Source of the DNA: Streptococcus ruminicola
Lineage (GTDB): Bacteria > Bacillota > Bacilli > Lactobacillales > Streptococcaceae
Assembly (NCBI RefSeq): GCF_011387195.1
Contig: NZ_CP046919.1
Location: 992,001-1,056,000 of the forward strand
Direction of reading: 5' to 3'
DNA length: 64,000 nucleotides
Shown: one piece after another, positions 1 through 64,000 of the stretch
Layout of the letters: each line of letters begins with the position of its first letter
Position numbering within the stretch: position 1 is the first letter of the stretch
Position numbers and translations under genes: made by a program
Notes under the pieces: generated by a model
The model's database searches: none
Told to the model about the DNA's origin: nothing
Seen by the model: only the letters and a program-made list of their open reading frames with translations

Positions 1-1
1 T

Positions 2-421
2 GTAACTATGCCAGCTAGCCAAAAAGGTGTTGATGCAACGCAGGTTTCAACATCACTCTATGCGATTTCGTCAAAAACAAAACATCGCAGTGCAGCTTGG
101 CAATTTTTAAAATTCTTGTGTACAGATGAAAAAGTTCAACAATCTGTCTTTAATTACTCTCAAGGAAGTTCAGTTTTGAAATCTGTCATGCGTAGTCAAG
201 CAACAGAAGATAAATTGAAAGAAGACGGTTTTGGTTCTGAGTCACTGACTGTTTCAACACTGGATTCCATGCTTAGCCAAGGTGTGACGAAGCCAACCTT
301 TAAAACTTACAACAGCGTGATGAATCAAGCTGATTACATCATCAATAAATCACTAGCTAATAACAGTATTGATAGTGATTTGTTTGCTATTCAAAAGGAA
401 ATTGAGGATAGCTTAAAATAA
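2..421 (+). CDS. levT: LevT-like extracellular sugar-binding protein, C-terminal fragment
   Basis: The frame is open to the left edge, so only about the last 139 residues are present. They read as the C-terminal lobe of a family-1 ABC-type solute-binding protein: the stretch 'AAWQFLKFL' followed by a helical tail is typical. In S. mutans the levQRST locus encodes two such binding proteins with a two-component system and lies directly upstream of levDEFGX. The same order follows here, so a sensory LevT-like role is more likely than an uptake role. A terminator follows at once. The name rests on gene order; an ordinary ABC sugar-binding protein cannot be excluded from the fragment. Confidence 0.6.
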   Translation, partial: VTMPASQKGVDATQVSTSLYAISSKTKHRSAAWQFLKFLCTDEKVQQSVFNYSQGSSVLKSVMRSQATEDKLKEDGFGSESLTVSTLDSMLSQGVTKPTFKTYNSVMNQADYIINKSLANNSIDSDLFAIQKEIEDSLK

Positions 422-427
422 AAAAGA

Positions 428-460
428 AAGTCTGGAATAAATTGTTCCAGGCTTTTTTCA
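428..460 (+). terminator. Terminator after the sugar-binding protein gene
   Basis: A TCTGGAA/TTCCAGG stem with a short AT loop is followed by six Ts. It separates the binding-protein gene from the PTS operon, so the latter has its own promoter. Confidence 0.75.
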
Positions 461-470
461 TGTTTTCTAA

Positions 471-559
471 AAATGACATTTGTCATTTTCAATATGGCGA
501 TTGTCATTGCCATGATATGACAATCGAGAGTGTGAAAACGCTTAATACATTGATAGAAT
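471..559 (+). promoter_or_regulatory. lev promoter region: two inverted repeats and a cre-like site
   Basis: An 8-bp-arm inverted repeat (AAATGACA/TGTCATTT, 471-488) is followed by a 10-bp-arm perfect repeat (CGATTGTCAT/ATGACAATCG, 498-507 and 517-526). Both share ATGACA/TGTCAT half-sites. A CcpA-type cre-like 14-mer, TGAAAACGCTTAAT, lies at 533-546 and a possible -10 TAGAAT at 554-559. By analogy with S. mutans the repeats may be the target of the LevR response regulator. That assignment is inference. Confidence 0.6.
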
Positions 560-586
560 AATAGACAGATAAGGAGAGATAAAACT

Positions 587-1015
587 ATGAAGTATTTACT
601 ACTGGTGAGTCATGGTGGTTTTGCAGAAGGTCTCAAAACTTCTTTGGCTATGTTCGCTGAAGATAAAATGGACCAAGTCATTGCAGTTGGTTTGAAAAAC
701 GGAAAAACTGTTGATGATTTTGCGCAAGATTTCAGACAAGCCATTTCAGGTTTGACAGCTGAAGATTCAGTTATCGTTCTTGCAGATATTGTTGGTGGTA
801 GCCCACTTACAACAGCTTGCAGTGTTTTGGACGAACTTGGCAAACTTGATGACGCTGTTATCCTAGGTGGTATGAATTTACCAATGGCAATTACCTCAGC
901 AGTTATGAAAGATATGCTTGAGGGTGACGCTTTTGTTCAAGCTGTTTTGCCAGAAGCTCAAGCAGCTCTTCAAGAATTCAAAATCGCTTCAGATGATGAA
1001 GAAGACGACATTTAA
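587..1015 (+). CDS. levD: PTS mannose/fructose-family EIIA (LevD-like)
   Basis: A 142-aa cytoplasmic EIIA domain of the mannose family. It passes phosphate from HPr to EIIB; the predicted phosphorylated His9 lies in 'LVSHGGFAEG' near the N-terminus. The length is right for a free-standing IIA, in contrast to the fused IIAB of ManL. It is the first gene of a IIA-IIB-IIC-IID-small protein operon, the levDEFGX arrangement of S. mutans. A GGAGAG Shine-Dalgarno precedes the ATG. The C-terminus is acidic (DDEEDDI), as in many streptococcal IIA proteins. Family is certain; the substrate (fructose/mannose) is inferred from gene order. Confidence 0.85.
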   Translation: MKYLLLVSHGGFAEGLKTSLAMFAEDKMDQVIAVGLKNGKTVDDFAQDFRQAISGLTAEDSVIVLADIVGGSPLTTACSVLDELGKLDDAVILGGMNLPMAITSAVMKDMLEGDAFVQAVLPEAQAALQEFKIASDDEEDDI

Positions 1016-1036
1016 TAATTAAAAAGGAGATTAACA

Positions 1037-1531
1037 ATGACTGTTTCATTTGTACGTATTGACGACCGTATGATCCACGGCCAAACTGTAACACGCTGGG
1101 CAAAAGAATATCCATGTGATGGTTTGATTGCCGTAAACGATGCTGCTGCAAGTAACAAAGTTTTGACACAAGCTTATAAAGGTGCTTCAGACAAGAAAAC
1201 TTTTGTTTGGACAGTAGATGCCTTTGGTAAAAAATCACAAAAAGTTTTGGATTCAGATACAAAATATTTTGTTATCACTAAAAACCCAATTGACATGAAA
1301 AAACTTTTGGTTGACCAAGGTTTTGTTCCAAGTGATGTTAAAGAAATCATCGTTGGCCCATGTAATGACCGTCCAGGTGCTGTCAAACTTGGTAATAACC
1401 AATCAATCACACAAGAAGAAGCTGATGCGATTGAAGCAATCGAAAAAGCAGGTTACAAAGTTAAATTCCAACTTCTACCTGACGTTTCAATTGGTTACTG
1501 GTCAGATTTCAAATCTAAATTTGGTTATTAA
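1037..1531 (+). CDS. levE: PTS mannose/fructose-family EIIB (LevE-like)
   Basis: A 164-aa EIIB of the mannose-fructose-sorbose family. The N-terminal 'VRIDDRMIHGQTVTRW' is the family signature and His14 is the expected phosphoryl acceptor from the adjacent EIIA. The protein is cytoplasmic and gives phosphate to the sugar during transport by IIC/IID. AGGAG lies 7-11 bases before the ATG, and the gap from levD is 21 bp, so the genes are co-transcribed. Full length for the family. Confidence 0.88.
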   Translation: MTVSFVRIDDRMIHGQTVTRWAKEYPCDGLIAVNDAAASNKVLTQAYKGASDKKTFVWTVDAFGKKSQKVLDSDTKYFVITKNPIDMKKLLVDQGFVPSDVKEIIVGPCNDRPGAVKLGNNQSITQEEADAIEAIEKAGYKVKFQLLPDVSIGYWSDFKSKFGY

Positions 1532-1609
1532 TATTGACAGTTTATCTAGAAGCTAAGGCTTCTGATGACTTAATAAAAATTTTTTAAATAATATAGGAGA
1601 AGAAGTATT

Positions 1610-2458
1610 ATGGCAATTTCTTGGTTCCAAGCAGCCTTATTAGGTTTGTTTGCATGTTTGTCTTCAATGCCTGGTCTTGGTGGTACAACCATTGGTAACT
1701 ATACTCTTGGTCGTCCATTAGTCGGTGGTCTTGTCTGTGGTCTTATTTTAGGAGATCTTAAAACAGGTATCATTTGTGGTGTGGCAATGCAATTGGTTTA
1801 CATCGCACTTGTAACTCCTGGTGGTACAGTTTCAGCCGATGTGCGTGCTGTATCTTATATCGGTATTCCTTTGGCAATGGTTGCTATCCATTCACAAGGT
1901 TTGTCAGCTGACTCAGCTGATGCAGCTAACTTGGCTAAATCAATGGGTACTCTTGTAGGTACTGTTGGTACAGTTCTTTTCTACGGAACAGCTACAATGA
2001 ACCTTGTATGGCAACATATTGGTTGGCGTGCTGTTGAAAAAGGAAACTTCAAACAACTTTACAAAGTTGACTGGCTATATCCTTGGATTTCACACATCGT
2101 TTTCTCATTTGTTCCAACTTTGATCATGTGTAAACTTGGTGCAACTGCCGTAACAGCAATGAAAGATGCTCTTCCAATGGATGGTATCCCAATGAAAACC
2201 CTCTTCACAGTCGGTGCTTTGCTACCATGTGTCGGAATCGCAATTCTTTTGAAACAAATTGTTGAAAAAGCTGTTGACTTTATTCCGTTCTTTGTTGGAT
2301 TTACTTTGGCGGCTTCACTTGGTTTGAACTTGGTTTCATGTGCAGTTATTTCATTGATCTTTGCAGTATTGTTCTACGAACTTGAAATGGCAAAACACGT
2401 AAAAGCAACTGCTGCAGTAGCTGATGATTTTGATGACGATGATGAGGAGGATATCTAA
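1610..2458 (+). CDS. levF: PTS mannose/fructose-family EIIC (LevF-like)
   Basis: A 282-aa polytopic membrane protein, the sugar-channel subunit of a mannose-family PTS. Glycine-rich segments such as 'PLVGGLVCGLILGDLKTG' and 'GGTVSADVRAVSYIGIPLA' are typical. The C-terminus is an acidic run (DDFDDDDEEDI). The acidic GAT/GAG codons at the end also form the GAGGAGG Shine-Dalgarno (2443-2449) of the next gene. ATAGGAGA precedes its own start. The 78-bp gap after levE has no obvious terminator. Confidence 0.88.
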   Translation: MAISWFQAALLGLFACLSSMPGLGGTTIGNYTLGRPLVGGLVCGLILGDLKTGIICGVAMQLVYIALVTPGGTVSADVRAVSYIGIPLAMVAIHSQGLSADSADAANLAKSMGTLVGTVGTVLFYGTATMNLVWQHIGWRAVEKGNFKQLYKVDWLYPWISHIVFSFVPTLIMCKLGATAVTAMKDALPMDGIPMKTLFTVGALLPCVGIAILLKQIVEKAVDFIPFFVGFTLAASLGLNLVSCAVISLIFAVLFYELEMAKHVKATAAVADDFDDDDEEDI

Positions 2459-2459
2459 G

Positions 2460-3294
2460 ATGGCTCAAAAAAAAATTAACTAAGAAAACTTTAATGAAAT
2501 CTTTCCATCATTGGTACTATGGTAACTTGACATGTTTCTCACAAGAACACATGCAAACATTTGGTTACCTAACTTCTATGCTACCAATCGTGGAAGAATT
2601 ATATGATAACAAAGAAGATCAAGCACGTTCAATGCAAACATATACAGCATTCTTCAATACTGAACCTCAACTTGGGGCCCTTATCGTTGGTATCACAGCA
2701 GGTCTTGAAGAAGCTCGTGCTAATGGTTCTGAAGAAGTTGACGACGAAACAATCAACGGACTTCGTGCAGGTCTTATGGGACCAGTTGCAGGTATCGGTG
2801 ACTCTCTTGTCGTTGGTACTTTGATTCCAGTTATCTTAGGTATTGCCCTTGGTCTTTCAACAGGTGGCTCTCCAATCGGTGCAATTTTCTACATCGTTGT
2901 ATGGAACTTGCTTGCATACCTTGGTATGAAATTTGCATACTTCAAAGGTTATGAACTTGGTGATAAAGCCGTTGAATTCCTAGTTGGTGCTCAAGGTCAA
3001 GCTATCCGTAAAGCTGTATCAATCGTTGGTGGTATGGTTGTCGGTGGTGTTGCCGCTACTTGGGTATCAGTTAAAACTTCATTCCAACTTGGTAACGCTA
3101 AACACCCATACTTGGTTCTTCAAGACAAATTGGATGCCGTTTATCCAGGTTTCCTAACAGCATTATTCATCGTATTCTGCTGGTGGTTGATGGCTAAGAA
3201 AAACATCTCACCAATCAAAGTTATGCTATTGCTCGTAGTTATTGCCTTTGTCGGTGTACTTGTTGGTTTCTTCAACCCAGGTTTGTCTTACTAA
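2460..3294 (+). CDS. levG: PTS mannose/fructose-family EIID (LevG-like), frameshift in an A9 tract
   Basis: The membrane EIID subunit, pairing with EIIC. The well-placed start is ATG 2460, 10 bp after GAGGAGG and 1 bp after the levF stop. That frame stops after seven codons because of a run of nine As at 2467-2475. With eight As it would read MAQKKLTKKTLMKSFHHW and join the open frame that runs to 3294, giving a normal EIID N-terminus and about 277 aa. An internal ATG at 2494 lacks a good Shine-Dalgarno but would remove only 11 residues. The frameshift could be an assembly error, a true mutation, a phase-variable tract, or a site rescued by transcriptional slippage. Confidence 0.82.
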
Positions 3295-3321
3295 TTTACA
3301 TACTTCTAGAGGAGAAATATC

Positions 3322-3606
3322 ATGACAAAATCAGAACTTATCAGAGGTTATGAAACTGAAATAGCTTATCAAAAACATATGCTTGAAAATTTAGGTCGTT
3401 GGTTGACTTTACTTCTAGCAGTAACGAGTTTAGGATTTTTACTCATTTATTTCTTTAACAAACAAATCATTTTGCTAATTCTCGGTTTTGTCGTGATGAT
3501 CCTTGGAAGTTTGGGCATGTTAATATTTGGCTATGGTATCTACCATGGTAAGAAAAATCTTGCCAAAGTTATTGACGATTTTGAAACAAAACTCCAATCA
3601 TTTTAA
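3322..3606 (+). CDS. levX: Small two-helix membrane protein of the PTS operon (LevX position)
   Basis: A 94-aa protein with two hydrophobic segments (about residues 25-45 and 48-72), and charged N- and C-terminal tails. AGAGGAG lies before the ATG, 27 bp after levG, so it is the last gene of the operon. In S. mutans a small conserved gene of unknown function, levX, holds this position. No catalytic motif is visible. The symbol is assigned by position only. Confidence 0.55.
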   Translation: MTKSELIRGYETEIAYQKHMLENLGRWLTLLLAVTSLGFLLIYFFNKQIILLILGFVVMILGSLGMLIFGYGIYHGKKNLAKVIDDFETKLQSF

Positions 3607-3691
3607 ATCAAAATGTGTAAACTCTTTTTAAAAACTATTCTGAAATAACAATACAAAAATTACAATTACTTACTCAAACATTCAACATAAA

Positions 3692-3732
3692 AAGGTTCCT
3701 AGTACGTAATCTCCTTACTAGGAATCTTTTTA
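3692..3732 (+). terminator. Terminator after the PTS operon
   Basis: The stem TTCCTAGTA/TACTAGGAA with an 11-base loop is followed by a T-run. It ends the levD-X transcript. Confidence 0.8.
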
Positions 3733-3734
3733 TG

Positions 3735-3770
3735 TTTTATTTTTCTGAATTTTAAAAATATATTGACAAA
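3735..3770 (+). repeat. 36-bp direct repeat, copy 1
   Basis: This is an exact 36-bp match to 6756-6791, ending in TTGACAAA. Here it lies between the lev terminator and the rgg1 gene. The two copies flank the Rgg1/peptidase/lipoprotein module. In this copy no good -10 lies 16-18 bp after TTGACA (a TAGAGT is 24 bp away), so activity may need an activator. Confidence 0.85.
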
Positions 3771-3884
3771 CACTAAGAGATAAAGGCGAATTTAGAGTAA
3801 TAAATACAATCGTTTACGAATATAAAAGAGAGGACTGTGCAAAAACACATATTAAAGTATTTGATGTATTGTGAGAAAAGTTGT

Positions 3885-4739
3885 ATGAATAAGAATGAGA
3901 AAATAGGGGAACTTTATAAAGAATTACGTTTGGCAAGGGGGCTTAAACTTAAGGATATTGCTACTAAAAAACTTACCGTTTCGCAACTTTCAAAATTTGA
4001 ACGGGGACAGTCTATGTTGTCTGCAGATAGATTTTTATTAGCAATTTCTGGATTAAATATGAATTTCGCTGAATTTGCACACGCTATGGATGACTACCAG
4101 CCAAATCGTTTAACTATTTTTGCAGATAAACTTTTTACAATATTTATTTCACAAGATGTAGAAGGCTTTAAAAAGTTTTTAGAAGAAAAAGATGGGGATA
4201 GAACAATCTATGATTTTATTGAGAGGATTATCATTAAAAATAATATTAAATCCATAGAAAAAGAATATGAAATTTCCTTTTTAGAAATTGAAAGATTGAC
4301 ACAGTATTTTTATAGCATAGAAAATTGGACTGCATATGAATTGTATGTATTTGGGGAAACAGTTTCACTTTATAGTACTTTGGATTTAGTTTTTTTAGGT
4401 GAAGTTTGCTGTGAGAGAAGCAAAAAATTTAGACAGTTGGATAGTTATGTTAAACAGTACAGAAGTACACTAGCTAATCTCATTTCTGTTTTAATTAGTA
4501 GGAATGAATTAGTTTATATTAATTTTTTTATTACTGAGCTAGAAAATGATTTACGCTACTCAGATTTATTTGAACATGCAACGTTGAATTTTTTTAAGCT
4601 TTATTTAGAGTATCAAGAATCTGCTGTAAAAGATAAAAAACGGATTGTACAACATCTTCAAGCTATACGAACCCTTGGCTGTACAGAATTAGCGGCTTCA
4701 TTTGAAGAGAATTTTAATCAGTGGATAAAAAAGATTTAG
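3885..4739 (+). CDS. Rgg/GadR/MutR-family transcriptional regulator (Rgg1)
   Basis: A 284-aa cytoplasmic regulator. An N-terminal XRE-type helix-turn-helix (about residues 5-60, 'VSQLSKFERGQSML') is followed by a long all-helical C-terminal region of the kind that binds short peptides in the Rgg family. A longer reading from GTG 3837 is possible, but ATG 3885 aligns with the N-terminus of the paralogue at 12260 and is preferred. It shares 'GELY-ELR-ARGLKLKD' and the overall length with that paralogue. The following secreted peptidase and lipoprotein genes are plausible targets. No well-formed cognate peptide gene was found next to it. Confidence 0.85.
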   Translation: MNKNEKIGELYKELRLARGLKLKDIATKKLTVSQLSKFERGQSMLSADRFLLAISGLNMNFAEFAHAMDDYQPNRLTIFADKLFTIFISQDVEGFKKFLEEKDGDRTIYDFIERIIIKNNIKSIEKEYEISFLEIERLTQYFYSIENWTAYELYVFGETVSLYSTLDLVFLGEVCCERSKKFRQLDSYVKQYRSTLANLISVLISRNELVYINFFITELENDLRYSDLFEHATLNFFKLYLEYQESAVKDKKRIVQHLQAIRTLGCTELAASFEENFNQWIKKI

Positions 4740-4901
4740 AGTAATTTTTTATTTCAATATTTTAAACCTTTTTGCCTAATAGTATTACATTAATCAATAG
4801 GTGTGCGGACATCAATTGTAAAATTAGAAAATGAAGATGGCAGTAATTATCAAATTTGCGAAAATAATAAAATGGACTAATTTTTTGATATATTTGTTTT
4901 T

Positions 4902-4931
4902 ACAAGTACTTGTGAAATTAATTTTTAATAT
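4902..4931 (+). promoter_or_regulatory. Palindrome at the -35 position of the peptidase/lipoprotein promoter
   Basis: A perfect 12-bp palindrome, ACAAGTACTTGT (4902-4913), lies where the -35 box should be relative to a TAATAT -10 (4926-4931). The peptidase ATG is 23 bp further on. A poor -35 overlapped by a dyad suits an activator site, and Rgg1 is the obvious candidate. That link is inference. Confidence 0.5.
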
Positions 4932-4953
4932 GTCTAGATTAAAGGAAAAGGTT

Positions 4954-5643
4954 ATGAAGAAATTATTTATTCTAGGTTCATGTTTATTGTATTTGAGTTG
5001 TTCAACAGTATGTTTTGCGGACGATGTGATAAGTGAAAGTGATTTGTTTACTCCACAGGAAATTCAACAATGGGAAAATGAGGCACTTGATAAGCTTGAA
5101 GAAGCACCGATTGTTTTTGATAAGGAAGAAAATGACCTTGCTAAAGAAAATAGTGCGACTATTTCAGGTATCAATGGTAAGAAGTTAGGAACTTGGTCGT
5201 GGAGAGATGGAGTCATTTGTATTACAGATTCTCATGCTAAAAGTCCTTTATTTAACAATGGTCATGCGGGTATTGTGGCTGCAGCCCCATATTACGATAG
5301 TGTAATTGAAGCAAATCCTTCAGATGGTGTTCAGCCTAAGTATGGAAGCTGGGGTTCTCGCTTTTCGGGAAATACAGTAGTTCAACTAGGTGTGAAGTCA
5401 ACCACAGTAACACAAGACAGAAAAGCTGCACAGTGGGCAGCTAAGCAAATTGGAAAACCGTACAATAAATCGTTTACTAATATTAACACTCGAAGTAGCT
5501 TTTATTGCTCACAACTTGTTTGGGCAGCATATAAGGATACCACAGGAGCTGATATCGGAACAGCAGCATGGGGAACAGCTATTCATCCATTTGAATTAGT
5601 AAACAATAAAACACAAGTTATCTATAGAAATAGGACATCATAA
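4954..5643 (+). CDS. Secreted NlpC/P60-like cysteine hydrolase (YiiX/peptidase C92 type)
   Basis: A 229-aa protein with a signal peptide (about residues 1-23, ending 'VCFA'). The mature part matches a circularly permuted papain-like fold: His104 in 'NNGHAGIV', Glu119 in 'SVIEAN' and the probable nucleophile Cys185 in 'FYCSQLVWAAY'. It probably acts outside the membrane on cell-wall peptide or amide bonds. An upstream in-frame ATG at 4831 has no Shine-Dalgarno and adds a membrane-like stretch. ATG 4954 has AAAGGAAAAGG before it and starts a proper signal sequence, so it is used here. It overlaps the next gene by one base, so the two are probably co-translated. Confidence 0.75.
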   Translation: MKKLFILGSCLLYLSCSTVCFADDVISESDLFTPQEIQQWENEALDKLEEAPIVFDKEENDLAKENSATISGINGKKLGTWSWRDGVICITDSHAKSPLFNNGHAGIVAAAPYYDSVIEANPSDGVQPKYGSWGSRFSGNTVVQLGVKSTTVTQDRKAAQWAAKQIGKPYNKSFTNINTRSSFYCSQLVWAAYKDTTGADIGTAAWGTAIHPFELVNNKTQVIYRNRTS

Positions 5644-6722
5644 TGAAAAAGAAATCTTGGCTAATTTTATTAGTGGTGGTTGTTTTGGGATTATCGGGTT
5701 GTCAGAGTAAGGCAACGAGTGAGCCAGCAAAAGCATATGATTTGGCAATTTCGCACGGCAATTGGATTACGACATTTAAAAATGATAATAATCAGCTGGA
5801 AAAGGTTGAAACACGACAATTATTTGATAAAAATCTTGGCATTTGGCAAGAACGCTTGCAATGTGTTAAAGGCAGGTTATATGGTAGAACCCATGAATCC
5901 GCGGATTCATATCAAGTTTATCTATTCGATATAGAACCCAAAACTTTAAAAAGTAAATTGACTAAAGTTGGCGGTAATGACATCTATGGTTCAGCTAATG
6001 ATGGAGAATATATTTACACAACTGCAGTTTTTTCAGGACATACTGATTTTTATAAATACGATACCAACTTACATCAAGTTGTTAAAAAAACAATTAAAGA
6101 AGCGGGTGTAATGAATCTCACCAATGAAATCATTTTTGTTGGTGATACCATTTATGTGCTTGTGGGCTCTGTGGACAATGAGACCGGAGCTAACTCTAAT
6201 TATCTATGGGTGATGAATAAGCAGCTAGAAATTCAAGATAAAATTAATCTCAACTATACCGAGGGTGGTTATTTTCGAATGGTTGAAGCAGACGGAAAAC
6301 TTTATATGACAGCTGCTAAAGAGGGGATTCGTGAGGATGGCGAGCCAGGTGGTGGGCAGCATATTCTTGTTTACGACCTTGCAAGTGGTGAAACCAGTCG
6401 TATTGAAACCGAGTTTGAATACCCGAAATTTATTTATTATGACAAGTCTCGCCATCAATTGCTAATTCTTCATGACCCGCTCTATGTTGCTGATTACACT
6501 TGGACAATCATTGATTTAGAAAACCTCTCTCAGACCCAACTTACTTTCCCAGAAATTACTTCGGGAATCCAAGAAGTCTTTTTCACGCAGAGAGATTCGG
6601 ATTACTACTTTTTATTTAATGAACATTTAGTGAAATATTCTGCGGATACACAAGAAAAAACAGTTTATGATTTATCAAAATATGACATTGATAATGCAGA
6701 TGCTGTTATTTTTAGCAAGTAA
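5643..6722 (+). CDS. Lipoprotein of unknown function
   Basis: A 359-aa protein with a signal peptide and lipobox 'GLSGC', Cys20 being the lipidated residue. The rest is rich in short beta-strands with repeated Tyr/Asp/Gly motifs ('YLFDI', 'YKYDT', 'LWVMNK', 'LVYDLASG'), suggesting a beta-propeller-like extracellular domain. The start overlaps the peptidase stop (TAATG). I do not recognise a named family. Together with the peptidase and Rgg1 it forms a compact surface-directed module. Confidence 0.7.
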   Translation: MKKKSWLILLVVVVLGLSGCQSKATSEPAKAYDLAISHGNWITTFKNDNNQLEKVETRQLFDKNLGIWQERLQCVKGRLYGRTHESADSYQVYLFDIEPKTLKSKLTKVGGNDIYGSANDGEYIYTTAVFSGHTDFYKYDTNLHQVVKKTIKEAGVMNLTNEIIFVGDTIYVLVGSVDNETGANSNYLWVMNKQLEIQDKINLNYTEGGYFRMVEADGKLYMTAAKEGIREDGEPGGGQHILVYDLASGETSRIETEFEYPKFIYYDKSRHQLLILHDPLYVADYTWTIIDLENLSQTQLTFPEITSGIQEVFFTQRDSDYYFLFNEHLVKYSADTQEKTVYDLSKYDIDNADAVIFSK

Positions 6723-6755
6723 AGCGGGAGTATATGTCTTCATTTGGAGATAGAA

Positions 6756-6791
6756 TTTTATTTTTCTGAATTTTAAAAATATATTGACAAA
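6756..6791 (+). repeat. 36-bp direct repeat, copy 2
   Basis: Exact copy of 3735-3770. Here the terminal TTGACA is a functional-looking -35 of the ABC transporter leader promoter. The 2,985 bp between the copies hold Rgg1, the peptidase and the lipoprotein. Confidence 0.85.
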
Positions 6792-6812
6792 ACATCAAAA
6801 TAAGGGTAGACT
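6784..6812 (+). promoter_or_regulatory. Promoter of the ABC transporter leader
   Basis: TTGACA (6784-6789), a 17-bp spacer and TAGACT (6807-6812). The -35 lies in repeat copy 2. Transcription would start near 6819 and give a roughly 400-nt leader before the transporter gene. Confidence 0.7.
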
Positions 6813-6889
6813 AGTTTACAATCAAAAACAATTGATGCAAGTCAATACCTAGCACTCATTGATTTGTTATTCTTAACAGGAGAAAAAGT

Positions 6890-6958
6890 ATGCTTAATTT
6901 AACGTCTATAACGACTGAAAAACTGAATCGATACTATTACTTTAGTTTCTTTAGATAG
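6890..6958 (+). CDS. Putative leader peptide, 22 aa, rich in Tyr/Phe
   Basis: ATG 6890 is preceded by AGGAG with 7-base spacing. The 22-residue peptide ends in 'NRYYYFSFFR', i.e. three consecutive Tyr codons and three nearby Phe codons. It lies 276 bp upstream of an aromatic-amino-acid-type ABC importer and ahead of a terminator with a competing stem. That is the layout of a ribosome-mediated attenuation leader sensing Tyr/Phe-tRNA charging. The bases AACGTCTAT near its start can pair with ATAGACGTT at its stop, so translation would change the folding. No T-box consensus is seen. Confidence 0.55.
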   Translation: MLNLTSITTEKLNRYYYFSFFR

Positions 6959-7135
6959 ACGTTTGTAGCCATCATGGATGCAAACGTCACCTGCGTTTGT
7001 ATCTATGAAGCTAAAGCATTTTGCCTGTTTTGAAAAAGCCGATTAGATACTCAAAAATCTAACTGGCTATTAAGTATTTCTACTTTTTTTGCATACGCGT
7101 AAAACCAGTTAGTTTTTTGAACTAGCTGGTTTTTG
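6955..7135 (+). promoter_or_regulatory. Transcription attenuator of the ABC transporter operon
   Basis: Upstream part: GACGTTTG (6958-6965) can pair with CAAACGTC (6981-6988), or 6977-6986 can pair with 6994-7003. Downstream part: stem 7037-7048/7057-7068 competes with an 8-bp pairing of CTAACTGG (7059-7066) to CCAGTTAG (7105-7112). The latter blocks the terminator stem 7101-7114/7120-7133 (14 bp, one G-U, followed by Ts). These are mutually exclusive terminator and antiterminator forms. Folding was done by eye. Confidence 0.65.
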
Positions 7136-7233
7136 TTGTGATTGATTTAGGGGAAATCCCTAATGGTGATATTAGGTTAACTTGTCTAGCACGTGCTTTA
7201 GGCAAGTAAGTAAAAAGTAGAGGAAGGTAAATT

Positions 7234-9204
7234 ATGAAAAAAGGTTTAACGGCTTTGATGGCAGTTATGTTAGCTGCCCTCACCTTAGCAGGGTGTTCGT
7301 CAAACAAAAATGCAAGCAAAGATGTTGTCCATCTTGGCATTCTCCAATATGTGGAGCATCCATCTTTAACGGCTGCGCGTAAAGGCTTTGTGGATGAATT
7401 GAAAAAAGAAGGTTATGTCGAAGGTAAGAATCTTAAGTTAGATTATGAAAATGCTCAAGGTGACCAGTCTAACCTTCAAACCATTTCAACTAACTTGATT
7501 TCTAACAATGATTTGGTTCTAGGGATTGCCACTCCAGCAGCGCAGACTTTGTCAAATCTATCAACAGATGTTCCAGTAGTCTTTACAGCTGTTACAGATC
7601 CTGTATCAGCTAAACTAGTAGATACCATGGAAACTCCTAACGGCATTGCGACTGGAACGAGCGATATGTCTCCTATCTCAAAACAGGTAGAATTGTTGCA
7701 AAAAGTTATGCCTGATGTGAAAAAAGTTGGGATTATGTACACAACTAATGAACGTAATTCAGAAGTTCAAGTTGAAGAAGCGCAAAAAGAATTTGCTAAA
7801 GCAGGCATTGATGTCATTACCAAAGGGATTTCATCAACTAATGATGTTCAAGATACAGCTAAAAGCTTGATGAGTCAGACACAAGTTCTTTTCATCCCAA
7901 CAGATAATATGATTGTCAGCGCCATTTCATTACTTACAGAACTATCAAAAGAAATGAAAGTTCCAGTTGTTGGTGGCTCTGCAGACGTAGTTGACCAAGG
8001 CGTCCTTTTCACTTACGGTGCCAATTACGAGGCGCTTGGTCGTCAAACGGCTAAGTTAGCTGTTCGTATTATTAAAGGTGAAGATGTAAGTAAGGTTGCT
8101 GCAGAATATCCTAAAGCTCTCAATGTTGTTGCTAATGATGATATGGCAAAAACGCTTGGCATTGATTTAAGTAGCATTGAAAATGAAACGACAGAAGCTT
8201 CTTCTGAGGAGACAACAAAGACAAGTGCATCAACTGGCAGTCAAGAGAAATCTGCTGCTAACCAATCAAGCAAATCTGCTAAATCAAGCTCAAATGCTTG
8301 GATTGATATCATTTTAACAGCTATTTCACAAGGTCTCTTGTGGGCTATCATGGCTATCGGTGTGTTTATTACTTTCCGTATTTTGGACATCGCAGACCTT
8401 TCTGCCGAAGGTTCATTCCCACTTGGGGCAGCTTCAACAGCTATCATGATTGTTAACGGCATTAACCCGTTGATTGCGACTATTGGTGGTTTTGTGGCTG
8501 GGATGTTAGCTGGAGCCGTTGCTGGATTCTTGCATACCAAGATGAAAATTCCAGCATTGTTAACAGGGATTATCGTGTTGACAGCTCTTTACTCAGTTAA
8601 CCTTTTAGTCCTTGGTAGTGCTAATGTTTCCCTAGCGGGTCAAACGACTTTAGTCACAGTCTTCACATCAGCGCTCAATCTTTCAAAACTATATGCTGTG
8701 ATTTTGATTGGTGTGATCTTTGTGGCTTTGGTGATTTTACTACTTGTCGTCTTGTTGAATACACAAATGGGACTCGCTCTTCGTGCGACAGGTGATAACC
8801 TTGCTATGGGTGAAGCTAACGGGATTAAAGTTGACCGTATGAAGATTCTAGGTTACATGATTTCAAATGGTTTGATTGCTCTTGCTGGTTCACTCTTAGC
8901 GCAAAATAACGGCTACGCTGATATGAACATGGGAACAGGAACAATCGTCAACGGTCTGGCTTCTATTATTCTTGCAGAAGTGATTGTCAAATACTTGCCA
9001 CTTGGCAAACGTCTCTGGTCAATCGTTCTTGGCTCAATCTTGTACCGTTTGGTTCTTGTCATTATCTTAGCCATGAACGTAGACGCACAAATGCTTAAAC
9101 TAGCTTCAGCAGTCCTTCTTGCATTGATTCTTTATGTTCCAGAAATTCGCAATAAACTACACATTAAACCCTCAAAAACATTGACATCAGGAGGTAAGGC
9201 ATAA
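7234..9204 (+). CDS. ABC transporter fusion: substrate-binding lipoprotein plus membrane permease (TrpX-TrpY-like)
   Basis: A 656-aa protein in which two usually separate subunits are joined. Residues 1-21 form a lipoprotein signal ('LTLAGC', Cys21). Residues about 33-315 form a periplasmic-binding-type domain of the ABC_sub_bind family, often predicted to bind tryptophan or tyrosine. A Ser/Thr/Lys-rich linker (about 318-352) leads to a polytopic permease with 'ALRATGDNLAMGEANGI' and several transmembrane helices. The ATPase gene starts one base before its stop ends. A lipid-anchored N-terminus joined to a permease places the receptor at the outer face. Substrate is inferred from the family and the Tyr/Phe leader. 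Confidence 0.85.
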   Translation: MKKGLTALMAVMLAALTLAGCSSNKNASKDVVHLGILQYVEHPSLTAARKGFVDELKKEGYVEGKNLKLDYENAQGDQSNLQTISTNLISNNDLVLGIATPAAQTLSNLSTDVPVVFTAVTDPVSAKLVDTMETPNGIATGTSDMSPISKQVELLQKVMPDVKKVGIMYTTNERNSEVQVEEAQKEFAKAGIDVITKGISSTNDVQDTAKSLMSQTQVLFIPTDNMIVSAISLLTELSKEMKVPVVGGSADVVDQGVLFTYGANYEALGRQTAKLAVRIIKGEDVSKVAAEYPKALNVVANDDMAKTLGIDLSSIENETTEASSEETTKTSASTGSQEKSAANQSSKSAKSSSNAWIDIILTAISQGLLWAIMAIGVFITFRILDIADLSAEGSFPLGAASTAIMIVNGINPLIATIGGFVAGMLAGAVAGFLHTKMKIPALLTGIIVLTALYSVNLLVLGSANVSLAGQTTLVTVFTSALNLSKLYAVILIGVIFVALVILLLVVLLNTQMGLALRATGDNLAMGEANGIKVDRMKILGYMISNGLIALAGSLLAQNNGYADMNMGTGTIVNGLASIILAEVIVKYLPLGKRLWSIVLGSILYRLVLVIILAMNVDAQMLKLASAVLLALILYVPEIRNKLHIKPSKTLTSGGKA

Positions 9205-10007
9205 TGGCACTTTTAAGCTTATCAAATATCCATAAAACTTTTGAAAAAGGAACCGTTAACGAAAATCATGTCTTGCGAGGCCTTGACTTGGACATCGAAC
9301 AAGGGGATTTTATCTCAGTGATTGGAGGAAATGGTGCTGGGAAATCAACATTGATGAACTCTATCGCAGGTGTGGTTGAGATTGACGAAGGAGATATTGT
9401 CCTAGATGGTCAATCCATTCGCAAGGCTTCAGTTGCTGCACGTTCAAAAGATATCAGCCGAGTTTTTCAAGACCCTCGGATGGGAACAGCAACTAACTTA
9501 ACGATTGAAGAAAATATGGCCATTGCTTATCGTCGTGGGAAAAAGCGCAGCTTCTTCAAAAAATCAATCACTGAGGCAGAACGTCAACTTTTCAAAGAGA
9601 AATTGGCTGAGCTAGGATTGGGACTAGAAAACCGTATGAAAACCGATGCAGCTTTCCTATCAGGTGGTCAACGCCAAGCGCTCACACTTGCCATGGCAAC
9701 CTTGGTTCGTCCAAAAGTTCTTCTTCTTGACGAACATACTGCGGCCCTTGACCCTAAAACAAGTGACATGGTCATGCAACTGACTAAAAAAGTTGTTGAA
9801 GAGCAAGAACTCACAACCTTGATGATTACCCACAATATGGAACACGCTATTGAGTACGGTAACCGTTTGGTTATGCTTTACCACGGTAAAATCGTTGTGG
9901 ACGTTCGTGGCGAAGAAAAGAAAAATCTCACCGTCGCACAACTCATGGATCTCTTCCACAAAAACAGTGGTCAAGTCCTAAACGATGACGCTTTGGTTTT
10001 GGGGTAA
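9204..10007 (+). CDS. ABC transporter ATP-binding protein (TrpZ-like)
   Basis: A 267-aa ATPase with Walker A 'GGNGAGKST' (about residues 42-50), signature 'LSGGQRQALTLAM', Walker B 'VLLLDEHTAAL' and an H-loop 'MITHNME'. It powers the permease fused to the binding protein. TAATG overlap with the upstream gene implies translational coupling. A terminator follows, so the operon is two genes plus leader. Confidence 0.9.
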   Translation: MALLSLSNIHKTFEKGTVNENHVLRGLDLDIEQGDFISVIGGNGAGKSTLMNSIAGVVEIDEGDIVLDGQSIRKASVAARSKDISRVFQDPRMGTATNLTIEENMAIAYRRGKKRSFFKKSITEAERQLFKEKLAELGLGLENRMKTDAAFLSGGQRQALTLAMATLVRPKVLLLDEHTAALDPKTSDMVMQLTKKVVEEQELTTLMITHNMEHAIEYGNRLVMLYHGKIVVDVRGEEKKNLTVAQLMDLFHKNSGQVLNDDALVLG

Positions 10008-10011
10008 TAAG

Positions 10012-10051
10012 AAAAACAACTTAGATGACTTAGCGTCTAAGTTGTTTTTTA
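10012..10051 (+). terminator. Terminator of the ABC operon
   Basis: An 11-bp perfect stem (AACAACTTAGA/TCTAAGTTGTT) with a 10-base loop and six Ts. Confidence 0.9.
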
Positions 10052-10062
10052 GTGTTTTTTTC

Positions 10063-10131
10063 TTGACTATTTCTGACCAAGTGTTAGAATAGTTTTTGTA
10101 GACATTAGCACTCTAATGCAAAGAGTGCTAA
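10063..10131 (+). promoter_or_regulatory. groE promoter and CIRCE operator
   Basis: TTGACT (10063-10068), 16 bp, TAGAAT (10085-10090). CIRCE follows with the perfect arms TTAGCACTC (10105-10113) and GAGTGCTAA (10123-10131), 9 bp apart. CIRCE is the binding site of the HrcA heat-shock repressor. Confidence 0.97.
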
Positions 10132-10159
10132 CAACAATAAAAATATTGGAGGCAAAAGC

Positions 10160-10444
10160 ATGTTGAAACCATTAGGTGACCGTGTGGTCTTGAAAGTTGA
10201 AGAAGAAAAAGAACAAACAGTTGGTGGTTTTGTCCTTGCTGGCGCAGGCAAAGAAAGCACACAAACGGCAACTGTTGTAGCTGTTGGTACTGGTGCCCGT
10301 ACATTGACAGGTGAATTGGTCGCACCAAGTGTTGCAGCTGGAGAGAAAGTTATTATTGAAACTGGTGCAGGTGTCGAAGTGAAAGATGGTGACGATACAG
10401 TTACTATCGTTCGTGAAGCAGAAATTTTAGCCGTATTGGCGTAA
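10160..10444 (+). CDS. groES: Co-chaperonin GroES
   Basis: A 94-aa 10-kDa co-chaperonin. '[13 protein letters not shown]' is the conserved N-terminus and '[12 protein letters not shown]' the mobile loop that contacts GroEL. Full length for the family. TTGGAGG precedes the ATG. It lies directly downstream of CIRCE, and groEL follows 50 bp on. Confidence 0.97.
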
Positions 10445-10473
10445 GATAGACTAATAAAATAGTATATTAATAG

Positions 10474-12123
<1,650 letters not shown>

Positions 12124-12147
12124 TCCAAAATTCGAATAGATTAATTA

Positions 12148-12180
12148 GAAAGAACACCTCAAGCGAGGTGTTCTTTTTGT
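12148..12180 (+). terminator. groE operon terminator
   Basis: The 11-bp stem AAGAACACCTC/GAGGTGTTCTT with loop AAGC is followed by Ts. Confidence 0.9.
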
Positions 12181-12259
12181 TGATTATGTGATTTATTTAT
12201 CTAAAAAGAATTTGATATAATTAAAAAAAGCAATTTTTTAGAAAGAGGGGTGTGTTATC

Positions 12260-13135
12260 ATGGATGAAAAAGAAATGATGAGCTTAGGCGAGCTATATCG
12301 TGAATTACGTATGGCGCGGGGCTTAAAGTTAAAAGATGTTGCTGGTCAGAAGTTGTCAGTTTCGCAGTTATCAAAGTTTGAAAATGGGCAAAGCATGCTT
12401 ACAGCAGACAAACTTTTAGTGGCGATTTCAGCGATTCACATGAGCTTTTCAGAATTTGGACACGCCCTGAATCATTATCAAGAAAGTTCTTATTTTAGAC
12501 TTGGAAACCAGTTGGCTAATTTACAAGTGGCTGGTGATATTGAAGGCCTTAAAGAGGTGCTGAAAAATTTTGAAGCTGACGAAAATTTTGATACCTATAA
12601 TCGTTTGACGAGGATTGATATTGTCAGTGCTATTTATGCCCTTGATCCAAGTTATGAGATTAAAGAAGATGATAAGCAATTTTTGACGCAATATCTCTAT
12701 AGCATCGAACAATGGACAGAGTATGAACTTTATCTTTTTGGAAACACCATGTCGATTTTATCTGATGCTGATTTGATTTTCTTAGGAAGAGCGCTTGCTG
12801 AACGCAATGAATTTTATCTGTCACTTCCTCAACATAAAAAAGCTGCGCAGTTGACCTTTATTAATATTATCTTAGCTTTGATTGAGCGTAATCAGCTTTA
12901 CTACACGACTTATTTTATGATTAGGCTAGAAAGCATGATTAATTATCAAGACATGTTTACCGTAGTATTTTTAACCTTTTTAAAAGATACCTTGGCTTAT
13001 TTGAAAGGTGAGACTGATGATGTTCAACCGATGAGAGAGTGTATTGAAATGGTTAAAAAATTAGGAAATCCTACAATGGCTAAGCTCTTAGAGGAACATT
13101 TGGAACAATATTTAAAACAATATAAAAAAGGCTAG
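12260..13135 (+). CDS. Rgg/GadR/MutR-family transcriptional regulator (Rgg2)
   Basis: A 291-aa protein with an N-terminal HTH ('VSQLSKFENGQSML') and a long helical C-terminal domain. It is a clear paralogue of the regulator at 3885. AGAGGGG precedes the ATG; a TATAAT lies at 12216-12221. Rgg proteins commonly respond to short secreted or internalised peptides encoded beside them. Here a 20-aa hydrophobic peptide gene converges on it 47 bp after the stop. The pairing is inferred from gene order. Confidence 0.88.
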   Translation: MDEKEMMSLGELYRELRMARGLKLKDVAGQKLSVSQLSKFENGQSMLTADKLLVAISAIHMSFSEFGHALNHYQESSYFRLGNQLANLQVAGDIEGLKEVLKNFEADENFDTYNRLTRIDIVSAIYALDPSYEIKEDDKQFLTQYLYSIEQWTEYELYLFGNTMSILSDADLIFLGRALAERNEFYLSLPQHKKAAQLTFINIILALIERNQLYYTTYFMIRLESMINYQDMFTVVFLTFLKDTLAYLKGETDDVQPMRECIEMVKKLGNPTMAKLLEEHLEQYLKQYKKG

Positions 13136-13156
13136 GCTGTCAACTTCCTAGCCTCT
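13128..13156. terminator. Hairpin at the rgg2 3' end
   Basis: The arms GGCTAGG/CCTAGCC (13130-13136 and 13147-13153) overlap the rgg2 stop. The T-run is poor on the plus strand. It may act on both converging transcripts. Confidence 0.45.
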
Positions 13157-13181
13157 ATTATTAGAGAGAACAAACTTTGGA

Positions 13182-13244
13182 TTAAAAAGGCCAAATTCGA
13201 AGGCTCAGAAGAACTGTAGCCAGCAAAAATAAATTTTTGAGCAT
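13182..13244 (-). CDS. Putative 20-aa hydrophobic signalling peptide next to Rgg2
   Basis: The minus-strand ORF MLKNLFLLATVLLSLRIWPF begins at 13244. A perfect AGGAGG (13258-13253) lies 8 bases before the ATG, and a TACAAT -10 lies just upstream. A short positively charged N-terminus, a hydrophobic core and an aromatic C-terminus resemble short hydrophobic peptide pheromone precursors of Rgg systems. The orientation is convergent with rgg2, an arrangement known for some Rgg/SHP pairs. It does not have the acidic residue plus Gly-Gly end of classical SHPs. A membrane-active toxin-like peptide is the main alternative. Confidence 0.6.
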   Translation of the reverse strand: MLKNLFLLATVLLSLRIWPF

Positions 13245-13261
13245 TATAATGACCTCCTATG

Positions 13262-13335
13262 TCCTTATTGTATCGTAAAAAACAGGGAAAACTTAAGATT
13301 ATCATATATGAAAAAACAAAAATTGAATTTTCATA
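13262..13335. promoter_or_regulatory. Shared control region of the peptide gene and the structured RNA
   Basis: The inverted repeat TATGAAAA/TTTTCATA (13307-13314 and 13328-13335) lies between the minus-strand peptide promoter (-10 TACAAT, forward positions about 13267-13272) and the plus-strand RNA promoter. The peptide promoter has no good -35, as expected if an activator is needed. Confidence 0.4.
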
Positions 13336-13374
13336 TTTGCGAATTTCTAATAAGTGCTTTTTTCCGTGGTATAT

Positions 13375-13925
13375 TATACTCGTAAGTATTTGAAGAAGTA
13401 CTTACAGAGCAATATTAGTCTTGGTTAGGCAAGATGTTTTTACATGTGAATAAATCAATTGTTTGGGAGCTTTTGATTTTTGGGAGTCATGTGTGATGGG
13501 AAGTATTGCTCTAAAGGGATGGGTTTTTATCCAGGAGAGTTAGCAATATGCTAATCATGGCATCTGAATCTTTGGATTGAGATGTATAAGTCATATCTTT
13601 TTTCTTATTGAGCGACACCGTCTGTAGTATTAGTAGTATTATGCGTTCAATTACAAAAATTAGTACATTTCCGAGAGGTATGACATGAGATAGGTTTATT
13701 GAGAGTGTTTTAGCTAGGTGATTGTTCACACCAAAAAACGACTGATAACTCAGCTAGGCATTCTTGTAAACTGATTTACTTTTGACATCGTATTTTCAGT
13801 TGGGGGCAGCTGAAAATATGCTGGTGCAGCTTGACTGTATAACTTTCTGAAAAGACTGACAGCTACACTAAAAAACTTAGGAGAAAGCAAACCTTTTTGA
13901 TTTGGTAAGGTTTGCTTTTCTCTTT
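13375..13925 (+). ncRNA. Candidate large structured RNA, about 540 nt, unknown class
   Basis: The transcript would run from a TATACT -10 (13375-13380) to a strong terminator (stem 13884-13895/13907-13918). No substantial protein-coding ORF is present. Hairpins seen: 13382-13391/13396-13405; a long-range 9-bp perfect stem 13406-13414/13504-13512; AAATCAA/TTGATTT (13452-13458 and 13473-13479); TTAGCA/TGCTAA (13540-13554); 13561-13584; ATTGAGCG/CGTTCAAT; a 12-bp stem with GGGG loop (13791-13802/13807-13818); and GCTG/CAGC at 13820-13830. A chain of tiny ORFs (13434-13611, one TGATG overlap) is an alternative reading. Not 6S, tmRNA, RNase P or SRP RNA as I know them. A ROOL/GOLLD-like large RNA is possible but untested. 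Confidence 0.55.
13881..13924 (+). terminator. Terminator of the structured RNA
   Basis: A 12-bp perfect stem AAAGCAAACCTT/AAGGTTTGCTTT with an 11-base loop and a pyrimidine-rich T tail. Confidence 0.85.
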
Positions 13926-14031
13926 GGTAAAGTTATAAAATAATCGTAAAAAAGACCTGTCTGTAGTATACTAAAGGTAAGAAATGTTGGTTTAGTTTTA
14001 TATATGCTTACTGTATGAAGGGAGTAGGCTT

Positions 14032-14112
14032 ATGATGTTTTGGTTAGGTGTTGCAGGTGCTGTTTTAGGTGCGATTTATCTTGTTATTGTGGATAACAAA
14101 GATGACTTTTGA
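14032..14112 (+). CDS. Small membrane peptide, 26 aa
   Basis: AAGGGAG lies 7 bases before ATG 14032 (a second ATG follows at once). The 26-aa product starts MMFWLGVAGAVLGAIYLVIV and ends in a charged 'DNKDDF', i.e. one transmembrane helix with a short acidic tail. TATACT (13967-13972) may be its -10 and a terminator follows 8 bp after the stop, so it looks like a monocistronic gene. Function unknown. Confidence 0.55.
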   Translation: MMFWLGVAGAVLGAIYLVIVDNKDDF

Positions 14113-14117
14113 ATGAC

Positions 14118-14147
14118 AAGGGTGGCTTTTTGAGCCGCCTTTTTTAG
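14118..14147 (+). terminator. Terminator after the 26-aa peptide gene
   Basis: The GC-rich stem GGTGGCT/AGCCGCC is followed by six Ts. Confidence 0.85.
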
Positions 14148-14238
14148 GTGTCATATGGTGTGATTTTTCTGTAATGGTAGCTTAAAAAGTTTTTGGTATA
14201 ATAATGACTTAAGATTTGATGGAATAGGGAGACTAAAG

Positions 14239-15855
14239 ATGAAAAAGTTTAAACACACGCTAAAACGTAAGAAAGTCTGGATTCCTAGTGTGATTGTGGG
14301 AGTGCTACTCTTGGTCTTTGTGGTTTGGGGAAGTTTTCACTACTCTAAAAAACAAGTCATTCGAGATTACGTAGCAGCTTACCAAAAATCTGGGGATACT
14401 TTTGACAATATCAAAGGTTATATCGTTTGGGCTGATAACAATGAAAAGGTTACAACTGATGAAGCCAAGTATGCGACATTTACCAAGTTATCAAAATCAA
14501 AAGCTGACAAGCTAAGTAGGGATTTAACAAAAGCGGACGTTTCTGATGATATTTACGTCAAAAAAATCGGTCGTAAGTTTTTGATTTTCCCAAATTATCG
14601 TATCGCTTTGAAACCTTTGGATTTGACTATTAAGACGAATGTTGATAAGGTCGACATTTTGCTCAATAAAAAGAAAGTTGCGCTTAGTGATTCAACTGAT
14701 TACAGCGTCAAGCTTGAACGCTTGCCAATCGCTGATTACACGGCAAGTATTTCTGGAAAATATAATGGCAAACCAATCGAGTTAAGTAAAGATTACGATG
14801 GCAAGGACAAGGTTCTTGATTTATCGGTGACTTTTAAAAACTTTAAAGTCACAAGTAACTTAGTTGATGGTGAGCTTTATTTTGATAACACACGCGTAGG
14901 CACTTTGGAAAATGGTGAGTACGAGGTTAGTGATTACCCGTTGACAGATTCAGCTAAAGCTTACGTGAAGAAGAAATTTTCAGATGGTGATTTGAAATCA
15001 CAAAAACAAGCTCTAGCAAGTATAGCTGATGGGGATACAGTTGCTTTGAATGTCGATAATCTTTTGGATAATGAAACAGCTGGAAAAGTCTTGATATCAG
15101 CTTTTGACCAAATGATCTTGTATTTGAACGCTGGGCAAGACTCATCAACGGTATCTACGGTTTTTGAAGACGGCGGTAATAATGACTTTTACAAAGGCTT
15201 GAAAGAAAGTATCAAGGCTAAGATGCAAACTGATAGTCGCAAGGCGACAAGTCTAACAGTACCAAATATCACTTTGACCAGTCTATCTCAAGTCGGCAAG
15301 GAAACTTATGTGGCAGGATTTACAGCAACTTATGATTTCCACTACGATAAATCGACAGATACTGAAAAGCAAACATCAGGTGAAGTCATCCAAAACTTAG
15401 AAGGTAAAGTAACCTTGAAGAAAGCTGGCGCGACTTATGTTGTCGCTAATTCAGGTCAAAAGAGTATCACAGTGACAAATGAAGACAATCAAGTCAAAGG
15501 AGAGTCGCTCTTCCCAGAAGCTATGCTTGGCACATGGAAAGTCGACGATAAGAGTGATACGTCATTTACCTTTGAGGCTGATGGAACAATCACTCAAACG
15601 ACTAAAAATAATAAGAAACAAACCAAGGTTACGGGTATTGAAGACAAAGGAAATAATGTCTATCATTACCTTTACGGGGACGATGCTGATACAAGCGTCT
15701 TTACAGTTAGTGGTCTTGGCGGCGTTGGTGTTAAATATACTTTCGGTATTAAAGTCGACGGTAACAAGCTTACTCTAGTGGTATGGCAAGCAAATAAAGA
15801 TGCTGATTTTGATTACAGTAAGCCAATGCTTGGTAGCACTTTGAGTAAAAAATAA
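14239..15855 (+). CDS. TcaA-like membrane-anchored extracellular protein
   Basis: A 538-aa protein with a basic N-terminus and one transmembrane helix (about residues 13-31); the rest is outside the membrane. The repeated beta-rich domains and the 'VIRDYVAAYQKSGDTFDNIKG' region resemble the TcaA family of teichoic-acid/antibiotic-response-linked proteins. The zinc ribbon found at the N-terminus of many members is absent. The last roughly 110 residues ('MLGTWKVDDKSDTSFTFEADGTIT') resemble a lipocalin-like small domain. AATAGGGAG precedes the ATG. Role inferred only from family resemblance. Confidence 0.6.
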   Translation: MKKFKHTLKRKKVWIPSVIVGVLLLVFVVWGSFHYSKKQVIRDYVAAYQKSGDTFDNIKGYIVWADNNEKVTTDEAKYATFTKLSKSKADKLSRDLTKADVSDDIYVKKIGRKFLIFPNYRIALKPLDLTIKTNVDKVDILLNKKKVALSDSTDYSVKLERLPIADYTASISGKYNGKPIELSKDYDGKDKVLDLSVTFKNFKVTSNLVDGELYFDNTRVGTLENGEYEVSDYPLTDSAKAYVKKKFSDGDLKSQKQALASIADGDTVALNVDNLLDNETAGKVLISAFDQMILYLNAGQDSSTVSTVFEDGGNNDFYKGLKESIKAKMQTDSRKATSLTVPNITLTSLSQVGKETYVAGFTATYDFHYDKSTDTEKQTSGEVIQNLEGKVTLKKAGATYVVANSGQKSITVTNEDNQVKGESLFPEAMLGTWKVDDKSDTSFTFEADGTITQTTKNNKKQTKVTGIEDKGNNVYHYLYGDDADTSVFTVSGLGGVGVKYTFGIKVDGNKLTLVVWQANKDADFDYSKPMLGSTLSKK

Positions 15856-15942
15856 GAAAAGGGAGTAGGGGTGTAAAAGTTGATTTATCAACGCATTAGA
15901 ACCCACGTAATCACTCCGTTTTGCTTATTATAATTGCATAAA

Positions 15943-15980
15943 TAAAGAGGTTGGTGACTTTTGTCCCAACCTCTTAATGT
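15943..15980. terminator. Bidirectional terminator-like hairpin
   Basis: The perfect stem AAGAGGTTGG/CCAACCTCTT lies between two converging genes and overlaps the last codons of the minus-strand gene. Confidence 0.65.
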
Positions 15981-16834
15981 AATCCTGCTTCAAATGTTTT
16001 TGACTTGGCTTCAACACTGATTTTTTCAAGAGTAAATGGGTGTGTGAAGCTGAGTTTATGCGCGTGGAGCATGAGACGTTTAGCAGGAATTTTGCTGTAT
16101 AATGGGTCACCGATGATGGCATATCCGTGTGCTGACAGATGGACGCGGATTTGGTGCGTGCGTCCCGTTTTTAGACGACATTTGACCAAGCTTCCTTTTG
16201 GAAAGACTTTGAGACGGTCAACGATGGTTAAGGCAATTTGACCATTTTTGCGGTCAACGACACGTTTTCTGCGGTCATGACGGTCACGTCCGATTTTATC
16301 TTGAAAGACTTGGTGTTTAGGTTCAAATTTTCCTTGAACTAGTGCCCAATATTCACGTGAAATGTCTTTGTTTTCAAGCAGACGATTGAGGACTGGCAGA
16401 ACAAAAGGATTTTTAGCAAACATAACTGCTCCGCTAGTTTCCATATCTAAACGGTGGATGACGTAGCATGTTTTTCCGACATAGGCTGACACATGGTTGA
16501 GTAGAGCAATTTCATTTGGCTCGTTGCCGTGTGTCTTCATGCCTTCAGGTTTGTTGACAATGATGAGATGCTCATCTTGGTAAAGACAATCAACTAACTT
16601 GCTGTCACCAAATGGAATCGTTTTTTGTGGGTAATCGTCGTCATCAAAAGTTAGCTGGATAGTGTCGCCTGTTTTGACCAAGCTCTGCCAGTTGATATTT
16701 TCCCCGTTAATCAGTAAGTGTTTTTTGGTGCGTAAAAAATGGCGAATTTTTCGCGGAATCAGTAAATGCTCTTCTAATAGTTCCTTAACTGTGCTATCTG
16801 GATAAGGATTTTTAAGCGTATATGTTAAAGTCAT
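15974..16834 (-). CDS. RluA-family pseudouridine synthase
   Basis: A 286-aa RNA-modifying enzyme. The catalytic block 'IHRLDMETSGAVMFAK' contains the catalytic Asp; 'GRTHQIRVH' and 'IIGDPLY' are further family motifs. An S4-like N-terminal part precedes the catalytic domain. The start at ATG 16834 is used rather than the GTG 36 bp upstream: an extended -10 (TGCTATAAT on the minus strand, forward 16841-16849) sits 6 bases before that ATG, so the mRNA would be leaderless. Target nucleotide unknown (rluD-like naming would be a guess). Confidence 0.85.
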   Translation of the reverse strand: MTLTYTLKNPYPDSTVKELLEEHLLIPRKIRHFLRTKKHLLINGENINWQSLVKTGDTIQLTFDDDDYPQKTIPFGDSKLVDCLYQDEHLIIVNKPEGMKTHGNEPNEIALLNHVSAYVGKTCYVIHRLDMETSGAVMFAKNPFVLPVLNRLLENKDISREYWALVQGKFEPKHQVFQDKIGRDRHDRRKRVVDRKNGQIALTIVDRLKVFPKGSLVKCRLKTGRTHQIRVHLSAHGYAIIGDPLYSKIPAKRLMLHAHKLSFTHPFTLEKISVEAKSKTFEAGLH

Positions 16835-16888
16835 AGCTCTATTATAGCATGAGTGCGCAAAAAAACGCACCTTATGGCGCGCCTAGAT

Positions 16889-17092
16889 TTACTTGTCTTT
16901 AGCTTCGTTTTCGTGTAGCCAATCGTGGTATTTTTCCAAAAGGTTAACTGCCATTTGAGTTGCGACAGCCATTGAGTAAGCTTCAGTGCCTTCGGCTTCA
17001 CTTTCTGAAACTTCGATTTTTGTTTCATCGTAAACAGCTTTTAAACTATCGTGTGACAATGTTTTTTTGAATGCTTCGAATCCTTTGTTCAT
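16889..17092 (-). CDS. Conserved small protein, 67 aa
   Basis: Begins MNKGFEAFKKTLSHDSLKAV; an earlier in-frame ATG would add a hydrophobic stretch without support. The protein is soluble, acidic and probably helical, with no motif I recognise. It lies between pbp2a (divergent) and the pseudouridine synthase. A GGCGCGCC palindrome and a GTGCG/CGCAC hairpin follow its stop and may end transcription. Confidence 0.6.
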   Translation of the reverse strand: MNKGFEAFKKTLSHDSLKAVYDETKIEVSESEAEGTEAYSMAVATQMAVNLLEKYHDWLHENEAKDK

Positions 17093-17252
17093 GGTAAAAT
17101 CCTTTCTAATACTCAAAACGAGTATCGTGGACAAGAGTGACAACCAGATAAGTTGTGAGCGTTTTTATTGATACTTTTATTTTACCACAAAAGAGATGAA
17201 AACGTTGTAATCAAGATGAAATCCCTTTTCATCTGACGTTTTTCAAAAGAAC

Positions 17253-17268
17253 TGTTATAATGTGGTTA
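17253..17268 (+). promoter_or_regulatory. Extended -10 giving a leaderless pbp2a mRNA
   Basis: TGTTATAAT ends at 17261, 6 bases before ATG 17268, where transcription should begin. No Shine-Dalgarno exists upstream of the start. Confidence 0.55.
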
Positions 17269-19577
17269 TGACAAAATTTAAAATGATTAAAGAAAAGCTT
17301 CTTTCTTTTTTCAAATCAGAAAAAGAAGAAGTACCTTTCAAGAATCACACCAGTCAGGAAAGTGATAATGATTATCTGGCTGATGACTTAAGTGACTTTG
17401 AAACTGAAAAGACTGAGGAGCAGGCAGCTCCAACCTACCAACGTAGTAAAGGGTATCACGAAAAAGCAAAGAAGCAGCCAGCTTGGTTGCAAAAGCTTTC
17501 GCGTTTTATGCCGTCGCCTAAGAATCCTATTAGACGTTTCTGGCGTCGTTACCGAGTTGGAAAAATCTTACTCATTTTGGTTGGTATTGGTGTTTTAGCC
17601 ATTGGCTCTTACCTTTTTGCCGTTGCCAAATCAACCAATGTCTCGGATTTGCAGGACGCATTGAAGGCGACAACTGTTATTTATGATAAAGATGACAATC
17701 AAGTTGGTTCGCTTTCAGGGCAAAAAGGGACTTACGTTGAGTTAAACGCTATTAGCGATAACATGAAAAATGCGGTAATTGCAACAGAAGACCGTTCATT
17801 TTACAAAAATGGTGGTATTAATTACTCTCGTTTCTTCTTAGCTTTGTTCACCATGGGACGTTTTGGTGGTGGGTCAACCATCACGCAACAATTGGCTAAA
17901 AATGCTTATCTAAGCCAAGAACAAACGGTCACTCGTAAAGCTAAAGAATTCTTCTTAGCGATTGAATTGACCAAAAAATACAGTAAAGATGATATCTTGA
18001 CCATGTATTTGAACAATGCTTATTTTGGAAATTCGGTCTGGGGTGTCCAAGATGCCAGCCGCAAGTATTTCGGAACGGATGCTGCCAATCTGACTGTTGA
18101 ACAATCAGCCATCTTAGCTGGTATGCTGAAAGGTCCTGAGATTTATAATCCTTATTATTCTGTGGAAAATGCGACGAACCGCCGTAACACAGTTCTAGGT
18201 GTTATGGTTGATGCTGGCAAAATCACGCAAGCTGAAGCTGACCAAGCTAAGCAAGTGAATATCGCTGATGAATTGAATGATACCTATACTGGAAATTCTG
18301 ATGATTACCAATATGGTTCATACTTTGATGCGGTTATCCAAGAAGCTGAGAAAAAATACGGCTTGTCTGAAAATGATATCGTCAACAACGGCTATAAGAT
18401 TTACACAGAATTAGACCAAAACTATCAAGCAAATATGCAGGCTGTTTTTGATAACACGGCTTATTTCCCAGTGTCTGATTATGACGGTCAAACAGCCCAA
18501 GGAGCTAGTGTTGCCATGGATCCGTCAACTGGTGCGGTTCGTGGTTTGGTCGGACGTGTCAGCCCAAGTTCAGCAACTTTCCGTAGCTTTAACTACGCGA
18601 CACAAGCCTCACGAAGCCCTGGTTCAACCATTAAACCTCTAGTGGTTTACTCACCAGCTGTTGCTTCAGGTTATGCCATTACGACTGATTTACCAAATAC
18701 ACCTAGGGATTATGATGGCTATTCACCAACGAACTACGCTGGTATTGAAACAGCGGACCTTCCAATGTATCAAGCTTTGGCAAATTCATACAACATCCCA
18801 GCGGTTTACTTGCTTCATAAAATCGGTGTTAGCAAGGGAATGAGCTACGGTCAAAAATTTGGTCTTAACATGAAGAATGTTAAGGAAGAATTGGGTGTTG
18901 CCCTTGGTGGTGGTGTTACAACCAACCCACTTGAAATGGCTCAAGCTTACGCAACCTTTGCTAATGGCGGCGTGATGCCTAAAGGACATTTGATTACGAA
19001 AATTGAAAATGCCAGCGGTGATGTTATTGCAGAATTCAAGCCCTCAACCAAGCGCGTGATTAGCCAATCTGTAGCTAACAAAATGACCAGCATGATGCTT
19101 GGAACTTTCTCAAACGGTTCTGCGGTCAACGCCAATGCTTATGGTTACACAATCGCAGGTAAGACTGGGACAGTGGAAGCTAACTTCAATGCTGATTTGA
19201 CCAGTGACCAGTGGGTTATCGGTTATACGCCAGACGTGGTTATCGCACAGTGGATTGGTTATGATTCGACAGATGAAAATCACTACCTGACTGATGCAAG
19301 TTCTGGTACAGCGTCGACAATCTTTAGCGCAGTAGCCAGCAGCATTTTGCCATACACTGCAGGAACAGAATTTACCGTTGAAAATGCTTATAGCCAAAAT
19401 GGTTACGACTTGGTTTACAGCGCTAATGGTCAAACAGCCACAAGCCAATCATCAAGCTCTGATAACATCCTTGATAAGGTTCAAGAATCAGCTCAAGATG
19501 CCGGAGATAAGATTGGCCGTGCGGTTAAAGATGCTTGGGATAACTTCTCAAGTTGGTTCAACAAGCAGACTAACTAA
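17268..19577 (+). CDS. pbp2a: Bifunctional penicillin-binding protein 2A
   Basis: A 769-aa class A PBP. It has a cytoplasmic Lys/Glu-rich N-terminus, a transmembrane helix (about residues 100-120), a GT51 glycosyltransferase domain ('EDRSFYKNGGINYSR', 'GGSTITQQLAKN') and a transpeptidase domain with active-site 'SPGSTIKP', 'SYN' and 'KTGT'. It polymerises and cross-links peptidoglycan. The Ser-rich C-terminal tail is extracellular. rpmG, secE and nusG follow, the usual streptococcal order. Confidence 0.93.
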   Translation: MTKFKMIKEKLLSFFKSEKEEVPFKNHTSQESDNDYLADDLSDFETEKTEEQAAPTYQRSKGYHEKAKKQPAWLQKLSRFMPSPKNPIRRFWRRYRVGKILLILVGIGVLAIGSYLFAVAKSTNVSDLQDALKATTVIYDKDDNQVGSLSGQKGTYVELNAISDNMKNAVIATEDRSFYKNGGINYSRFFLALFTMGRFGGGSTITQQLAKNAYLSQEQTVTRKAKEFFLAIELTKKYSKDDILTMYLNNAYFGNSVWGVQDASRKYFGTDAANLTVEQSAILAGMLKGPEIYNPYYSVENATNRRNTVLGVMVDAGKITQAEADQAKQVNIADELNDTYTGNSDDYQYGSYFDAVIQEAEKKYGLSENDIVNNGYKIYTELDQNYQANMQAVFDNTAYFPVSDYDGQTAQGASVAMDPSTGAVRGLVGRVSPSSATFRSFNYATQASRSPGSTIKPLVVYSPAVASGYAITTDLPNTPRDYDGYSPTNYAGIETADLPMYQALANSYNIPAVYLLHKIGVSKGMSYGQKFGLNMKNVKEELGVALGGGVTTNPLEMAQAYATFANGGVMPKGHLITKIENASGDVIAEFKPSTKRVISQSVANKMTSMMLGTFSNGSAVNANAYGYTIAGKTGTVEANFNADLTSDQWVIGYTPDVVIAQWIGYDSTDENHYLTDASSGTASTIFSAVASSILPYTAGTEFTVENAYSQNGYDLVYSANGQTATSQSSSSDNILDKVQESAQDAGDKIGRAVKDAWDNFSSWFNKQTN

Positions 19578-19628
19578 GTCACTTGCCAAGTAGGAAAAAA
19601 CATGATAAAATAAGGTCTCGGAGGAATT

Positions 19629-19781
19629 ATGGCACAGAAAAAAGCAAGTTTAGCTTGTACAGAATGTGGAAGCCGTAACTACTCTATCGGAGTTAGTAGC
19701 AACCCCAAACCTGTACGACTAGAAGTTAATAAATATTGTAAACATTGTAAAAAATACACGCTACACAAAGAAACACGATAA
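19629..19781 (+). CDS. rpmG: 50S ribosomal protein L33
   Basis: A 50-aa protein, [18 protein letters not shown] at its start. Two CxxC pairs (CTEC and CKHC) mark the zinc-binding form of L33. GGAGG precedes the ATG. It lies in the conserved pbp2a-rpmG-secE-nusG order. Confidence 0.95.
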
Positions 19782-19845
19782 TTTGTAGCGGTCATTCTCA
19801 GCTTTAGAGTAATGAGCGAGATGATAGAATAAGGAGGAGTCGCCT

Positions 19846-20022
19846 GTGGCATTCATTAAGGGAGTTTTTACGATTTTAAGTGAAACAACTTGGCCAGATC
19901 GTAAACAACGTTGGAAAGATTATATCTCTGTACTTGAATATACAGCATTCTTTACCATTGTTATTTTCATTTTCGATAAATTGCTCTCACTGGGAGTGAT
20001 GGATTTGTTAAATCGATTCTAA
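19846..20022 (+). CDS. secE: Preprotein translocase subunit SecE
   Basis: A 58-aa single-spanning membrane protein starting at GTG 19846 after AAGGAGGAG. 'ETTWPDRKQRW' is the conserved cytoplasmic motif and 'TAFFTIVIFIFDKLLSLGV' the membrane helix. It is part of SecYEG. A terminator follows, so nusG has its own promoter. Confidence 0.95.
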   Translation: MAFIKGVFTILSETTWPDRKQRWKDYISVLEYTAFFTIVIFIFDKLLSLGVMDLLNRF

Positions 20023-20025
20023 GAC

Positions 20026-20054
20026 ATAAGCTGGGTTTTGCCCAGCTTTTTTGT
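20026..20054 (+). terminator. secE terminator
   Basis: The 8-bp stem AAGCTGGG/CCCAGCTT is followed by six Ts. Confidence 0.9.
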
Positions 20055-20076
20055 GTGCACATTTGGCAGTAATTCG

Positions 20077-20148
20077 TTGACAGCGCTAGCGATTTTTCCT
20101 ATAATAAAATAAAGAAAAACACCCAAGGAGCCTTTAAGGGGCTTTTTT
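20077..20148 (+). promoter_or_regulatory. nusG consensus promoter followed by a terminator-like hairpin
   Basis: TTGACA (20077-20082), 17 bp, TATAAT (20100-20105): a perfect consensus. About 13 bases after the expected start, an 8-bp stem (20125-20132/20140-20147) merges into a T-run, right before the nusG ribosome site. It could end transcription early as an attenuator. Confidence 0.6.
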
Positions 20149-20163
20149 ATAATGGAGGAAATT

Positions 20164-20703
20164 ATGTTAGATTCTTTTGATAAAGGTTGGTTTGTGCTAC
20201 AAACTTACTCTGGTTACGAAAACAAAGTAAAAGAAACTCTTTTGCAACGTGCACAAACTTACAACATGTTGGACAACATCTTGCGTGTTGAAATCCCAAC
20301 ACAAACTGTTAACGTTGAAAAGAACGGTAAAATCAAAGAAGTTGAAGAAAATCGCTTCCCTGGTTATGTTTTGGTTGAAATGGTTATGACAGACGAAGCT
20401 TGGTTCGTTGTTCGTAACACTCCAAACGTTACTGGTTTCGTTGGTTCACACGGTAACCGTTCAAAACCAACTCCACTTTTGGAAGAAGAAATCCGTTCAA
20501 TCCTTATCTCAATGGGTCAAACTGTTGATGTTGTTGATACAAACATTAAAGCTGGTGATGTGGTTCAAATCATCGACGGTGCTTTTGCTGGTCAAGAAGG
20601 ACGTGTTGTAGAAATCGAAAACAACAAAGTTAAATTGATGATTAACATGTTTGGTACTGAAACACAAGCTGAATTGGAACTTTACCAAATCGCTGAATTG
20701 TAA
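20164..20703 (+). CDS. nusG: Transcription termination/antitermination factor NusG
   Basis: A 179-aa protein. The NGN domain ('KGWFVLQTYSGYENKVK', 'FPGYVLVEM', 'VRNTPNVTGFVG') is followed by a KOW domain ('GDVVQIIDGAFAGQEGRV'). It binds RNA polymerase and ribosomal S10 or pausing sites. The ATG at 20164 with GGAGG 6 bases before it is preferred to the upstream in-frame ATG 20152, which has no ribosome site. Confidence 0.96.
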   Translation: MLDSFDKGWFVLQTYSGYENKVKETLLQRAQTYNMLDNILRVEIPTQTVNVEKNGKIKEVEENRFPGYVLVEMVMTDEAWFVVRNTPNVTGFVGSHGNRSKPTPLLEEEIRSILISMGQTVDVVDTNIKAGDVVQIIDGAFAGQEGRVVEIENNKVKLMINMFGTETQAELELYQIAEL

Positions 20704-20709
20704 TATCAA

Positions 20710-20742
20710 AAAGCTGAGCTCTTTTAAGAGTTCAGTTTTTTA
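20710..20742 (+). terminator. nusG terminator
   Basis: The stem CTGAGCTCTT/AAGAGTTCAG (one G-U) is followed by six Ts. Confidence 0.85.
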
Positions 20743-20811
20743 GTTATTTTTGCTTTTTAAGACTAGTAAAAGTTACGGATAATGTTTATGATAAATAATT
20801 TATAATTTAAC

Positions 20812-20836
20812 TTGACATTATATATATATATATAAT
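20812..20836 (+). promoter_or_regulatory. Promoter with a (TA)8 dinucleotide spacer
   Basis: TTGACA (20812-20817) and TATAAT (20831-20836) are only 13 bp apart, and the spacer is almost wholly an eight-unit TA repeat (20819-20834). Two more units would give the optimal 17 bp. Confidence 0.6.
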
Positions 20837-20885
20837 GTATGGGAATTATTGCTTAGAAAATACTATAGTCTGGAGATGTTGTATT

Positions 20886-21368
20886 GTGAAAAAAAGCAGC
20901 GGAATGCTTGGAAAATTAGGAGGATTACTTGGAGGAGTATCTTCAATAGATTTTGCTGGAGATATTATAAAAGAAGCTGCACCTATGATTGAAAAAAGCT
21001 TAGATAGAAGATATGAGAAAAAACAAAGTCTTGTACAGCTACCCAACGTTATTGATATTGATGTAGATAAAGCAAGTAGCATTATAGAAGACACTGGTTT
21101 TAAAGTAGTTACACTTCAAGCCAAGCCAAACGTCAGATACGCCAATAATAAAAATAATGAGGTTGTGATGACAGAACCTAAAGCTGGGCCTGTTGACCCT
21201 GGTTCGCTTGTTAAAGTTTATTATGTTACCGAAGAAGTCATCAAAGAAAGTAATAAATTGAAGTTAGAACAAGCTGTAAAAGTAGAGGACTTACTGAATA
21301 CAGCACAAGCTGTAAAAAAAGCAGCAACTTCTACTTTCATGTCATACATTAACAAAGAAGATTTATAA
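20886..21368 (+). CDS. PASTA-domain protein without kinase or PBP domain
   Basis: A 160-aa protein with GTG start 20886 (GGAG about 10 bases before). The N-terminus is Gly/Leu-rich and weakly hydrophobic ('MLGKLGGLLGGVSS'), without a clear signal peptide. Residues about 50-118 form one PASTA domain ('QLPNVIDIDVDKASSIIEDTGF', 'VVMTEPKAGPVDPGSLVKVYY'). PASTA domains usually bind muropeptides when outside the cell, yet no export signal is evident. A helical tail ends the protein. Base composition is lower in GC than the neighbours, as expected of acquired DNA. Role unknown. Confidence 0.65.
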   Translation: MKKSSGMLGKLGGLLGGVSSIDFAGDIIKEAAPMIEKSLDRRYEKKQSLVQLPNVIDIDVDKASSIIEDTGFKVVTLQAKPNVRYANNKNNEVVMTEPKAGPVDPGSLVKVYYVTEEVIKESNKLKLEQAVKVEDLLNTAQAVKKAATSTFMSYINKEDL

Positions 21369-21418
21369 TATTTTAATGATTTCTTACCGTATACGTATCC
21401 TTTAGAAATTTAAATTTT

Positions 21419-21450
21419 AGCGAGAACAATTTAGTTCTTGCTTTTTTTAA
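21419..21450. terminator. Terminator after the PASTA gene
   Basis: The stem GCGAGAAC/GTTCTTGC is followed by seven Ts on the plus strand. Confidence 0.8.
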
Positions 21451-21472
21451 TCCCTATGAAATTTTCTAGTAT

Positions 21473-22189
21473 CTAATGTTTACGTCTGTGGCGTCGTGTC
21501 TCGATTTCTTCTAGGTAACCTGCGGTCATGATGCTGACAGGCAGTGCGATGATAGCAACGCCAAGGATTGACGAAATCATGGTGATTAATTTTCCGATGG
21601 CAGAGACAGCGTAAATATCTCCGTAGCCAACGGTTGTCAGAGAAATAGTTGCCCAGTAAAGGGCGTCAAAGAAATTATTAAAAGTTGTTGGCTCAACATT
21701 GAAAATGACGAGAGCTGAGATGAAAATATAAATGACAACTAAAGCACCAACAATTAACAAAGACTCTTTTTGCTTTTTAAGAACATGAATGAGCATGTTG
21801 ATGCTTCTAGAATAACGAAAGAGTTTGAATACACGAACCGTACGAATCATACGTACGATTTTGAATAATCGGAAAGTATTATTCCAAAATAGCAGAGAAG
21901 ACAAAATCGCAACAAGGTCTGTAATAGCAAGGAAAGTAAAAGGATATTTGATGAAAGAAATTTTTCCTTGCTTGAGTTTAAAGTCTGCAGTCATAAGACG
22001 TAGCACATAATCGATGATGAAAATAAGAGTGGTTACATTTTCCAGAACCGCATAAAAAGTTGAATGTGTTTTGATGGTTAAAGGAAGCAGGCTCGCAATA
22101 ATAACAATGACCATGAAAATGTCATAAATCTTTTCAACGGTGGTGACGTTTTTGGTTGGTTCAATGATGTCGTAAATTTTCTTTCTCAT
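21473..22189 (-). CDS. Voltage-gated-type potassium channel
   Basis: A 238-aa membrane protein with six predicted helices (S1-S6). S4 carries regularly spaced arginines ('RLFKIVRMIRTVRVFKLFR'), and the pore has the K+ selectivity filter 'TTVGYGD'. It would conduct K+ across the plasma membrane with possible voltage gating. The gene is monocistronic on the minus strand and divergent from the patatin gene. Confidence 0.88.
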   Translation of the reverse strand: MRKKIYDIIEPTKNVTTVEKIYDIFMVIVIIASLLPLTIKTHSTFYAVLENVTTLIFIIDYVLRLMTADFKLKQGKISFIKYPFTFLAITDLVAILSSLLFWNNTFRLFKIVRMIRTVRVFKLFRYSRSINMLIHVLKKQKESLLIVGALVVIYIFISALVIFNVEPTTFNNFFDALYWATISLTTVGYGDIYAVSAIGKLITMISSILGVAIIALPVSIMTAGYLEEIETRRHRRKH

Positions 22190-22294
22190 ATTAGCTCCTT
22201 TAGCTTGTTAGAACTATTATAACATAGCAAAAACCATCTAAATCACTCACTTTTTGATATAATAATTTACAAAATTAAAGAACGGAGGAAAGAA

Positions 22295-23137
22295 ATGTCA
22301 GTTGGTTTAGTATTAGAAGGTGGCGGCATGCGTGGGCTGTTTACGGCTGGTGTTCTAGATGCTTTTTTAGATGCTGGTATTGAAGTAGATGGTATTGTGT
22401 CAGTGTCTGCTGGAGCACTTTTTGGAGTGAACTTCTTGTCGAAACAAAAAGGTCGTGCCCTTCGTTATAATAAAAAATATGCCTCATATCCTGAGTATAT
22501 GGGACTTCGTTCTTGGCTAAAAACTGGAAATGTGGTCAATAAAGATTTCACTTATTATAAAGTTCCGATGGAGTTGGACATTTTTGATGAAAAGACTTTT
22601 GAAGAATCAGGAGTTCCCTTTTATGCAACAGTGACTAACTTGGCAACTGGGAAACCAGAATACCACAAAGTTGATAATGTCTTTGAACAAATGGAGTTGC
22701 TTCGAGCAAGTTCTGCTCTGCCGTTGGCTTCAAAAATTGTAGAGTGGAATGGCAATAAATACCTTGACGGTGGCTTGTCAGATAGCATCCCAGTTGATTT
22801 TGCTAAAAGTCTTGGTTTCGACAAAATTATTGTTGTTTTGACACGCCCGATTGATTACCGTAAAAAACCAAGCAGCGGTCGTCTTTACAAACTCTTTTAC
22901 AGAAGATATCCAAAATTTGTTGAAGTGGCTTCAAAACGTTATGAACATTACAATGCGACGGTTGAGCACATTATTGATTTGGAAAAGAATGGTGAACTCT
23001 TTGCCATTCGCCCAAGCCAAAATCTCGAAATTGGACGACTCGAAACTAATCCAGAAAAATTTGAAGAAATCTATCAAATCGGCTTAGCAGACGCCAAAGA
23101 TGATATGGCAAAATTGAAGGAATACCTAGCAAAATGA
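22295..23137 (+). CDS. Patatin-like phospholipase family protein
   Basis: A 280-aa protein with the patatin catalytic set: oxyanion motif 'GGGMRG', nucleophile serine in 'VSAGALFG' (GxSxG-like 'SVSAG') and 'DGGLSDS' with the catalytic Asp. No signal peptide, so it is probably cytoplasmic, a YjjU/RssA-type lipid hydrolase. AACGGAGGAAAG precedes the ATG and TATAAT lies just upstream. Substrate unknown. Confidence 0.88.
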   Translation: MSVGLVLEGGGMRGLFTAGVLDAFLDAGIEVDGIVSVSAGALFGVNFLSKQKGRALRYNKKYASYPEYMGLRSWLKTGNVVNKDFTYYKVPMELDIFDEKTFEESGVPFYATVTNLATGKPEYHKVDNVFEQMELLRASSALPLASKIVEWNGNKYLDGGLSDSIPVDFAKSLGFDKIIVVLTRPIDYRKKPSSGRLYKLFYRRYPKFVEVASKRYEHYNATVEHIIDLEKNGELFAIRPSQNLEIGRLETNPEKFEEIYQIGLADAKDDMAKLKEYLAK

Positions 23138-23182
23138 TAAAGTCAGATTTGTTTTGGTGTCAAACCAAGCTTATCGGCACAT

Positions 23183-23219
23183 AAAAGGCATGAAATCCCC
23201 GTGATTTCGCCTTTTTTCT
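23183..23219 (+). terminator. Terminator before leuS
   Basis: A GGC..GAAATC/GATTTC..GCC stem with a two-base bulge is followed by six Ts. Confidence 0.8.
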
Positions 23220-23272
23220 TTATTCTTTTCGTGGTATAATAGTAACCAATACTAAGAACATGGAGAAAAAAC

Positions 23273-25774
23273 ATGGCAACTTATAATCATAAAGAGATTG
23301 AGAAAAAATGGCAGGCTTTTTGGGCTGATAACCATACTTTCAAAACAGGGACTGATGCTGACAAACCAAACTTCTATGCGTTAGATATGTTCCCTTACCC
23401 ATCTGGTGCTGGTCTTCACGTAGGACACCCAGAAGGATATACTGCGACAGATATTCTTAGCCGTTTCAAACGTGCTCAAGGTTACAACGTGCTTCACCCA
23501 ATGGGTTGGGATGCATTTGGTCTTCCAGCAGAACAATACGCAATGGATACTGGTAATGACCCAGCTGAATTCACAGCTAAAAACATTGCTAACTTCAAAC
23601 GTCAAATCAACTCACTTGGTTTCTCATATGACTGGGATCGTGAAGTAAACACAACTGACCCTAACTACTACAAATGGACTCAGTGGATTTTCACAAAATT
23701 GTACGAAAAAGGTTTGGCATACGAAGCTGAAGTGCCAGTTAACTGGGTTGAAGAATTAGGTACAGCTATCGCCAACGAAGAAGTGCTTCCTGACGGAACT
23801 TCAGAACGTGGTGGTTACCCAGTTGTCCGTAAACCAATGCGTCAATGGATGCTTAAAATCACAGCTTACGCAGAACGTTTGCTTAACGACTTGGATGACC
23901 TTGATTGGCCAGAATCAATCAAAGACATGCAACGTAACTGGATTGGTAAATCAACTGGTGCTAACGTTACTTTCAAAGTTAAAGACACTGACAAAGATTT
24001 CACAGTATTTACAACTCGTCCAGATACACTATTTGGTGCAACTTACGCTGTTTTGGCTCCAGAACACCCACTTGTTGAAGCTATTACAACACCAGAACAA
24101 GCACAAGCTGTTGCGGATTACAAACACCAAGCAAGTCTTAAATCTGACCTAGCTCGTACAGACCTTGCTAAAGAAAAAACTGGTGTTTGGACTGGTAGCT
24201 ACGCTATTAACCCAGTAAATGGTAAAGAAATGCCAATCTGGATTGCTGACTATGTTCTTGTAAGCTACGGAACTGGTGCTATCATGGCTGTTCCTGCCCA
24301 CGATACACGTGACTGGGAATTTGCAAAACAATTTAACCTAGAAATCATTCCAGTTCTTGAAGGTGGAAATGTTGAAGAAGAAGCTTACACAGAAGATGGA
24401 CTTCACATCAACTCTGGCTTCCTAGATGGTCTTGATAAAGCGCAAGCTATTGACAAAATGGTCGAATGGCTTGAAGCAGAAGGTGTTGGTAACAAGAAAG
24501 TAACTTACCGTCTTCGTGACTGGCTCTTCTCACGTCAACGTTATTGGGGTGAACCAATCCCAATCATCCACTGGGAAGATGGTACAACAACAGCTGTTCC
24601 AGAAGATCAACTTCCACTTGTATTGCCAGTAACAAAAGATATCAAACCTTCAGGTACAGGTGAATCACCACTTGCTAACTTGACTGATTGGCTTGAAGTG
24701 ACTCGTGAAGACGGTGTTAAAGGTCGTCGCGAAACAAATACAATGCCACAATGGGCTGGTTCAAGCTGGTACTTCCTACGCTACATCGATCCACACAACG
24801 ATGAAAAATTGGCTGATGAAGACCTTCTTAAAGCTTGGTTGCCAGTTGATATCTACATCGGTGGTGCTGAGCACGCTGTGCTTCACTTGCTTTACGCTCG
24901 TTTCTGGCACAAATTCCTTTATGATTTAGGTGTTGTTCCAACGAAAGAACCATTCCAAAAACTCTTCAACCAAGGTATGATTTTGGGAACAAGCTACCGC
25001 GATCACCGTGGTGCCCTTGTTGCAACTGATAAAGTTGAAAAACGTGATGGTTCATTCTTCAACATCGAAACTGGTGAAGAACTTGAACAAGCGCCAGCGA
25101 AAATGTCTAAATCACTTAAAAACGTTGTTAACCCAGATGATGTGGTTGAACGTTACGGTGCTGATACACTTCGTGTATACGAAATGTTCATGGGACCACT
25201 TGATGCTTCAATCGCTTGGTCTGAAGAAGGTCTTGAAGGTTCACGTAAATTCCTCGACCGCGTATACCGCTTGTTGACAACAAAAGAAGTTGTTGCAGAA
25301 AACAACGGCAACTTGGATAAAGTTTATAACGAAACTGTCAAAGCTGTCACTGAACAACTTGAAGCAATGAAATTCAACACAGCTATCGCACAATTGATGG
25401 TATTTGTTAACGCAGCAAATAAAGAAGACAAACTCTTTGCTGATTACGCTAAAGGATTTGTACAATTGTTAGCTCCATTTGCACCACACCTTTCTGAAGA
25501 ATTGTGGCAAGAATTGACACATTCAGGTGAATCAATTTCATACGTTGCATGGCCAACATGGGACGAATCAAAACTCGTTGAAAACGACGTTGAAATTGTT
25601 ATCCAAATCAAAGGTAAAGTTCGTGCAAAACTTGTTGTACCAAAAGACTCAAGCCGTGAAGAACTTGAAAAACTTGCTCTTGCAAACGAAAAAATTCAAG
25701 CTGAAATCGCTGGTAAAGACATTATCAAAGTGATTGCGGTACCTAATAAACTTGTAAATATCGTTGTGAAATAA
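23273..25774 (+). CDS. leuS: Leucyl-tRNA synthetase
   Basis: An 833-aa class I synthetase that charges tRNA-Leu. The HIGH-type motif 'GLHVGH' and 'KMSKSLKNV' are the ATP-site motifs; the editing (CP1) domain lies between ('[22 protein letters not shown]', then '[19 protein letters not shown]'). Full length. TATAAT (23235-23240) and GGAGAA precede it. No T-box leader is present. Confidence 0.98.
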
Positions 25775-25788
25775 GTTTATCGATAAAT

Positions 25789-25822
25789 TTAACTCCTGTC
25801 CGTTTGGACAGGAGTTTTTTTG
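25789..25822 (+). terminator. leuS terminator
   Basis: The 11-bp perfect stem AACTCCTGTCC/GGACAGGAGTT is followed by seven Ts. Confidence 0.92.
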
Positions 25823-25864
25823 TAGTAAAAATAGTATTTAGTAAAACCTTGGTAAAATAAACAA

Positions 25865-25876
25865 GTAAACGTTTAC
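25865..25876. promoter_or_regulatory. GTAAACGTTTAC operator upstream of galM
   Basis: This 12-bp perfect palindrome has the CG centre typical of LacI-family (GalR/CcpA-type) sites. It overlaps the expected promoter of galM. Confidence 0.6.
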
Positions 25877-25931
25877 AAAGAAATTTATGAAGAGTAAAAT
25901 AAAGGTAAGACCTAAGAAAGAGGATGACAAA

Positions 25932-26966
25932 ATGAAAGTAACACAAGAAATCATTGCAACTATTGATGGTAAAAATGTTGAAAAATATTCTATTATTAAT
26001 GACAAGGATGTTCAGGTTAGTCTGCTAACTTTGGGAGCAACTTGGCAAGAATTTTTGGTGCCAGATGGAAAAGGGGAACACAAAAATATCATCATTGGTT
26101 TTGATGATCCTGCTGAATATGGCAAAAATACTTTGTGCGCTGGACAATCTATTGGTCGTGTTGCTGGACGCATTAATCATGGTCAGTTTAAACTTGATGG
26201 AAAGCTCATGCAACTTCCGCAAAATGAAAAAGGGAACACTCTTCACGGTGGTCCAAAAGGTTTTCACAAACACATTTGGCAAGCAAGTGTTGAAAATGAT
26301 ATTGACAAAGCCACTGTTGTCATGACTTACAATGCCAAAGAAAGTGTTGATGGTTTCCCTGGTGATATGCTTGTCACAGTGCGCTTTACCCTAGATAATA
26401 AAAATCGCTTTACGATTCAATACACTGGTAAAAATGGTGGTCAAGCAACGCTCTTTAATCCAACGAATCATGTGTACTTTAACCTTGGAGAAAGACAAGA
26501 TTTGACAAAACATGTCTTTACTTTGGCAGCGGACCATTATTTGGAAACGCGTGATGACCTAATTCCAACAGGAAAACTCATTGACGTTTCTGAAACAGCT
26601 TATGATTTTAGAGCTGGCCGAAATCTTGGAGATGCCATTAAGGCGACAGGCGGATTTGACGATGCCTTTTTAGTCCCAGCTTCACTTGATGCACCTTGTG
26701 GTGAGTTAAAAGATGAAGAAAGTGGCGATGCTGTTAAACTTTATTCAGACCGTAGTGCTTGGGTTGCTTACAGTATGGTTGGCATTCCTGATGGCATCTA
26801 CCCAGCGCGTGATAAGGGTAAAATGGCAAAAGAATTTGAAGCGATAGCTCTTGAAGCTCAATTCTTACCTGATGCGATTAATCATGATGGTTTTGGCGAT
26901 ATTGTCTTGCAAGCTAATGAAGAAAAGACTTACACCATTGCTTTTGAGTACTATAAAGACAATTAA
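25932..26966 (+). CDS. galM: Aldose 1-epimerase (mutarotase)
   Basis: A 344-aa cytoplasmic enzyme interconverting alpha and beta anomers of galactose and glucose. Conserved 'NTLHGGPKGFHK', 'NPTNHVYFNL' (His/Asn at the active site) and 'ALEAQFLPDAIN' with the catalytic Glu. ATG 25932 with AAAGAGG 9 bases before it is used; an earlier in-frame ATG (25887) lacks support. A single-gene unit between two terminators. Confidence 0.94.
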   Translation: MKVTQEIIATIDGKNVEKYSIINDKDVQVSLLTLGATWQEFLVPDGKGEHKNIIIGFDDPAEYGKNTLCAGQSIGRVAGRINHGQFKLDGKLMQLPQNEKGNTLHGGPKGFHKHIWQASVENDIDKATVVMTYNAKESVDGFPGDMLVTVRFTLDNKNRFTIQYTGKNGGQATLFNPTNHVYFNLGERQDLTKHVFTLAADHYLETRDDLIPTGKLIDVSETAYDFRAGRNLGDAIKATGGFDDAFLVPASLDAPCGELKDEESGDAVKLYSDRSAWVAYSMVGIPDGIYPARDKGKMAKEFEAIALEAQFLPDAINHDGFGDIVLQANEEKTYTIAFEYYKDN

Positions 26967-26997
26967 AATCAGCACCCTTTTGGGTGCTGATTTGCTT
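26965..26997. terminator. Bidirectional terminator
   Basis: The perfect 12-bp stem AAATCAGCACCC/GGGTGCTGATTT lies between galM and the convergent oxidoreductase. Confidence 0.9.
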
Positions 26998-27563
26998 TAA
27001 AGGTTGATATTATTTAGAAAGTCATGGCGATTTTGTGCTGTGCTGTTATCAATATTTCCCATATTATGCCAAGTGATATGCTTAATGCCGAGTTGTTTTA
27101 AGGTAGCGTTGATGAAAACGCGCTTGATGGCATCGCCACAAAAAAGTCTTAAGTACCAAGTTGGTGAAGTAGATGTGGTGAGGATTGTGACTTTTTCGAT
27201 GTGGGTCAAATGCCCAATAAGACCAGTTTTTCCGACCTCGTAGGCAAATTTCTTTTTCATGACTTTATCGATAAAGCCTTTGATGATTGCAGGTGTGTCA
27301 TTCCACCAAATAGGAAAGATGAAAATGACGTGATTAGTAGAGGTTAAAAATTTTTGGTACTGTTCGACAAGCGGGTCAGTGGTTTTCCCATCCTTAAATA
27401 AAGCCAGTTCTTCACTGGTGTAGGCTGGATTGAAATGGTCTTTGTATAAGTCGACGAGGTTGAATCTTTCTTGACTTTGCATCAAAGTTTCTTCGACATT
27501 TTCTAAGATTGCATGATTGAAACTTTTGTCATAAGGGTGCGCGTAAATAATGAGTGTATCCAT
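26997..27563 (-). CDS. NAD(P)H-dependent flavodoxin-fold oxidoreductase
   Basis: A 188-aa quinone/flavin reductase of the NQO1/MdaB/KefF fold. 'IIYAHPYDKSFN' is the N-terminal FMN-phosphate-binding loop, and 'FIFPIWWNDTPAIIKGFIDKV' is the second flavin motif. The start at 27563 has GGAGG 7 bases upstream; the longer reading from 27590 is not needed. A 7-bp-arm palindrome CTTGTCA/TGACAAG (27637-27653) lies in its upstream region and may bind a redox regulator. Confidence 0.85.
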   Translation of the reverse strand: MDTLIIYAHPYDKSFNHAILENVEETLMQSQERFNLVDLYKDHFNPAYTSEELALFKDGKTTDPLVEQYQKFLTSTNHVIFIFPIWWNDTPAIIKGFIDKVMKKKFAYEVGKTGLIGHLTHIEKVTILTTSTSPTWYLRLFCGDAIKRVFINATLKQLGIKHITWHNMGNIDNSTAQNRHDFLNNINL

Positions 27564-28188
27564 TGTAACCTCCATGAACAATTTTTTCACCTACATTCTA
27601 GCACAATAGCTTCAAAAAAGAGAGTAGAAACTGTCTCTTGTCAAACTGACAAGATATTTCTTAGGGAATTTTGATGTGGCAAGCTTTAATTATGATAAAA
27701 TAAATTTATCCAAAACATTATTGTTTACATCTCCATTGGCACTGGGGACAGTGCCGATTTTGTTGAGATAGGCTAAGCATTTTGTTTTGAGATGGTGATA
27801 CTATAATATGTTTTTAGTGGTTCTCTTTTTGTGTTGATTTAACTGTGATGGGTTTGAATTGACACTGTGACAATCTTTATATTAAAAGCTAATGTTGCTG
27901 GAAGGAAGAAATGTGATACAATAGTATTAATCCTTTAAAACTTTTCTTTTTTTTCAATAACTATCAAAGCGTGCTATATTAGCACGCTTTTTTGTATCTA
28001 AAATAATAAAAACTAAAGAATTATTTAACAAAAGTGTGATAATCATGAGCAACTTTTAACTATCAAAGTAAATTTTTATGATATAATAGTATCCTATAGT
28101 TTTTGAAAAAAAGTGAAAGTGATAGAAGATTTAGAAGTGTTGAGTTCAATGTGACTTTATCTTCTTCAAATGGGAAAAAGGACCTAAT
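27564..28188. other. Intergenic region with hairpins and promoters, no ORF
   Basis: No substantial gene is visible. It holds the CTTGTCA/TGACAAG palindrome (27637-27653), a hairpin GGCACTG/CAGTGCC (27738-27755) followed by a short T-run, the small-RNA candidate at 27929-27993, and the pilin promoter (TATAAT 28082-28087). In the pilin leader AGAAGAT (28124-28130) can pair with ATCTTCT (28159-28165). No GCAGA-type phase-variation repeats were seen. Confidence 0.6.
27895..27993 (+). ncRNA. Small RNA candidate with its own promoter and terminator
   Basis: TTGCTG (27895-27900), 16 bp, TACAAT (27917-27922), then about 65 nt ending in the perfect stem AAGCGTGCTA/TAGCACGCTT (27967-27976/27980-27989) and six Ts. 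The transcript body (about 27929 on) is U-rich and unstructured before the terminator. No CiaR-type TTTAAG repeat is seen. Confidence 0.45.
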
Positions 28189-29607
28189 ATGAAAAAGATT
28201 AAACTTATTCTTGCTACCTTAATGGCAGCTCTTTTTATTGGTGGGAAAGCTCTAGCTTACGATATCACCGTTACTAATGGTGGTTCAGGAACTTATGAAA
28301 CCTACCAAATCTTCACTGGTGATTTGTCATCGGATGAAACAACTCTTTCCAATATCAAATGGGGAGATGGGATTACACCAGCTGGTCAAGCAGCTCTTCA
28401 AGCAAAATATGGCGTGAGTTCTGCCGCAGAAGTAGCTGAAAAACTTGATGCCAATAAAGAAAATTCTGGCTACGCAGAAGAATTTGCTAAAGTAGCAGCT
28501 CAATACCTTCAAAATGCAGCTGGTCTAACTGGTCATACGGCTGGTTATTACCTTGTCCAAAATAAGACAGTTGGAAGTAATGAAGCTTACACGAACTACA
28601 TCTTGGAAGTCGTCAAAGATGTTAAGGTAACCCCAAAAACATCAATTCCAAGTGTTACTAAAAAAGTTAAAGAAACTAATGACACAACTGGTACTGTTAG
28701 TGACTGGCAAGATTATGCTGACTATGATGTGAAAGATAAAATTCCCTTTCAATTGACAGCGACTCTGCCAGATAACCTAGACTCTTATGAGAGCTACTAT
28801 TTTGAGTTAGCAGATAAATTGTCACCAGGATTGACTTACAATGGTGATGCAACGGTTTATCTTGTTAATGGAAAAAATCAAATAGATGTTACAAAATACT
28901 TTAAACTCGATGGCTTAAATTTTAAAATTGATAATTTAAAATCGCTTAGTAAGCTTACGTCATCATCAAAAATCGTAATTGAATATAATGCAACTCTTAA
29001 TGAAAATGCTGTTATGGGTTCAGCTGGTAACACAGGTAGCGTTGAGTTGATTTATTCAAACAACCCTAATAATACTGGTGTCGGAGCAAGTACAGGTAAA
29101 ACTCCTGAGAAAGTTGTCAAAGTCTACACCTACGAAGCAATCTTTGAAGAAGTTGATAAAAACAAAGAAAGTTTGAAAGGTGCTGAATTTACGCTTTACA
29201 AAGTCGTCAAAGACGGCGACACTTATAAAAAAGTAGAAGTTGATAAAAAAACAGTTGGTGAAACAGAAAAATTCTCTTTCAAAGGACTTGATGCTGGTAA
29301 ATACATCCTTGAAGAAACCAAAACACCAGATGGTTACAATACTATTAAACCAATTGAATTCAAAGTTGTGGCTAATTATGATAAAAAATTAGATACGCCT
29401 ACAGAACTTTCAGGTGAATCAAAAGATGCAAGCTTTGAGTCAAACCTTGATGCAGGGTCACTGACCGCTGAAATCATTAGCCGTAAAGGATCTCTTCTTC
29501 CATCAACTGGTGGTATGGGAACAACAATCCTTTATCTTGTAGGCTCAATCCTTGTTCTTGTCGCAGTTGTTCTATTAATTACGAAAAAACGTATGGAAAG
29601 AAATTAA
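28189..29607 (+). CDS. LPXTG-anchored isopeptide-forming fimbrial (pilin) protein
   Basis: A 472-aa surface protein. It has a signal peptide (about residues 1-23, '...KALA'), pilin-like domains, a possible pilin lysine motif 'VVKDVKVTPK', a C-terminal Cna_B-type domain with an E-box 'YILEETKTPDGY', and the sortase signal LPSTG (437-441) with a hydrophobic helix and a basic tail. Sortase C normally polymerises such backbone pilins, but none is encoded here and no partner adhesin lies beside it. AAAAAGGA precedes the ATG. It is probably a single-gene transcript ending at 29646. Confidence 0.9.
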   Translation: MKKIKLILATLMAALFIGGKALAYDITVTNGGSGTYETYQIFTGDLSSDETTLSNIKWGDGITPAGQAALQAKYGVSSAAEVAEKLDANKENSGYAEEFAKVAAQYLQNAAGLTGHTAGYYLVQNKTVGSNEAYTNYILEVVKDVKVTPKTSIPSVTKKVKETNDTTGTVSDWQDYADYDVKDKIPFQLTATLPDNLDSYESYYFELADKLSPGLTYNGDATVYLVNGKNQIDVTKYFKLDGLNFKIDNLKSLSKLTSSSKIVIEYNATLNENAVMGSAGNTGSVELIYSNNPNNTGVGASTGKTPEKVVKVYTYEAIFEEVDKNKESLKGAEFTLYKVVKDGDTYKKVEVDKKTVGETEKFSFKGLDAGKYILEETKTPDGYNTIKPIEFKVVANYDKKLDTPTELSGESKDASFESNLDAGSLTAEIISRKGSLLPSTGGMGTTILYLVGSILVLVAVVLLITKKRMERN

Positions 29608-29616
29608 TATAAAAAT

Positions 29617-29647
29617 ATCCCCACACTAGTCTAGTGTGGGGTTTTGC
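29617..29647 (+). terminator. Terminator after the pilin gene
   Basis: The GC-rich stem CCCCACACTA/TAGTGTGGGG is followed by Ts. Confidence 0.9.
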
Positions 29648-29663
29648 TTTGCCTTTGTTTTAC

Positions 29664-29694
29664 AAACAAAAAAACCTTGCAATAGCAAGGTTTC
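29664..29694 (-). terminator. Terminator of the 6S/tRNA-Lys unit
   Basis: The 9-bp perfect stem (29672-29680/29685-29693) is followed on the minus strand by a T-run, 16 bp after the tRNA 3' end. Confidence 0.85.
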
Positions 29695-29709
29695 AGGGAT
29701 GTGGGAAAA

Positions 29710-29782
29710 TCCTCCCTATAGGGCTCGAACCTATGACCCATGGATTAAGAGTCCACTGCTCTACCAACTGAGCTAAGGAAGG
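29710..29782 (-). tRNA. tRNA-Lys (anticodon CUU)
   Basis: A 73-nt cloverleaf: acceptor CCTTCCT/AGGGAGG, D-arm GCTC...GAGC, anticodon loop CTCTTAA giving CUU, T-stem ATAGG/CCTAT with loop TTCGAGC. CCA is not encoded. It reads AAG codons. It lies directly 3' of a 6S RNA gene on the same strand. Confidence 0.95.
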
Positions 29783-29789
29783 ATAATAA

Positions 29790-29970
29790 GCTGTATTGGC
29801 ACCGTGATCCACGCTTTGTATTGAACCCGCGATCTTAAAGCAGGTGGGCAACTCGCTTCTCCTTAGTCGCTTCCGCGTGTGACGGCTTGCATACTGGAGA
29901 AAGACTACTGTTTCCCGAAATACAAAAATTTAGTCGGTCAACACATTGATGTGAATTCGTATGCCACAGC
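29790..29970 (-). ncRNA. ssrS: 6S RNA
   Basis: About 180 nt folding back on itself: the 5' end GCTGT-GGCA pairs with the 3' end TGCC-(AAT)-ACAGC, with paired arms around a central open region, as in 6S RNA, which binds sigma-A RNA polymerase. The minus-strand promoter is TTGAAA, 17 bp, TATCAT (forward 29987-29992). Its position just upstream of tRNA-Lys matches my memory of other streptococci. Exact ends are estimated. Confidence 0.75.
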
Positions 29971-30084
29971 AATAACCTATGTAATTATGATACCACTTTA
30001 AAAAATTTTTTCAAGGGATAAACTGAAATTTTAGAAAGCGTTTTTTGAAAAAGCTCAAGAAAACTTACAGAAAGTAGGTCGTAA

Positions 30085-31353
30085 TTATTTTGATAAATGA
30101 TCGATGCGTTCTTTATTGGCACCGAGGGCACGCTCGTATTTTCCTGTTTGGTTGGGGTCAAAATAATTTTTACCGACCAATTTATCTGGAAGGTATTGTT
30201 GTTTCACCCATTTTTCAGGATAGTTGTGAGGGTATTTGTAATCTTGGGCGTTACCAAGTTCTTTGCTACCAGCATAGTGACCATCACGTAAATGGCGTGG
30301 GATTGGTAGTGAGCCGTTTTTGTGCAAATCAGCGATAGCTTCGTCGATAGCTGTGTAGGCTGAATTTGATTTTGGTGATAAGGCTAGGTCAATCACGACG
30401 TTAGCAATCAAGATGCGGGCTTCAGGAAAACCGATTTTTTGAGCGGCATCAAGTGCTGTAACGGTATGAATCTGGGCATCTGGATTGGCAAGACCAATGT
30501 CTTCATACGCGATGACAGTCAGTCTTCTGGCAAGGCTTGGTAAATCTCCAGCTTCAATCAAGCGAGCTGCGTAATGCAGGCTAGCATTGACGTCAGAACC
30601 ACGGATGGATTTTTGGAGGGCTGAGAGCACATCGTAGTGTCCATCGCCGTTTTTATCCATGGTAATGTAGCTGCGCTGCAAGCTATTTTCAACAGTGTCA
30701 AGGTTAATGTGGCGAATACCTTTGTCATCAGCCTTGGTTGACATGACTGCTAAATCTAGCGAGTTAAAGGCAGAGCGCAAATCACCGTTGGTAGCTGTTG
30801 CGATGAAATCAAGAGCATCCGTATCAATATCGACATCAAATTCAAAGCCGCGCTCTTTATCTGATAATGCAGTTTGAAGAGCTTTTTTGATATCGTCGGT
30901 CGATAAGGGTTCTAATTCAAAAATTTGCACGCGTGAGCGAATGGCAGGTGTCACTGAGAAAAATGGATTTTCTGTGGTTGCCCCAATCATGATGATATTT
31001 CCATTTTCAAGTAGGGGTAAGAGAAAGTCTTGTTTGGTTTTATCGAGACGATGAATTTCATCAAGGAGTAAAACCAGACCACCAGAAAATTTGGCTTCTT
31101 CAGCGATTTCTTGCAGGCGCTTTTTACTGTCGGTTGTGGCATTGAAGGTACGAAAGGCGTACTTGGTTGCTCCGGCAATAGCGCTAGCTATTGAGGTCTT
31201 CCCGATGCCGGGAGGACCGTAGAGAATCATGGACGAGAGCATGTTGGCTTCGACCATGCGGCGAATGATTTTTCCTTCGCCTACCAGATGCTTTTGCCCG
31301 ATAACTTGATCGATGTTTTTTGGGCGCATCCGTAAAGCGAGATTATTTGGCAT
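30085..31353 (-). CDS. rarA: Replication-associated recombination ATPase RarA (MgsA)
   Basis: A 422-aa clamp-loader-like AAA+ protein acting at stalled forks. Walker A 'GPPGIGKTS' and Walker B 'LLLDEIHR' lie in the first third; the C-terminal tetramerisation part includes 'PEKWVKQQYLPD'. The start at 31353 has GGAGG on the minus strand and overlaps the end of the GNAT gene by 11 bp, so the two are coupled. Confidence 0.95.
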   Translation of the reverse strand: MPNNLALRMRPKNIDQVIGQKHLVGEGKIIRRMVEANMLSSMILYGPPGIGKTSIASAIAGATKYAFRTFNATTDSKKRLQEIAEEAKFSGGLVLLLDEIHRLDKTKQDFLLPLLENGNIIMIGATTENPFFSVTPAIRSRVQIFELEPLSTDDIKKALQTALSDKERGFEFDVDIDTDALDFIATATNGDLRSAFNSLDLAVMSTKADDKGIRHINLDTVENSLQRSYITMDKNGDGHYDVLSALQKSIRGSDVNASLHYAARLIEAGDLPSLARRLTVIAYEDIGLANPDAQIHTVTALDAAQKIGFPEARILIANVVIDLALSPKSNSAYTAIDEAIADLHKNGSLPIPRHLRDGHYAGSKELGNAQDYKYPHNYPEKWVKQQYLPDKLVGKNYFDPNQTGKYERALGANKERIDHLSK

Positions 31354-31837
31354 GTATTTCCTCCAAGTAATAACTGTATATGAGGTCATCGACGTAAGTG
31401 CCGTTTAGGTAGAATTGATTTTTAAGAGTAGCTTCCAGAGTGAAGCCGATATTTTCATAGAAACGGCAGGCATTTTTATTTGATGATAGCACGTGGATAA
31501 CAACTTTTTTGTAATTATCAGATTTGGCCATGGCAAAGAAAGCTCGGATGAGTGAGTGTCCGATACCTTGACCTTGGGTGTCTTTGTCGACTGCGATAAT
31601 GAAACTTACCACGTGACGTGCGCTGGGGAAAGGATAGCAGGCATGATAATCAAGAACTCCCAAAATAACCCCGTTTTCTTCGGCAACGAGATAATGCGAA
31701 TGATTCTGAAAGGCTTGAATGATTTTATGTTTATTTGCGGCTGGTAAGCTAGCAGGTGTATTGAAGTTGTCCCAAGTTTTATTTTCCATGGCAACGACTT
31801 GTTCAATGTCTTCTAGCTTCATTGGTCGTATTTGCAT
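31343..31837 (-). CDS. GNAT-family N-acetyltransferase
   Basis: A 164-aa acetyltransferase. 'AVDKDTQGQGIGHSLIRAFF' is the acetyl-CoA pyrophosphate-binding motif A and 'KNACRFYENIGF' is motif B. The acceptor substrate is unknown. It is the first gene of a two-gene unit with rarA. Confidence 0.88.
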   Translation of the reverse strand: MQIRPMKLEDIEQVVAMENKTWDNFNTPASLPAANKHKIIQAFQNHSHYLVAEENGVILGVLDYHACYPFPSARHVVSFIIAVDKDTQGQGIGHSLIRAFFAMAKSDNYKKVVIHVLSSNKNACRFYENIGFTLEATLKNQFYLNGTYVDDLIYSYYLEEIHAK

Positions 31838-31900
31838 GTCATTTCCCCTTAAGTATGATAAAATAATTGTAACACAAAAGAAGATTGGAAGAAATTTTTA

Positions 31901-32371
31901 ATGGCTAAATTTGGCTTTTTATCAGTATTAGAAGAAGAAATGGATAAGCACTTCACCTTTGATTATGCCATCGATTGGAATAAGAAAAATCATGCGGTGG
32001 AAGTGACTTTTATTTTGGAAGCGCAGAACCAAGCTGCTGTTGAAACCGTGGATGACCAAGGTGAGGTTAGCAGTGAGGATATCGTTTTTGAAGATTACGT
32101 GCTATTTTACAACCAAGCAAAATCTAAAGTTGACCATGATGACTACTTGGTGACTGTTCCTTTTGATGCGAAAAAAGGATTCTCTCGCGAATTTTTAGCG
32201 TATTTTGCAGAAACATTAAACGATGTTGCAACTAAAGGTCTTGATGATTTGATGGACTTTTTAGCCGATGAAAATGCAACTGACTTTGCTCTTGAATGGG
32301 ATGCTGAGAGCTTTGAAAAAGGCAAAGCAGAGTTAAAAGAAACAGAATTCTTTGCATATCCGAGATATTAA
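31901..32371 (+). CDS. DUF3013 family protein
   Basis: A 156-aa acidic cytoplasmic protein of unknown function, conserved in streptococci, where it usually lies just before prmA. 'VTVPFDAKKGFSREFLAYFAETL' is the most conserved part. Divergent from the GNAT gene. Confidence 0.85.
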   Translation: MAKFGFLSVLEEEMDKHFTFDYAIDWNKKNHAVEVTFILEAQNQAAVETVDDQGEVSSEDIVFEDYVLFYNQAKSKVDHDDYLVTVPFDAKKGFSREFLAYFAETLNDVATKGLDDLMDFLADENATDFALEWDAESFEKGKAELKETEFFAYPRY

Positions 32372-32372
32372 G

Positions 32373-33272
32373 ATGGTAAAAAGAGGTAAAAATATAAATA
32401 TGTTTCTGATGGATGGTGAAGTCACTGGTAAGATTAAGTGTACTTTATCCAACTGGACAGGCGTGATTTATAAAATTCCTAGAATTCAGTTAGGTGATTT
32501 AAAATCAAGACCTGAGATGAAACAAAGTGGTGTTTATTTTTTACTCGGTCGTGATGATGCTAATCAGCAGGATACAGTTTATATTGGTCAAGCAACGAGC
32601 CGAAAGAATGGTGAAGGTGTTTTGTTACGTGTTCAAGAGCATACTAGGGATAATCATGCTGATTATTTCAATGATGTCATTGTATTAACAACGCAAAATA
32701 ATTCCTTTGGGCCGACTGAAATCAGTTATTTGGAAAACAGATTTACTCAGCTAGCAAACGAAGCAAATCGTTTTGTTGTTCGAAATGGTAACGAACCAAA
32801 TTCTGGCAATGTAACTGAAGAAAAGCAATCTGAACTGGATGAGGTTGTTGAGAATACAAAAACAATAATTGGAACCCTTGGTTATCGAGTATTTGTTCCT
32901 ATGATTAACGGTGACAATTCTGTTGATGAAGAGCCAATTGAGGCTGAAACTGTTCTTACTCTTAAACGTAACATTAAGCGATCAAACCGTGAAATTATTG
33001 CAACTTGTCGACAGACAGCAGAGGGATTTGTTGTTCTTGAAGGCAGTATGATTGAACTTACAGATGGTAAAGGAATTCCAAAATCTATTCGTGACTTGCG
33101 ACAAGAGTTACTGAAAGAGGGAATTATCAAGGATGGTATCCTCAAGAAAAATCGATTTTTCAATAGTCCATCTTATGCAGCATCTTTTGTTTTAGGTATG
33201 CCTACAAACGGTCGTACTGATTGGAAGGATTCAAATGGATGTACTTTGAAAGAGAGAGAAGAAAATTTATAA
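32373..33272 (+). CDS. GIY-YIG nuclease-domain protein with a DUF4357-like C-terminus
   Basis: A 299-aa protein. 'SGVYFLLGRDDA...DTVYIGQA' is the GIY-YIG core; arginine and glutamate residues follow ('LLRVQEHTRD', 'ISYLENR'). The C-terminal 'NSPSYAASFVLGMPTNGRTDWKD' resembles DUF4357. Such proteins often accompany mobile or defence DNA. It starts one base after the DUF3013 stop without a Shine-Dalgarno and appears inserted between DUF3013 and prmA, which are usually adjacent. I see no partner methyltransferase or toxin. Confidence 0.75.
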   Translation: MVKRGKNINMFLMDGEVTGKIKCTLSNWTGVIYKIPRIQLGDLKSRPEMKQSGVYFLLGRDDANQQDTVYIGQATSRKNGEGVLLRVQEHTRDNHADYFNDVIVLTTQNNSFGPTEISYLENRFTQLANEANRFVVRNGNEPNSGNVTEEKQSELDEVVENTKTIIGTLGYRVFVPMINGDNSVDEEPIEAETVLTLKRNIKRSNREIIATCRQTAEGFVVLEGSMIELTDGKGIPKSIRDLRQELLKEGIIKDGILKKNRFFNSPSYAASFVLGMPTNGRTDWKDSNGCTLKEREENL

Positions 33273-33538
33273 TAATATGTAAATGTTCAGGTGTTTTATT
33301 GTGGATAAATGGAGTTAATAGCTTCGCCTGAAATAAATTAGATAGAAAGGAAAAGGTTCGGTTAGTATTTTAACTGAACCCGCCCGAAACAAAATAGAAA
33401 AGGAGTGTAAGGATAAGTGTTCAGCTTTGAACACGGACGGAAAACTCGGAAAAAAGATAAGTTTGACTAGTGTCTGTCGACACGTCATCAAGCTTCCTAT
33501 TTTTCAGTCGTTTTCTAGTCGTCCTTTGTATCAGAATT
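33273..33538 (+). other. Hairpin-rich stretch upstream of prmA
   Basis: No ORF. The hairpins GGTTCGGTTA/TAACTGAACC (33356-33382), GTGTTCA/TGAACAC (33417-33434) and GTGTC/GACAC (33469-33482) follow each other. There is no Shine-Dalgarno in front of the prmA start at 33539. It may be a leader or the boundary of the DNA that brought the GIY-YIG gene. Confidence 0.5.
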
Positions 33539-34492
33539 ATGGACAAGTGGCAAGAGTTGACTGTTGAGGTCTTGCGTGATGCAGAAGAGGCTGCGTCAAA
33601 TATTTTGATTGAATTGGGTAGTCAAGGGGTTGCTATCGATGATAGTGCTGATTATCTTGGACATGTTGGGAAATACGGTGAAGTTTTCCCAGAAATTAAA
33701 CAAGTGGAAACTGTGAAAATTACGGCTTACTACCCTGAACACATTGACATTGAAGAAGTTGAAAAAGAAGCGTCTAAACGTTTGGCTGAATTGACAAATT
33801 TTGGAGTTGACGCTGGTGAGATTCACTATGAGACACAAGAATTGGCTGAGCAAGATTGGGCTGAAAATTGGAAGAAATATTATGAGCCAACACGCATTAG
33901 CCATGATTTGACAATTGTTCCAAGTTGGACAGATTATGAAGCTAGTGAAGGTGAAAAGACGATTCGTCTTGACCCAGGTATGGCTTTTGGTACAGGAACT
34001 CACCCAACGACAAAAATGAGTCTTTTTGCGCTTGAACAAGTGCTTCGTGGTGGCGAAACAGTGATTGATGTGGGGACTGGTTCAGGTGTACTTTCAATTG
34101 CAAGTTCACTTCTTGGGGCAAAAGATATCTACGCTTATGACCTTGATGAAGTAGCTGTGCGCGTGGCACAAGAAAATATTGACCTTAATGCCAACACTGA
34201 AAATATCCATGTGGCTACTGGTAACCTTTTGCAAGGTGTGGACATTCAAGCTGATGTCATTGTGGCAAATATCCTTGCGGATATCTTGGTTAACATGACT
34301 GAAGATGCTTACCGTCTTGTGAAAGATGAAGGCTACCTTATCATGTCAGGAATTATCTCTGATAAATGGGAAATGGTTCGCAAGTCAGCTGAAGACGCAG
34401 GATTCTTCCTTGAAACACACATGGTTCAAGGCGAATGGAATGCTTGTGTTTTCAAAAAAACAGATGATATTTCAGGTGTAATTGGAGGATAA
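33539..34492 (+). CDS. prmA: Ribosomal protein L11 methyltransferase
   Basis: A 317-aa SAM-dependent enzyme. '[20 protein letters not shown]' is the SAM-binding motif and '[20 protein letters not shown]' the family signature. ATG 33539 ([12 protein letters not shown]) gives the usual family N-terminus; the upstream GTG 33470 does not. The start has no visible Shine-Dalgarno. The gene abuts rsmE with no gap. Confidence 0.93.
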
Positions 34493-35236
34493 ATGCAACA
34501 ATATTTTGTAGCTGGACAGGCTCAAGATGTGGTGACAATCACAGATAAAGACACGGTTAAACACATGTTTAACGTCATGCGTTTGACTGAAGATGAAGAA
34601 GTGGTGCTAGTTTTTGATGATCACATCAAACGTTTGGCAAAGGTTATCGACAGCACTGAGCATCGTTTTGAAATCATTGAAGAACTTGATAGCAATGTTG
34701 AAATGCCAGTTGAAGTGACGATTGCTGCTGGTTTTCCAAAAGGGGATAAGTTAGAATTTCTAGCTCAAAAAGGTACTGAGCTTGGGATGGCAAACCTCTG
34801 GGCGTTTCCAGCGGATTGGTCTGTCGTCAAATGGGATGGCAAGAAATTAGCTAAAAAAGCAGACAAGTTGGCAAAAATTGCCCTTGGTGCTGCGGAGCAA
34901 AGTAAACGTAATCGCATTCCGCAGGTGACTCTTTTTGAGAAAAAAGCAGCCTTTCTAGCAGAATTAGAGCAGTTCGATAAGATTTTCATCGCTTATGAAG
35001 AATCTGCTAAAGAAGGTGAGACAGCTGTTTTAGCGCGTGAATTGTCACAAGTTAAAGCAGGAGAGAAAATTCTTTTCATCTTCGGACCAGAAGGTGGGAT
35101 TTCCCCAGAAGAAATTGCAGCGTTCGAGGAAAAAGGTGGTCTGAAAATTGGCTTAGGTCCGCGTATCATGCGTGCAGAGACAGCACCGCTTTATGCTTTA
35201 TCAAGCGTCAGCTATGCTTTGGAATTATTAAAATAA
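34493..35236 (+). CDS. rsmE: 16S rRNA (uracil1498-N3)-methyltransferase
   Basis: A 247-aa SPOUT-class methyltransferase. 'IFGPEGGISPEEI' and 'LGPRIMRAETAPLYALS' form the SAM-binding trefoil knot. GGAGG lies within the prmA end. Operon partner of prmA as in most Firmicutes. Confidence 0.95.
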   Translation: MQQYFVAGQAQDVVTITDKDTVKHMFNVMRLTEDEEVVLVFDDHIKRLAKVIDSTEHRFEIIEELDSNVEMPVEVTIAAGFPKGDKLEFLAQKGTELGMANLWAFPADWSVVKWDGKKLAKKADKLAKIALGAAEQSKRNRIPQVTLFEKKAAFLAELEQFDKIFIAYEESAKEGETAVLARELSQVKAGEKILFIFGPEGGISPEEIAAFEEKGGLKIGLGPRIMRAETAPLYALSSVSYALELLK

Positions 35237-35271
35237 GAGTGAGATTTTTCTCGCTCTTATTTTATTTTTTA
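35230..35271 (+). terminator. prmA-rsmE terminator
   Basis: The stem AATAAGAGTGAG/CTCGCTCTTATT is followed by Ts. Confidence 0.85.
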
Positions 35272-35332
35272 ATTGACAGCGCTTTAAAAAATTCTTATCC
35301 TATAGATAACGATTTCAAGATGAGGATACAAA

Positions 35333-36346
35333 ATGACAACGATAAAGGATGTAGCAAAACTTGCTGGTGTCTCTACCTCAACAGCCTCAAGGGCTTTGCA
35401 TGATAGTGACATGATTAGCAAAGCAACCAAGGAACGCGTTCGACGTGCCATGGAAGAATTAGATTATTCACCAAATTATTCTGCGCAAAATTTGGTGAAC
35501 CGCACGACTAACACCATTGGGATTGTTCTGCCAGTTCGTGAGAGTCAAGATTCTCTTGGCAATAACCCCTTTTTCATGCAAATTATTCAAGGTATTTCAA
35601 GTGTTTGTAGTGAGCATGATTATATGGTTAGCTTGGCAAGTGGGCGTACGGTAGATGAGCTACGCAAAAATTGTCAGGCACTGATTCGCAGCGGCAATAT
35701 TAGCAAATTTATCTTTTTGTATTCGCACAAAGATGACCCTGTTTTTGATTTTGTCAAAAAACAGAAAAAAGTCTCTTGTGTAGTTGTCGGAAGTTCTTAT
35801 GAAAAGCTTGCTCCAAAATCTGTTCAATTTGTGGATAATGATAACTACCAAGCAGGACGAGATGTTGCTGAATTTATGGTGAGTAAAGGTTTTGAACACC
35901 TTGTCTTTGCCTACACTGACATGAATGAATTGGTGCAGACTGAGCGTTATCAAGGTTGTTGTGAGTATCTGCAAGAGCATCAAAAAGACAGTTTGTCTCT
36001 TCATTTTTCAAGGGTCAAAGAAGATGAGAACATTCTTAAGTTGCAGCAGTTCTTAGCTGAGCACCCAAAAACGCAAGCCTTTATTGCTTGTGATGACATC
36101 ATGGCTATCCGTTTGCAACGCTTGTTTAAAAATAGCAAACAAGAAAAGTCTTATGCCGTGATCAGCTTTAATAATTCTTTGATTACAGAAATTGCTAATC
36201 CCGCTTTAACATCGGTTGATATTTTTCCTTATCAGCTTGGTGAAAAAGCAGCGCAATTACTTTTGGAAAAATCAAGAAAAAGCACAAGCCAGAAAGTCAT
36301 CATTCCTCATCAAATCATTGAAAGAGAATCAACGATTGCATTTTAA
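35333..36346 (+). CDS. LacI/GalR-family repressor (MalR-like)
   Basis: A 337-aa repressor: N-terminal HTH 'IKDVAKLAGVSTSTASRAL', then a periplasmic-binding-like effector domain. It lies directly upstream of a maltose/glucose PTS gene whose leader has a perfect LacI-type operator, so that gene is the probable target. TTGACA plus a cre-like AGCGCTTTAA precede its own start. MalR identity is inferred from context. Confidence 0.85.
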   Translation: MTTIKDVAKLAGVSTSTASRALHDSDMISKATKERVRRAMEELDYSPNYSAQNLVNRTTNTIGIVLPVRESQDSLGNNPFFMQIIQGISSVCSEHDYMVSLASGRTVDELRKNCQALIRSGNISKFIFLYSHKDDPVFDFVKKQKKVSCVVVGSSYEKLAPKSVQFVDNDNYQAGRDVAEFMVSKGFEHLVFAYTDMNELVQTERYQGCCEYLQEHQKDSLSLHFSRVKEDENILKLQQFLAEHPKTQAFIACDDIMAIRLQRLFKNSKQEKSYAVISFNNSLITEIANPALTSVDIFPYQLGEKAAQLLLEKSRKSTSQKVIIPHQIIERESTIAF

Positions 36347-36355
36347 TTAAAAAAA

Positions 36356-36413
36356 TAAAAGAGTAAAGAAAGCTTTGTTTCATTGGTAAAGCATCTCTTT
36401 GCTCTTTTTTTGT
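36356..36413 (+). terminator. Terminator after the LacI-family gene
   Basis: AGAGTAAAGA/TCTTTGCTCT arms around inner AAGC-type pairing are followed by seven Ts. Confidence 0.75.
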
Positions 36414-36427
36414 TTTAAATTTTTTAT

Positions 36428-36496
36428 CGAAAACGCTTTACAAAATAAAAATACGTGCTATAATAAAATCATCAAAAGCAGCGCAAACGTTTGCGT
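36428..36496 (+). promoter_or_regulatory. malT promoter, cre-like site and LacI-family operator
   Basis: TTTACA (36437-36442), 16 bp, TATAAT (36459-36464). A cre-like CGAAAACGCTTTAC overlaps the -35. The perfect 14-bp palindrome CGCAAACGTTTGCG (36482-36495) lies just after the start site, the right place for repression by the neighbouring LacI-family protein. Confidence 0.75.
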
Positions 36497-36610
36497 AAAT
36501 TATTCAACTCAAAAATCGTTTGTTTTATACAAATCAAGTAATATTAGTGACGTTCTTACTTGATTTGTAGAGCAAATGGTTTCCGAGAAAAAGTTTTAAG
36601 GAGTCGTTTC

Positions 36611-38791
36611 ATGAAGAAGGCATTTAAAAAATTGACCAGCTTCGAATTTTGGCAAAAATTCGGTAAATGCTTGATGGTTGTTATTGCCGTTATGCCGGCA
36701 GCCGGTTTGATGGTTAGTATTGGTAACTCACTCCCGCTAATCAATGCTGACTCAGCTGTACTTGCTACTGTTGGTAATGTTATCGCACAAATTGGTTGGG
36801 GGATTATCAATAACCTTCACATTTTGTTCGCTCTAGCTATTGGTGGTAGCTGGGCAAAAGAACGTGCTGGTGGTGCATTTGCCGCTGGTATCGCATTTAT
36901 TCTTATCAACTTGATCACTGGTCACGTTTACGGTGTATCACTTGATATGATTGCTGATAGTAAAAGTGTTGTTCACAATGTTCTCGGTGGCAAGATGCTT
37001 GTCTCTGACTACTTTGTCAATGTGCTTGGTCAACCAGCGCTTAACATGGGTGTCTTTGTAGGTATTATCTCAGGTTTTGTTGGGGCAACAGCTTACAATA
37101 AATACTATAACTACCGCAAATTGCCTGATGTTCTTTCATTCTTCAATGGTAAACGTTTCGTACCATTCGTTGTTATTTACCGTTCAGTTCTTGTTGCTTT
37201 GTTTATGTCACTTGTTTGGCCAATCATTCAATCAGGAATCAACGGATTTGGTATGTGGATTGCATCATCACAAGATTCTGCTCCATTCTTAGCGCCTTTC
37301 TTGTATGGTACTTTGGAACGTTTGCTTCTTCCATTTGGTCTTCACCACATGATTACTATCCCAATGAACTACACTTCACTTGGTGGTACTTATGAAATCT
37401 TGACTGGTGCTCAAAAAGGTACTGAAGTCTTTGGTCAAGACCCACTTTGGTTAGCATGGGTAACAGACCTTATCAATCTTAAAGGTTCAAATCCTTCAGA
37501 TTACCATCACCTTATGGCAACTGTAACACCTGCCCGCTTCAAAGTCGGACAAATGATTGGTGCAACTGGTACACTTATGGGGCTTAGCCTTGCCATGTAC
37601 CGTAACGTTGACCCAGACAAGAAGAAAAAATACACTGCGATGTTTATCTCAACAGCAGCTGCTACATTCTTGACAGGTGTTACTGAACCAATCGAATACA
37701 TGTTTATGTTTGTCGCAATGCCACTTTATGTTGTATACGCACTTGTACAAGGGGTGACATTTGCTCTTGCTGATTTAGTTAACCTTCGTCTCCATTCATT
37801 TGGTAATATCGAACTTTTGACACGTACACCAATGGCTCTTAAAGCAGGTCTTGGTGGAGACTTAATTAACTTTGTTATCTGCTGTATCTTATCAGGTGTT
37901 GTGATGTACTTCATCGCAGACTTTATGATTAAGAAATTTAACTTTGCCACTCCAGGTCGTAACGGTAACTATGACGACATGGATGATGACACTGCTGCAT
38001 CAACAACTGGTGCGACAGTATCTGCAAATTCTCAAATCGTTCAAATCATTAATCTCCTTGGTGGACGCGATAACATTGAAGATGTTGATGCTTGTATGAC
38101 ACGACTTCGTGTAACTGTCAAAGATGTCGCACGAGTTGGTGATGAAGAAACTTGGAAAAAAGCTGGTGCTATGGGTCTCATTATCAAAGGCTCAGGTGTT
38201 CAAGCTGTTTATGGACCAAAAGCAGATATCTTGAAATCTGATATTCAAGACCTTCTTGATTCTGGTGCTGAAATTCCAACAATCGACTTAGCAGAAGTTA
38301 AAGGTAATGATGTTACAAAAGTCTCATATAAAGGTGTCACAGAAGATGTCCTATCAATCGCAGATGGTGAAGTAAAACCAATCACAGCTGTTAAAGATCC
38401 CGTATTTTCAGCTAAAATGATGGGTGATGGCTTCGCTGTTGAACCAGAAAATGGTAATGTTTATGCACCTGTGTCAGGTCTTGTCACAAGTGTCTTCCCG
38501 ACTAAACATGCCTTTGGATTATTGACTGATAGTGGTCTTGAAGTTCTTGTTCACATCGGACTTGATACTGTTGCTCTTAACGGTGTGCCATTCTCTGTTA
38601 AAGTAGCAGAAGGTCAACGTGTTCAAGCAGGTGATCTTTTGGTGGTAGCTGACTTGGCAGCTATCAGTTCAGCAGGACGTGAAACAACAATCATTGTTGC
38701 CTTCACAAACACAGCAGAAATTAAAGCAGTCAATTTAACACAAACAGGAAAAGTTTCTGCTAAAACACCTGTTGCAAAAGTAGAACTTTAA
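36611..38791 (+). CDS. malT: PTS maltose/glucose-type transporter EIICBA
   Basis: A 726-aa protein. N-terminal membrane EIIC (residues 1 to about 450; 'GLHHMITIPMNYTSLGG', 'GVTEPIEYMF'), an EIIB domain with the Cys in 'VDACMTRLRV', and a C-terminal EIIA ('DGFAVEPENGNVYAPVSG', 'EVLVHIGLDTVALNG' with the active His). Start ATG 36611 has AAGGAG 7 bases upstream. The S. mutans homologue (ptsG/malT) is a maltose transporter and also lies beside an endonuclease-like gene. Confidence 0.88.
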   Translation: MKKAFKKLTSFEFWQKFGKCLMVVIAVMPAAGLMVSIGNSLPLINADSAVLATVGNVIAQIGWGIINNLHILFALAIGGSWAKERAGGAFAAGIAFILINLITGHVYGVSLDMIADSKSVVHNVLGGKMLVSDYFVNVLGQPALNMGVFVGIISGFVGATAYNKYYNYRKLPDVLSFFNGKRFVPFVVIYRSVLVALFMSLVWPIIQSGINGFGMWIASSQDSAPFLAPFLYGTLERLLLPFGLHHMITIPMNYTSLGGTYEILTGAQKGTEVFGQDPLWLAWVTDLINLKGSNPSDYHHLMATVTPARFKVGQMIGATGTLMGLSLAMYRNVDPDKKKKYTAMFISTAAATFLTGVTEPIEYMFMFVAMPLYVVYALVQGVTFALADLVNLRLHSFGNIELLTRTPMALKAGLGGDLINFVICCILSGVVMYFIADFMIKKFNFATPGRNGNYDDMDDDTAASTTGATVSANSQIVQIINLLGGRDNIEDVDACMTRLRVTVKDVARVGDEETWKKAGAMGLIIKGSGVQAVYGPKADILKSDIQDLLDSGAEIPTIDLAEVKGNDVTKVSYKGVTEDVLSIADGEVKPITAVKDPVFSAKMMGDGFAVEPENGNVYAPVSGLVTSVFPTKHAFGLLTDSGLEVLVHIGLDTVALNGVPFSVKVAEGQRVQAGDLLVVADLAAISSAGRETTIIVAFTNTAEIKAVNLTQTGKVSAKTPVAKVEL

Positions 38792-38838
38792 GCTTATATT
38801 ACTAATAGTGATAAAGAGATTTGGGTTAAAACTAAATA

Positions 38839-38878
38839 GAAGGGAGTCCGGGGTAGACATCTCGGACTCTCCTTTAAC
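38839..38878 (+). other. Intercistronic hairpin between malT and the EEP gene
   Basis: The AAGGGAGTCCG/CGGACTCTCCTT stem with one bulge and no clean T-run may partly terminate or stabilise the malT mRNA 3' end. Confidence 0.55.
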
Positions 38879-38893
38879 TTGAGGAGAAAGGAC

Positions 38894-39709
38894 ATGGCAA
38901 AATTTTTAACACTTAATACGCATTCTTGGTTAGAGGCAAATTCGTTAAAAAAATTATTCGATTTGGCAGAAAATATTTACATTGAGAATTATGATGTCAT
39001 TTGTCTTCAAGAAATTAACCAAGACATTCGAGGCTTAGCTGCAAAAGATGTGGAAGGGTATGAAAAATTACCTGGTAGCCCCGAATTACACCGTGATAAT
39101 TATGCTCTTCAATTGGTCAATTACCTCAGAAGCCAAGGAAGACATTATTATTGGTCTTGGGCTTATAACCATATTGGATATGATAAGTACAATGAAGGTG
39201 TTGTGATTTTATCGAAAAATCCAATTAAGGTAAAAGATATTCTTGTCTCAGCGGTGGATGATGAGCATGATTATCATACTAGACGTGTCCTAGCGGCTGA
39301 GACTGAAGTTGATGGCAAACCAGTTACCGTGGTAAGCCTTCATATGTCTTGGTTCGGTAAAGGATTTGAAAGTGAATGGGCAAAGTTAGAAAAAGCGCTC
39401 AGCGATTTTCCTAGACCCCTTGTCCTTATGGGAGATTTCAACAATCCTACCGATACGGCTGGCTATGACATGATTTTAAACAGCCCGCTTGAGTTGCAAG
39501 ATAGTCACAAAGTGGCTAAATCCATTCAAGGTGATCACACCATTATCGAAGATATTGATGGCTGGGAAGGCAATAAACAGTCACTCAAGGTTGATCACGT
39601 TTTTACAAGTAAAGAAATTGAGATTCAATCCTCAACCGTTGTCTTTGATGGCGGTGAATCTCCAATCGTCAGTGACCATTTTGGTCTTGCTGTCGAACTT
39701 AACTACTAA
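38894..39709 (+). CDS. Endonuclease/exonuclease/phosphatase (EEP) family protein
   Basis: A 271-aa metal-dependent hydrolase. 'CLQEINQD' (metal-binding Glu), 'SLHMSWFG', 'LMGDFNNPT' and 'VSDHFGL' are the four conserved EEP motifs. ATG 38894 is preceded by AAAGGA and by AGGAG a little further up. Its position after malT is conserved in streptococci, suggesting a role in sugar-phosphate metabolism, but the substrate is unknown. Confidence 0.85.
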   Translation: MAKFLTLNTHSWLEANSLKKLFDLAENIYIENYDVICLQEINQDIRGLAAKDVEGYEKLPGSPELHRDNYALQLVNYLRSQGRHYYWSWAYNHIGYDKYNEGVVILSKNPIKVKDILVSAVDDEHDYHTRRVLAAETEVDGKPVTVVSLHMSWFGKGFESEWAKLEKALSDFPRPLVLMGDFNNPTDTAGYDMILNSPLELQDSHKVAKSIQGDHTIIEDIDGWEGNKQSLKVDHVFTSKEIEIQSSTVVFDGGESPIVSDHFGLAVELNY

Positions 39710-39741
39710 TTAATTCTACCTCCTAATTATTTGTTTGTTTT

Positions 39742-39771
39742 TTAAAGCGCCCTTGTCCCGGGGCGCTTTTG
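39742..39771 (+). terminator. Terminator after the EEP gene
   Basis: The GC-rich stem AAAGCGCCC/GGGGCGCTTT is followed by four Ts. Confidence 0.8.
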
Positions 39772-39777
39772 ATGTGT

Positions 39778-40035
39778 AAAAAAAAAACACCTTGGTAAAA
39801 GGCGTTTTAAAATATAAACAAATCTAAAATTAGTTATTTACTATAATTTGATTTTAGAAATATTGCGAGCTTTGCTCTCGATAGAGTGATACTTTCCACC
39901 GTGGTGAAAGTGGCTGAAATAATGATAGATCAGCCGCCGGGAAGTTTTGAGACTTTAGGCTCAAAACTTAGGCATGGAATTTCGAAGGAATTCGCTGCCG
40001 ACCATACCACCTAAGGGAAGTATCAGAAAAAAGAT
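39778..40035 (-). ncRNA. Candidate structured RNA of unknown class, about 250 nt
   Basis: An 11-bp closing stem (39887-39897/40015-40025, one G-U) encloses GGCTGA/TCAGCC (39912-39935), a 10-bp perfect hairpin AAGTTTTGAG/CTCAAAACTT (39942-39969), GAATT/AATTC and CACC/GGTG stems. The minus strand is preferred: a 10-bp stem (39784-39793/39799-39808) with a G-U pair only on that strand is followed by ten Ts. It lies between convergent genes, so it is no obvious riboswitch. A 5' promoter is unclear (TATATA at 40041-40046), so a processed pepA 3' UTR is possible. Not a class I recognise. Confidence 0.5.
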
Positions 40036-40049
40036 TTTGTTATATATTT

Positions 40050-41087
40050 TTATTCCACAATTGGGCTTTTGAGGTAAGCGTCAACGAGGCGTTCTGTTGC
40101 TTGAACAGAGTCAATGTGTGTGCGTTCGTATGAGTGACTTGATTCGATACCAGCTCCAAATAGGGCATGTTTGACTTCGGCACCTGCACGAAGGGCAGCA
40201 GAGGCATCACTACCATAGTATGGGTAGATGTCTAATTTGTATGGGATTTTATTTTCTTCAGCTAGGGCAACAAGGTGTTGGCGGAGTTCGTAGTTATAAG
40301 GTCCAGAACCGTCTTTGACACAGATTGATACGCTGTATTCGTCAGTTTGTTGGTCATCACCCATAGCCCCCATATCAACTGAAAGGTATTCGACTGTTGC
40401 AGCTGGAATGCTTGAGTTAGCACCGTGACCGAGTTCTTCGAAAGCTGAGAAGTAGAAGTGAGTTGTGTATGGCAAAGTGATATTTTGAGCTTTGTATTCT
40501 TTGAGCAATTCAATGAGAATGGCTGCTGATACTTTGTCATCCAAGTGACGTGATTTGATGAAACCTGATTCGGTAACAACCACGCGTGGGTCAAATGAGA
40601 TAAAGTCCCCAACTTCGATACCAAGAGCGCGTGTTTCTTTTTCGTTGGTTACTTTTTCGTCCAGACGAACTTCCATGTTAGCTTGATTGCGTTCAGCAGT
40701 TCCAGCATCTTTGTAGACATGAACAGAAGTTTGGTGCATAAGGATTGTACCACTAATTTTTTTACCATTTTTGGCAACGTGGATAGTACAATTTTCACCT
40801 TCGATAGCGTTGTAGACAAAGCCACCGATAAGGTCCATTTTAAGGCGGCCATCTGGTTTGACAGCACGAACCATCGCACCGAGGGTATCAAGGTGAGCTG
40901 TGACCACTCGGTGTTTGCTGTCATCTTTACCAGTGACAGTGACCATAACGCCACCTTTATTTGTGCGGACAGGAGCGTAGCCAAAGCTTTCAAGCTCAGC
41001 AATCACGTAATTCATAATGTGGCTTGTGTAGCCAGTAGGTGAAGGGATATTTGCAAGTTTTGTAATGTAATCAACTGTTGTTTTCAT
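40050..41087 (-). CDS. pepA: M42-family glutamyl aminopeptidase
   Basis: A 345-aa metalloaminopeptidase. Metal ligands in 'TAHLDTLGAMV', 'HLDDKVSAAI', 'EELGHGA' and 'SHSYERTHIDS'. It removes N-terminal acidic residues from peptides in the cytoplasm. An inverted repeat TGTCGG/CCGACA lies at 41116-41133 upstream of its start. Confidence 0.92.
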   Translation of the reverse strand: MKTTVDYITKLANIPSPTGYTSHIMNYVIAELESFGYAPVRTNKGGVMVTVTGKDDSKHRVVTAHLDTLGAMVRAVKPDGRLKMDLIGGFVYNAIEGENCTIHVAKNGKKISGTILMHQTSVHVYKDAGTAERNQANMEVRLDEKVTNEKETRALGIEVGDFISFDPRVVVTESGFIKSRHLDDKVSAAILIELLKEYKAQNITLPYTTHFYFSAFEELGHGANSSIPAATVEYLSVDMGAMGDDQQTDEYSVSICVKDGSGPYNYELRQHLVALAEENKIPYKLDIYPYYGSDASAALRAGAEVKHALFGAGIESSHSYERTHIDSVQATERLVDAYLKSPIVE

Positions 41088-41191
41088 TGTCTCTCCAATA
41101 CAATCTAGTCATTTGTCGGACATTTCCGACAGTCTAATGTCATTATAACATTTATTTGCGACTTTGTTTCTGAAAAGGCTTTAAAAATTGC

Positions 41192-41656
41192 TTAGCCTGC
41201 TGTGAAAATATGGAAATTATCGACAATAATCTCTGCCAAACGTTCAATATCAGCACTTGTGCCTCGAAGTTCAAAATCACCAAGCATTGGAAAACCAAAG
41301 CGCTTAGCGTACTGCTTAGCTGTCAGGCAATACTGCTCGTTGAAGTTGCGGTTGCCTGAGCCGATAATACCAAAACAATGTTTGTCATTATCGTGGGCAG
41401 CAATGAAATCACCAAGTGGGGTTGTCAAAATCTCAACATCACCCGAATCAACGCCATTGCCACCTTCTAGGTAGGTTGGCAGAATTGCCACAAAAGGTGA
41501 GGCAACGGGAAAGGTTTCGTGGTTAAGGTCCTTGATATTGATGGCTTTACTAGAGAGTTGATAATGGTTCTGAAGATATTCTCCTAAACGTTTCACAAAG
41601 CTCTGGACATTGCCACTTAAGCTAATGTAGACGATGGTTAGTGTTTTTTCTGTCAT
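41192..41656 (-). CDS. nrdI: NrdI-like flavodoxin for class Ib ribonucleotide reductase
   Basis: A 154-aa flavodoxin-fold protein. '[15 protein letters not shown]' binds FMN phosphate and '[15 protein letters not shown]' is the NrdI hallmark. It helps assemble the Mn cofactor of NrdF. GAGGTG lies before ATG 41656. No nrdE/F/H is next to it, as in several streptococci with a separate nrdI copy. Confidence 0.88.
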
Positions 41657-41784
41657 AAGACACCTCATGTGAATAGTGTTTTTAGTCAATTTACCATAAT
41701 GAAAGGGCAGAGACAAATGATTAGCTTGGAGAAATTAGTTGGATTTCAAATGTGATTTTTTAAAAAAGTTTGTTCTTTTAAAAT

Positions 41785-41800
41785 AAAAGACTAGACTTAT
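41785..41800 (+). promoter_or_regulatory. GntR-type operator upstream of the beta-glucoside PTS genes
   Basis: AAAAGACTAGACTTAT, identical at 15 of 16 positions to the site at 44205. Both lie before genes of the same PTS. Confidence 0.65.
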
Positions 41801-41888
41801 AAAAATACCTGTGATATACTTTTGGTAAAGATGTTGGGGAGTGAAAACATCTTTAGCTAATATTTATATTCAAAAAGGGAGAATGCCC

Positions 41889-42203
41889 ATGTCAAAAGCA
41901 TTAATTATTTGTGTTGCTGGAATGTCATCATCACTTATGGCTCAAAAAACAACAGAATTCTTCAAAAATCAAGGTAAAGATATTACTGTTGAAGCGATTA
42001 GCTCTAACGAAGGTGAGCGCGTGATTACGGATGCTACTTATGATTTGTATCTTGTTAGCCCGCAAGCAACTATGTACTACAACCAATTTGCGACTGCTGG
42101 TGAAAAATCAGGACGACCAGTCGTTAAAGTGCCACCACAAGCTTATGTTCCAATTCCAATGGGAGTTGAAAAAATGGCTAACTTAATTTTAGAAAGCATT
42201 TAA
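41889..42203 (+). CDS. PTS lactose/cellobiose-family EIIB
   Basis: A 104-aa EIIB; the phosphorylated Cys lies in 'ICVAGMSSS'. GGGAG precedes the ATG at 41889; earlier in-frame ATGs are not needed. Pairs with the adjacent EIIA and the EIIC at 44278. Substrate class: cellobiose or another beta-glucoside. Confidence 0.9.
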   Translation: MSKALIICVAGMSSSLMAQKTTEFFKNQGKDITVEAISSNEGERVITDATYDLYLVSPQATMYYNQFATAGEKSGRPVVKVPPQAYVPIPMGVEKMANLILESI

Positions 42204-42219
42204 TGAGGGATTGCAAGAT

Positions 42220-42540
42220 ATGACAGAAGAAGAATTACAACTTGCCGCTTTTGAGATTATTTTACACAGTGGAACAGCTAGAACTTACGTTCATGAAGCT
42301 TTTGATGCCATGAAAGAAAGTAAGTTTGAAGTGGTGGAAGAAAAATTAGCTGCTGCTGACGAAGAATTATTACAGGCTCACCATGCCCAAACAGATTTGC
42401 TACAGAAATATGCAAGCGGTACCGAAATTAAAATTGAAATTATCATGGTACATGCCCAGGACCATTTGATGACGACAATGACTTTGAAAGAAGTTGCTAT
42501 CGAGATGATGGGAATGTATCAAAGATTTGCACTTAAATAA
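42220..42540 (+). CDS. PTS lactose/cellobiose-family EIIA
   Basis: A 106-aa EIIA with 'AHHAQTDLL' and the active His in 'VHAQDHLMT'. ATG 42220, with TGAGGGA upstream, is preferred to TTG 42211. It lies 16 bp after EIIB. Two terminators follow, so EIIC is transcribed separately. Confidence 0.9.
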   Translation: MTEEELQLAAFEIILHSGTARTYVHEAFDAMKESKFEVVEEKLAAADEELLQAHHAQTDLLQKYASGTEIKIEIIMVHAQDHLMTTMTLKEVAIEMMGMYQRFALK

Positions 42541-42550
42541 CTGAAATCAG

Positions 42551-42626
42551 ATGAGCGAGTGACAAACTCGCTCTTTTTATCATCATCAAAAACTCCCTTC
42601 CTTGGTTAGAGGAAGGGAGTTTTTGG
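42551..42626. terminator. Two terminators between EIIA and the GH1 gene
   Basis: GAGCGAGT/ACTCGCTC (42553-42573) with Ts, then AACTCCCTTCC/GGAAGGGAGTT (42591-42621) with T/A runs on both sides. The second can serve both strands. Confidence 0.85.
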
Positions 42627-42726
42627 TTTGAATTAATAAAAGGATAGAAGTTTTGATTACCGAGGATGGATGATAATCATAAGTATTAATTTTAATTGGA
42701 GGATTGAAATGTGGGATTAGGAGGGA

Positions 42727-44127
42727 TTAATCGGTAAATCCGTTATCGATGGTTACTTGTTTGAACCATTCACCAGATTTTTTAATAGTTTTGATTTGAG
42801 TGTGGATGTTATTTGAGATGAATCCGTAGCGGTTACGGTAAGCATTCATCCAAGACCAGCAGTCAATTGGTGTCCAAAGGTGATAGCCAAAGCAGTTTGA
42901 ACCTTCTTGGATACCACGGTGAAGGCAAGCCAAGTGTTCTTTGATGAAGTCGATGCGGTAATCATCTTGGATTTTCCCATTTTCATCCATAAAGCGTTCT
43001 TCGCGAGAAACACCCATACCGTTTTCTGAGACAAACCAAGGGATATTTTTATAGTTGTCACGAATGTTAATGGCGATGTCGTAAATGGCTTCTGGGTAGA
43101 TTTCCCAACCTTTGTCGATGTTCATGCGACGACCTGGCATGTTGTATTCGTCATAGTAACGATTTGGCATCCAAGCACCGACAGAATTTGGTGCGATGTC
43201 TGGTGCTTTCACACGATTTGGGTGATAGAAGTTAACACCTAAGAAATCAATGGTATTTTCTTTAAGAATTTGAGCATCTTCAGGTTCTGTTTGCCAGATG
43301 ACACCATCTTTTTTGAGAACTTCTTCAAGTTCTTCTGGGAAATGTCCATTGATAGCCGGTTCAAGGAACATTTTGTTGTTCCAAAGTTCAGCAAAGTGTG
43401 CAGCAGCTTGATCTTCTTTAGAATCAGAAGCAGCATAAGTTGGTGTTAAGTTTAAAACTGTACCAATGCGACCACCGTCTTTGTCTAAGCCAAGTTCTCT
43501 GAATTTAGCGATGGCTTTTGCGGATGCGATATTCAAGTTGTAAGCGACTTGGACAGCTTTTTTACCATCAACTAATTTTGGATAGTGGAATTGATAGAGG
43601 TATTCACCGTCGACAACAACCATTGGTTCATTATGAGTTGTCCAGTCTTTGACGCGGTCACCGAAAGCCTTGAAAGCTTGTTCAGCAAAACCAACATAAA
43701 GGTCAACCACATGACGTGACTCCCAACCACCATATTTATGATAAAGTTCGACTGGTAAGTCGAAGTGGTGTAGGTTCATGATTGGACGAATACCATTTTC
43801 GATAAAGCAATCAATGACTTTATTGTAGAAGTCTACTGCATCTTGGTTGACAGTGTTTTTTTCAAGGTCATCGATCAAACGTGTCCATTGAATAGAAGTA
43901 CGGACACTATTTAAACCGACTTTTTTCATTAGAGCAATATCTTCTTCATAGCTATTGTAGAAGTTAGAAGCTGTGTCTGGTCCAACTTGGTTGTAAAAAG
44001 CTTCGGGTTCAATTTCATACCAATAGTCAAACATATTAGCATGTTTCTTATTGAAACGTCCCTCACTTTGAGGTCCAGATGTCGCAGCTCCCCACCAGAA
44101 ATCTTCTGGAAAAGTGTAAGTTGCCAT
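42727..44127 (-). CDS. GH1 6-phospho-beta-glucosidase
   Basis: A 466-aa glycoside hydrolase family 1 enzyme. 'THNEP' carries the acid/base Glu and 'SENGMG' the nucleophile; 'DFWWGAATSGPQSEG' is the N-terminal signature. It cleaves phosphorylated disaccharides delivered by the flanking PTS. Divergent from EIIC with a shared GntR-type operator between them. Confidence 0.92.
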   Translation of the reverse strand: MATYTFPEDFWWGAATSGPQSEGRFNKKHANMFDYWYEIEPEAFYNQVGPDTASNFYNSYEEDIALMKKVGLNSVRTSIQWTRLIDDLEKNTVNQDAVDFYNKVIDCFIENGIRPIMNLHHFDLPVELYHKYGGWESRHVVDLYVGFAEQAFKAFGDRVKDWTTHNEPMVVVDGEYLYQFHYPKLVDGKKAVQVAYNLNIASAKAIAKFRELGLDKDGGRIGTVLNLTPTYAASDSKEDQAAAHFAELWNNKMFLEPAINGHFPEELEEVLKKDGVIWQTEPEDAQILKENTIDFLGVNFYHPNRVKAPDIAPNSVGAWMPNRYYDEYNMPGRRMNIDKGWEIYPEAIYDIAINIRDNYKNIPWFVSENGMGVSREERFMDENGKIQDDYRIDFIKEHLACLHRGIQEGSNCFGYHLWTPIDCWSWMNAYRNRYGFISNNIHTQIKTIKKSGEWFKQVTIDNGFTD

Positions 44128-44204
44128 AGGATTCTCCTTAATAAGTTTTGGTTTTACAAGTACAATTATACACTTTTAAAATTAAAAGACAATATTTTTA
44201 TATA

Positions 44205-44239
44205 AAAAGACTAGACTTTTACAAAAAATAAGTTATAAT
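44205..44239. promoter_or_regulatory. GntR-type operator and promoter between GH1 and EIIC
   Basis: The near-palindrome AAAAGACTAGACTTTT (44205-44220) lies ahead of TATAAT (44234-44239) for EIIC and between the two divergent genes. A match to the site at 41785 and a weaker match near 45568 suggest one shared regulator. Confidence 0.7.
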
Positions 44240-44277
44240 GATAATGTAAAAACAAATAAATGGAAAGAGGAGTGTTT

Positions 44278-45546
44278 ATGAACAAGTTTCTAGATGCTAT
44301 CAGTGACAAACTTTTGCCTTTGGCAAACAAGCTCGCTTCAAATCGTTATTTATCGATTTTGCGTGACGCCTTCATGCTTGCCTTCCCCTTGACCATGTTT
44401 GGGTCAATTGTCGTGGTTATTTGTAACCTTCCTTTTTTAAACGATGGTACGAAAGCGCTTTTAAATGACCTGCTTGGTAGTGGTCAAAGTGCTACTATGT
44501 CGATTATGACAGTCTTCGTTACTTTTGGTATTGGTTATTATCTTTCTAAATCTTACGATGTTGAGGGAATTTTCGGGGGTGCTATTTCATTTGCAAGTTT
44601 CCTTATTTTGACACCATTTTTCACAACAAGTGATGGTGGCGAAAAAGTTTCAAGTGTTTTGAGTCTTGATCGTCTTGGTGCAAAAGGAATGTTTCTTGGG
44701 ATGATTGTTGCTTTTCTTGCTGCTGAAATTTACAGCCGCACGAGCAAAAAAGGATGGCAAATTAAAATGCCTGACAGTGTACCGCCTGCAGTTGCTAAGT
44801 CTTTTGCAGCTTTGATTCCAGCTATTTTGACCCTATCTGTCTTTACAGCGATTAATGCTGTTGTGACAGTTGGCTTCAAAACAAATCTTCACGATGTGAT
44901 TTATAACGTTATTCAAGTTCCGCTTGTTGGTCTTGGAAGTAGTATCTGGGCAACTTTGGTTGCAATCTTCTTTATTCAATTCCTATGGTTTTTTGGTCTT
45001 CATGGTCAAATTCTTGTAAATTCAGTTATGGACCCTGTTTGGAATACTTTGATGTTTGAAAACTTGGAAGCTTACAAGGCAGGTGAACACCTTCCTCACA
45101 TTATCTCAAAACCATTCATGGAAACATTTACTGTTGGTCTTGGTGGTTCAGGGATGACGCTTGCGGTTGTTATCATCATGGCCTTTATCATGAAGAAAAA
45201 ACAATATCGTGATGTTGGTCGTTTGGCACTTGGTGCTGGTATTTTCAACGTTAATGAGCCAGTAATCTTTGGTTTGCCAATCGTTTTAAATGCTACAATT
45301 CTTATTCCATGGGTTATTTCACCAATTATTGTCACAGCTCTTAACTACTTTGTGATGTCAATTGGTCTTGTTCCTGCACCAACAGGGGTTTCAGTTCCAT
45401 GGACAGTACCTGTCTTCTTTAGTGGAATGATTGCGACAAACTCACTTGCTGGTGGACTTCTTCAAATTGTTGACTGCTTGATTGTTGGCTGTATTTGGCT
45501 ACCATTCTTGCACATGCTGGACAAACAACCTGACTCTGCGCTATAA
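44278..45546 (+). CDS. PTS cellobiose-family EIIC
   Basis: A 422-aa membrane permease of the lactose/cellobiose PTS family, with about ten hydrophobic segments; 'IFNVNEPVIFGLPI' is the family signature. GAGGAG lies before ATG 44278. It works with the EIIB/EIIA at 41.9-42.5 kb although the GH1 gene lies between on the other strand. Confidence 0.9.
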   Translation: MNKFLDAISDKLLPLANKLASNRYLSILRDAFMLAFPLTMFGSIVVVICNLPFLNDGTKALLNDLLGSGQSATMSIMTVFVTFGIGYYLSKSYDVEGIFGGAISFASFLILTPFFTTSDGGEKVSSVLSLDRLGAKGMFLGMIVAFLAAEIYSRTSKKGWQIKMPDSVPPAVAKSFAALIPAILTLSVFTAINAVVTVGFKTNLHDVIYNVIQVPLVGLGSSIWATLVAIFFIQFLWFFGLHGQILVNSVMDPVWNTLMFENLEAYKAGEHLPHIISKPFMETFTVGLGGSGMTLAVVIIMAFIMKKKQYRDVGRLALGAGIFNVNEPVIFGLPIVLNATILIPWVISPIIVTALNYFVMSIGLVPAPTGVSVPWTVPVFFSGMIATNSLAGGLLQIVDCLIVGCIWLPFLHMLDKQPDSAL

Positions 45547-45567
45547 TATGACTATAGTTTAAAATTA

Positions 45568-45583
45568 TTAGTCTATACAAGTA
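45568..45583 (+). promoter_or_regulatory. Possible autoregulatory GntR operator
   Basis: TTAGTCTATACAAGTA resembles the reverse complement of the 44205 operator (core 6 of 8). It lies 15 bp before the GntR gene. Confidence 0.35.
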
Positions 45584-45598
45584 GAGTAGGAGCGATCT

Positions 45599-46324
45599 AT
45601 GTCAAAATATGAAGAGATTGCAGGGATTATTCGAGCTAGAATTTCAGATGGAACGTATCCGATTGATTCCATGTTGCCGATTCAGTCTGATTTGGCAAAG
45701 GAATTTGGCGTTAGTCGAATGACGGTGAAAAAAGCTATTGAGATGTTAACCATCGAAGGTTTGGTCATTTCAAAACAAGGAAATGGCACCAAGGTTTTGA
45801 ATTCCTCATTTTGGGACAAAGAGGATTCAAAATTTCGATTGAACAACTACAATGGTTTAAGTCACGATATGAAGGATGACCCTCGACAATTAACGAGTCA
45901 AATTATTGAGTTTACGGTTGAATTTCCCGATGCGGAAATTGCTGAGCGCCTTCAAGTGGAAGAATCAACGCCAGTTTATAAGATTATTCGATTACGTCTC
46001 TTAGATGGTGAGCCGTATGCACTTGAGCATACTTACATGGCTTGCGATTTAGTTCCAGGTCTGGATGATAGTATTTTATTAGCATCTGTTTATGATTACC
46101 TTTGGAATACTTTGGAGCTTAAATTTGCTGGGTCTTATCGTCATATCACGGCTGAAAAGCCTGACCACTATGACAAAGATTACCTTGCTTGCAAGGATGA
46201 TGATCCGATTTTGCAAGTTGAGCAAGTGGTTTATTTGGAAAATGGTAGACCGATTGAGTATTCACGTACGCGAAATCGTTACGATGTCCGCGGGTATTCA
46301 TTGCTAGATGTTAAAAATAGTTAA
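45599..46324 (+). CDS. GntR/HutC-family repressor of the beta-glucoside PTS
   Basis: A 241-aa protein with an N-terminal winged HTH ('LAKEFGVSRMTVKKAIEMLTIEGLV') and a C-terminal UTRA ligand-binding domain. It probably senses a phosphorylated sugar and binds the AAAAGACTAGACTTTT-type sites around the PTS and GH1 genes. It resembles the regulator at 51634. Confidence 0.88.
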   Translation: MSKYEEIAGIIRARISDGTYPIDSMLPIQSDLAKEFGVSRMTVKKAIEMLTIEGLVISKQGNGTKVLNSSFWDKEDSKFRLNNYNGLSHDMKDDPRQLTSQIIEFTVEFPDAEIAERLQVEESTPVYKIIRLRLLDGEPYALEHTYMACDLVPGLDDSILLASVYDYLWNTLELKFAGSYRHITAEKPDHYDKDYLACKDDDPILQVEQVVYLENGRPIEYSRTRNRYDVRGYSLLDVKNS

Positions 46325-46340
46325 GAGTCGATAAGGTAAC

Positions 46341-46397
46341 GGTTAAGTCTGGAGAAAAGTCTCCAGGCTTAACTGCTGAACGGGAAAATTACCCGAA
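46341..46397 (+). other. Two hairpins in the manA leader
   Basis: GTTAAGTCTGGAGA/TCTCCAGGCTTAAC (14-bp arms, one G-U) is followed by CGGG/CCCG. No T-run follows either, so these may be leader structures or a weak end for the gntR transcript. Confidence 0.5.
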
Positions 46398-46411
46398 AGA
46401 AAGGATAAATT

Positions 46412-47362
46412 ATGGCAGAACCATTATTTTTAAAAGCACAAATGCACGATAAAATTTGGGGTGGAACTAAGCTTCGTGATGAGTTTGGTTATGATATTCC
46501 AACAGAAACGACGGGTGAATACTGGGCAATCTCAGCTCATCCAAATGGTGTGTCGATTGTGGATAATGGGACATATAAAGGACAAGGCTTAGATAAACTT
46601 TATCATGACCACAAAGAGCTTTTTGGCAATCCAAAATCAGAAGTCTTTCCATTGTTAACCAAAATTTTGGATGCCAACGATTGGCTTAGTGTCCAAGTTC
46701 ACCCTGACGATGCATATGCTCTTGAGCATGAAGGGGAGCTTGGTAAAACAGAATGCTGGTATGTCATCGCAGCGGATGAAGATTCTGAGATTATTTACGG
46801 TCATAACGCCAAATCCAAAGAAGAACTTGCTAAGATGATTGAAGCAGGCAAATGGGACGATTTGTTGACAAAAGTTCCAGTCAAAGCAGGTGATTTTTTC
46901 TACGTACCAAGTGGCACAATGCACGCCATTGGTAAAGGCATTTTGATTTTAGAAACTCAGCAATCAAGTGATACAACTTACCGTGTGTATGATTTTGATC
47001 GTCGAGATGCGGCTGGAAATCTTCGTGATCTTCATATCAAACAATCCATCGATGTTATGACCATTGGTGAGCCAGCTAACAGCACTCCAGTGACTCTCGG
47101 TGTGGATAACTTAAGTTCAAGCCTCTTGGTGTCAAATGAATTCTTTGCGGTTTATAAATGGGTGGTGTCTGGTGTTGTTAACTTTACACAAACAGCTCCG
47201 TATTTGTTAGTTAGTGTTCTTTCAGGTCAAGGAAGCTTGAAAGTGGATAACTGTGTTTATAATGTGAAAAAAGGTGACCACTTTATTCTCCCTAATGATG
47301 TGAAAACATGGGAACTTGATGGTGAATTGGAAATCATTGCTAGTCACCCAAATGAAAACTAA
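46412..47362 (+). CDS. manA: Mannose-6-phosphate isomerase, class I
   Basis: A 316-aa Zn-dependent enzyme interconverting mannose-6-P and fructose-6-P. Zn ligands are in 'QVHPDDAYA', 'KTECWYV' and 'GTMHAIG'. GAAAGGA precedes the ATG. It is single and terminated by a bidirectional hairpin shared with panD. Confidence 0.94.
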   Translation: MAEPLFLKAQMHDKIWGGTKLRDEFGYDIPTETTGEYWAISAHPNGVSIVDNGTYKGQGLDKLYHDHKELFGNPKSEVFPLLTKILDANDWLSVQVHPDDAYALEHEGELGKTECWYVIAADEDSEIIYGHNAKSKEELAKMIEAGKWDDLLTKVPVKAGDFFYVPSGTMHAIGKGILILETQQSSDTTYRVYDFDRRDAAGNLRDLHIKQSIDVMTIGEPANSTPVTLGVDNLSSSLLVSNEFFAVYKWVVSGVVNFTQTAPYLLVSVLSGQGSLKVDNCVYNVKKGDHFILPNDVKTWELDGELEIIASHPNEN

Positions 47363-47379
47363 TTATTTGTAAGTAGATA

Positions 47380-47424
47380 TAACTAAAAAAGGAATCCGAG
47401 AATTTCGGATTCCTTTTTAGTTTA
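47380..47424. terminator. Bidirectional terminator between manA and panD
   Basis: A long stem with AAAAAGGAATCCGA/TTCGGATTCCTTTTT arms and Ts on both strands. Confidence 0.92.
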
Positions 47425-47823
47425 TTTTTCAACTTCAAGGTCGTAGAGACGTCCAGCTTTTTCGTAGCGCGTAAAGCGTGCGAGTTTATTATTATCGTCA
47501 ACGAAGACGACGCGTGGTTTGTGCGTTTTGGCTTCTTCAGGTGTGAAGTCAGCGTATGACATGATGATAACGTGGTCACCGACATTGACGAGTTTTGCTG
47601 CGGCACCGTTAAGGCAAATTTCCCCTTTTCCTGGCTCGCCAGCGATAATGTATGTTTCAAGGCGGCTACCGGTCTCCACATCAGCAATCTGAACTTTTTC
47701 GTATTCTACCATACCTGCTAGCTCAAACAGCTCAGGGTCAACGGTGATACTGCCAACATAATCCACCTCGGCACCTGTCACGACAGCGCGGTGAATTTTT
47801 GATTTTAACATTTGAATGTGCAC
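47422..47823 (-). CDS. panD: Aspartate 1-decarboxylase
   Basis: A 133-aa pyruvoyl enzyme that makes beta-alanine for pantothenate. Self-processing occurs between Gly24 and Ser25 in 'YVGSITVDP', and the GTG start at 47823 keeps this numbering. GGGAG lies 8 bases upstream. Last gene of panBCD. Confidence 0.95.
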
Positions 47824-47835
47824 GATTTTTCTCCC

Positions 47836-48678
47836 TTACTCGTAAATGTGATTATCAATCAAGCGTGTTTTGCCAATGTAAACAGCGATAGCATTGAGGA
47901 TAGGACGGTCGATTTCGCTGACAGGTTCTAAAGTTTTCCAGTCTACAAATTCGACATAGTCAATCTTAGCTAGCGGTTCTTTTTCAATAAAAGCAGTCAT
48001 GGCTTCTTTTAATTTGCTAGTGTCTGTTTCACCGTCAGAAATCATCTTTTCAGCAAGAGCTAAACTTTGTGAAAGAACAAGGGCAGCTTTTCGTTCGTCA
48101 GCTGAAAGATAGGTATTACGTGAACTTTTAGCTAGCCCATCAGCTTCACGAACGATTGGGCAGCTAACGATTTCAAGGTTAAAATTCAAATCTTCAACCA
48201 TGTGTTTGATGACAGCCAGTTGTTGAGCATCTTTTTGACCAAAGTAAGCTTTATTTGGTTCGACAATATTGAAGAGTTTTCCAACAACGGTACAAACCCC
48301 ACGAAAATGAATTGGACGTGTTTTTCCGCAAAGTCCTTTCGTCAATGTTGACATGTCAATGAAACTTGAAAAAGTAGGAGAGTACATGTCACTAGGTTCT
48401 GGATTGAAGATGAGGCTAGCGCCTGCGGCTTCACAGAGTTTGGCATCTTGTTCCAAATCGCGTGGGTAGCTTTCAAGGTCTTCAGTCGGAGCAAATTGAA
48501 TTGGATTGACAAAAACGCTGACAACAACGTGGTCATTTTCAGAAACAGCTTTGTCAATCAAACTCTTATGTCCTTCGTGAAGGTAGCCCATAGTAGGAAC
48601 AAGTCCAATAGTTTTTCCATCTGCCTTCCAAGCTTGAACAGCTTTTCGAACGTCTTCAACGGTGTGAACGATTTTCAT
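47836..48678 (-). CDS. panC: Pantothenate synthetase
   Basis: A 280-aa enzyme joining pantoate and beta-alanine with ATP. 'PTMGYLHEGHKSL' carries the HxGH-type motif; 'YFGQKDAQQLAVI' and 'SSRNTYLS' complete the active site. It lies 23 bp after panB and 12 bp before panD. Confidence 0.96.
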   Translation of the reverse strand: MKIVHTVEDVRKAVQAWKADGKTIGLVPTMGYLHEGHKSLIDKAVSENDHVVVSVFVNPIQFAPTEDLESYPRDLEQDAKLCEAAGASLIFNPEPSDMYSPTFSSFIDMSTLTKGLCGKTRPIHFRGVCTVVGKLFNIVEPNKAYFGQKDAQQLAVIKHMVEDLNFNLEIVSCPIVREADGLAKSSRNTYLSADERKAALVLSQSLALAEKMISDGETDTSKLKEAMTAFIEKEPLAKIDYVEFVDWKTLEPVSEIDRPILNAIAVYIGKTRLIDNHIYE

Positions 48679-48701
48679 GTAATGTCATGCCTCTTTTCTA
48701 A

Positions 48702-49529
48702 TTAATAGAGCTTTTCAATAATACTGTTATCGATATGATATTCATTATCAGGTGTTGGGAATTTCTGAGCGTCAACATCTTCGATATAGTTTTTGACAGC
48801 GTCGGAGATGAGCTCGCCAATGTTGGCATAGCGTTTGACGAATTTTGGTGTGAAATCAGAGAATAATCCTAACAAATCAGCGTAAACGAGCACTTGCCCA
48901 TCGGTTTGATTACCAGCACCAATCCCAATAGTTGGAATATCGAGCTGTTTGGTTACAAGTTGGGCGAGTTTAGCTGGGATAGCTTCAAGAACCACGGCAA
49001 AAGCACCAGCTTCTTGAACAGCTTTGGCATCTTCTAAAAGTTGTTTGGCAGCAGCTTCGGTTTTGGCTTGAACTTTAAAACCGCCGAAAGCATTGATGTG
49101 TTGTGGGGTTAGACCAAGGTGAGCACAAACTGGAATCCCAGCTTCCACCATTGCCTTGATTTGTGGACAGACACTTTTACCACCCTCTAATTTGACGGCT
49201 TGGCAATGAGTCTCCTTCATCAAGCGCCCAGCATTTTCCACAGCTTTTTCAACCGATACTTGATAAGACATAAAAGGCATATCAACGATAACCAGAGCGT
49301 TTTTGGCTCCTCTGCAAACCGCTTTGCCATGATGAATCATATCTTCCATGGTTACTGAAATAGTGTCATCATAGCCTAGCATGACGTTGCCAAGAGAATC
49401 ACCAACAAGAATGCTGTTGACACCAGTGCTATCGATTAATTTTGCTGTTGAGTAGTCGTAGGCGGTTAACATGGTTAACTTTTTACCGTCTGCTTTAGCT
49501 TTTTGAAAGCTCAATACGGTATTTTTCAT
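48702..49529 (-). CDS. panB: 3-methyl-2-oxobutanoate hydroxymethyltransferase
   Basis: A 275-aa enzyme for the first committed step of pantoate synthesis. '[17 protein letters not shown]' holds the Mg-binding Asp, and 'VKLEGG' and 'GIGAG' are conserved. First gene of panBCD; AGGAGAC precedes its start. A full set implies pantothenate prototrophy for these three steps. Confidence 0.96.
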
Positions 49530-49714
49530 GAGAGTCTCCTTTCACCAAAAGCCACAAAAACTTTTAGAATAAAACATGTCTAGCTAATATTATAACAAAT
49601 ATTCAGAAAATTTAAAATTTGCAAGATATAAAAAACTGAAGAAAGGTTACGATGATAACCTTTCCCCAGCCGAGAATATGGAGTTGTCAGATAATAACTG
49701 ATACTTCTGTTGTA

Positions 49715-51154
49715 TTAGTCAAAGACTGTACAACGTTTAGAAGTGTTCTTGATACCATTTGTATCATTGATAATGGCATTACCTTGTTCAGATAATTGTG
49801 AACCACCCCAGTCTTGTGCGATATCAAGGTAAGCCCAAGTGTCGCCGTTACCTTTCCAAGACCAACCGAGGTAACCAACACCTTTAGATTGAGAGTAGCT
49901 CATGATTGTCTTGTAATCTACAGGACCGTTAGTGTGTTTGATACCAAATTCACCGATACAAAGTGGCACACCTACGTTAAGTGCAGAATCGATGTTTGAT
50001 TGAACAGCACCGTAAGCACCAGCATATTCATACATGTGGATAGAGAACATGATGTTGTGTTGTGAATCAGCTTGAACAACGCTTTGTCCAGCTTCTGCGA
50101 TAGATTGTGGGTATTGTCCCCAACCAGCACAGTCTACCATGAGTGTGTTTTTGATACCAGCGTTACGAAGTTTTGGAATAATTTGTTGGTAACCTGCTGC
50201 CCAGTTTGCGCTATCCCAAGCACCACCCCATTCGTTAGCGATGTTAAGGATGACATTTGCTTCGTTTCCAATCAAAGCACTCTTCATTTCAATCCAGAAA
50301 TCTGCAGCTTTTTGCAAATCTTGAATGTTATCTGAACCAGTAGCATCATGTACTTCAACGATAGCAATTAAATTGTTATCTTTACAAAGTTTGATAAGTT
50401 TTTGAATCTCAGAAAGAGAAGTTTTATTGTATTGTTGTCCATCTGTGATAACTAAACGAACACAGTTAGCGCCAGTTCGTGCAATGGCAGGAATAGCAGT
50501 ATCTTCATATCCTGGATACCATGAGTAAGCATGGTTGATACCACGCATAACAAATGGATTACCTTTGGCATCATAAAGTGTTGTACCGCTTGTGTGGAAA
50601 CCATTTGTTGTCACTGGTGTAGGATTTGGATTATCTCCGCCTACTTTTGTGAATTCCCATTTTTGGTTAGTTCCATTAGTATCATCCCATTGTTGCACAT
50701 TAGCACCATCACCAGTAGAGCCGCTTGCTACATCAAGCACTTTCCCGCTGACAGCAGAGATTAGTTTGTAAGAACCATCACCTGTATCTACGATTTTCCA
50801 GCGTTGGCATGTTCCGTTAGTATCATCCCATTGTTGGATGTTAGCACCATTGTAAGTTGCTGCGCTTGATACGTCTAGCACTTTACCACTGTTTACTGAT
50901 ACGAGTTTGTAGTATCCATCTCCAGTGTCGACAACTTTCCATTGTTGGTTAGTGCTGCCGTTATAAGACCATTGTTGTACGTTAGCACCTGCATTAGTAG
51001 CTCTTCCTGCAACGTCGAGAGCTTTGCCACTGTGTTTTGCAGTGATTTTGTAAGTCTGTCCTGAAACGATATCGTCAGCTTTTACCCCTTGTGCTGAAGC
51101 GAGACCGGCAACGAGAGTTAGGGCTGCTAATGACCCAGCTAATGCTTTTTTCAT
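49715..51154 (-). CDS. Secreted GH5 endo-beta-1,4-mannanase/glucanase with a ricin-type lectin domain
   Basis: A 479-aa protein with a signal peptide (about 1-26). Residues about 28-171 form a three-fold ricin-B/CBM13 beta-trefoil with repeated 'SGKVLDV' and 'NVQQW/QQWK' motifs. A Pro/Asn linker follows, then a GH5 catalytic domain (about 185-479): 'PFVMRGINHAYSW', acid/base Glu in 'NIANEWGG' and nucleophile Glu in 'CIGEFG'. The C-terminus 'NGIKNTSK' is like GH5 subfamily-8 mannanases of Bacillus. No LPXTG, so it is released. Substrate (mannan versus cellulose) is inferred. Confidence 0.85.
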   Translation of the reverse strand: MKKALAGSLAALTLVAGLASAQGVKADDIVSGQTYKITAKHSGKALDVAGRATNAGANVQQWSYNGSTNQQWKVVDTGDGYYKLVSVNSGKVLDVSSAATYNGANIQQWDDTNGTCQRWKIVDTGDGSYKLISAVSGKVLDVASGSTGDGANVQQWDDTNGTNQKWEFTKVGGDNPNPTPVTTNGFHTSGTTLYDAKGNPFVMRGINHAYSWYPGYEDTAIPAIARTGANCVRLVITDGQQYNKTSLSEIQKLIKLCKDNNLIAIVEVHDATGSDNIQDLQKAADFWIEMKSALIGNEANVILNIANEWGGAWDSANWAAGYQQIIPKLRNAGIKNTLMVDCAGWGQYPQSIAEAGQSVVQADSQHNIMFSIHMYEYAGAYGAVQSNIDSALNVGVPLCIGEFGIKHTNGPVDYKTIMSYSQSKGVGYLGWSWKGNGDTWAYLDIAQDWGGSQLSEQGNAIINDTNGIKNTSKRCTVFD

Positions 51155-51633
51155 AATTTCTTTCTCCTCCCAAAAAAAGCGTTAAGACATAAGTGTCCAT
51201 CTCTGAATGTTATGAAATAATGTTTTTTAAAAGATAATCTCCTCTTTTTTACCCTACTAGTAGTTGTATACAAAAAACAATAAAAAACTTATTGGAAACG
51301 CATCCAAAAAGAGTATAACATAATTTTTTGTAAAAGTATATACTTTTATAAAATAAAATGATAAAATGATGCTGTCAAAAGAAGGAGGAGGTGAATAGCT
51401 TATTAATTGACAAATTTATTATCCAATAATTAAAGAATTTTATTAGTTAACCATAAAAATCAGAGCAACTTTTAAAATCTCCTGGGCTGTTTTGGTTTTT
51501 TATGGTTACATTTTATGGGAAAAAGTATCATTTACAAGAAATTATCAATTAACATTTGGAACTTTAGCTCTTCTAGTTTAAAATATAGATAATAATATGC
51601 ATTAGTTTATATATTAGATTTAGAGGAGAAGTA
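51155..51633. promoter_or_regulatory. Mannanase/GntR intergenic control region
   Basis: Two strong sites lie ahead of the minus-strand mannanase: a cre (51292-51306) fully matching WTGNAANCGNWNNCW and the perfect 18-bp palindrome TAAAAGTATATACTTTTA (51331-51348), with a minus-strand TATACT -10 between them. On the gntR side there is a 12-bp-arm inverted repeat TAACCATAAAAA/TTTTTATGGTTA (51448-51459/51497-51508) around a 37-bp loop. No ORF of note. Confidence 0.75.
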
Positions 51634-52347
51634 ATGGAAAAATATAACCTTATTGCAAATGATGTGCGTAAGAAAATTTTAGAAGGTGTTTATCAACCAA
51701 ATGAACAGCTGCCTTTTGAAAAAGATTTTTGTCGCACGTACAAGGTTAGTAAGATGACAGTTAAAAAAGCCTTAGATATTCTCGTTACAGAAGGCTTGAT
51801 TTACAAACGTCGTGGGGCAGGAACTTTTGTCATGGACCTGTCAGTTGAAAAAATGGAGAAAATGTTGATGGATATCCAAATGATGGGGACAACAGCGTTT
51901 TATCCAGACAAAAAAATTACAAGTCGCGTGATTGATTTTACGGTTGTGAAAGCAGATGCGGAAATTGCAGAAAAACTAAAAATTAAGGAAACAAGCTTCG
52001 TTTATAAAATTCATCGTGTCCGCTTAGTTGATGATAAACCAACGGTTATCGAAGAAACTTACATGCCAATCGATTTGATTACAGGTTTGAAAATCGAGCA
52101 TGTGGAAAATTCGATTTATGACTACATTGAAAATGACCTTGGTTTAAAAATTCAATCAGGCCACCGTACGATTACTGTTCGTCGTGCGACGGATGAGGAA
52201 GCTGACTACTTGTCACTTGAAAAAGGTGACCCAGTAGCAGTAGCTGTCCAAACGGGTTATTTAACAAATGGTGCTGCGTTTGAATACTCAATTAGTACAC
52301 ATCGTTATGATGAATTTTCATTGGAGATTGTTTTAACACACCGCTAG
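51634..52347 (+). CDS. GntR/HutC-family regulator of the mannanase region
   Basis: A 237-aa protein with a winged HTH ('FCRTYKVSKMTVKKALDILVTEGLI') and a UTRA domain. It is a paralogue of the protein at 45599. AGAGGAGAAG precedes the ATG. Divergent from the mannanase, whose promoter has a AAAAGTATATACTTTT operator similar in outline to the beta-glucoside sites. It forms a unit with the ROK kinase that follows. Confidence 0.88.
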   Translation: MEKYNLIANDVRKKILEGVYQPNEQLPFEKDFCRTYKVSKMTVKKALDILVTEGLIYKRRGAGTFVMDLSVEKMEKMLMDIQMMGTTAFYPDKKITSRVIDFTVVKADAEIAEKLKIKETSFVYKIHRVRLVDDKPTVIEETYMPIDLITGLKIEHVENSIYDYIENDLGLKIQSGHRTITVRRATDEEADYLSLEKGDPVAVAVQTGYLTNGAAFEYSISTHRYDEFSLEIVLTHR

Positions 52348-52380
52348 CAGTGTTTTTGCTAGGTAGAAATGGAGAAGAAA

Positions 52381-53244
52381 ATGAATTTAGTCGTGTTTGA
52401 TATTGGTGGAACTTCTGTGAAATATGGCCGTTACCAAGACAGTGCCATTGATAAAAAAGGTTCCTTTTCAACTCCCAAAACTTGGGAAGAAATGAAAGAA
52501 AACTTGCATCGTGTCTTCACAGAGTTAGCGGATGCTGATACCAAAGGAGTTGCTATCTCTAGCCCTGGTGCTGTGGATACTGAAGAAGGTGTGATTAAAG
52601 GCTTCAGTGCTATCCCATACATTCATCATTTCAAGATTATTGATGAATTGGAAGCAATGTTTGGCCTACCTGTGACCATCGAAAATGATGCTAACTGTGC
52701 AGGTCTAGCTGAAAGTCAATTTGGTATCGGAAAAGACAGTAAAAAATCAATTTACTTCATTCTTGGGACAGGTATTGGTGGTGCGGTTTGCCTTGATGGT
52801 AAATTGTACAAAGGAAGTAGCCTTTACGGTGGTGAATTTGGTTTCATGATTATCAAAGACGGTATTACGCTTAGTAATTTAGCTAGTCCCGTTGCTGTGG
52901 CTAAAAAATACGCTAAGGAACATGGCTTGACTGATTTTACTGGCAAAGATTTATTTGATTTGGCAGATGCTGGCAATAGTGATGCGAAGGCTGCCTTGTC
53001 AGAAATGTATGATGTCATTGCTATCGGCATTTTCAACTGCCTTGTCAGCATTAACCCTGATTTGGTTGGTATTGGTGGCGGTATTTCTGCGCGTGAAGAT
53101 TTGGTGCCAGAACTTGAAAAACGTCTGCAAAAATTGGTCGAAAAAACCGATGCTCACGGATTAGAATACCAAGTAAAAACTTGCCAATTCCGAAACGATG
53201 CCAATCTTTTAGGAGCCGTTTCTAATTTCTTAAATAGCAAATAA
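52381..53244 (+). CDS. ROK-family sugar kinase (beta-glucoside kinase/glucokinase-like)
   Basis: A 287-aa kinase: 'VVFDIGGTSVKYGRY' is the ATP-phosphate motif, 'ENDANCAGLAE' carries the catalytic Asp, and 'LGTGIGGAVCLDG' is the second phosphate motif. The Cys-rich zinc motif of many ROK proteins is missing, as in BglK-type kinases. ATG 52381, with GGAGAAG just upstream, is preferred to 52369. It could phosphorylate intracellular disaccharides or mannose units released by the mannanase. Confidence 0.85.
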   Translation: MNLVVFDIGGTSVKYGRYQDSAIDKKGSFSTPKTWEEMKENLHRVFTELADADTKGVAISSPGAVDTEEGVIKGFSAIPYIHHFKIIDELEAMFGLPVTIENDANCAGLAESQFGIGKDSKKSIYFILGTGIGGAVCLDGKLYKGSSLYGGEFGFMIIKDGITLSNLASPVAVAKKYAKEHGLTDFTGKDLFDLADAGNSDAKAALSEMYDVIAIGIFNCLVSINPDLVGIGGGISAREDLVPELEKRLQKLVEKTDAHGLEYQVKTCQFRNDANLLGAVSNFLNSK

Positions 53245-53248
53245 TAGT

Positions 53249-53283
53249 TTAAGGCTTGATAAATTTTCAAGCCTCTTTTTTAT
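53249..53283 (+). terminator. Terminator after the ROK kinase
   Basis: The stem AGGCTTGA/TCAAGCCT is followed by Ts. Confidence 0.85.
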
Positions 53284-53385
53284 TTAGTAAACAAAGTCTT
53301 TAAAATGGATAAGGCATTGGTATTTTAGCCATTTTAGTGTTAAAATAATATACAATATAAATCTGTATGCAAAGAAGAGGTCCTT

Positions 53386-55608
53386 ATGGCAAAAATTGTG
53401 AATTTGACGGGTGAAGAGGTCGTTGCCCTAACGGCCCAATATATGAGCGAATCTGATGTAGCGATTGTTCAAAAAGCATTGGATTACGCGACAAAAGCAC
53501 ATATCTCACAAGTTAGGCAATCAGGCGAGCCTTACATCATCCATCCTATCCAAGTTGCGGGTATCCTAGCAGATCTTCATCTTGATGTGGTGACAGTGGC
53601 TTGTGGTTTTTTGCATGACGTTGTTGAAGATACTGAGATTACTTTAGATGAAATCGAAGCCGAATTTGGTAAAGATGTGCGTATCATCGTGGATGGCGTG
53701 ACAAAACTTGGTAAAGTTGAGTACAAATCACACGAAGAGCAATTGGCTGAAAATCACCGTAAGATGCTTATGGCCATGTCTAAAGATATCCGTGTCATTT
53801 TGGTAAAACTTGCTGACCGTCTTCACAATATGCGCACTTTGAAGCATCTTCGTAAGGACAAACAAGCGCGCATTTCACGTGAAACCATGGAAATCTATGC
53901 TCCCCTTGCTCATCGTTTGGGGATTAGCCGCATTAAGTGGGAATTGGAAGATTTGTCATTCCGTTACCTCAATGAAATTGAGTTCTACAAGATTTCTCAC
54001 ATGATGAACGAAAAACGTCGTGAACGTGAGGCCTTGGTTGATGAAATCGTTAAGAAAATTAAAGACTACACTGAAGAACAAGGGCTTTACGGAGACGTTT
54101 ACGGTCGTCCAAAACACATCTATTCTATTTATCGCAAAATGCGTGATAAAAAGAAACGTTTCGACCAAATCTATGATTTGATTGCTATTCGTTGTATTAT
54201 GGAAACCCCTAGCGATGTTTACGCTATGGTTGGTTACATTCATGAATTGTGGCGTCCAATGCCAGGACGTTTCAAAGATTATATTGCTGCGCCCAAAGCC
54301 AATGGTTACCAATCTATTCACACGACTGTTTACGGACCAAAAGGACCAATCGAAATTCAAATCCGTACCAAAGAAATGCACCAAGTCGCTGAATACGGGG
54401 TTGCTGCTCACTGGGCTTACAAAAAAGGGATTAAAGGCAAAGTTGACAGTCAAGAACAAGCTGTCGGCATGAGCTGGATTAAAGAATTGGTTGAATTGCA
54501 AGACGCTTCAAATGGTGATGCGGTAGACTTTGTCGATTCAGTTAAACAAGATATTTTCTCAGAACGTATCTACGTCTTCACCCCAACAGGTGCTGTACAA
54601 GAATTGCCAAAAGATTCTGGGCCAATTGATTTTGCTTACGCTATTCACACACAAGTTGGTGAAAAGGCTGTTGGTGCTAAGGTTAATGGCCGTATGGTAC
54701 CACTAACTGCCAAACTTAAAACAGGTGATGTGGTTGAAATTGTAACCAATCCAAATTCATTTGGACCAAGTCGCGACTGGATTAAAATTGTTAAGACAAA
54801 CAAAGCCCGCAACCGTATCCGCCAATTCTTGAAGAATCAAGATAAGGAATTATCAGTCAACAAGGGCCGTGAACTTTTGGTGGATTATTTCCAAGACCAA
54901 GGCTATGTGGCTAACAAATACTTGGATAAAAAACACCTTGAAGCCATTTTGCCACGTTTCAGTGTTCGTAGCGAAGAAGCTCTTTATGCGGCTGTTGGTT
55001 TCGGTGAAATTAGTGCGGCAGCTGTTTTCAATCGCTTAACGGAAAAAGAACGCCGTGAAGAAGAACGCGCCAAAGCGAAAGCAGAAGCAGATGAACTTAT
55101 GAATGGTGGTGAAATCAAGACAGAAAATAAAGAAGTCTTGAAAGTCCGCAGCGAAAATGGCGTTATCATCCAAGGTGCTTCAGGTCTTTTGATGCGTATC
55201 GCCAAATGTTGTAACCCAGTGCCAGGTGACCCAATCGAAGGTTATATCACCAAAGGTCGAGGGGTGGCTATTCACCGTGCGGATTGTCACAATATCAAGA
55301 GCCAAGAAGGTTATGAACAACGCCTTATCGAGGTCGAATGGGACGATGCTACTAGCGCTAATAATGATTACATCGCTGAAATTGATATTTACGGTCTTAA
55401 CCGTTCAGGACTTCTAAATGACGTCCTTCAAGTTCTTTCAAACGTCACTAAGAACATTTCAACCGTCAATGCCCAACCAAGTAAGGATATGAAATTTGCG
55501 AATATCCACGTTAGTTTCACAATTCCAAACTTGACGGAATTGACTGCTGTTGTCGATAAAATTAAAATCATCCCAGACGTTTATTCTGTCAAACGTACAA
55601 ATGGATAA
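53386..55608 (+). CDS. relA: Bifunctional (p)ppGpp synthetase/hydrolase Rel
   Basis: A 740-aa stringent-response enzyme. The N-terminal HD hydrolase ('GFLHDVVEDTEIT'), the synthetase ('RFKDYIAAPKANGYQSIHTT'), TGS ('RIYVFTPTGAVQELP') and C-terminal ACT domain ('YGLNRSGLLNDVLQVLS') are all present. Both activities look intact. It is single and ends at a terminator at 55613. Confidence 0.97.
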   Translation: MAKIVNLTGEEVVALTAQYMSESDVAIVQKALDYATKAHISQVRQSGEPYIIHPIQVAGILADLHLDVVTVACGFLHDVVEDTEITLDEIEAEFGKDVRIIVDGVTKLGKVEYKSHEEQLAENHRKMLMAMSKDIRVILVKLADRLHNMRTLKHLRKDKQARISRETMEIYAPLAHRLGISRIKWELEDLSFRYLNEIEFYKISHMMNEKRREREALVDEIVKKIKDYTEEQGLYGDVYGRPKHIYSIYRKMRDKKKRFDQIYDLIAIRCIMETPSDVYAMVGYIHELWRPMPGRFKDYIAAPKANGYQSIHTTVYGPKGPIEIQIRTKEMHQVAEYGVAAHWAYKKGIKGKVDSQEQAVGMSWIKELVELQDASNGDAVDFVDSVKQDIFSERIYVFTPTGAVQELPKDSGPIDFAYAIHTQVGEKAVGAKVNGRMVPLTAKLKTGDVVEIVTNPNSFGPSRDWIKIVKTNKARNRIRQFLKNQDKELSVNKGRELLVDYFQDQGYVANKYLDKKHLEAILPRFSVRSEEALYAAVGFGEISAAAVFNRLTEKERREEERAKAKAEADELMNGGEIKTENKEVLKVRSENGVIIQGASGLLMRIAKCCNPVPGDPIEGYITKGRGVAIHRADCHNIKSQEGYEQRLIEVEWDDATSANNDYIAEIDIYGLNRSGLLNDVLQVLSNVTKNISTVNAQPSKDMKFANIHVSFTIPNLTELTAVVDKIKIIPDVYSVKRTNG

Positions 55609-55611
55609 CTA

Positions 55612-55643
55612 AAATGAGCTGATAATGCAGCTCATTTTTTTGT
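55612..55643 (+). terminator. relA terminator
   Basis: The stem AAATGAGCTG/CAGCTCATTT is followed by seven Ts. Confidence 0.88.
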
Positions 55644-55735
55644 TTGAAAGAGAAAAGGTAAGTGCTTTTTTTATTTTTCTGAAAATGTTAAAATGACAAT
55701 AATGAAAGCGAATTTATTTTCAGAAAGGAATAGAT

Positions 55736-56179
55736 ATGAAAGTAGTCATTCAGCGCGTGAAAGAAGCGCAAGTTACGATTGATGATGAACTGGTTGGAGA
55801 TATCAGTCAAGGCTTATTGTTGTTAGTTGGAGTAGGACCAGATGATGAGCAAGAAGACCTTGATTACGCTGTTCGTAAAATTACTAATATGCGTATCTTT
55901 TCAGATGATATGGGCAAGATGAATTTATCTGTCCAAGATATTAAGGGAAGTATCTTATCAGTGTCTCAATTTACTTTGTTTGCGGATACCAAAAAAGGCA
56001 ATCGTCCGGCATTTACAGGTGCCGCAAAACCTGATAAAGCTGAAAAAATGTACCTCGACTTTAATGAAGCCCTTGCCCAATTCGTTCCTGTTGAAACAGG
56101 TGTTTTTGGCGCTGACATGCAAGTTAGTCTAGTCAATGACGGTCCTGTTACTATTATTTTGGATACAAAATCACGTTAA
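55736..56179 (+). CDS. dtd: D-aminoacyl-tRNA deacylase
   Basis: A 147-aa enzyme that removes D-amino acids from tRNA. '[17 protein letters not shown]' and '[11 protein letters not shown]' (the Gly-Pro motif) are diagnostic. GAAAGGA precedes the ATG. The usual neighbour of rel in Firmicutes. Confidence 0.96.
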
Positions 56180-56208
56180 GTTGAGTTAAGAAGGAACGGA
56201 GGTGGAAG

Positions 56209-57057
56209 ATGTCACTAGAGCGATTATTCCCAGAAGCTGTTGAGGCTGGTAAGATCGAACATGCAGAAGATTGGGTAGCTATTGAGGAAAATGGGCAAAC
56301 GTATTACCTTCCTCTAGCAAATCTGAGCGAGCGTGAAAAAGCATTACTGGCTTTGCAAAATGACGGTATTTTAGAAGACAAGGTGACTGAGAATCCTTGG
56401 TACCGTTATTTGATTCAAGATGATTTGAGTGTGGCAAAAGATTATAAAGCCTTGCAAATCATTTACATCGATCACAAGGAAGCCTTGCCAGAAGAACTGT
56501 GTGATTTTTTTGTAACCTTGTTACCCAATTTACTTGCGACGGTGGTCATTTCAAAGACTAGAACATTACTCATTCTTGATCAAGAAGAGATGATTGAAGC
56601 AGAAGATTTAATCGATGATGTGCTGCCGACTTTGGAAAGTGACTTTGGTATCAAGTTAACCATTTTCTTTGGTAATGTCTGGTGTAAATTTCAAGCAGAT
56701 GATTTGCCAGCTTTTTACCGTGAAGAAAGTCGCTTGTTTGCCAATATGAGACACTTCCGTGGTAATGAACGAACAGTCAGTTTTTCACAAATGTTGCTGC
56801 TAGCTTATGCGCACCAGCTTGATTTGCCAGCTATTAAACATAAAATGTTACAGGCTATTGATGATAGTAAAGACATTAGACCGATTATCATGACCATGTG
56901 GCAAGAACAGGGCAATCTTGCCAAAACAGCACAAAATCTTTATATTCACCGTAATTCCTTGCACTATAAAATCGAGAAATTCCGCCTTTTGTCAGGCTTG
57001 AATTTGAAAAATCTTAATGATTTGGCATTTTCGTATCTTTTAATTATGGAAAATTAG
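56209..57057 (+). CDS. PucR-type helix-turn-helix protein next to msmK
   Basis: A 282-aa protein. The C-terminal roughly 60 residues ('GNLAKTAQNLYIHRNSLHYKIEKF') form the PucR/CdaR HTH_30 domain; the N-terminal two thirds have no clear family. GGAGGTGG lies before the ATG. It lies immediately upstream of msmK, an order seen in other streptococci. A role in sugar-dependent control is plausible but unproven. Confidence 0.75.
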   Translation: MSLERLFPEAVEAGKIEHAEDWVAIEENGQTYYLPLANLSEREKALLALQNDGILEDKVTENPWYRYLIQDDLSVAKDYKALQIIYIDHKEALPEELCDFFVTLLPNLLATVVISKTRTLLILDQEEMIEAEDLIDDVLPTLESDFGIKLTIFFGNVWCKFQADDLPAFYREESRLFANMRHFRGNERTVSFSQMLLLAYAHQLDLPAIKHKMLQAIDDSKDIRPIIMTMWQEQGNLAKTAQNLYIHRNSLHYKIEKFRLLSGLNLKNLNDLAFSYLLIMEN

Positions 57058-57104
57058 TTTTTGGGCACATTGCACAAAAAATCTTGTGACTCCTGTCTAT
57101 ATCA

Positions 57105-57128
57105 TGTAAGCGTTATCTTTGTTATAAT
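57105..57128 (+). promoter_or_regulatory. msmK promoter with a strong cre site
   Basis: TGTAAGCGTTATCT (57105-57118) with the preceding A fully fits WTGNAANCGNWNNCW. It is followed by TATAAT (57123-57128). CcpA would repress msmK during growth on glucose. Confidence 0.8.
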
Positions 57129-57157
57129 AAAGCCACATAGATCAAAGGAGTTAAAAA

Positions 57158-58291
57158 ATGGTAGAACTTAATCTTAATCATATTTACAAAAAATACCCAA
57201 ATGCAAGCCACTATGCTGTTGAAGATTTCGATCTTGACATTAAAGATAAAGAATTTATCGTTTTCGTAGGACCTTCAGGTTGTGGTAAATCTACAACGCT
57301 TCGTATGGTTGCTGGTCTTGAAGATATCACAGAAGGTGAACTTAAAATTGACGGCGAAGTCGTTAATGATAAAGCACCAAAAGACCGTGATATTGCCATG
57401 GTTTTCCAAAACTACGCTCTTTACCCACACATGACTGTTTACGATAACATGGCATTTGGGCTAAAACTTAGAAAATATAAAAAAGATGAAATTGATAAAC
57501 GTGTTCGCGAAGCCGCACAAATTCTTGGCTTGACAGAATTCCTTGAACGCAAACCTGCTGACCTTTCAGGTGGTCAACGTCAACGTGTTGCCATGGGTCG
57601 TGCTATCGTGCGTGATGCCAAAGTATTCTTGATGGACGAACCTTTGTCAAACTTGGATGCCAAACTTCGTGTGTCAATGCGTGCTGAAATTGCTAAAATT
57701 CACCGTCGTATCGGTTCAACAACAATCTACGTTACTCACGACCAAACAGAAGCCATGACACTTGCTGACCGTATTGTTATCATGAGTTCTACTAAAAACC
57801 CTGACGGTTCAGGAACAATCGGTCGCGTTGAACAAATTGGTACACCACAAGAACTTTACAACCGTCCAGCTAACAAATTTGTTGCTGGTTTCATCGGAAG
57901 TCCAGCCATGAACTTCTTTGAAGGAACAGTCAAAGATAATACCTTGGTTAGCGACTCAGGTTTCACAATTGCTTTGCCAGAAGGTCAAAAGAAATTACTT
58001 GAAACTAAAGGTTACAATGGTAAAAAAGTCATCTTCGGTATCCGTCCAGAAGATATCTCAAACAACCCACTTGCTCGTGAAACATACCCAGGAGCAACTC
58101 TTGAAGCTGAAGTTACTGTTTCTGAATTGCTCGGTGCTGAAACAATGCTTTACGTTAAAGTAGGTAACACTGAACTTGTTGCTCGTGCGGATGCGCGTGA
58201 TGTTTACCAACCAGGTTCAAAAGTAGAATTGACATTGAATGTTGCCAAAGGTCACTTCTTTGACCCAGAAACGGAGGCAGCTATTCGCTAA
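57158..58291 (+). CDS. msmK: Multi-sugar ABC transporter ATPase MsmK
   Basis: A 377-aa ATPase. Walker A 'GPSGCGKST', signature 'LSGGQRQRVAMGRA', Walker B 'VFLMDEPLSNLD', and a C-terminal OB-like regulatory domain (about residues 240-377). In streptococci one MsmK serves several carbohydrate ABC importers, which fits its isolated position with no permease genes. Confidence 0.93.
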   Translation: MVELNLNHIYKKYPNASHYAVEDFDLDIKDKEFIVFVGPSGCGKSTTLRMVAGLEDITEGELKIDGEVVNDKAPKDRDIAMVFQNYALYPHMTVYDNMAFGLKLRKYKKDEIDKRVREAAQILGLTEFLERKPADLSGGQRQRVAMGRAIVRDAKVFLMDEPLSNLDAKLRVSMRAEIAKIHRRIGSTTIYVTHDQTEAMTLADRIVIMSSTKNPDGSGTIGRVEQIGTPQELYNRPANKFVAGFIGSPAMNFFEGTVKDNTLVSDSGFTIALPEGQKKLLETKGYNGKKVIFGIRPEDISNNPLARETYPGATLEAEVTVSELLGAETMLYVKVGNTELVARADARDVYQPGSKVELTLNVAKGHFFDPETEAAIR

Positions 58292-58327
58292 TTTAACGCT
58301 ATCCAAAACAGAACTTTTCTAGAATAC

Positions 58328-58372
58328 AACCCAAAAAGCCTTACGTCTAACGACGTAGGGCTTTTTTGGGTT
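58328..58372. terminator. Bidirectional terminator between msmK and lacR
   Basis: The long stem AAAAGCCTTACGTC/GACGTAGGGCTTTT (one G-U) has Ts on both sides. Confidence 0.9.
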
Positions 58373-58428
58373 TTCATCATAAAATAAGGTTACTTACCAA
58401 ATGATAAGTAACTTTTTATTGTCTAAAC

Positions 58429-59199
58429 TTATTCGTCAGCGACCATGATATCAGTTAATTGACCAAATTTTTCTTTGGCATCTTCAGAAATACCTGAATC
58501 AGTGACCAGATGATCGATTTTGCTAACATTGTAGAAATCATAAAAATCGTATTTATTGAATTTTTCATGGTCGACGAGAAGGAATTTTTCAAAGGCATTA
58601 TCAAGGGCAATGCGTTGAATTTCTCCTTCACTTTCGCTGTAAGTAGCTACAGAATCCCCAAAGACACCGTTAGCACTAACAAAGGCTTTTGAGAATTTGA
58701 GGTTTTGCAAGTAGTTAGCAGTCAGTGAGCCAACAAAGGCACCTGTAATATCACGATATTCACCGCCGGTTAAGATTAAATCGGTGCTTTTATTTTGATT
58801 TAAAATAGTGAATACTGGCAAACTATTTGTCACGACACGGATGTTTTTGGCAACAAGTTCGTGAGCAAAATGTTCCAGCGTTGTTCCGGGACCGATAAAG
58901 ACTGTTTCGCCTTCTTGAATGAGTGTGCTGGCGAATTTAGCAATGGCACGCTTTTCTTCGATTTGTAGTTCTTGTTTTTCAGTGTTTGATTTTTCGTATT
59001 TTGGTTTTACTTTTGGTGTATCAATACTTTGTGCGCCACCATGGATACGAATCAATAAGCCTTCTTTATCTAGCTCGTCAAGGTCGCGACGAACGGTCAT
59101 ATCAGAAACACCAAGTTCTTTAATGATGTCGTTAACAGTAATAACACCTTTTACGTTGATTTTCTCAAGAATCCACTGGAGGCGTTCTTTTTTTAACAT
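58429..59199 (-). CDS. lacR: Lactose phosphotransferase system repressor LacR
   Basis: A 256-aa DeoR-family repressor: HTH 'VNDIIKELGVSDMTVRRDLDEL' and a sugar-phosphate-sensing DeoRC domain. It is divergent from lacABCD and responds to tagatose-6-P in lactic acid bacteria. Its long upstream region carries CAAACATTT-type repeats. Confidence 0.93.
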   Translation of the reverse strand: MLKKERLQWILEKINVKGVITVNDIIKELGVSDMTVRRDLDELDKEGLLIRIHGGAQSIDTPKVKPKYEKSNTEKQELQIEEKRAIAKFASTLIQEGETVFIGPGTTLEHFAHELVAKNIRVVTNSLPVFTILNQNKSTDLILTGGEYRDITGAFVGSLTANYLQNLKFSKAFVSANGVFGDSVATYSESEGEIQRIALDNAFEKFLLVDHEKFNKYDFYDFYNVSKIDHLVTDSGISEDAKEKFGQLTDIMVADE

Positions 59200-59498
59200 A
59201 CTAAACTCCTTTCTTTTTTATTTCTCCTTGTCATTATCATATCACAATTAAATTACTAACTCAACAAATAAGAAAAAAAAGAAACAATTTGAAACATTGT
59301 TGTAACAAATGTGAAAATTACTGAAAATAAAGGATTTTCGTGACGTTGTTTTCAATACAGCAAACAAAAAACAACAAACATTTTTAAAAAATATTAAACA
59401 AATATGTTGACAAATGTTTGTTTTAGTTTTATTATATAAACATAAAAAAACGTTTTTAAAAAATTATCTAGATAAAAGAAAAATTTTGAGGTGTTAAA
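59200..59498. promoter_or_regulatory. lacR-lacA control region
   Basis: lacA promoter TTGACA (59407-59412), 17 bp, TATTAT (59430-59435). The inverted repeat CAAACATTT/AAATGTTTG (59375-59383 and 59412-59420) overlaps the -35 and is a probable LacR site. Similar ACAATTTGAAACATTGT motifs lie nearer lacR. An AAAAACGTTTTT segment downstream of the -10 is weakly cre-like. Confidence 0.75.
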
Positions 59499-59924
59499 AT
59501 GACAGTTATTCTTGGTTCAGATGCTGCAGGGGAAACTTTAAAAAACATTATTAAAGATTACCTGCTTGAAAATGCTTATGATGTCAAAGACGTCACAGAG
59601 GTTAATAAAGATTTCGTTGATAACACGCTTGCTGTTGCGGCTGGTGTCAACGAATCAGATGAAAATCTAGGTATTATGATTGATGCCTATGGTGCAGGTA
59701 GCTTTATGACAGCAACTAAAATCAAAGGTATGATTTGTGCGGAAGTTTCAGATGAACGCTCTGCTTATATGACACGTGCTCACAATAATGCTCGCATGAT
59801 TACCATGGGCTCTGAAATTGTCGGAGTTACTTTGGCGAAAAATATTGTTAAAGGATTTTTGGAAGGTCACTATGATGGTGGTCGTCACCAAATCCGTGTC
59901 GATATGTTAAATAAAATGTGCTAG
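59499..59924 (+). CDS. lacA: Galactose-6-phosphate isomerase subunit LacA
   Basis: A 141-aa subunit of the LacAB isomerase (galactose-6-P to tagatose-6-P). RpiB/LacA fold with '[11 protein letters not shown]' at the N-terminus and '[14 protein letters not shown]'. First gene of lacABCD; 16 bp to lacB. Confidence 0.95.
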
Positions 59925-59940
59925 GAGCGAGGAAGATAAA

Positions 59941-60456
59941 ATGAAAATTGCAATTGGATGTGACCATATCGTAACAACAGAAAAAATGGCAGTGTCAGAT
60001 TTCTTGAAATCAAAAGGTTACGAAGTAATTGACTGTGGGACTTATGACCACACACGTACGCATTACCCAATTTTTGGTAAAAAAGTCGGAGAAACAGTGA
60101 CAAGTGGACAAGCTGATTTAGGTGTTTGTATTTGCGGTACAGGTGTTGGTATTAACAACTCTGTTAACAAAGTTCCAGGTATTCGTTCTGCTTTGGTTCG
60201 TGATATGACAACAGCGATTTACGCTAAAGAAGAATTAAATGCTAATGTCATCGGCTTTGGTGGAAAAATCACAGGTGAGTTGCTCATGTGTGACATTGTC
60301 GAAGCTTTTATCAAAGCAAAATATAAACCAACAGCAGAAAATAAAGCTTTAATTGAAAAAATTGCAGCTGTGGAAACAGTTAATGAAGAGCAAAGTTCAC
60401 CAGATTTCTTTGATGAATTTCTTGAAAAATGGGACCGCGGTGAATATCACGATTAG
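59941..60456 (+). CDS. lacB: Galactose-6-phosphate isomerase subunit LacB
   Basis: A 171-aa partner of LacA. '[12 protein letters not shown]' and '[20 protein letters not shown]' are the conserved active-site parts of the RpiB/LacB family. GGAAG lies before the ATG; 11 bp to lacC. Confidence 0.96.
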
Positions 60457-60467
60457 GAGAAAATCAG

Positions 60468-61400
60468 ATGATTCTAACGGTAACATTGAACCCATCAATC
60501 GATATTTCTTATCCGCTTGATGAATTAAAACTAGACACGGTCAATCGTGTTTCTGATATCAAGAAAACAGCGGGCGGCAAGGGCTTGAATGTCACACGCG
60601 TCCTATCTGATATTGGTGATGATGTGACAGCTACTGGTCTTATCGGTGGAAAATTAGGAGATTTTTTGACAGAGCAATTAGATAAAAGTCAAATCAAGCA
60701 CCGCTTTTTCAAAATTCACGGGGAAACTCGAAACTGTATTGCTATTTTACATGAAGGTTTGCAGACAGAAATTTTGGAAGCAGGTCCGATGATTGACCAA
60801 GATGAGGCCGATGGTTTTCTTAATCATTTTCGCTATCTTTGCCCAACCTATGATGTTGTGACGATTTCAGGAAGTCTTCCAGCTGGTCTTGAGGATAATT
60901 ACTATCAAAAGATGATTAGTCTAGCAAATTCTCAAGGTAAAAAAGTTGTGCTAGATTGTTCTGGTCAAGCGTTAGAAGCTGTTTTAGCTGGTGCTGACAA
61001 ACCATTTGTTATCAAGCCAAACACAGAAGAATTATCACAACTTGTCAAAAGAGAAGTGACAGGTGATGTAGCTGACTTAAAAGAAATCTTGCAGGATGAT
61101 TTATTTGCAGGAATTGACTGGGTGGTTGTTTCACTAGGCAGTAAGGGAGCTTTTGCCAAACACGGTGATAAATTTTATCGTGTCCGTATTCCTAAAATCA
61201 AAGTCGTAAATCCTGTTGGGTCAGGTGATTCAACGGTCGCAGGAATTGCATCAGCGATTACTCATAATCTTTCCGATGAAGATTTTCTACGACGTGCCAA
61301 TACACTCGGCATGCTTAATGCTCAAGAAAAAATGACAGGTCATGTTAACATGGCAAATTATGAAAACTTATTTAATCAGATTCAAGTTGAAGAGGTATAA
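60468..61400 (+). CDS. lacC: Tagatose-6-phosphate kinase LacC
   Basis: A 310-aa PfkB-family kinase making tagatose-1,6-bisphosphate. '[11 protein letters not shown]' and '[12 protein letters not shown]' (catalytic Asp) are the two family signatures. AGGAGA precedes the ATG; lacD follows 2 bp after the stop. Confidence 0.96.
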
Positions 61401-61402
61401 AA

Positions 61403-62398
61403 ATGGTATTAACACAAGAAAAACGTAGACTACTTGAGAAACTTAGCAGTGATGGTGTCATCTCAGCTTTGGCATTTGACCAACGCGGAGCCCTAAAACG
61501 CATGATGGCGAAATATCAAACAGAAGAACCAACAGTTGAACAAATCGAACACTTGAAAGCTCTGGTTTCAGAAGAATTGACACCATATGCGTCATCTATT
61601 CTTCTTGACCCTGAGTATGGTTTGCCAGCAAGCAAAGTCAGAGATAGCAATGCAGGATTGTTGCTAGCTTATGAAAAAACAGGCTATGATGCCACAACAA
61701 CTAGCCGCTTGCCAGATTGTTTGGTAGAATGGTCAGCTAAGCGCCTTAAAGAAGAAGGCGCAGATGCAGTGAAATTCTTGCTTTACTACGATGTCGATGG
61801 TGATGAATACATTAATCTTCAAAAACAAGCTTACATCGAACGCATTGGTGATGAATGTAAGGCTGAAGACATGCCATTCTTCCTTGAAATCTTGACTTAC
61901 GATGAAAACATTTCTGACAATACTAGCGCAGCATTTGCCAAAGTCAAACCACATAAAGTTAATGAAGCTATGAAAGTTTTCTCTGATGAACGCTTTGGTA
62001 TCGATGTGCTTAAAGTTGAAGTCCCTGTCAATATGAAATATGTTGAAGGTTTTGCGGATGGTGAAGTGGTTTACACAAGAGAAGAAGCAGCACAAGCCTT
62101 TAAAGACCAAGAAGCGGCTAGCCATTTGCCATACATCTACCTAAGTGCTGGTGTGTCAGCAAAACTTTTCCAAGAAACGTTGGCATTTGCGGCTGAATCT
62201 GGTGCTAATTTCAATGGTGTGCTTTGTGGACGTGCGACATGGGCTGGTTGTGTTCAAATCTATATTGAACAAGGTGAAGCTGCTGCGCGTGAATGGCTTC
62301 AAACGCAAGGACGCAAAAATATTGAAGATCTCAATAAAGTGCTTGTGAAGACAGCTAGTCCTTGGACTGAGAAAGTAGTTGAAGTTGCTTTTGCCTAA
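61403..62398 (+). CDS. lacD: Tagatose-1,6-bisphosphate aldolase LacD
   Basis: A 331-aa class I aldolase yielding triose phosphates. '[14 protein letters not shown]' near the start and '[14 protein letters not shown]' with the Schiff-base Lys are diagnostic. In S. pyogenes a second LacD also has a regulatory role; here it sits in the full catabolic operon. Confidence 0.95.
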
Positions 62399-62439
62399 AG
62401 CAATTAGCAAAACTTCTTCGATATACTTTGTTTTTTGAT

Positions 62440-62481
62440 ACTGGGAATGTTGATTGTGAGGATGAACATTCCCTTTTTTAG
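62440..62481 (+). terminator. Terminator between lacD and lacX
   Basis: The perfect stem GGGAATGTT/AACATTCCC with a 13-base loop is followed by six Ts, 14 bp before lacX. It probably lowers lacX expression relative to lacABCD. Confidence 0.85.
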
Positions 62482-62496
62482 AAAGGGAAGGAAATT

Positions 62497-63393
62497 ATGG
62501 TCATCGAATTAAAAAATGATTTCTTGACAGTTCAATTTAAAGAATTTGGGGGAGCTTTGTCTTCTATCAAAGATAATGATGGCATCGAATATTTGTGGCA
62601 AGGAGATCCAAAATATTGGAGTTCACAGGCACCTGTACTCTTTCCGATTTGTGGTAGCTTACGTGATGATGAAGCGATTTATCGTCCAAATGTTCGTCCG
62701 CATTTTACAGGAATCATCCCACGTCATGGCTTGGTGCGTAAGAAAAATTTTAGCTATCATCCCATATCAGAAGACAGTGTCGCTTTTAGCATTACACCAG
62801 ACAGTGATATGTTAGCGAATTATCCTTACGATTTTGAACTTAAAATCATTTATACCTTAATTGAAAAGACTATCAAGGTGACTTATCAAGTGACTAACCG
62901 TGAGTCAGAAAAGCGTATGCCGTATTTTATCGGGGGACATCCAGGCTTTAACTGTCCTTTGCTAGATGATGAAGAATACGAAGATTATTATCTTGAATTT
63001 GAAAAAGAAGAAACTTGCTCAGTACCAGAAACTTTTCCAGAGACTGGTTTACTTGATGTGACAAAGCGGACGCCATTTTTAAATCACCAAAAAGTGCTAG
63101 AGCTAGATTATGCTTTGTTTGCTAAAGATGCGATTACTTTGGACTGTTTAACTTCACGCAGCGTTTCTTTGAAATCTCACAAGCATGCAAAAGGATTGCG
63201 ACTAGACTTTTCTGATTTTCCAAACTTGATTTTATGGTCAACAGCTAATAAAAGTCCTTTTATCGCCTTGGAACCTTGGAGTGGTTTGTCAACATCCTTA
63301 GATGAAAGTGATGTTTTAGAAGACAAACGTCAGGTTACTTTTGTGGATGCCGGTAAAACGAGTGAAAAATCCTTTACTATCACTATTTTTTGA
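62497..63393 (+). CDS. lacX: LacX-like galactose mutarotase-fold protein
   Basis: A 298-aa protein of the aldose-epimerase superfamily. 'FPICGSLRDD', 'RHGLVRK' and 'YFIGGHPGFNCPL' hold the expected sugar-binding histidines. AAGGGAAGGA precedes the ATG. LacX occurs in most streptococcal and lactococcal lac clusters; its reaction is likely anomer interconversion of galactose-6-P, but this is unproven. Confidence 0.88.
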   Translation: MVIELKNDFLTVQFKEFGGALSSIKDNDGIEYLWQGDPKYWSSQAPVLFPICGSLRDDEAIYRPNVRPHFTGIIPRHGLVRKKNFSYHPISEDSVAFSITPDSDMLANYPYDFELKIIYTLIEKTIKVTYQVTNRESEKRMPYFIGGHPGFNCPLLDDEEYEDYYLEFEKEETCSVPETFPETGLLDVTKRTPFLNHQKVLELDYALFAKDAITLDCLTSRSVSLKSHKHAKGLRLDFSDFPNLILWSTANKSPFIALEPWSGLSTSLDESDVLEDKRQVTFVDAGKTSEKSFTITIF

Positions 63394-63442
63394 AAATGTT
63401 TATAAACAAACAAAAAAACTCAAAAAAATAAACAAGAAAGGG

Positions 63443-63570
63443 TTTACAAAATTAAAATTGTGTGTTATATTATAACCATAGAAATTAAATAGAGTGGATT
63501 GTAACTAAGACATTAGGCAAGACCGCAAATAATCTAGACGGGGGAGGTCTAGCTTGTTTGTGGTTTTTTA
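63443..63570 (+). promoter_or_regulatory. lacT promoter, RAT antiterminator site and terminator
   Basis: TTTACA (63443-63448), 17 bp, TATATT (63466-63471). In the leader a ribonucleic antiterminator (63495-63523: GGATTGTAACT ... AGGCAAGACC) overlaps a terminator whose arms lie at 63522-63539 and 63547-63564 and whose T-run follows. Binding of LacT to RAT would prevent termination. Confidence 0.88.
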
Positions 63571-63598
63571 TTTGTCTAAACCACTGGGGAGGGGTAGA

Positions 63599-64000
63599 AT
63601 GTTTCGGATTATACAAGCGCTCAACAATAATGTAGCCCTAGTTAAAAATGAACAAGGGCAACAGGCTGTCGTTATGGGACTAGGAATTGTTTTTCAGAAG
63701 AAAAAAGGTGACTTAATCGTACCAAGCAAAGTTGAAAAGATTTTTTCTTTAAGAACAGAAGAATCAAAAGAAAACTTTTTAACGCTTTTGAAAAATATTC
63801 CACTTGATATCTTAACGGTCACTTACAATATGATTGATCAATTGGTTGATAAATATCATTTTCCTGTTCAAGAGTATTTATACGTGACGCTGACAGACCA
63901 TGTTTATTCAGTTTATCAAAAGCTGTTAAAAGGAAATTATCAGGAAAGTCATTTACCAGATATTTCTGATGCTTATGAGACAGAATTTGCGATGGCAAAA
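63599..64000 (+). CDS. lacT: BglG-family antiterminator LacT, N-terminal part
   Basis: Runs off the right edge; 134 codons are present. The N-terminal roughly 55 residues ('RIIQALNNNVALV', 'VVMGLGIVFQKKKGD') are the CAT RNA-binding domain, followed by the first PRD domain ('YHFPVQEYLYVTLTDHVYSV'). GGGGAGGGG precedes ATG 63599. With the RAT directly upstream it should control itself and, beyond the window, probably the lac PTS and phospho-beta-galactosidase genes. Confidence 0.93.
   Translation, partial: MFRIIQALNNNVALVKNEQGQQAVVMGLGIVFQKKKGDLIVPSKVEKIFSLRTEESKENFLTLLKNIPLDILTVTYNMIDQLVDKYHFPVQEYLYVTLTDHVYSVYQKLLKGNYQESHLPDISDAYETEFAMAK

Follow-up and report, generated by a model that had tools for sequence, protein, structure and literature searches.

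A structured RNA of about 540 nt in Streptococcus ruminicola, divergent from an Rgg-associated pheromone gene, as a candidate output of peptide quorum sensing

A structured RNA of about 540 nt lies at 13382-13926 (+) in the 64,000-nt stretch of DNA analysed here (the window, which is G000:C1:992001-1056000 in a host genome, G000, of 2.05 Mb). Both ends are predicted, the start being placed at about 13382. It is very probably a real structured RNA gene, apparently non-coding, and our preferred reading, to which we give a probability of about 0.6, is that it is an output gene of the Rgg/SHP peptide quorum-sensing system beside it. The features of the locus are as follows.

12260-13135 (+): rgg, a 291-aa Rgg-family regulator (Pfam Rgg_C, E 1.4e-36; TIGR01716, E 7.9e-55), convergent with shp
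13182-13244 (-): shp, the ORF of a 20-aa hydrophobic pro-pheromone, MLKNLFLLATVLLSLRIWPF, ending RIWPF
13267-13272 (-): TACAAT, the -10 from which shp would be transcribed, placed 22+3 nt downstream of its box
13298-13314 (-): box of the shp promoter, TTTTCATATATGATAAT, with 3 mismatches to the RNA box
13328-13344 (+): box of the RNA promoter, TTTTCATATTTGCGAAT, 17 bp, the proposed Rgg site, kept in 9 genomes
13367-13375 (+): extended -10 of the RNA promoter, TGG TATATT, without a -35, at the same place in 9 genomes
13382-13405 (+): hairpin at the 5' end (helix 1), present also in the diverged copy of genome G221
13406-13512 (+): 5' domain, closed by helix 2 (11 pairs, 5 with double changes)
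13590-13684 (+): central domain, closed by helix 10 (GUCAUAUC/GGUAUGAC), its order and pairing readable in G221
13779-13875 (+): 3' domain, 97 nt, highly invariant (covariance model R1), including the GGGG-capped hairpin
13881-13922 (+): intrinsic terminator-like stem with a long conserved loop (helix 18)
14034-14114 (+): ORF of a 26-aa membrane peptide, MMFWLGVAGAVLGAIYLVIVDNKDDF, with its own TATACT -10

The sequence 13382-13928 (+) folds with a minimum free energy of -161.2 kcal/mol (z -4.80), and none of 100 shuffled sequences was equally low. As the minus strand of the region is also foldable (z -3.95), the strand of the RNA was inferred from its promoter and terminator. The initial annotation, made from the sequence alone, had proposed a hairpin-rich RNA between its own promoter and terminator; its coordinates were essentially right, with the start at about 13382 and the terminator stem ending at 13922. 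Its statement that the region holds no substantial protein-coding ORF was also borne out. On the plus strand the RNA region contains no ORF of at least 30 aa (an ORF from upstream reaches to 13393). The longest ORF preceded by a Shine-Dalgarno sequence (SD) in the window's copy is 24 aa, and no SD-preceded ORF of at least 8 codons was found to be common to the eight copies of the RNA detected by sequence. That the transcript is translated or has a dual function, giving at least one very small peptide in the manner of other box-driven genes, seems to us quite improbable: an AGGAGA-type motif precedes a 10-codon ORF in five of the eight copies, and TTG-started frames of 24-26 codons occur in several S. 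equinus-group copies, but the frames differ in G037 and G138, G234 has no SD-preceded frame of that minimum length, and the base changes on both sides of pairs described below fit an RNA structure. A scan against Rfam, at the gathering thresholds and at E values up to 10, returned no family, in agreement with the earlier remark that no standard RNA is matched; sub-threshold matches, seen also with the G221 copy, were taken as chance.

The structure was derived from an alignment (A6) of seven of the eight copies detected by sequence, that of G234 being omitted owing to a deletion in its 5' domain. A6 begins at the predicted end of the RNA, because an alignment with the promoter included (A2) gave helices reaching into the promoter. 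RNAalifold on A6 gave 160 pairs, counted as 18 helices, and 95.3% of the 1112 cells are paired in this structure. The covariation analysis that the initial annotation had proposed did not show evolution without compensating changes: in this small and closely related set, and with a structure derived from the same alignment, 20 base pairs are changed on both sides, compared to a shuffled mean of 9.5 (0 of 500 shuffles reached the observed number). Slid versions of the structure contained only 1 to 8 such pairs. Of the 20, 16 are located outside the terminator. Helix 10 of G138 is seemingly misplaced in A6, and the count was kept as computed. One of the five measures, that of further pair types, gave no excess (70 against 70.7, reached by 356 of 500 shuffles). 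On A2, columns of the promoter were paired with those of the RNA as well, a few of them with double changes, and single helices may therefore be false.

The many stems described at the outset are present, although their number, put at a minimum of eight, was too low. The long-range pairing is likewise real, and as helix 2 it joins 13406-13416 to 13502-13512 by 11 pairs, not 9; the GGGG-capped hairpin (13789-13820, loop 13803-13806) has 14 pairs, not 12. The terminator stem, 13881-13893/13909-13922, has 4 pairs with double changes. Its loop is longer than the terminator scanner allows, and its U-rich tail is weak in the window and better in relatives. Positions 13896-13906 of this loop, UUUGAUUUGGU, are invariant in the seven aligned copies while the stem covaries, which suggests that the loop has a use of its own. 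The deletion in the G234 copy (L015) apparently occurred between short TTTTGATT-type repeats and leaves 461 nt, compared to 538.

Judged from its sequence, the RNA most likely belongs to the regulon of the Rgg/SHP system, since a box with 22-nt spacing is common to the RNA, to shp and to SHP-like genes elsewhere. At the RNA, TTTTCATATTTGCGAAT ends exactly 22 nt before TG(N)TATATT in all eight genomes with a copy detected by sequence (one has 1 mismatch), and when G221 is included the box and spacing are present in 9 of 9 genomes, with 0-2 mismatches (2 in G221). Relative to the predicted start the box spans about -54 to -38, and there is no proper -35, which is why a generic sigma-70 scan found no promoter at the RNA; its sole site in 12100-14300 lies elsewhere. 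The RNA and shp boxes are on opposite strands, 30 bp apart centre to centre. In seven of the eight genomes shp is preceded by a box with 1-3 mismatches at the same 22-nt spacing; the exception is G233, which lacks the gene, and among the seven the shp ORF of G096 is itself degenerate. The RNA had been described as divergent from an Rgg-associated peptide in a joint regulatory locus. The first part is correct, the peptide being the 20-aa SHP at 13182-13244 (-), and the second is supported by the shared box with its identical spacing. Transcription of the RNA probably responds to an Rgg/SHP pair of this type.

The same arrangement is found at other genes. G000 has just one further site when up to 3 mismatches to the 19-base version of the box are allowed; it lies before a 76-aa ORF, at 22 nt, and the ORF upstream of this gene is presumably PhoH-like. 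Box and spacing precede a gene of 72-78 aa in G000, G037, G232 and G061, and one stopped after 15 codons in G096, a genome that also has a broken rgg. The products of this gene (L038, L040, L041, L039 and L043) start MCNGTSLEELNK... or MDNRE..., and the two members scanned gave no confident family. In G234 the box and spacing stand before three hydrophobic ORFs of 58-77 aa. Directly after the RNA terminator in G037 (L005, 1083-1376, minus strand) a 97-codon gene is found, and its box is a weak one, with 4 mismatches at 22 nt.

Across the genus the box was found within one mismatch in 31 of 284 Streptococcus genomes. In the 23 of these without the RNA one site each was examined (L070 gave no row), and in eight (G036, G154, G043, G055, G098, G042, G149 and G073) a 20-aa hydrophobic SHP-like ORF with an SD follows the box by 22 nt. 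The box in G175 precedes a 44-aa cationic, Trp-rich peptide that resembles a bacteriocin. Several other box sites in genomes without the RNA have no -10 and look like chance. Among the sites available as loci, TANNNT is at +25 in 30 of 44 distinct sites, the next highest offset reaching 12. With the groEL-locus rows removed it is at exactly +25 in 22 of 36 sites, and at any other offset from 15 to 39 in at most 8; one of the 22 (L042) is the shp of G234, ie the figure outside the groEL locus is 21 of 35. G248 (L065, L112) has nine box sites within one mismatch, and ahead of a 21-aa SHP-like ORF there is a box with 2 mismatches; the genome possibly has a large box regulon.

The RNA occurs in 9 of the 284 Streptococcus genomes, in eight detected by sequence and in one, G221, detected as a diverged copy by synteny. 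BLAST gave six of 197 genomes (including G146, later discounted) and then eight of the 284, and R1, the covariance model of the 3' domain, found the same eight; in genomes drawn from the order R1 matched 2 of 295, both Streptococcus and both already known. Over the 400 nt compared, the copies of four relatives are identical to those named S. equinus Sb04 (G233), Sb05 (G232) and ATCC 9812 (G037) and S. vicugnae SL1232 (G061), which places the RNA in the S. bovis/S. equinus group. Three candidate matches were dropped: G146 (L007, 48 nt, from the genus-wide BLAST) as chance, its sequence reading as coding; G211 (L008, 25 nt, from a search of 59 relatives) as chance, in coding-like sequence; and a Peptococcaceae match to a 19-nt pattern (L020), in a GC-rich, coding-looking stretch.

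The link to mobile DNA suggested initially was not upheld. The RNA is located after groEL in 9 of 9 genomes carrying it, no match was found in 50,697 phage records and 72,556 plasmid records, and none in viral contigs, which were searched with one 19-nt pattern. A mobile-element or phage-borne large ornate RNA of the ROOL, GOLLD or HEARO type, for which the size, the hairpin richness and the initial suggestion speak, can be given hardly any credence against this genomic record and the lack of an Rfam match to any of the three at E values up to 10. The RNA resembles ROOL, GOLLD, HEARO, OLE and raiA in size class and in its many helices, but it matches none of them at E values up to 10 and no mobile context is seen here.

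The ninth copy was located through Rgg. A search at E 1e-100 matched 13 of the 284 genomes, G221 among them, and its locus has groEL, an Rgg at 63% identity and a 20-aa peptide ending RIWPF. Divergent from this peptide there is a box with 2 mismatches, 22 nt and then TGGTATAGT; before the shp of G221 no box was found within 5 mismatches at the 22-nt spacing. The RNA-like stretch (L110, 2605-2948) is about 345 nt long, with a fold z of -4.68. It opens with the same 5' hairpin, the sequences of helix 10 (GGUCAUACC/GGUAUGAC) follow one another as in the other copies, and the GGGG 3' domain is lacking. When compared by BLAST to three sequences, its promoter and first hairpin align to G061 (E 1.9e-10) and the remainder aligns only weakly; homology of the interior therefore rests on order, pairing and synteny. 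It gave no Rfam match at E values up to 1, including ROOL, GOLLD, HEARO, OLE and raiA. R1 misses this copy (its best score is on the wrong strand) because the 3' domain is lacking, and surveys made with R1 therefore undercount.

The RNA exceeds rgg in conservation when the window is set against the two nearest of the three relatives compared. Identity between the window and G096 is 99% for the RNA and 95% for rgg, and with G061 it is 89% for the RNA, 83% for rgg, 80% for the start of the tcaA-like gene and 67% for the rgg-shp gap. With G138 the RNA is hardly better conserved (RNA 73%, rgg 71%, shp 73%). The 26-aa ORF downstream is as conserved as the RNA (91% and 89% identical, respectively, with G061). 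It follows the RNA in seven of the eight genomes, as it would if the RNA were a long cis-acting leader, or attenuator, of this membrane peptide gene. That reading is very improbable: the ORF has its own TATACT -10 in the sequence, it is missing from the available G138 locus, where a 430-aa ORF, presumably transposase-like, follows the RNA, and in G037 the 97-codon gene with its own weak box intervenes.

An SD-preceded RIWPF peptide is found in 7 of the 284 genomes, ie in six of the eight with a copy detected by sequence and in G221, and all seven carry the RNA. G196 (L120) has a SIWPF ORF without a box. Of the eight genomes, five (G000, G232, G061, G234 and G138) have an intact local rgg. In G096 and G037 the gene is broken and in G233 there is none, yet the box and the RNA persist in all three. 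Since the RNA persists where the local rgg is lost or broken, its dependence on Rgg may be partial, or may have been taken over by a paralogue with a box that differs by 3-4 bases. A second, paralogous Rgg, 53-61% identical, is present in all eight genomes (in pieces in G138), and in all eight its gene adjoins a variant box (3-4 mismatches), 22 nt and then its own short peptide ORF, of 20-24 aa or, in G138, 47 aa. Its presence could explain the persistence of the RNA in G233. For comparison, Rgg2 and Rgg3 of S. pyogenes share 55% identity and recognise one promoter sequence, located in the -35 region (PMC4162386). Disruptions affect both rgg and the second box target of G096, yet the RNA is 99% identical to that of the window, and this reflects either recent decay or an Rgg-independent use of the RNA.

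In six of seven paralogue loci (L086-L092) there is a 24-aa ...PFFVYYP peptide, followed by a hydrophobic peptide ORF of 28-29 aa. The window contains another rgg at about 3900-4736, 42% identical to the groEL-side rgg. After it comes a degenerate box at 4847-4863 (+) (3 mismatches), with TGATATATT at the 22-nt spacing, and then a 229-aa ORF whose start resembles a signal peptide.

The persistence in G233, where neither rgg nor shp is present at the locus, and in the two genomes with a broken rgg (G096 and G037) would also fit a constitutive structured RNA with a housekeeping or RNP role, on which the box imposes modest control only. The near-invariant 3' domain points the same way, and the extended -10 could work without an activator. 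Such an RNA would not be expected to be limited to 9 of 284 Streptococcus genomes and, by its 3' domain, to 2 of 295 genomes from the order, both Streptococcus, nor to accompany every SD-preceded RIWPF pheromone (7 of 7) and to keep the box and its 22-nt spacing in 9 of 9 genomes, and we regard this reading as unlikely.

The closest parallel to a quorum-sensing output RNA is found in staphylococci. RNAIII of the agr system is hairpin-rich, about 510-540 nt long, and divergent from the pheromone genes with a shared regulatory region. The regulator of agr is a two-component system, and RNAIII encodes delta-haemolysin (hld) and base-pairs with target mRNAs. The RNA described here is similar in size, in hairpin richness, in its divergence from a pheromone gene and in the regulatory region between divergent promoters, and both would be quorum-sensing outputs. 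It differs in that the regulator would be a cytoplasmic Rgg with an imported peptide, and in that no hld-like SD-preceded ORF of at least 8 codons is shared among the eight copies. RNAIII has a model in Rfam, which the RNA does not match at the gathering threshold or at E values up to 10. Because of this and of the lack of a shared small ORF it is not a member of RNAIII; because the arrangement is the same as at agr P2/P3 and RNAIII, it may work like it. The streptococcal CiaR-dependent csRNAs and FasX are regulatory RNAs under dedicated regulators, but they are much shorter and their regulators are others. The window also has a 6S RNA at 29710-29975 (-), directly beside tRNA-Lys.

As in Rgg/SHP systems, the locus has an Rgg, an adjoining hydrophobic pro-peptide and a site near the -35 position without a proper -35. 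With the Rgg2/Rgg3-SHP2/SHP3 system of S. pyogenes (PMC4162386), the likeness covers an Rgg with a short hydrophobic peptide, an activator site in or near a poor -35, and a pair of paralogues, about 55% identical there; here, in contrast, shp is convergent with rgg and its product ends RIWPF, and a divergent large RNA is among the box genes. RopB of S. salivarius binds just upstream of a putative -35 (PMC10518010). RtgR/RtgS of S. pneumoniae also has a Trp-containing pheromone, and an inverted repeat in its promoters is required for induction; it controls a peptide-export locus, and its description makes no use of the term 'small RNA' (PMC7018657). Rgg/SHP pairs form a major class of streptococcal peptide quorum sensors, and the outputs described for them in the literature consulted are proteins and peptides. 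Searches on Rgg/SHP, RNAIII and RIWPF, in sources with sparse coverage of subscription papers and preprints, named no Rgg-controlled RNA among the matches listed. The words 'small RNA', 'noncoding' and 'non-coding' do not occur in a 2026 Rgg/SHP review, and in the text of a 2024 survey covering 50 bacterial genomes Streptococcus is mentioned for three other motifs only. It is possible that the RNA has already been reported elsewhere as an Rgg-controlled output.

As an output of the Rgg/SHP system the RNA would act as follows. By analogy with known Rgg/SHP systems, the 20-aa product of shp would leave the cell, be processed into a short pheromone with the ending RIWPF and return by import. Rgg with the pheromone would bind the 17-bp boxes, just upstream of the missing -35s, and the bound Rgg would recruit RNA polymerase to the -10 sites of the two divergent promoters. 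Activation would raise shp, ie positive feedback, and on the other strand the RNA of about 540 nt. With its conserved loops and nearly invariant 3' domain the folded RNA could then act in trans, on other RNAs or on a protein, and so carry the quorum signal further at the post-transcriptional level, in the way that RNAIII serves agr. We slightly favour a trans-acting regulator. A target search on 47 starts of the window gave a mean of -9.53 kcal/mol, compared to -9.6 for shuffled sequences, ie no signal, and none was seen on three leaders of the locus and regulon.

More tentatively, and at odds that we put a little below even, the RNA represents a new family that serves as a dedicated trans-acting effector of the Rgg/SHP circuit, the agr-RNAIII layout having evolved independently in streptococci with a one-protein cytoplasmic receptor. 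If so, evolution would have arrived more than once at a design in which a quorum sensor drives a single large regulatory RNA, and the locus would offer a compact test system of one receptor, one 20-aa gene and one RNA. The promoter rule, ie 17-bp box, 22 nt and -10, predicts members of the regulon in other streptococci, including short-peptide and bacteriocin-like genes.
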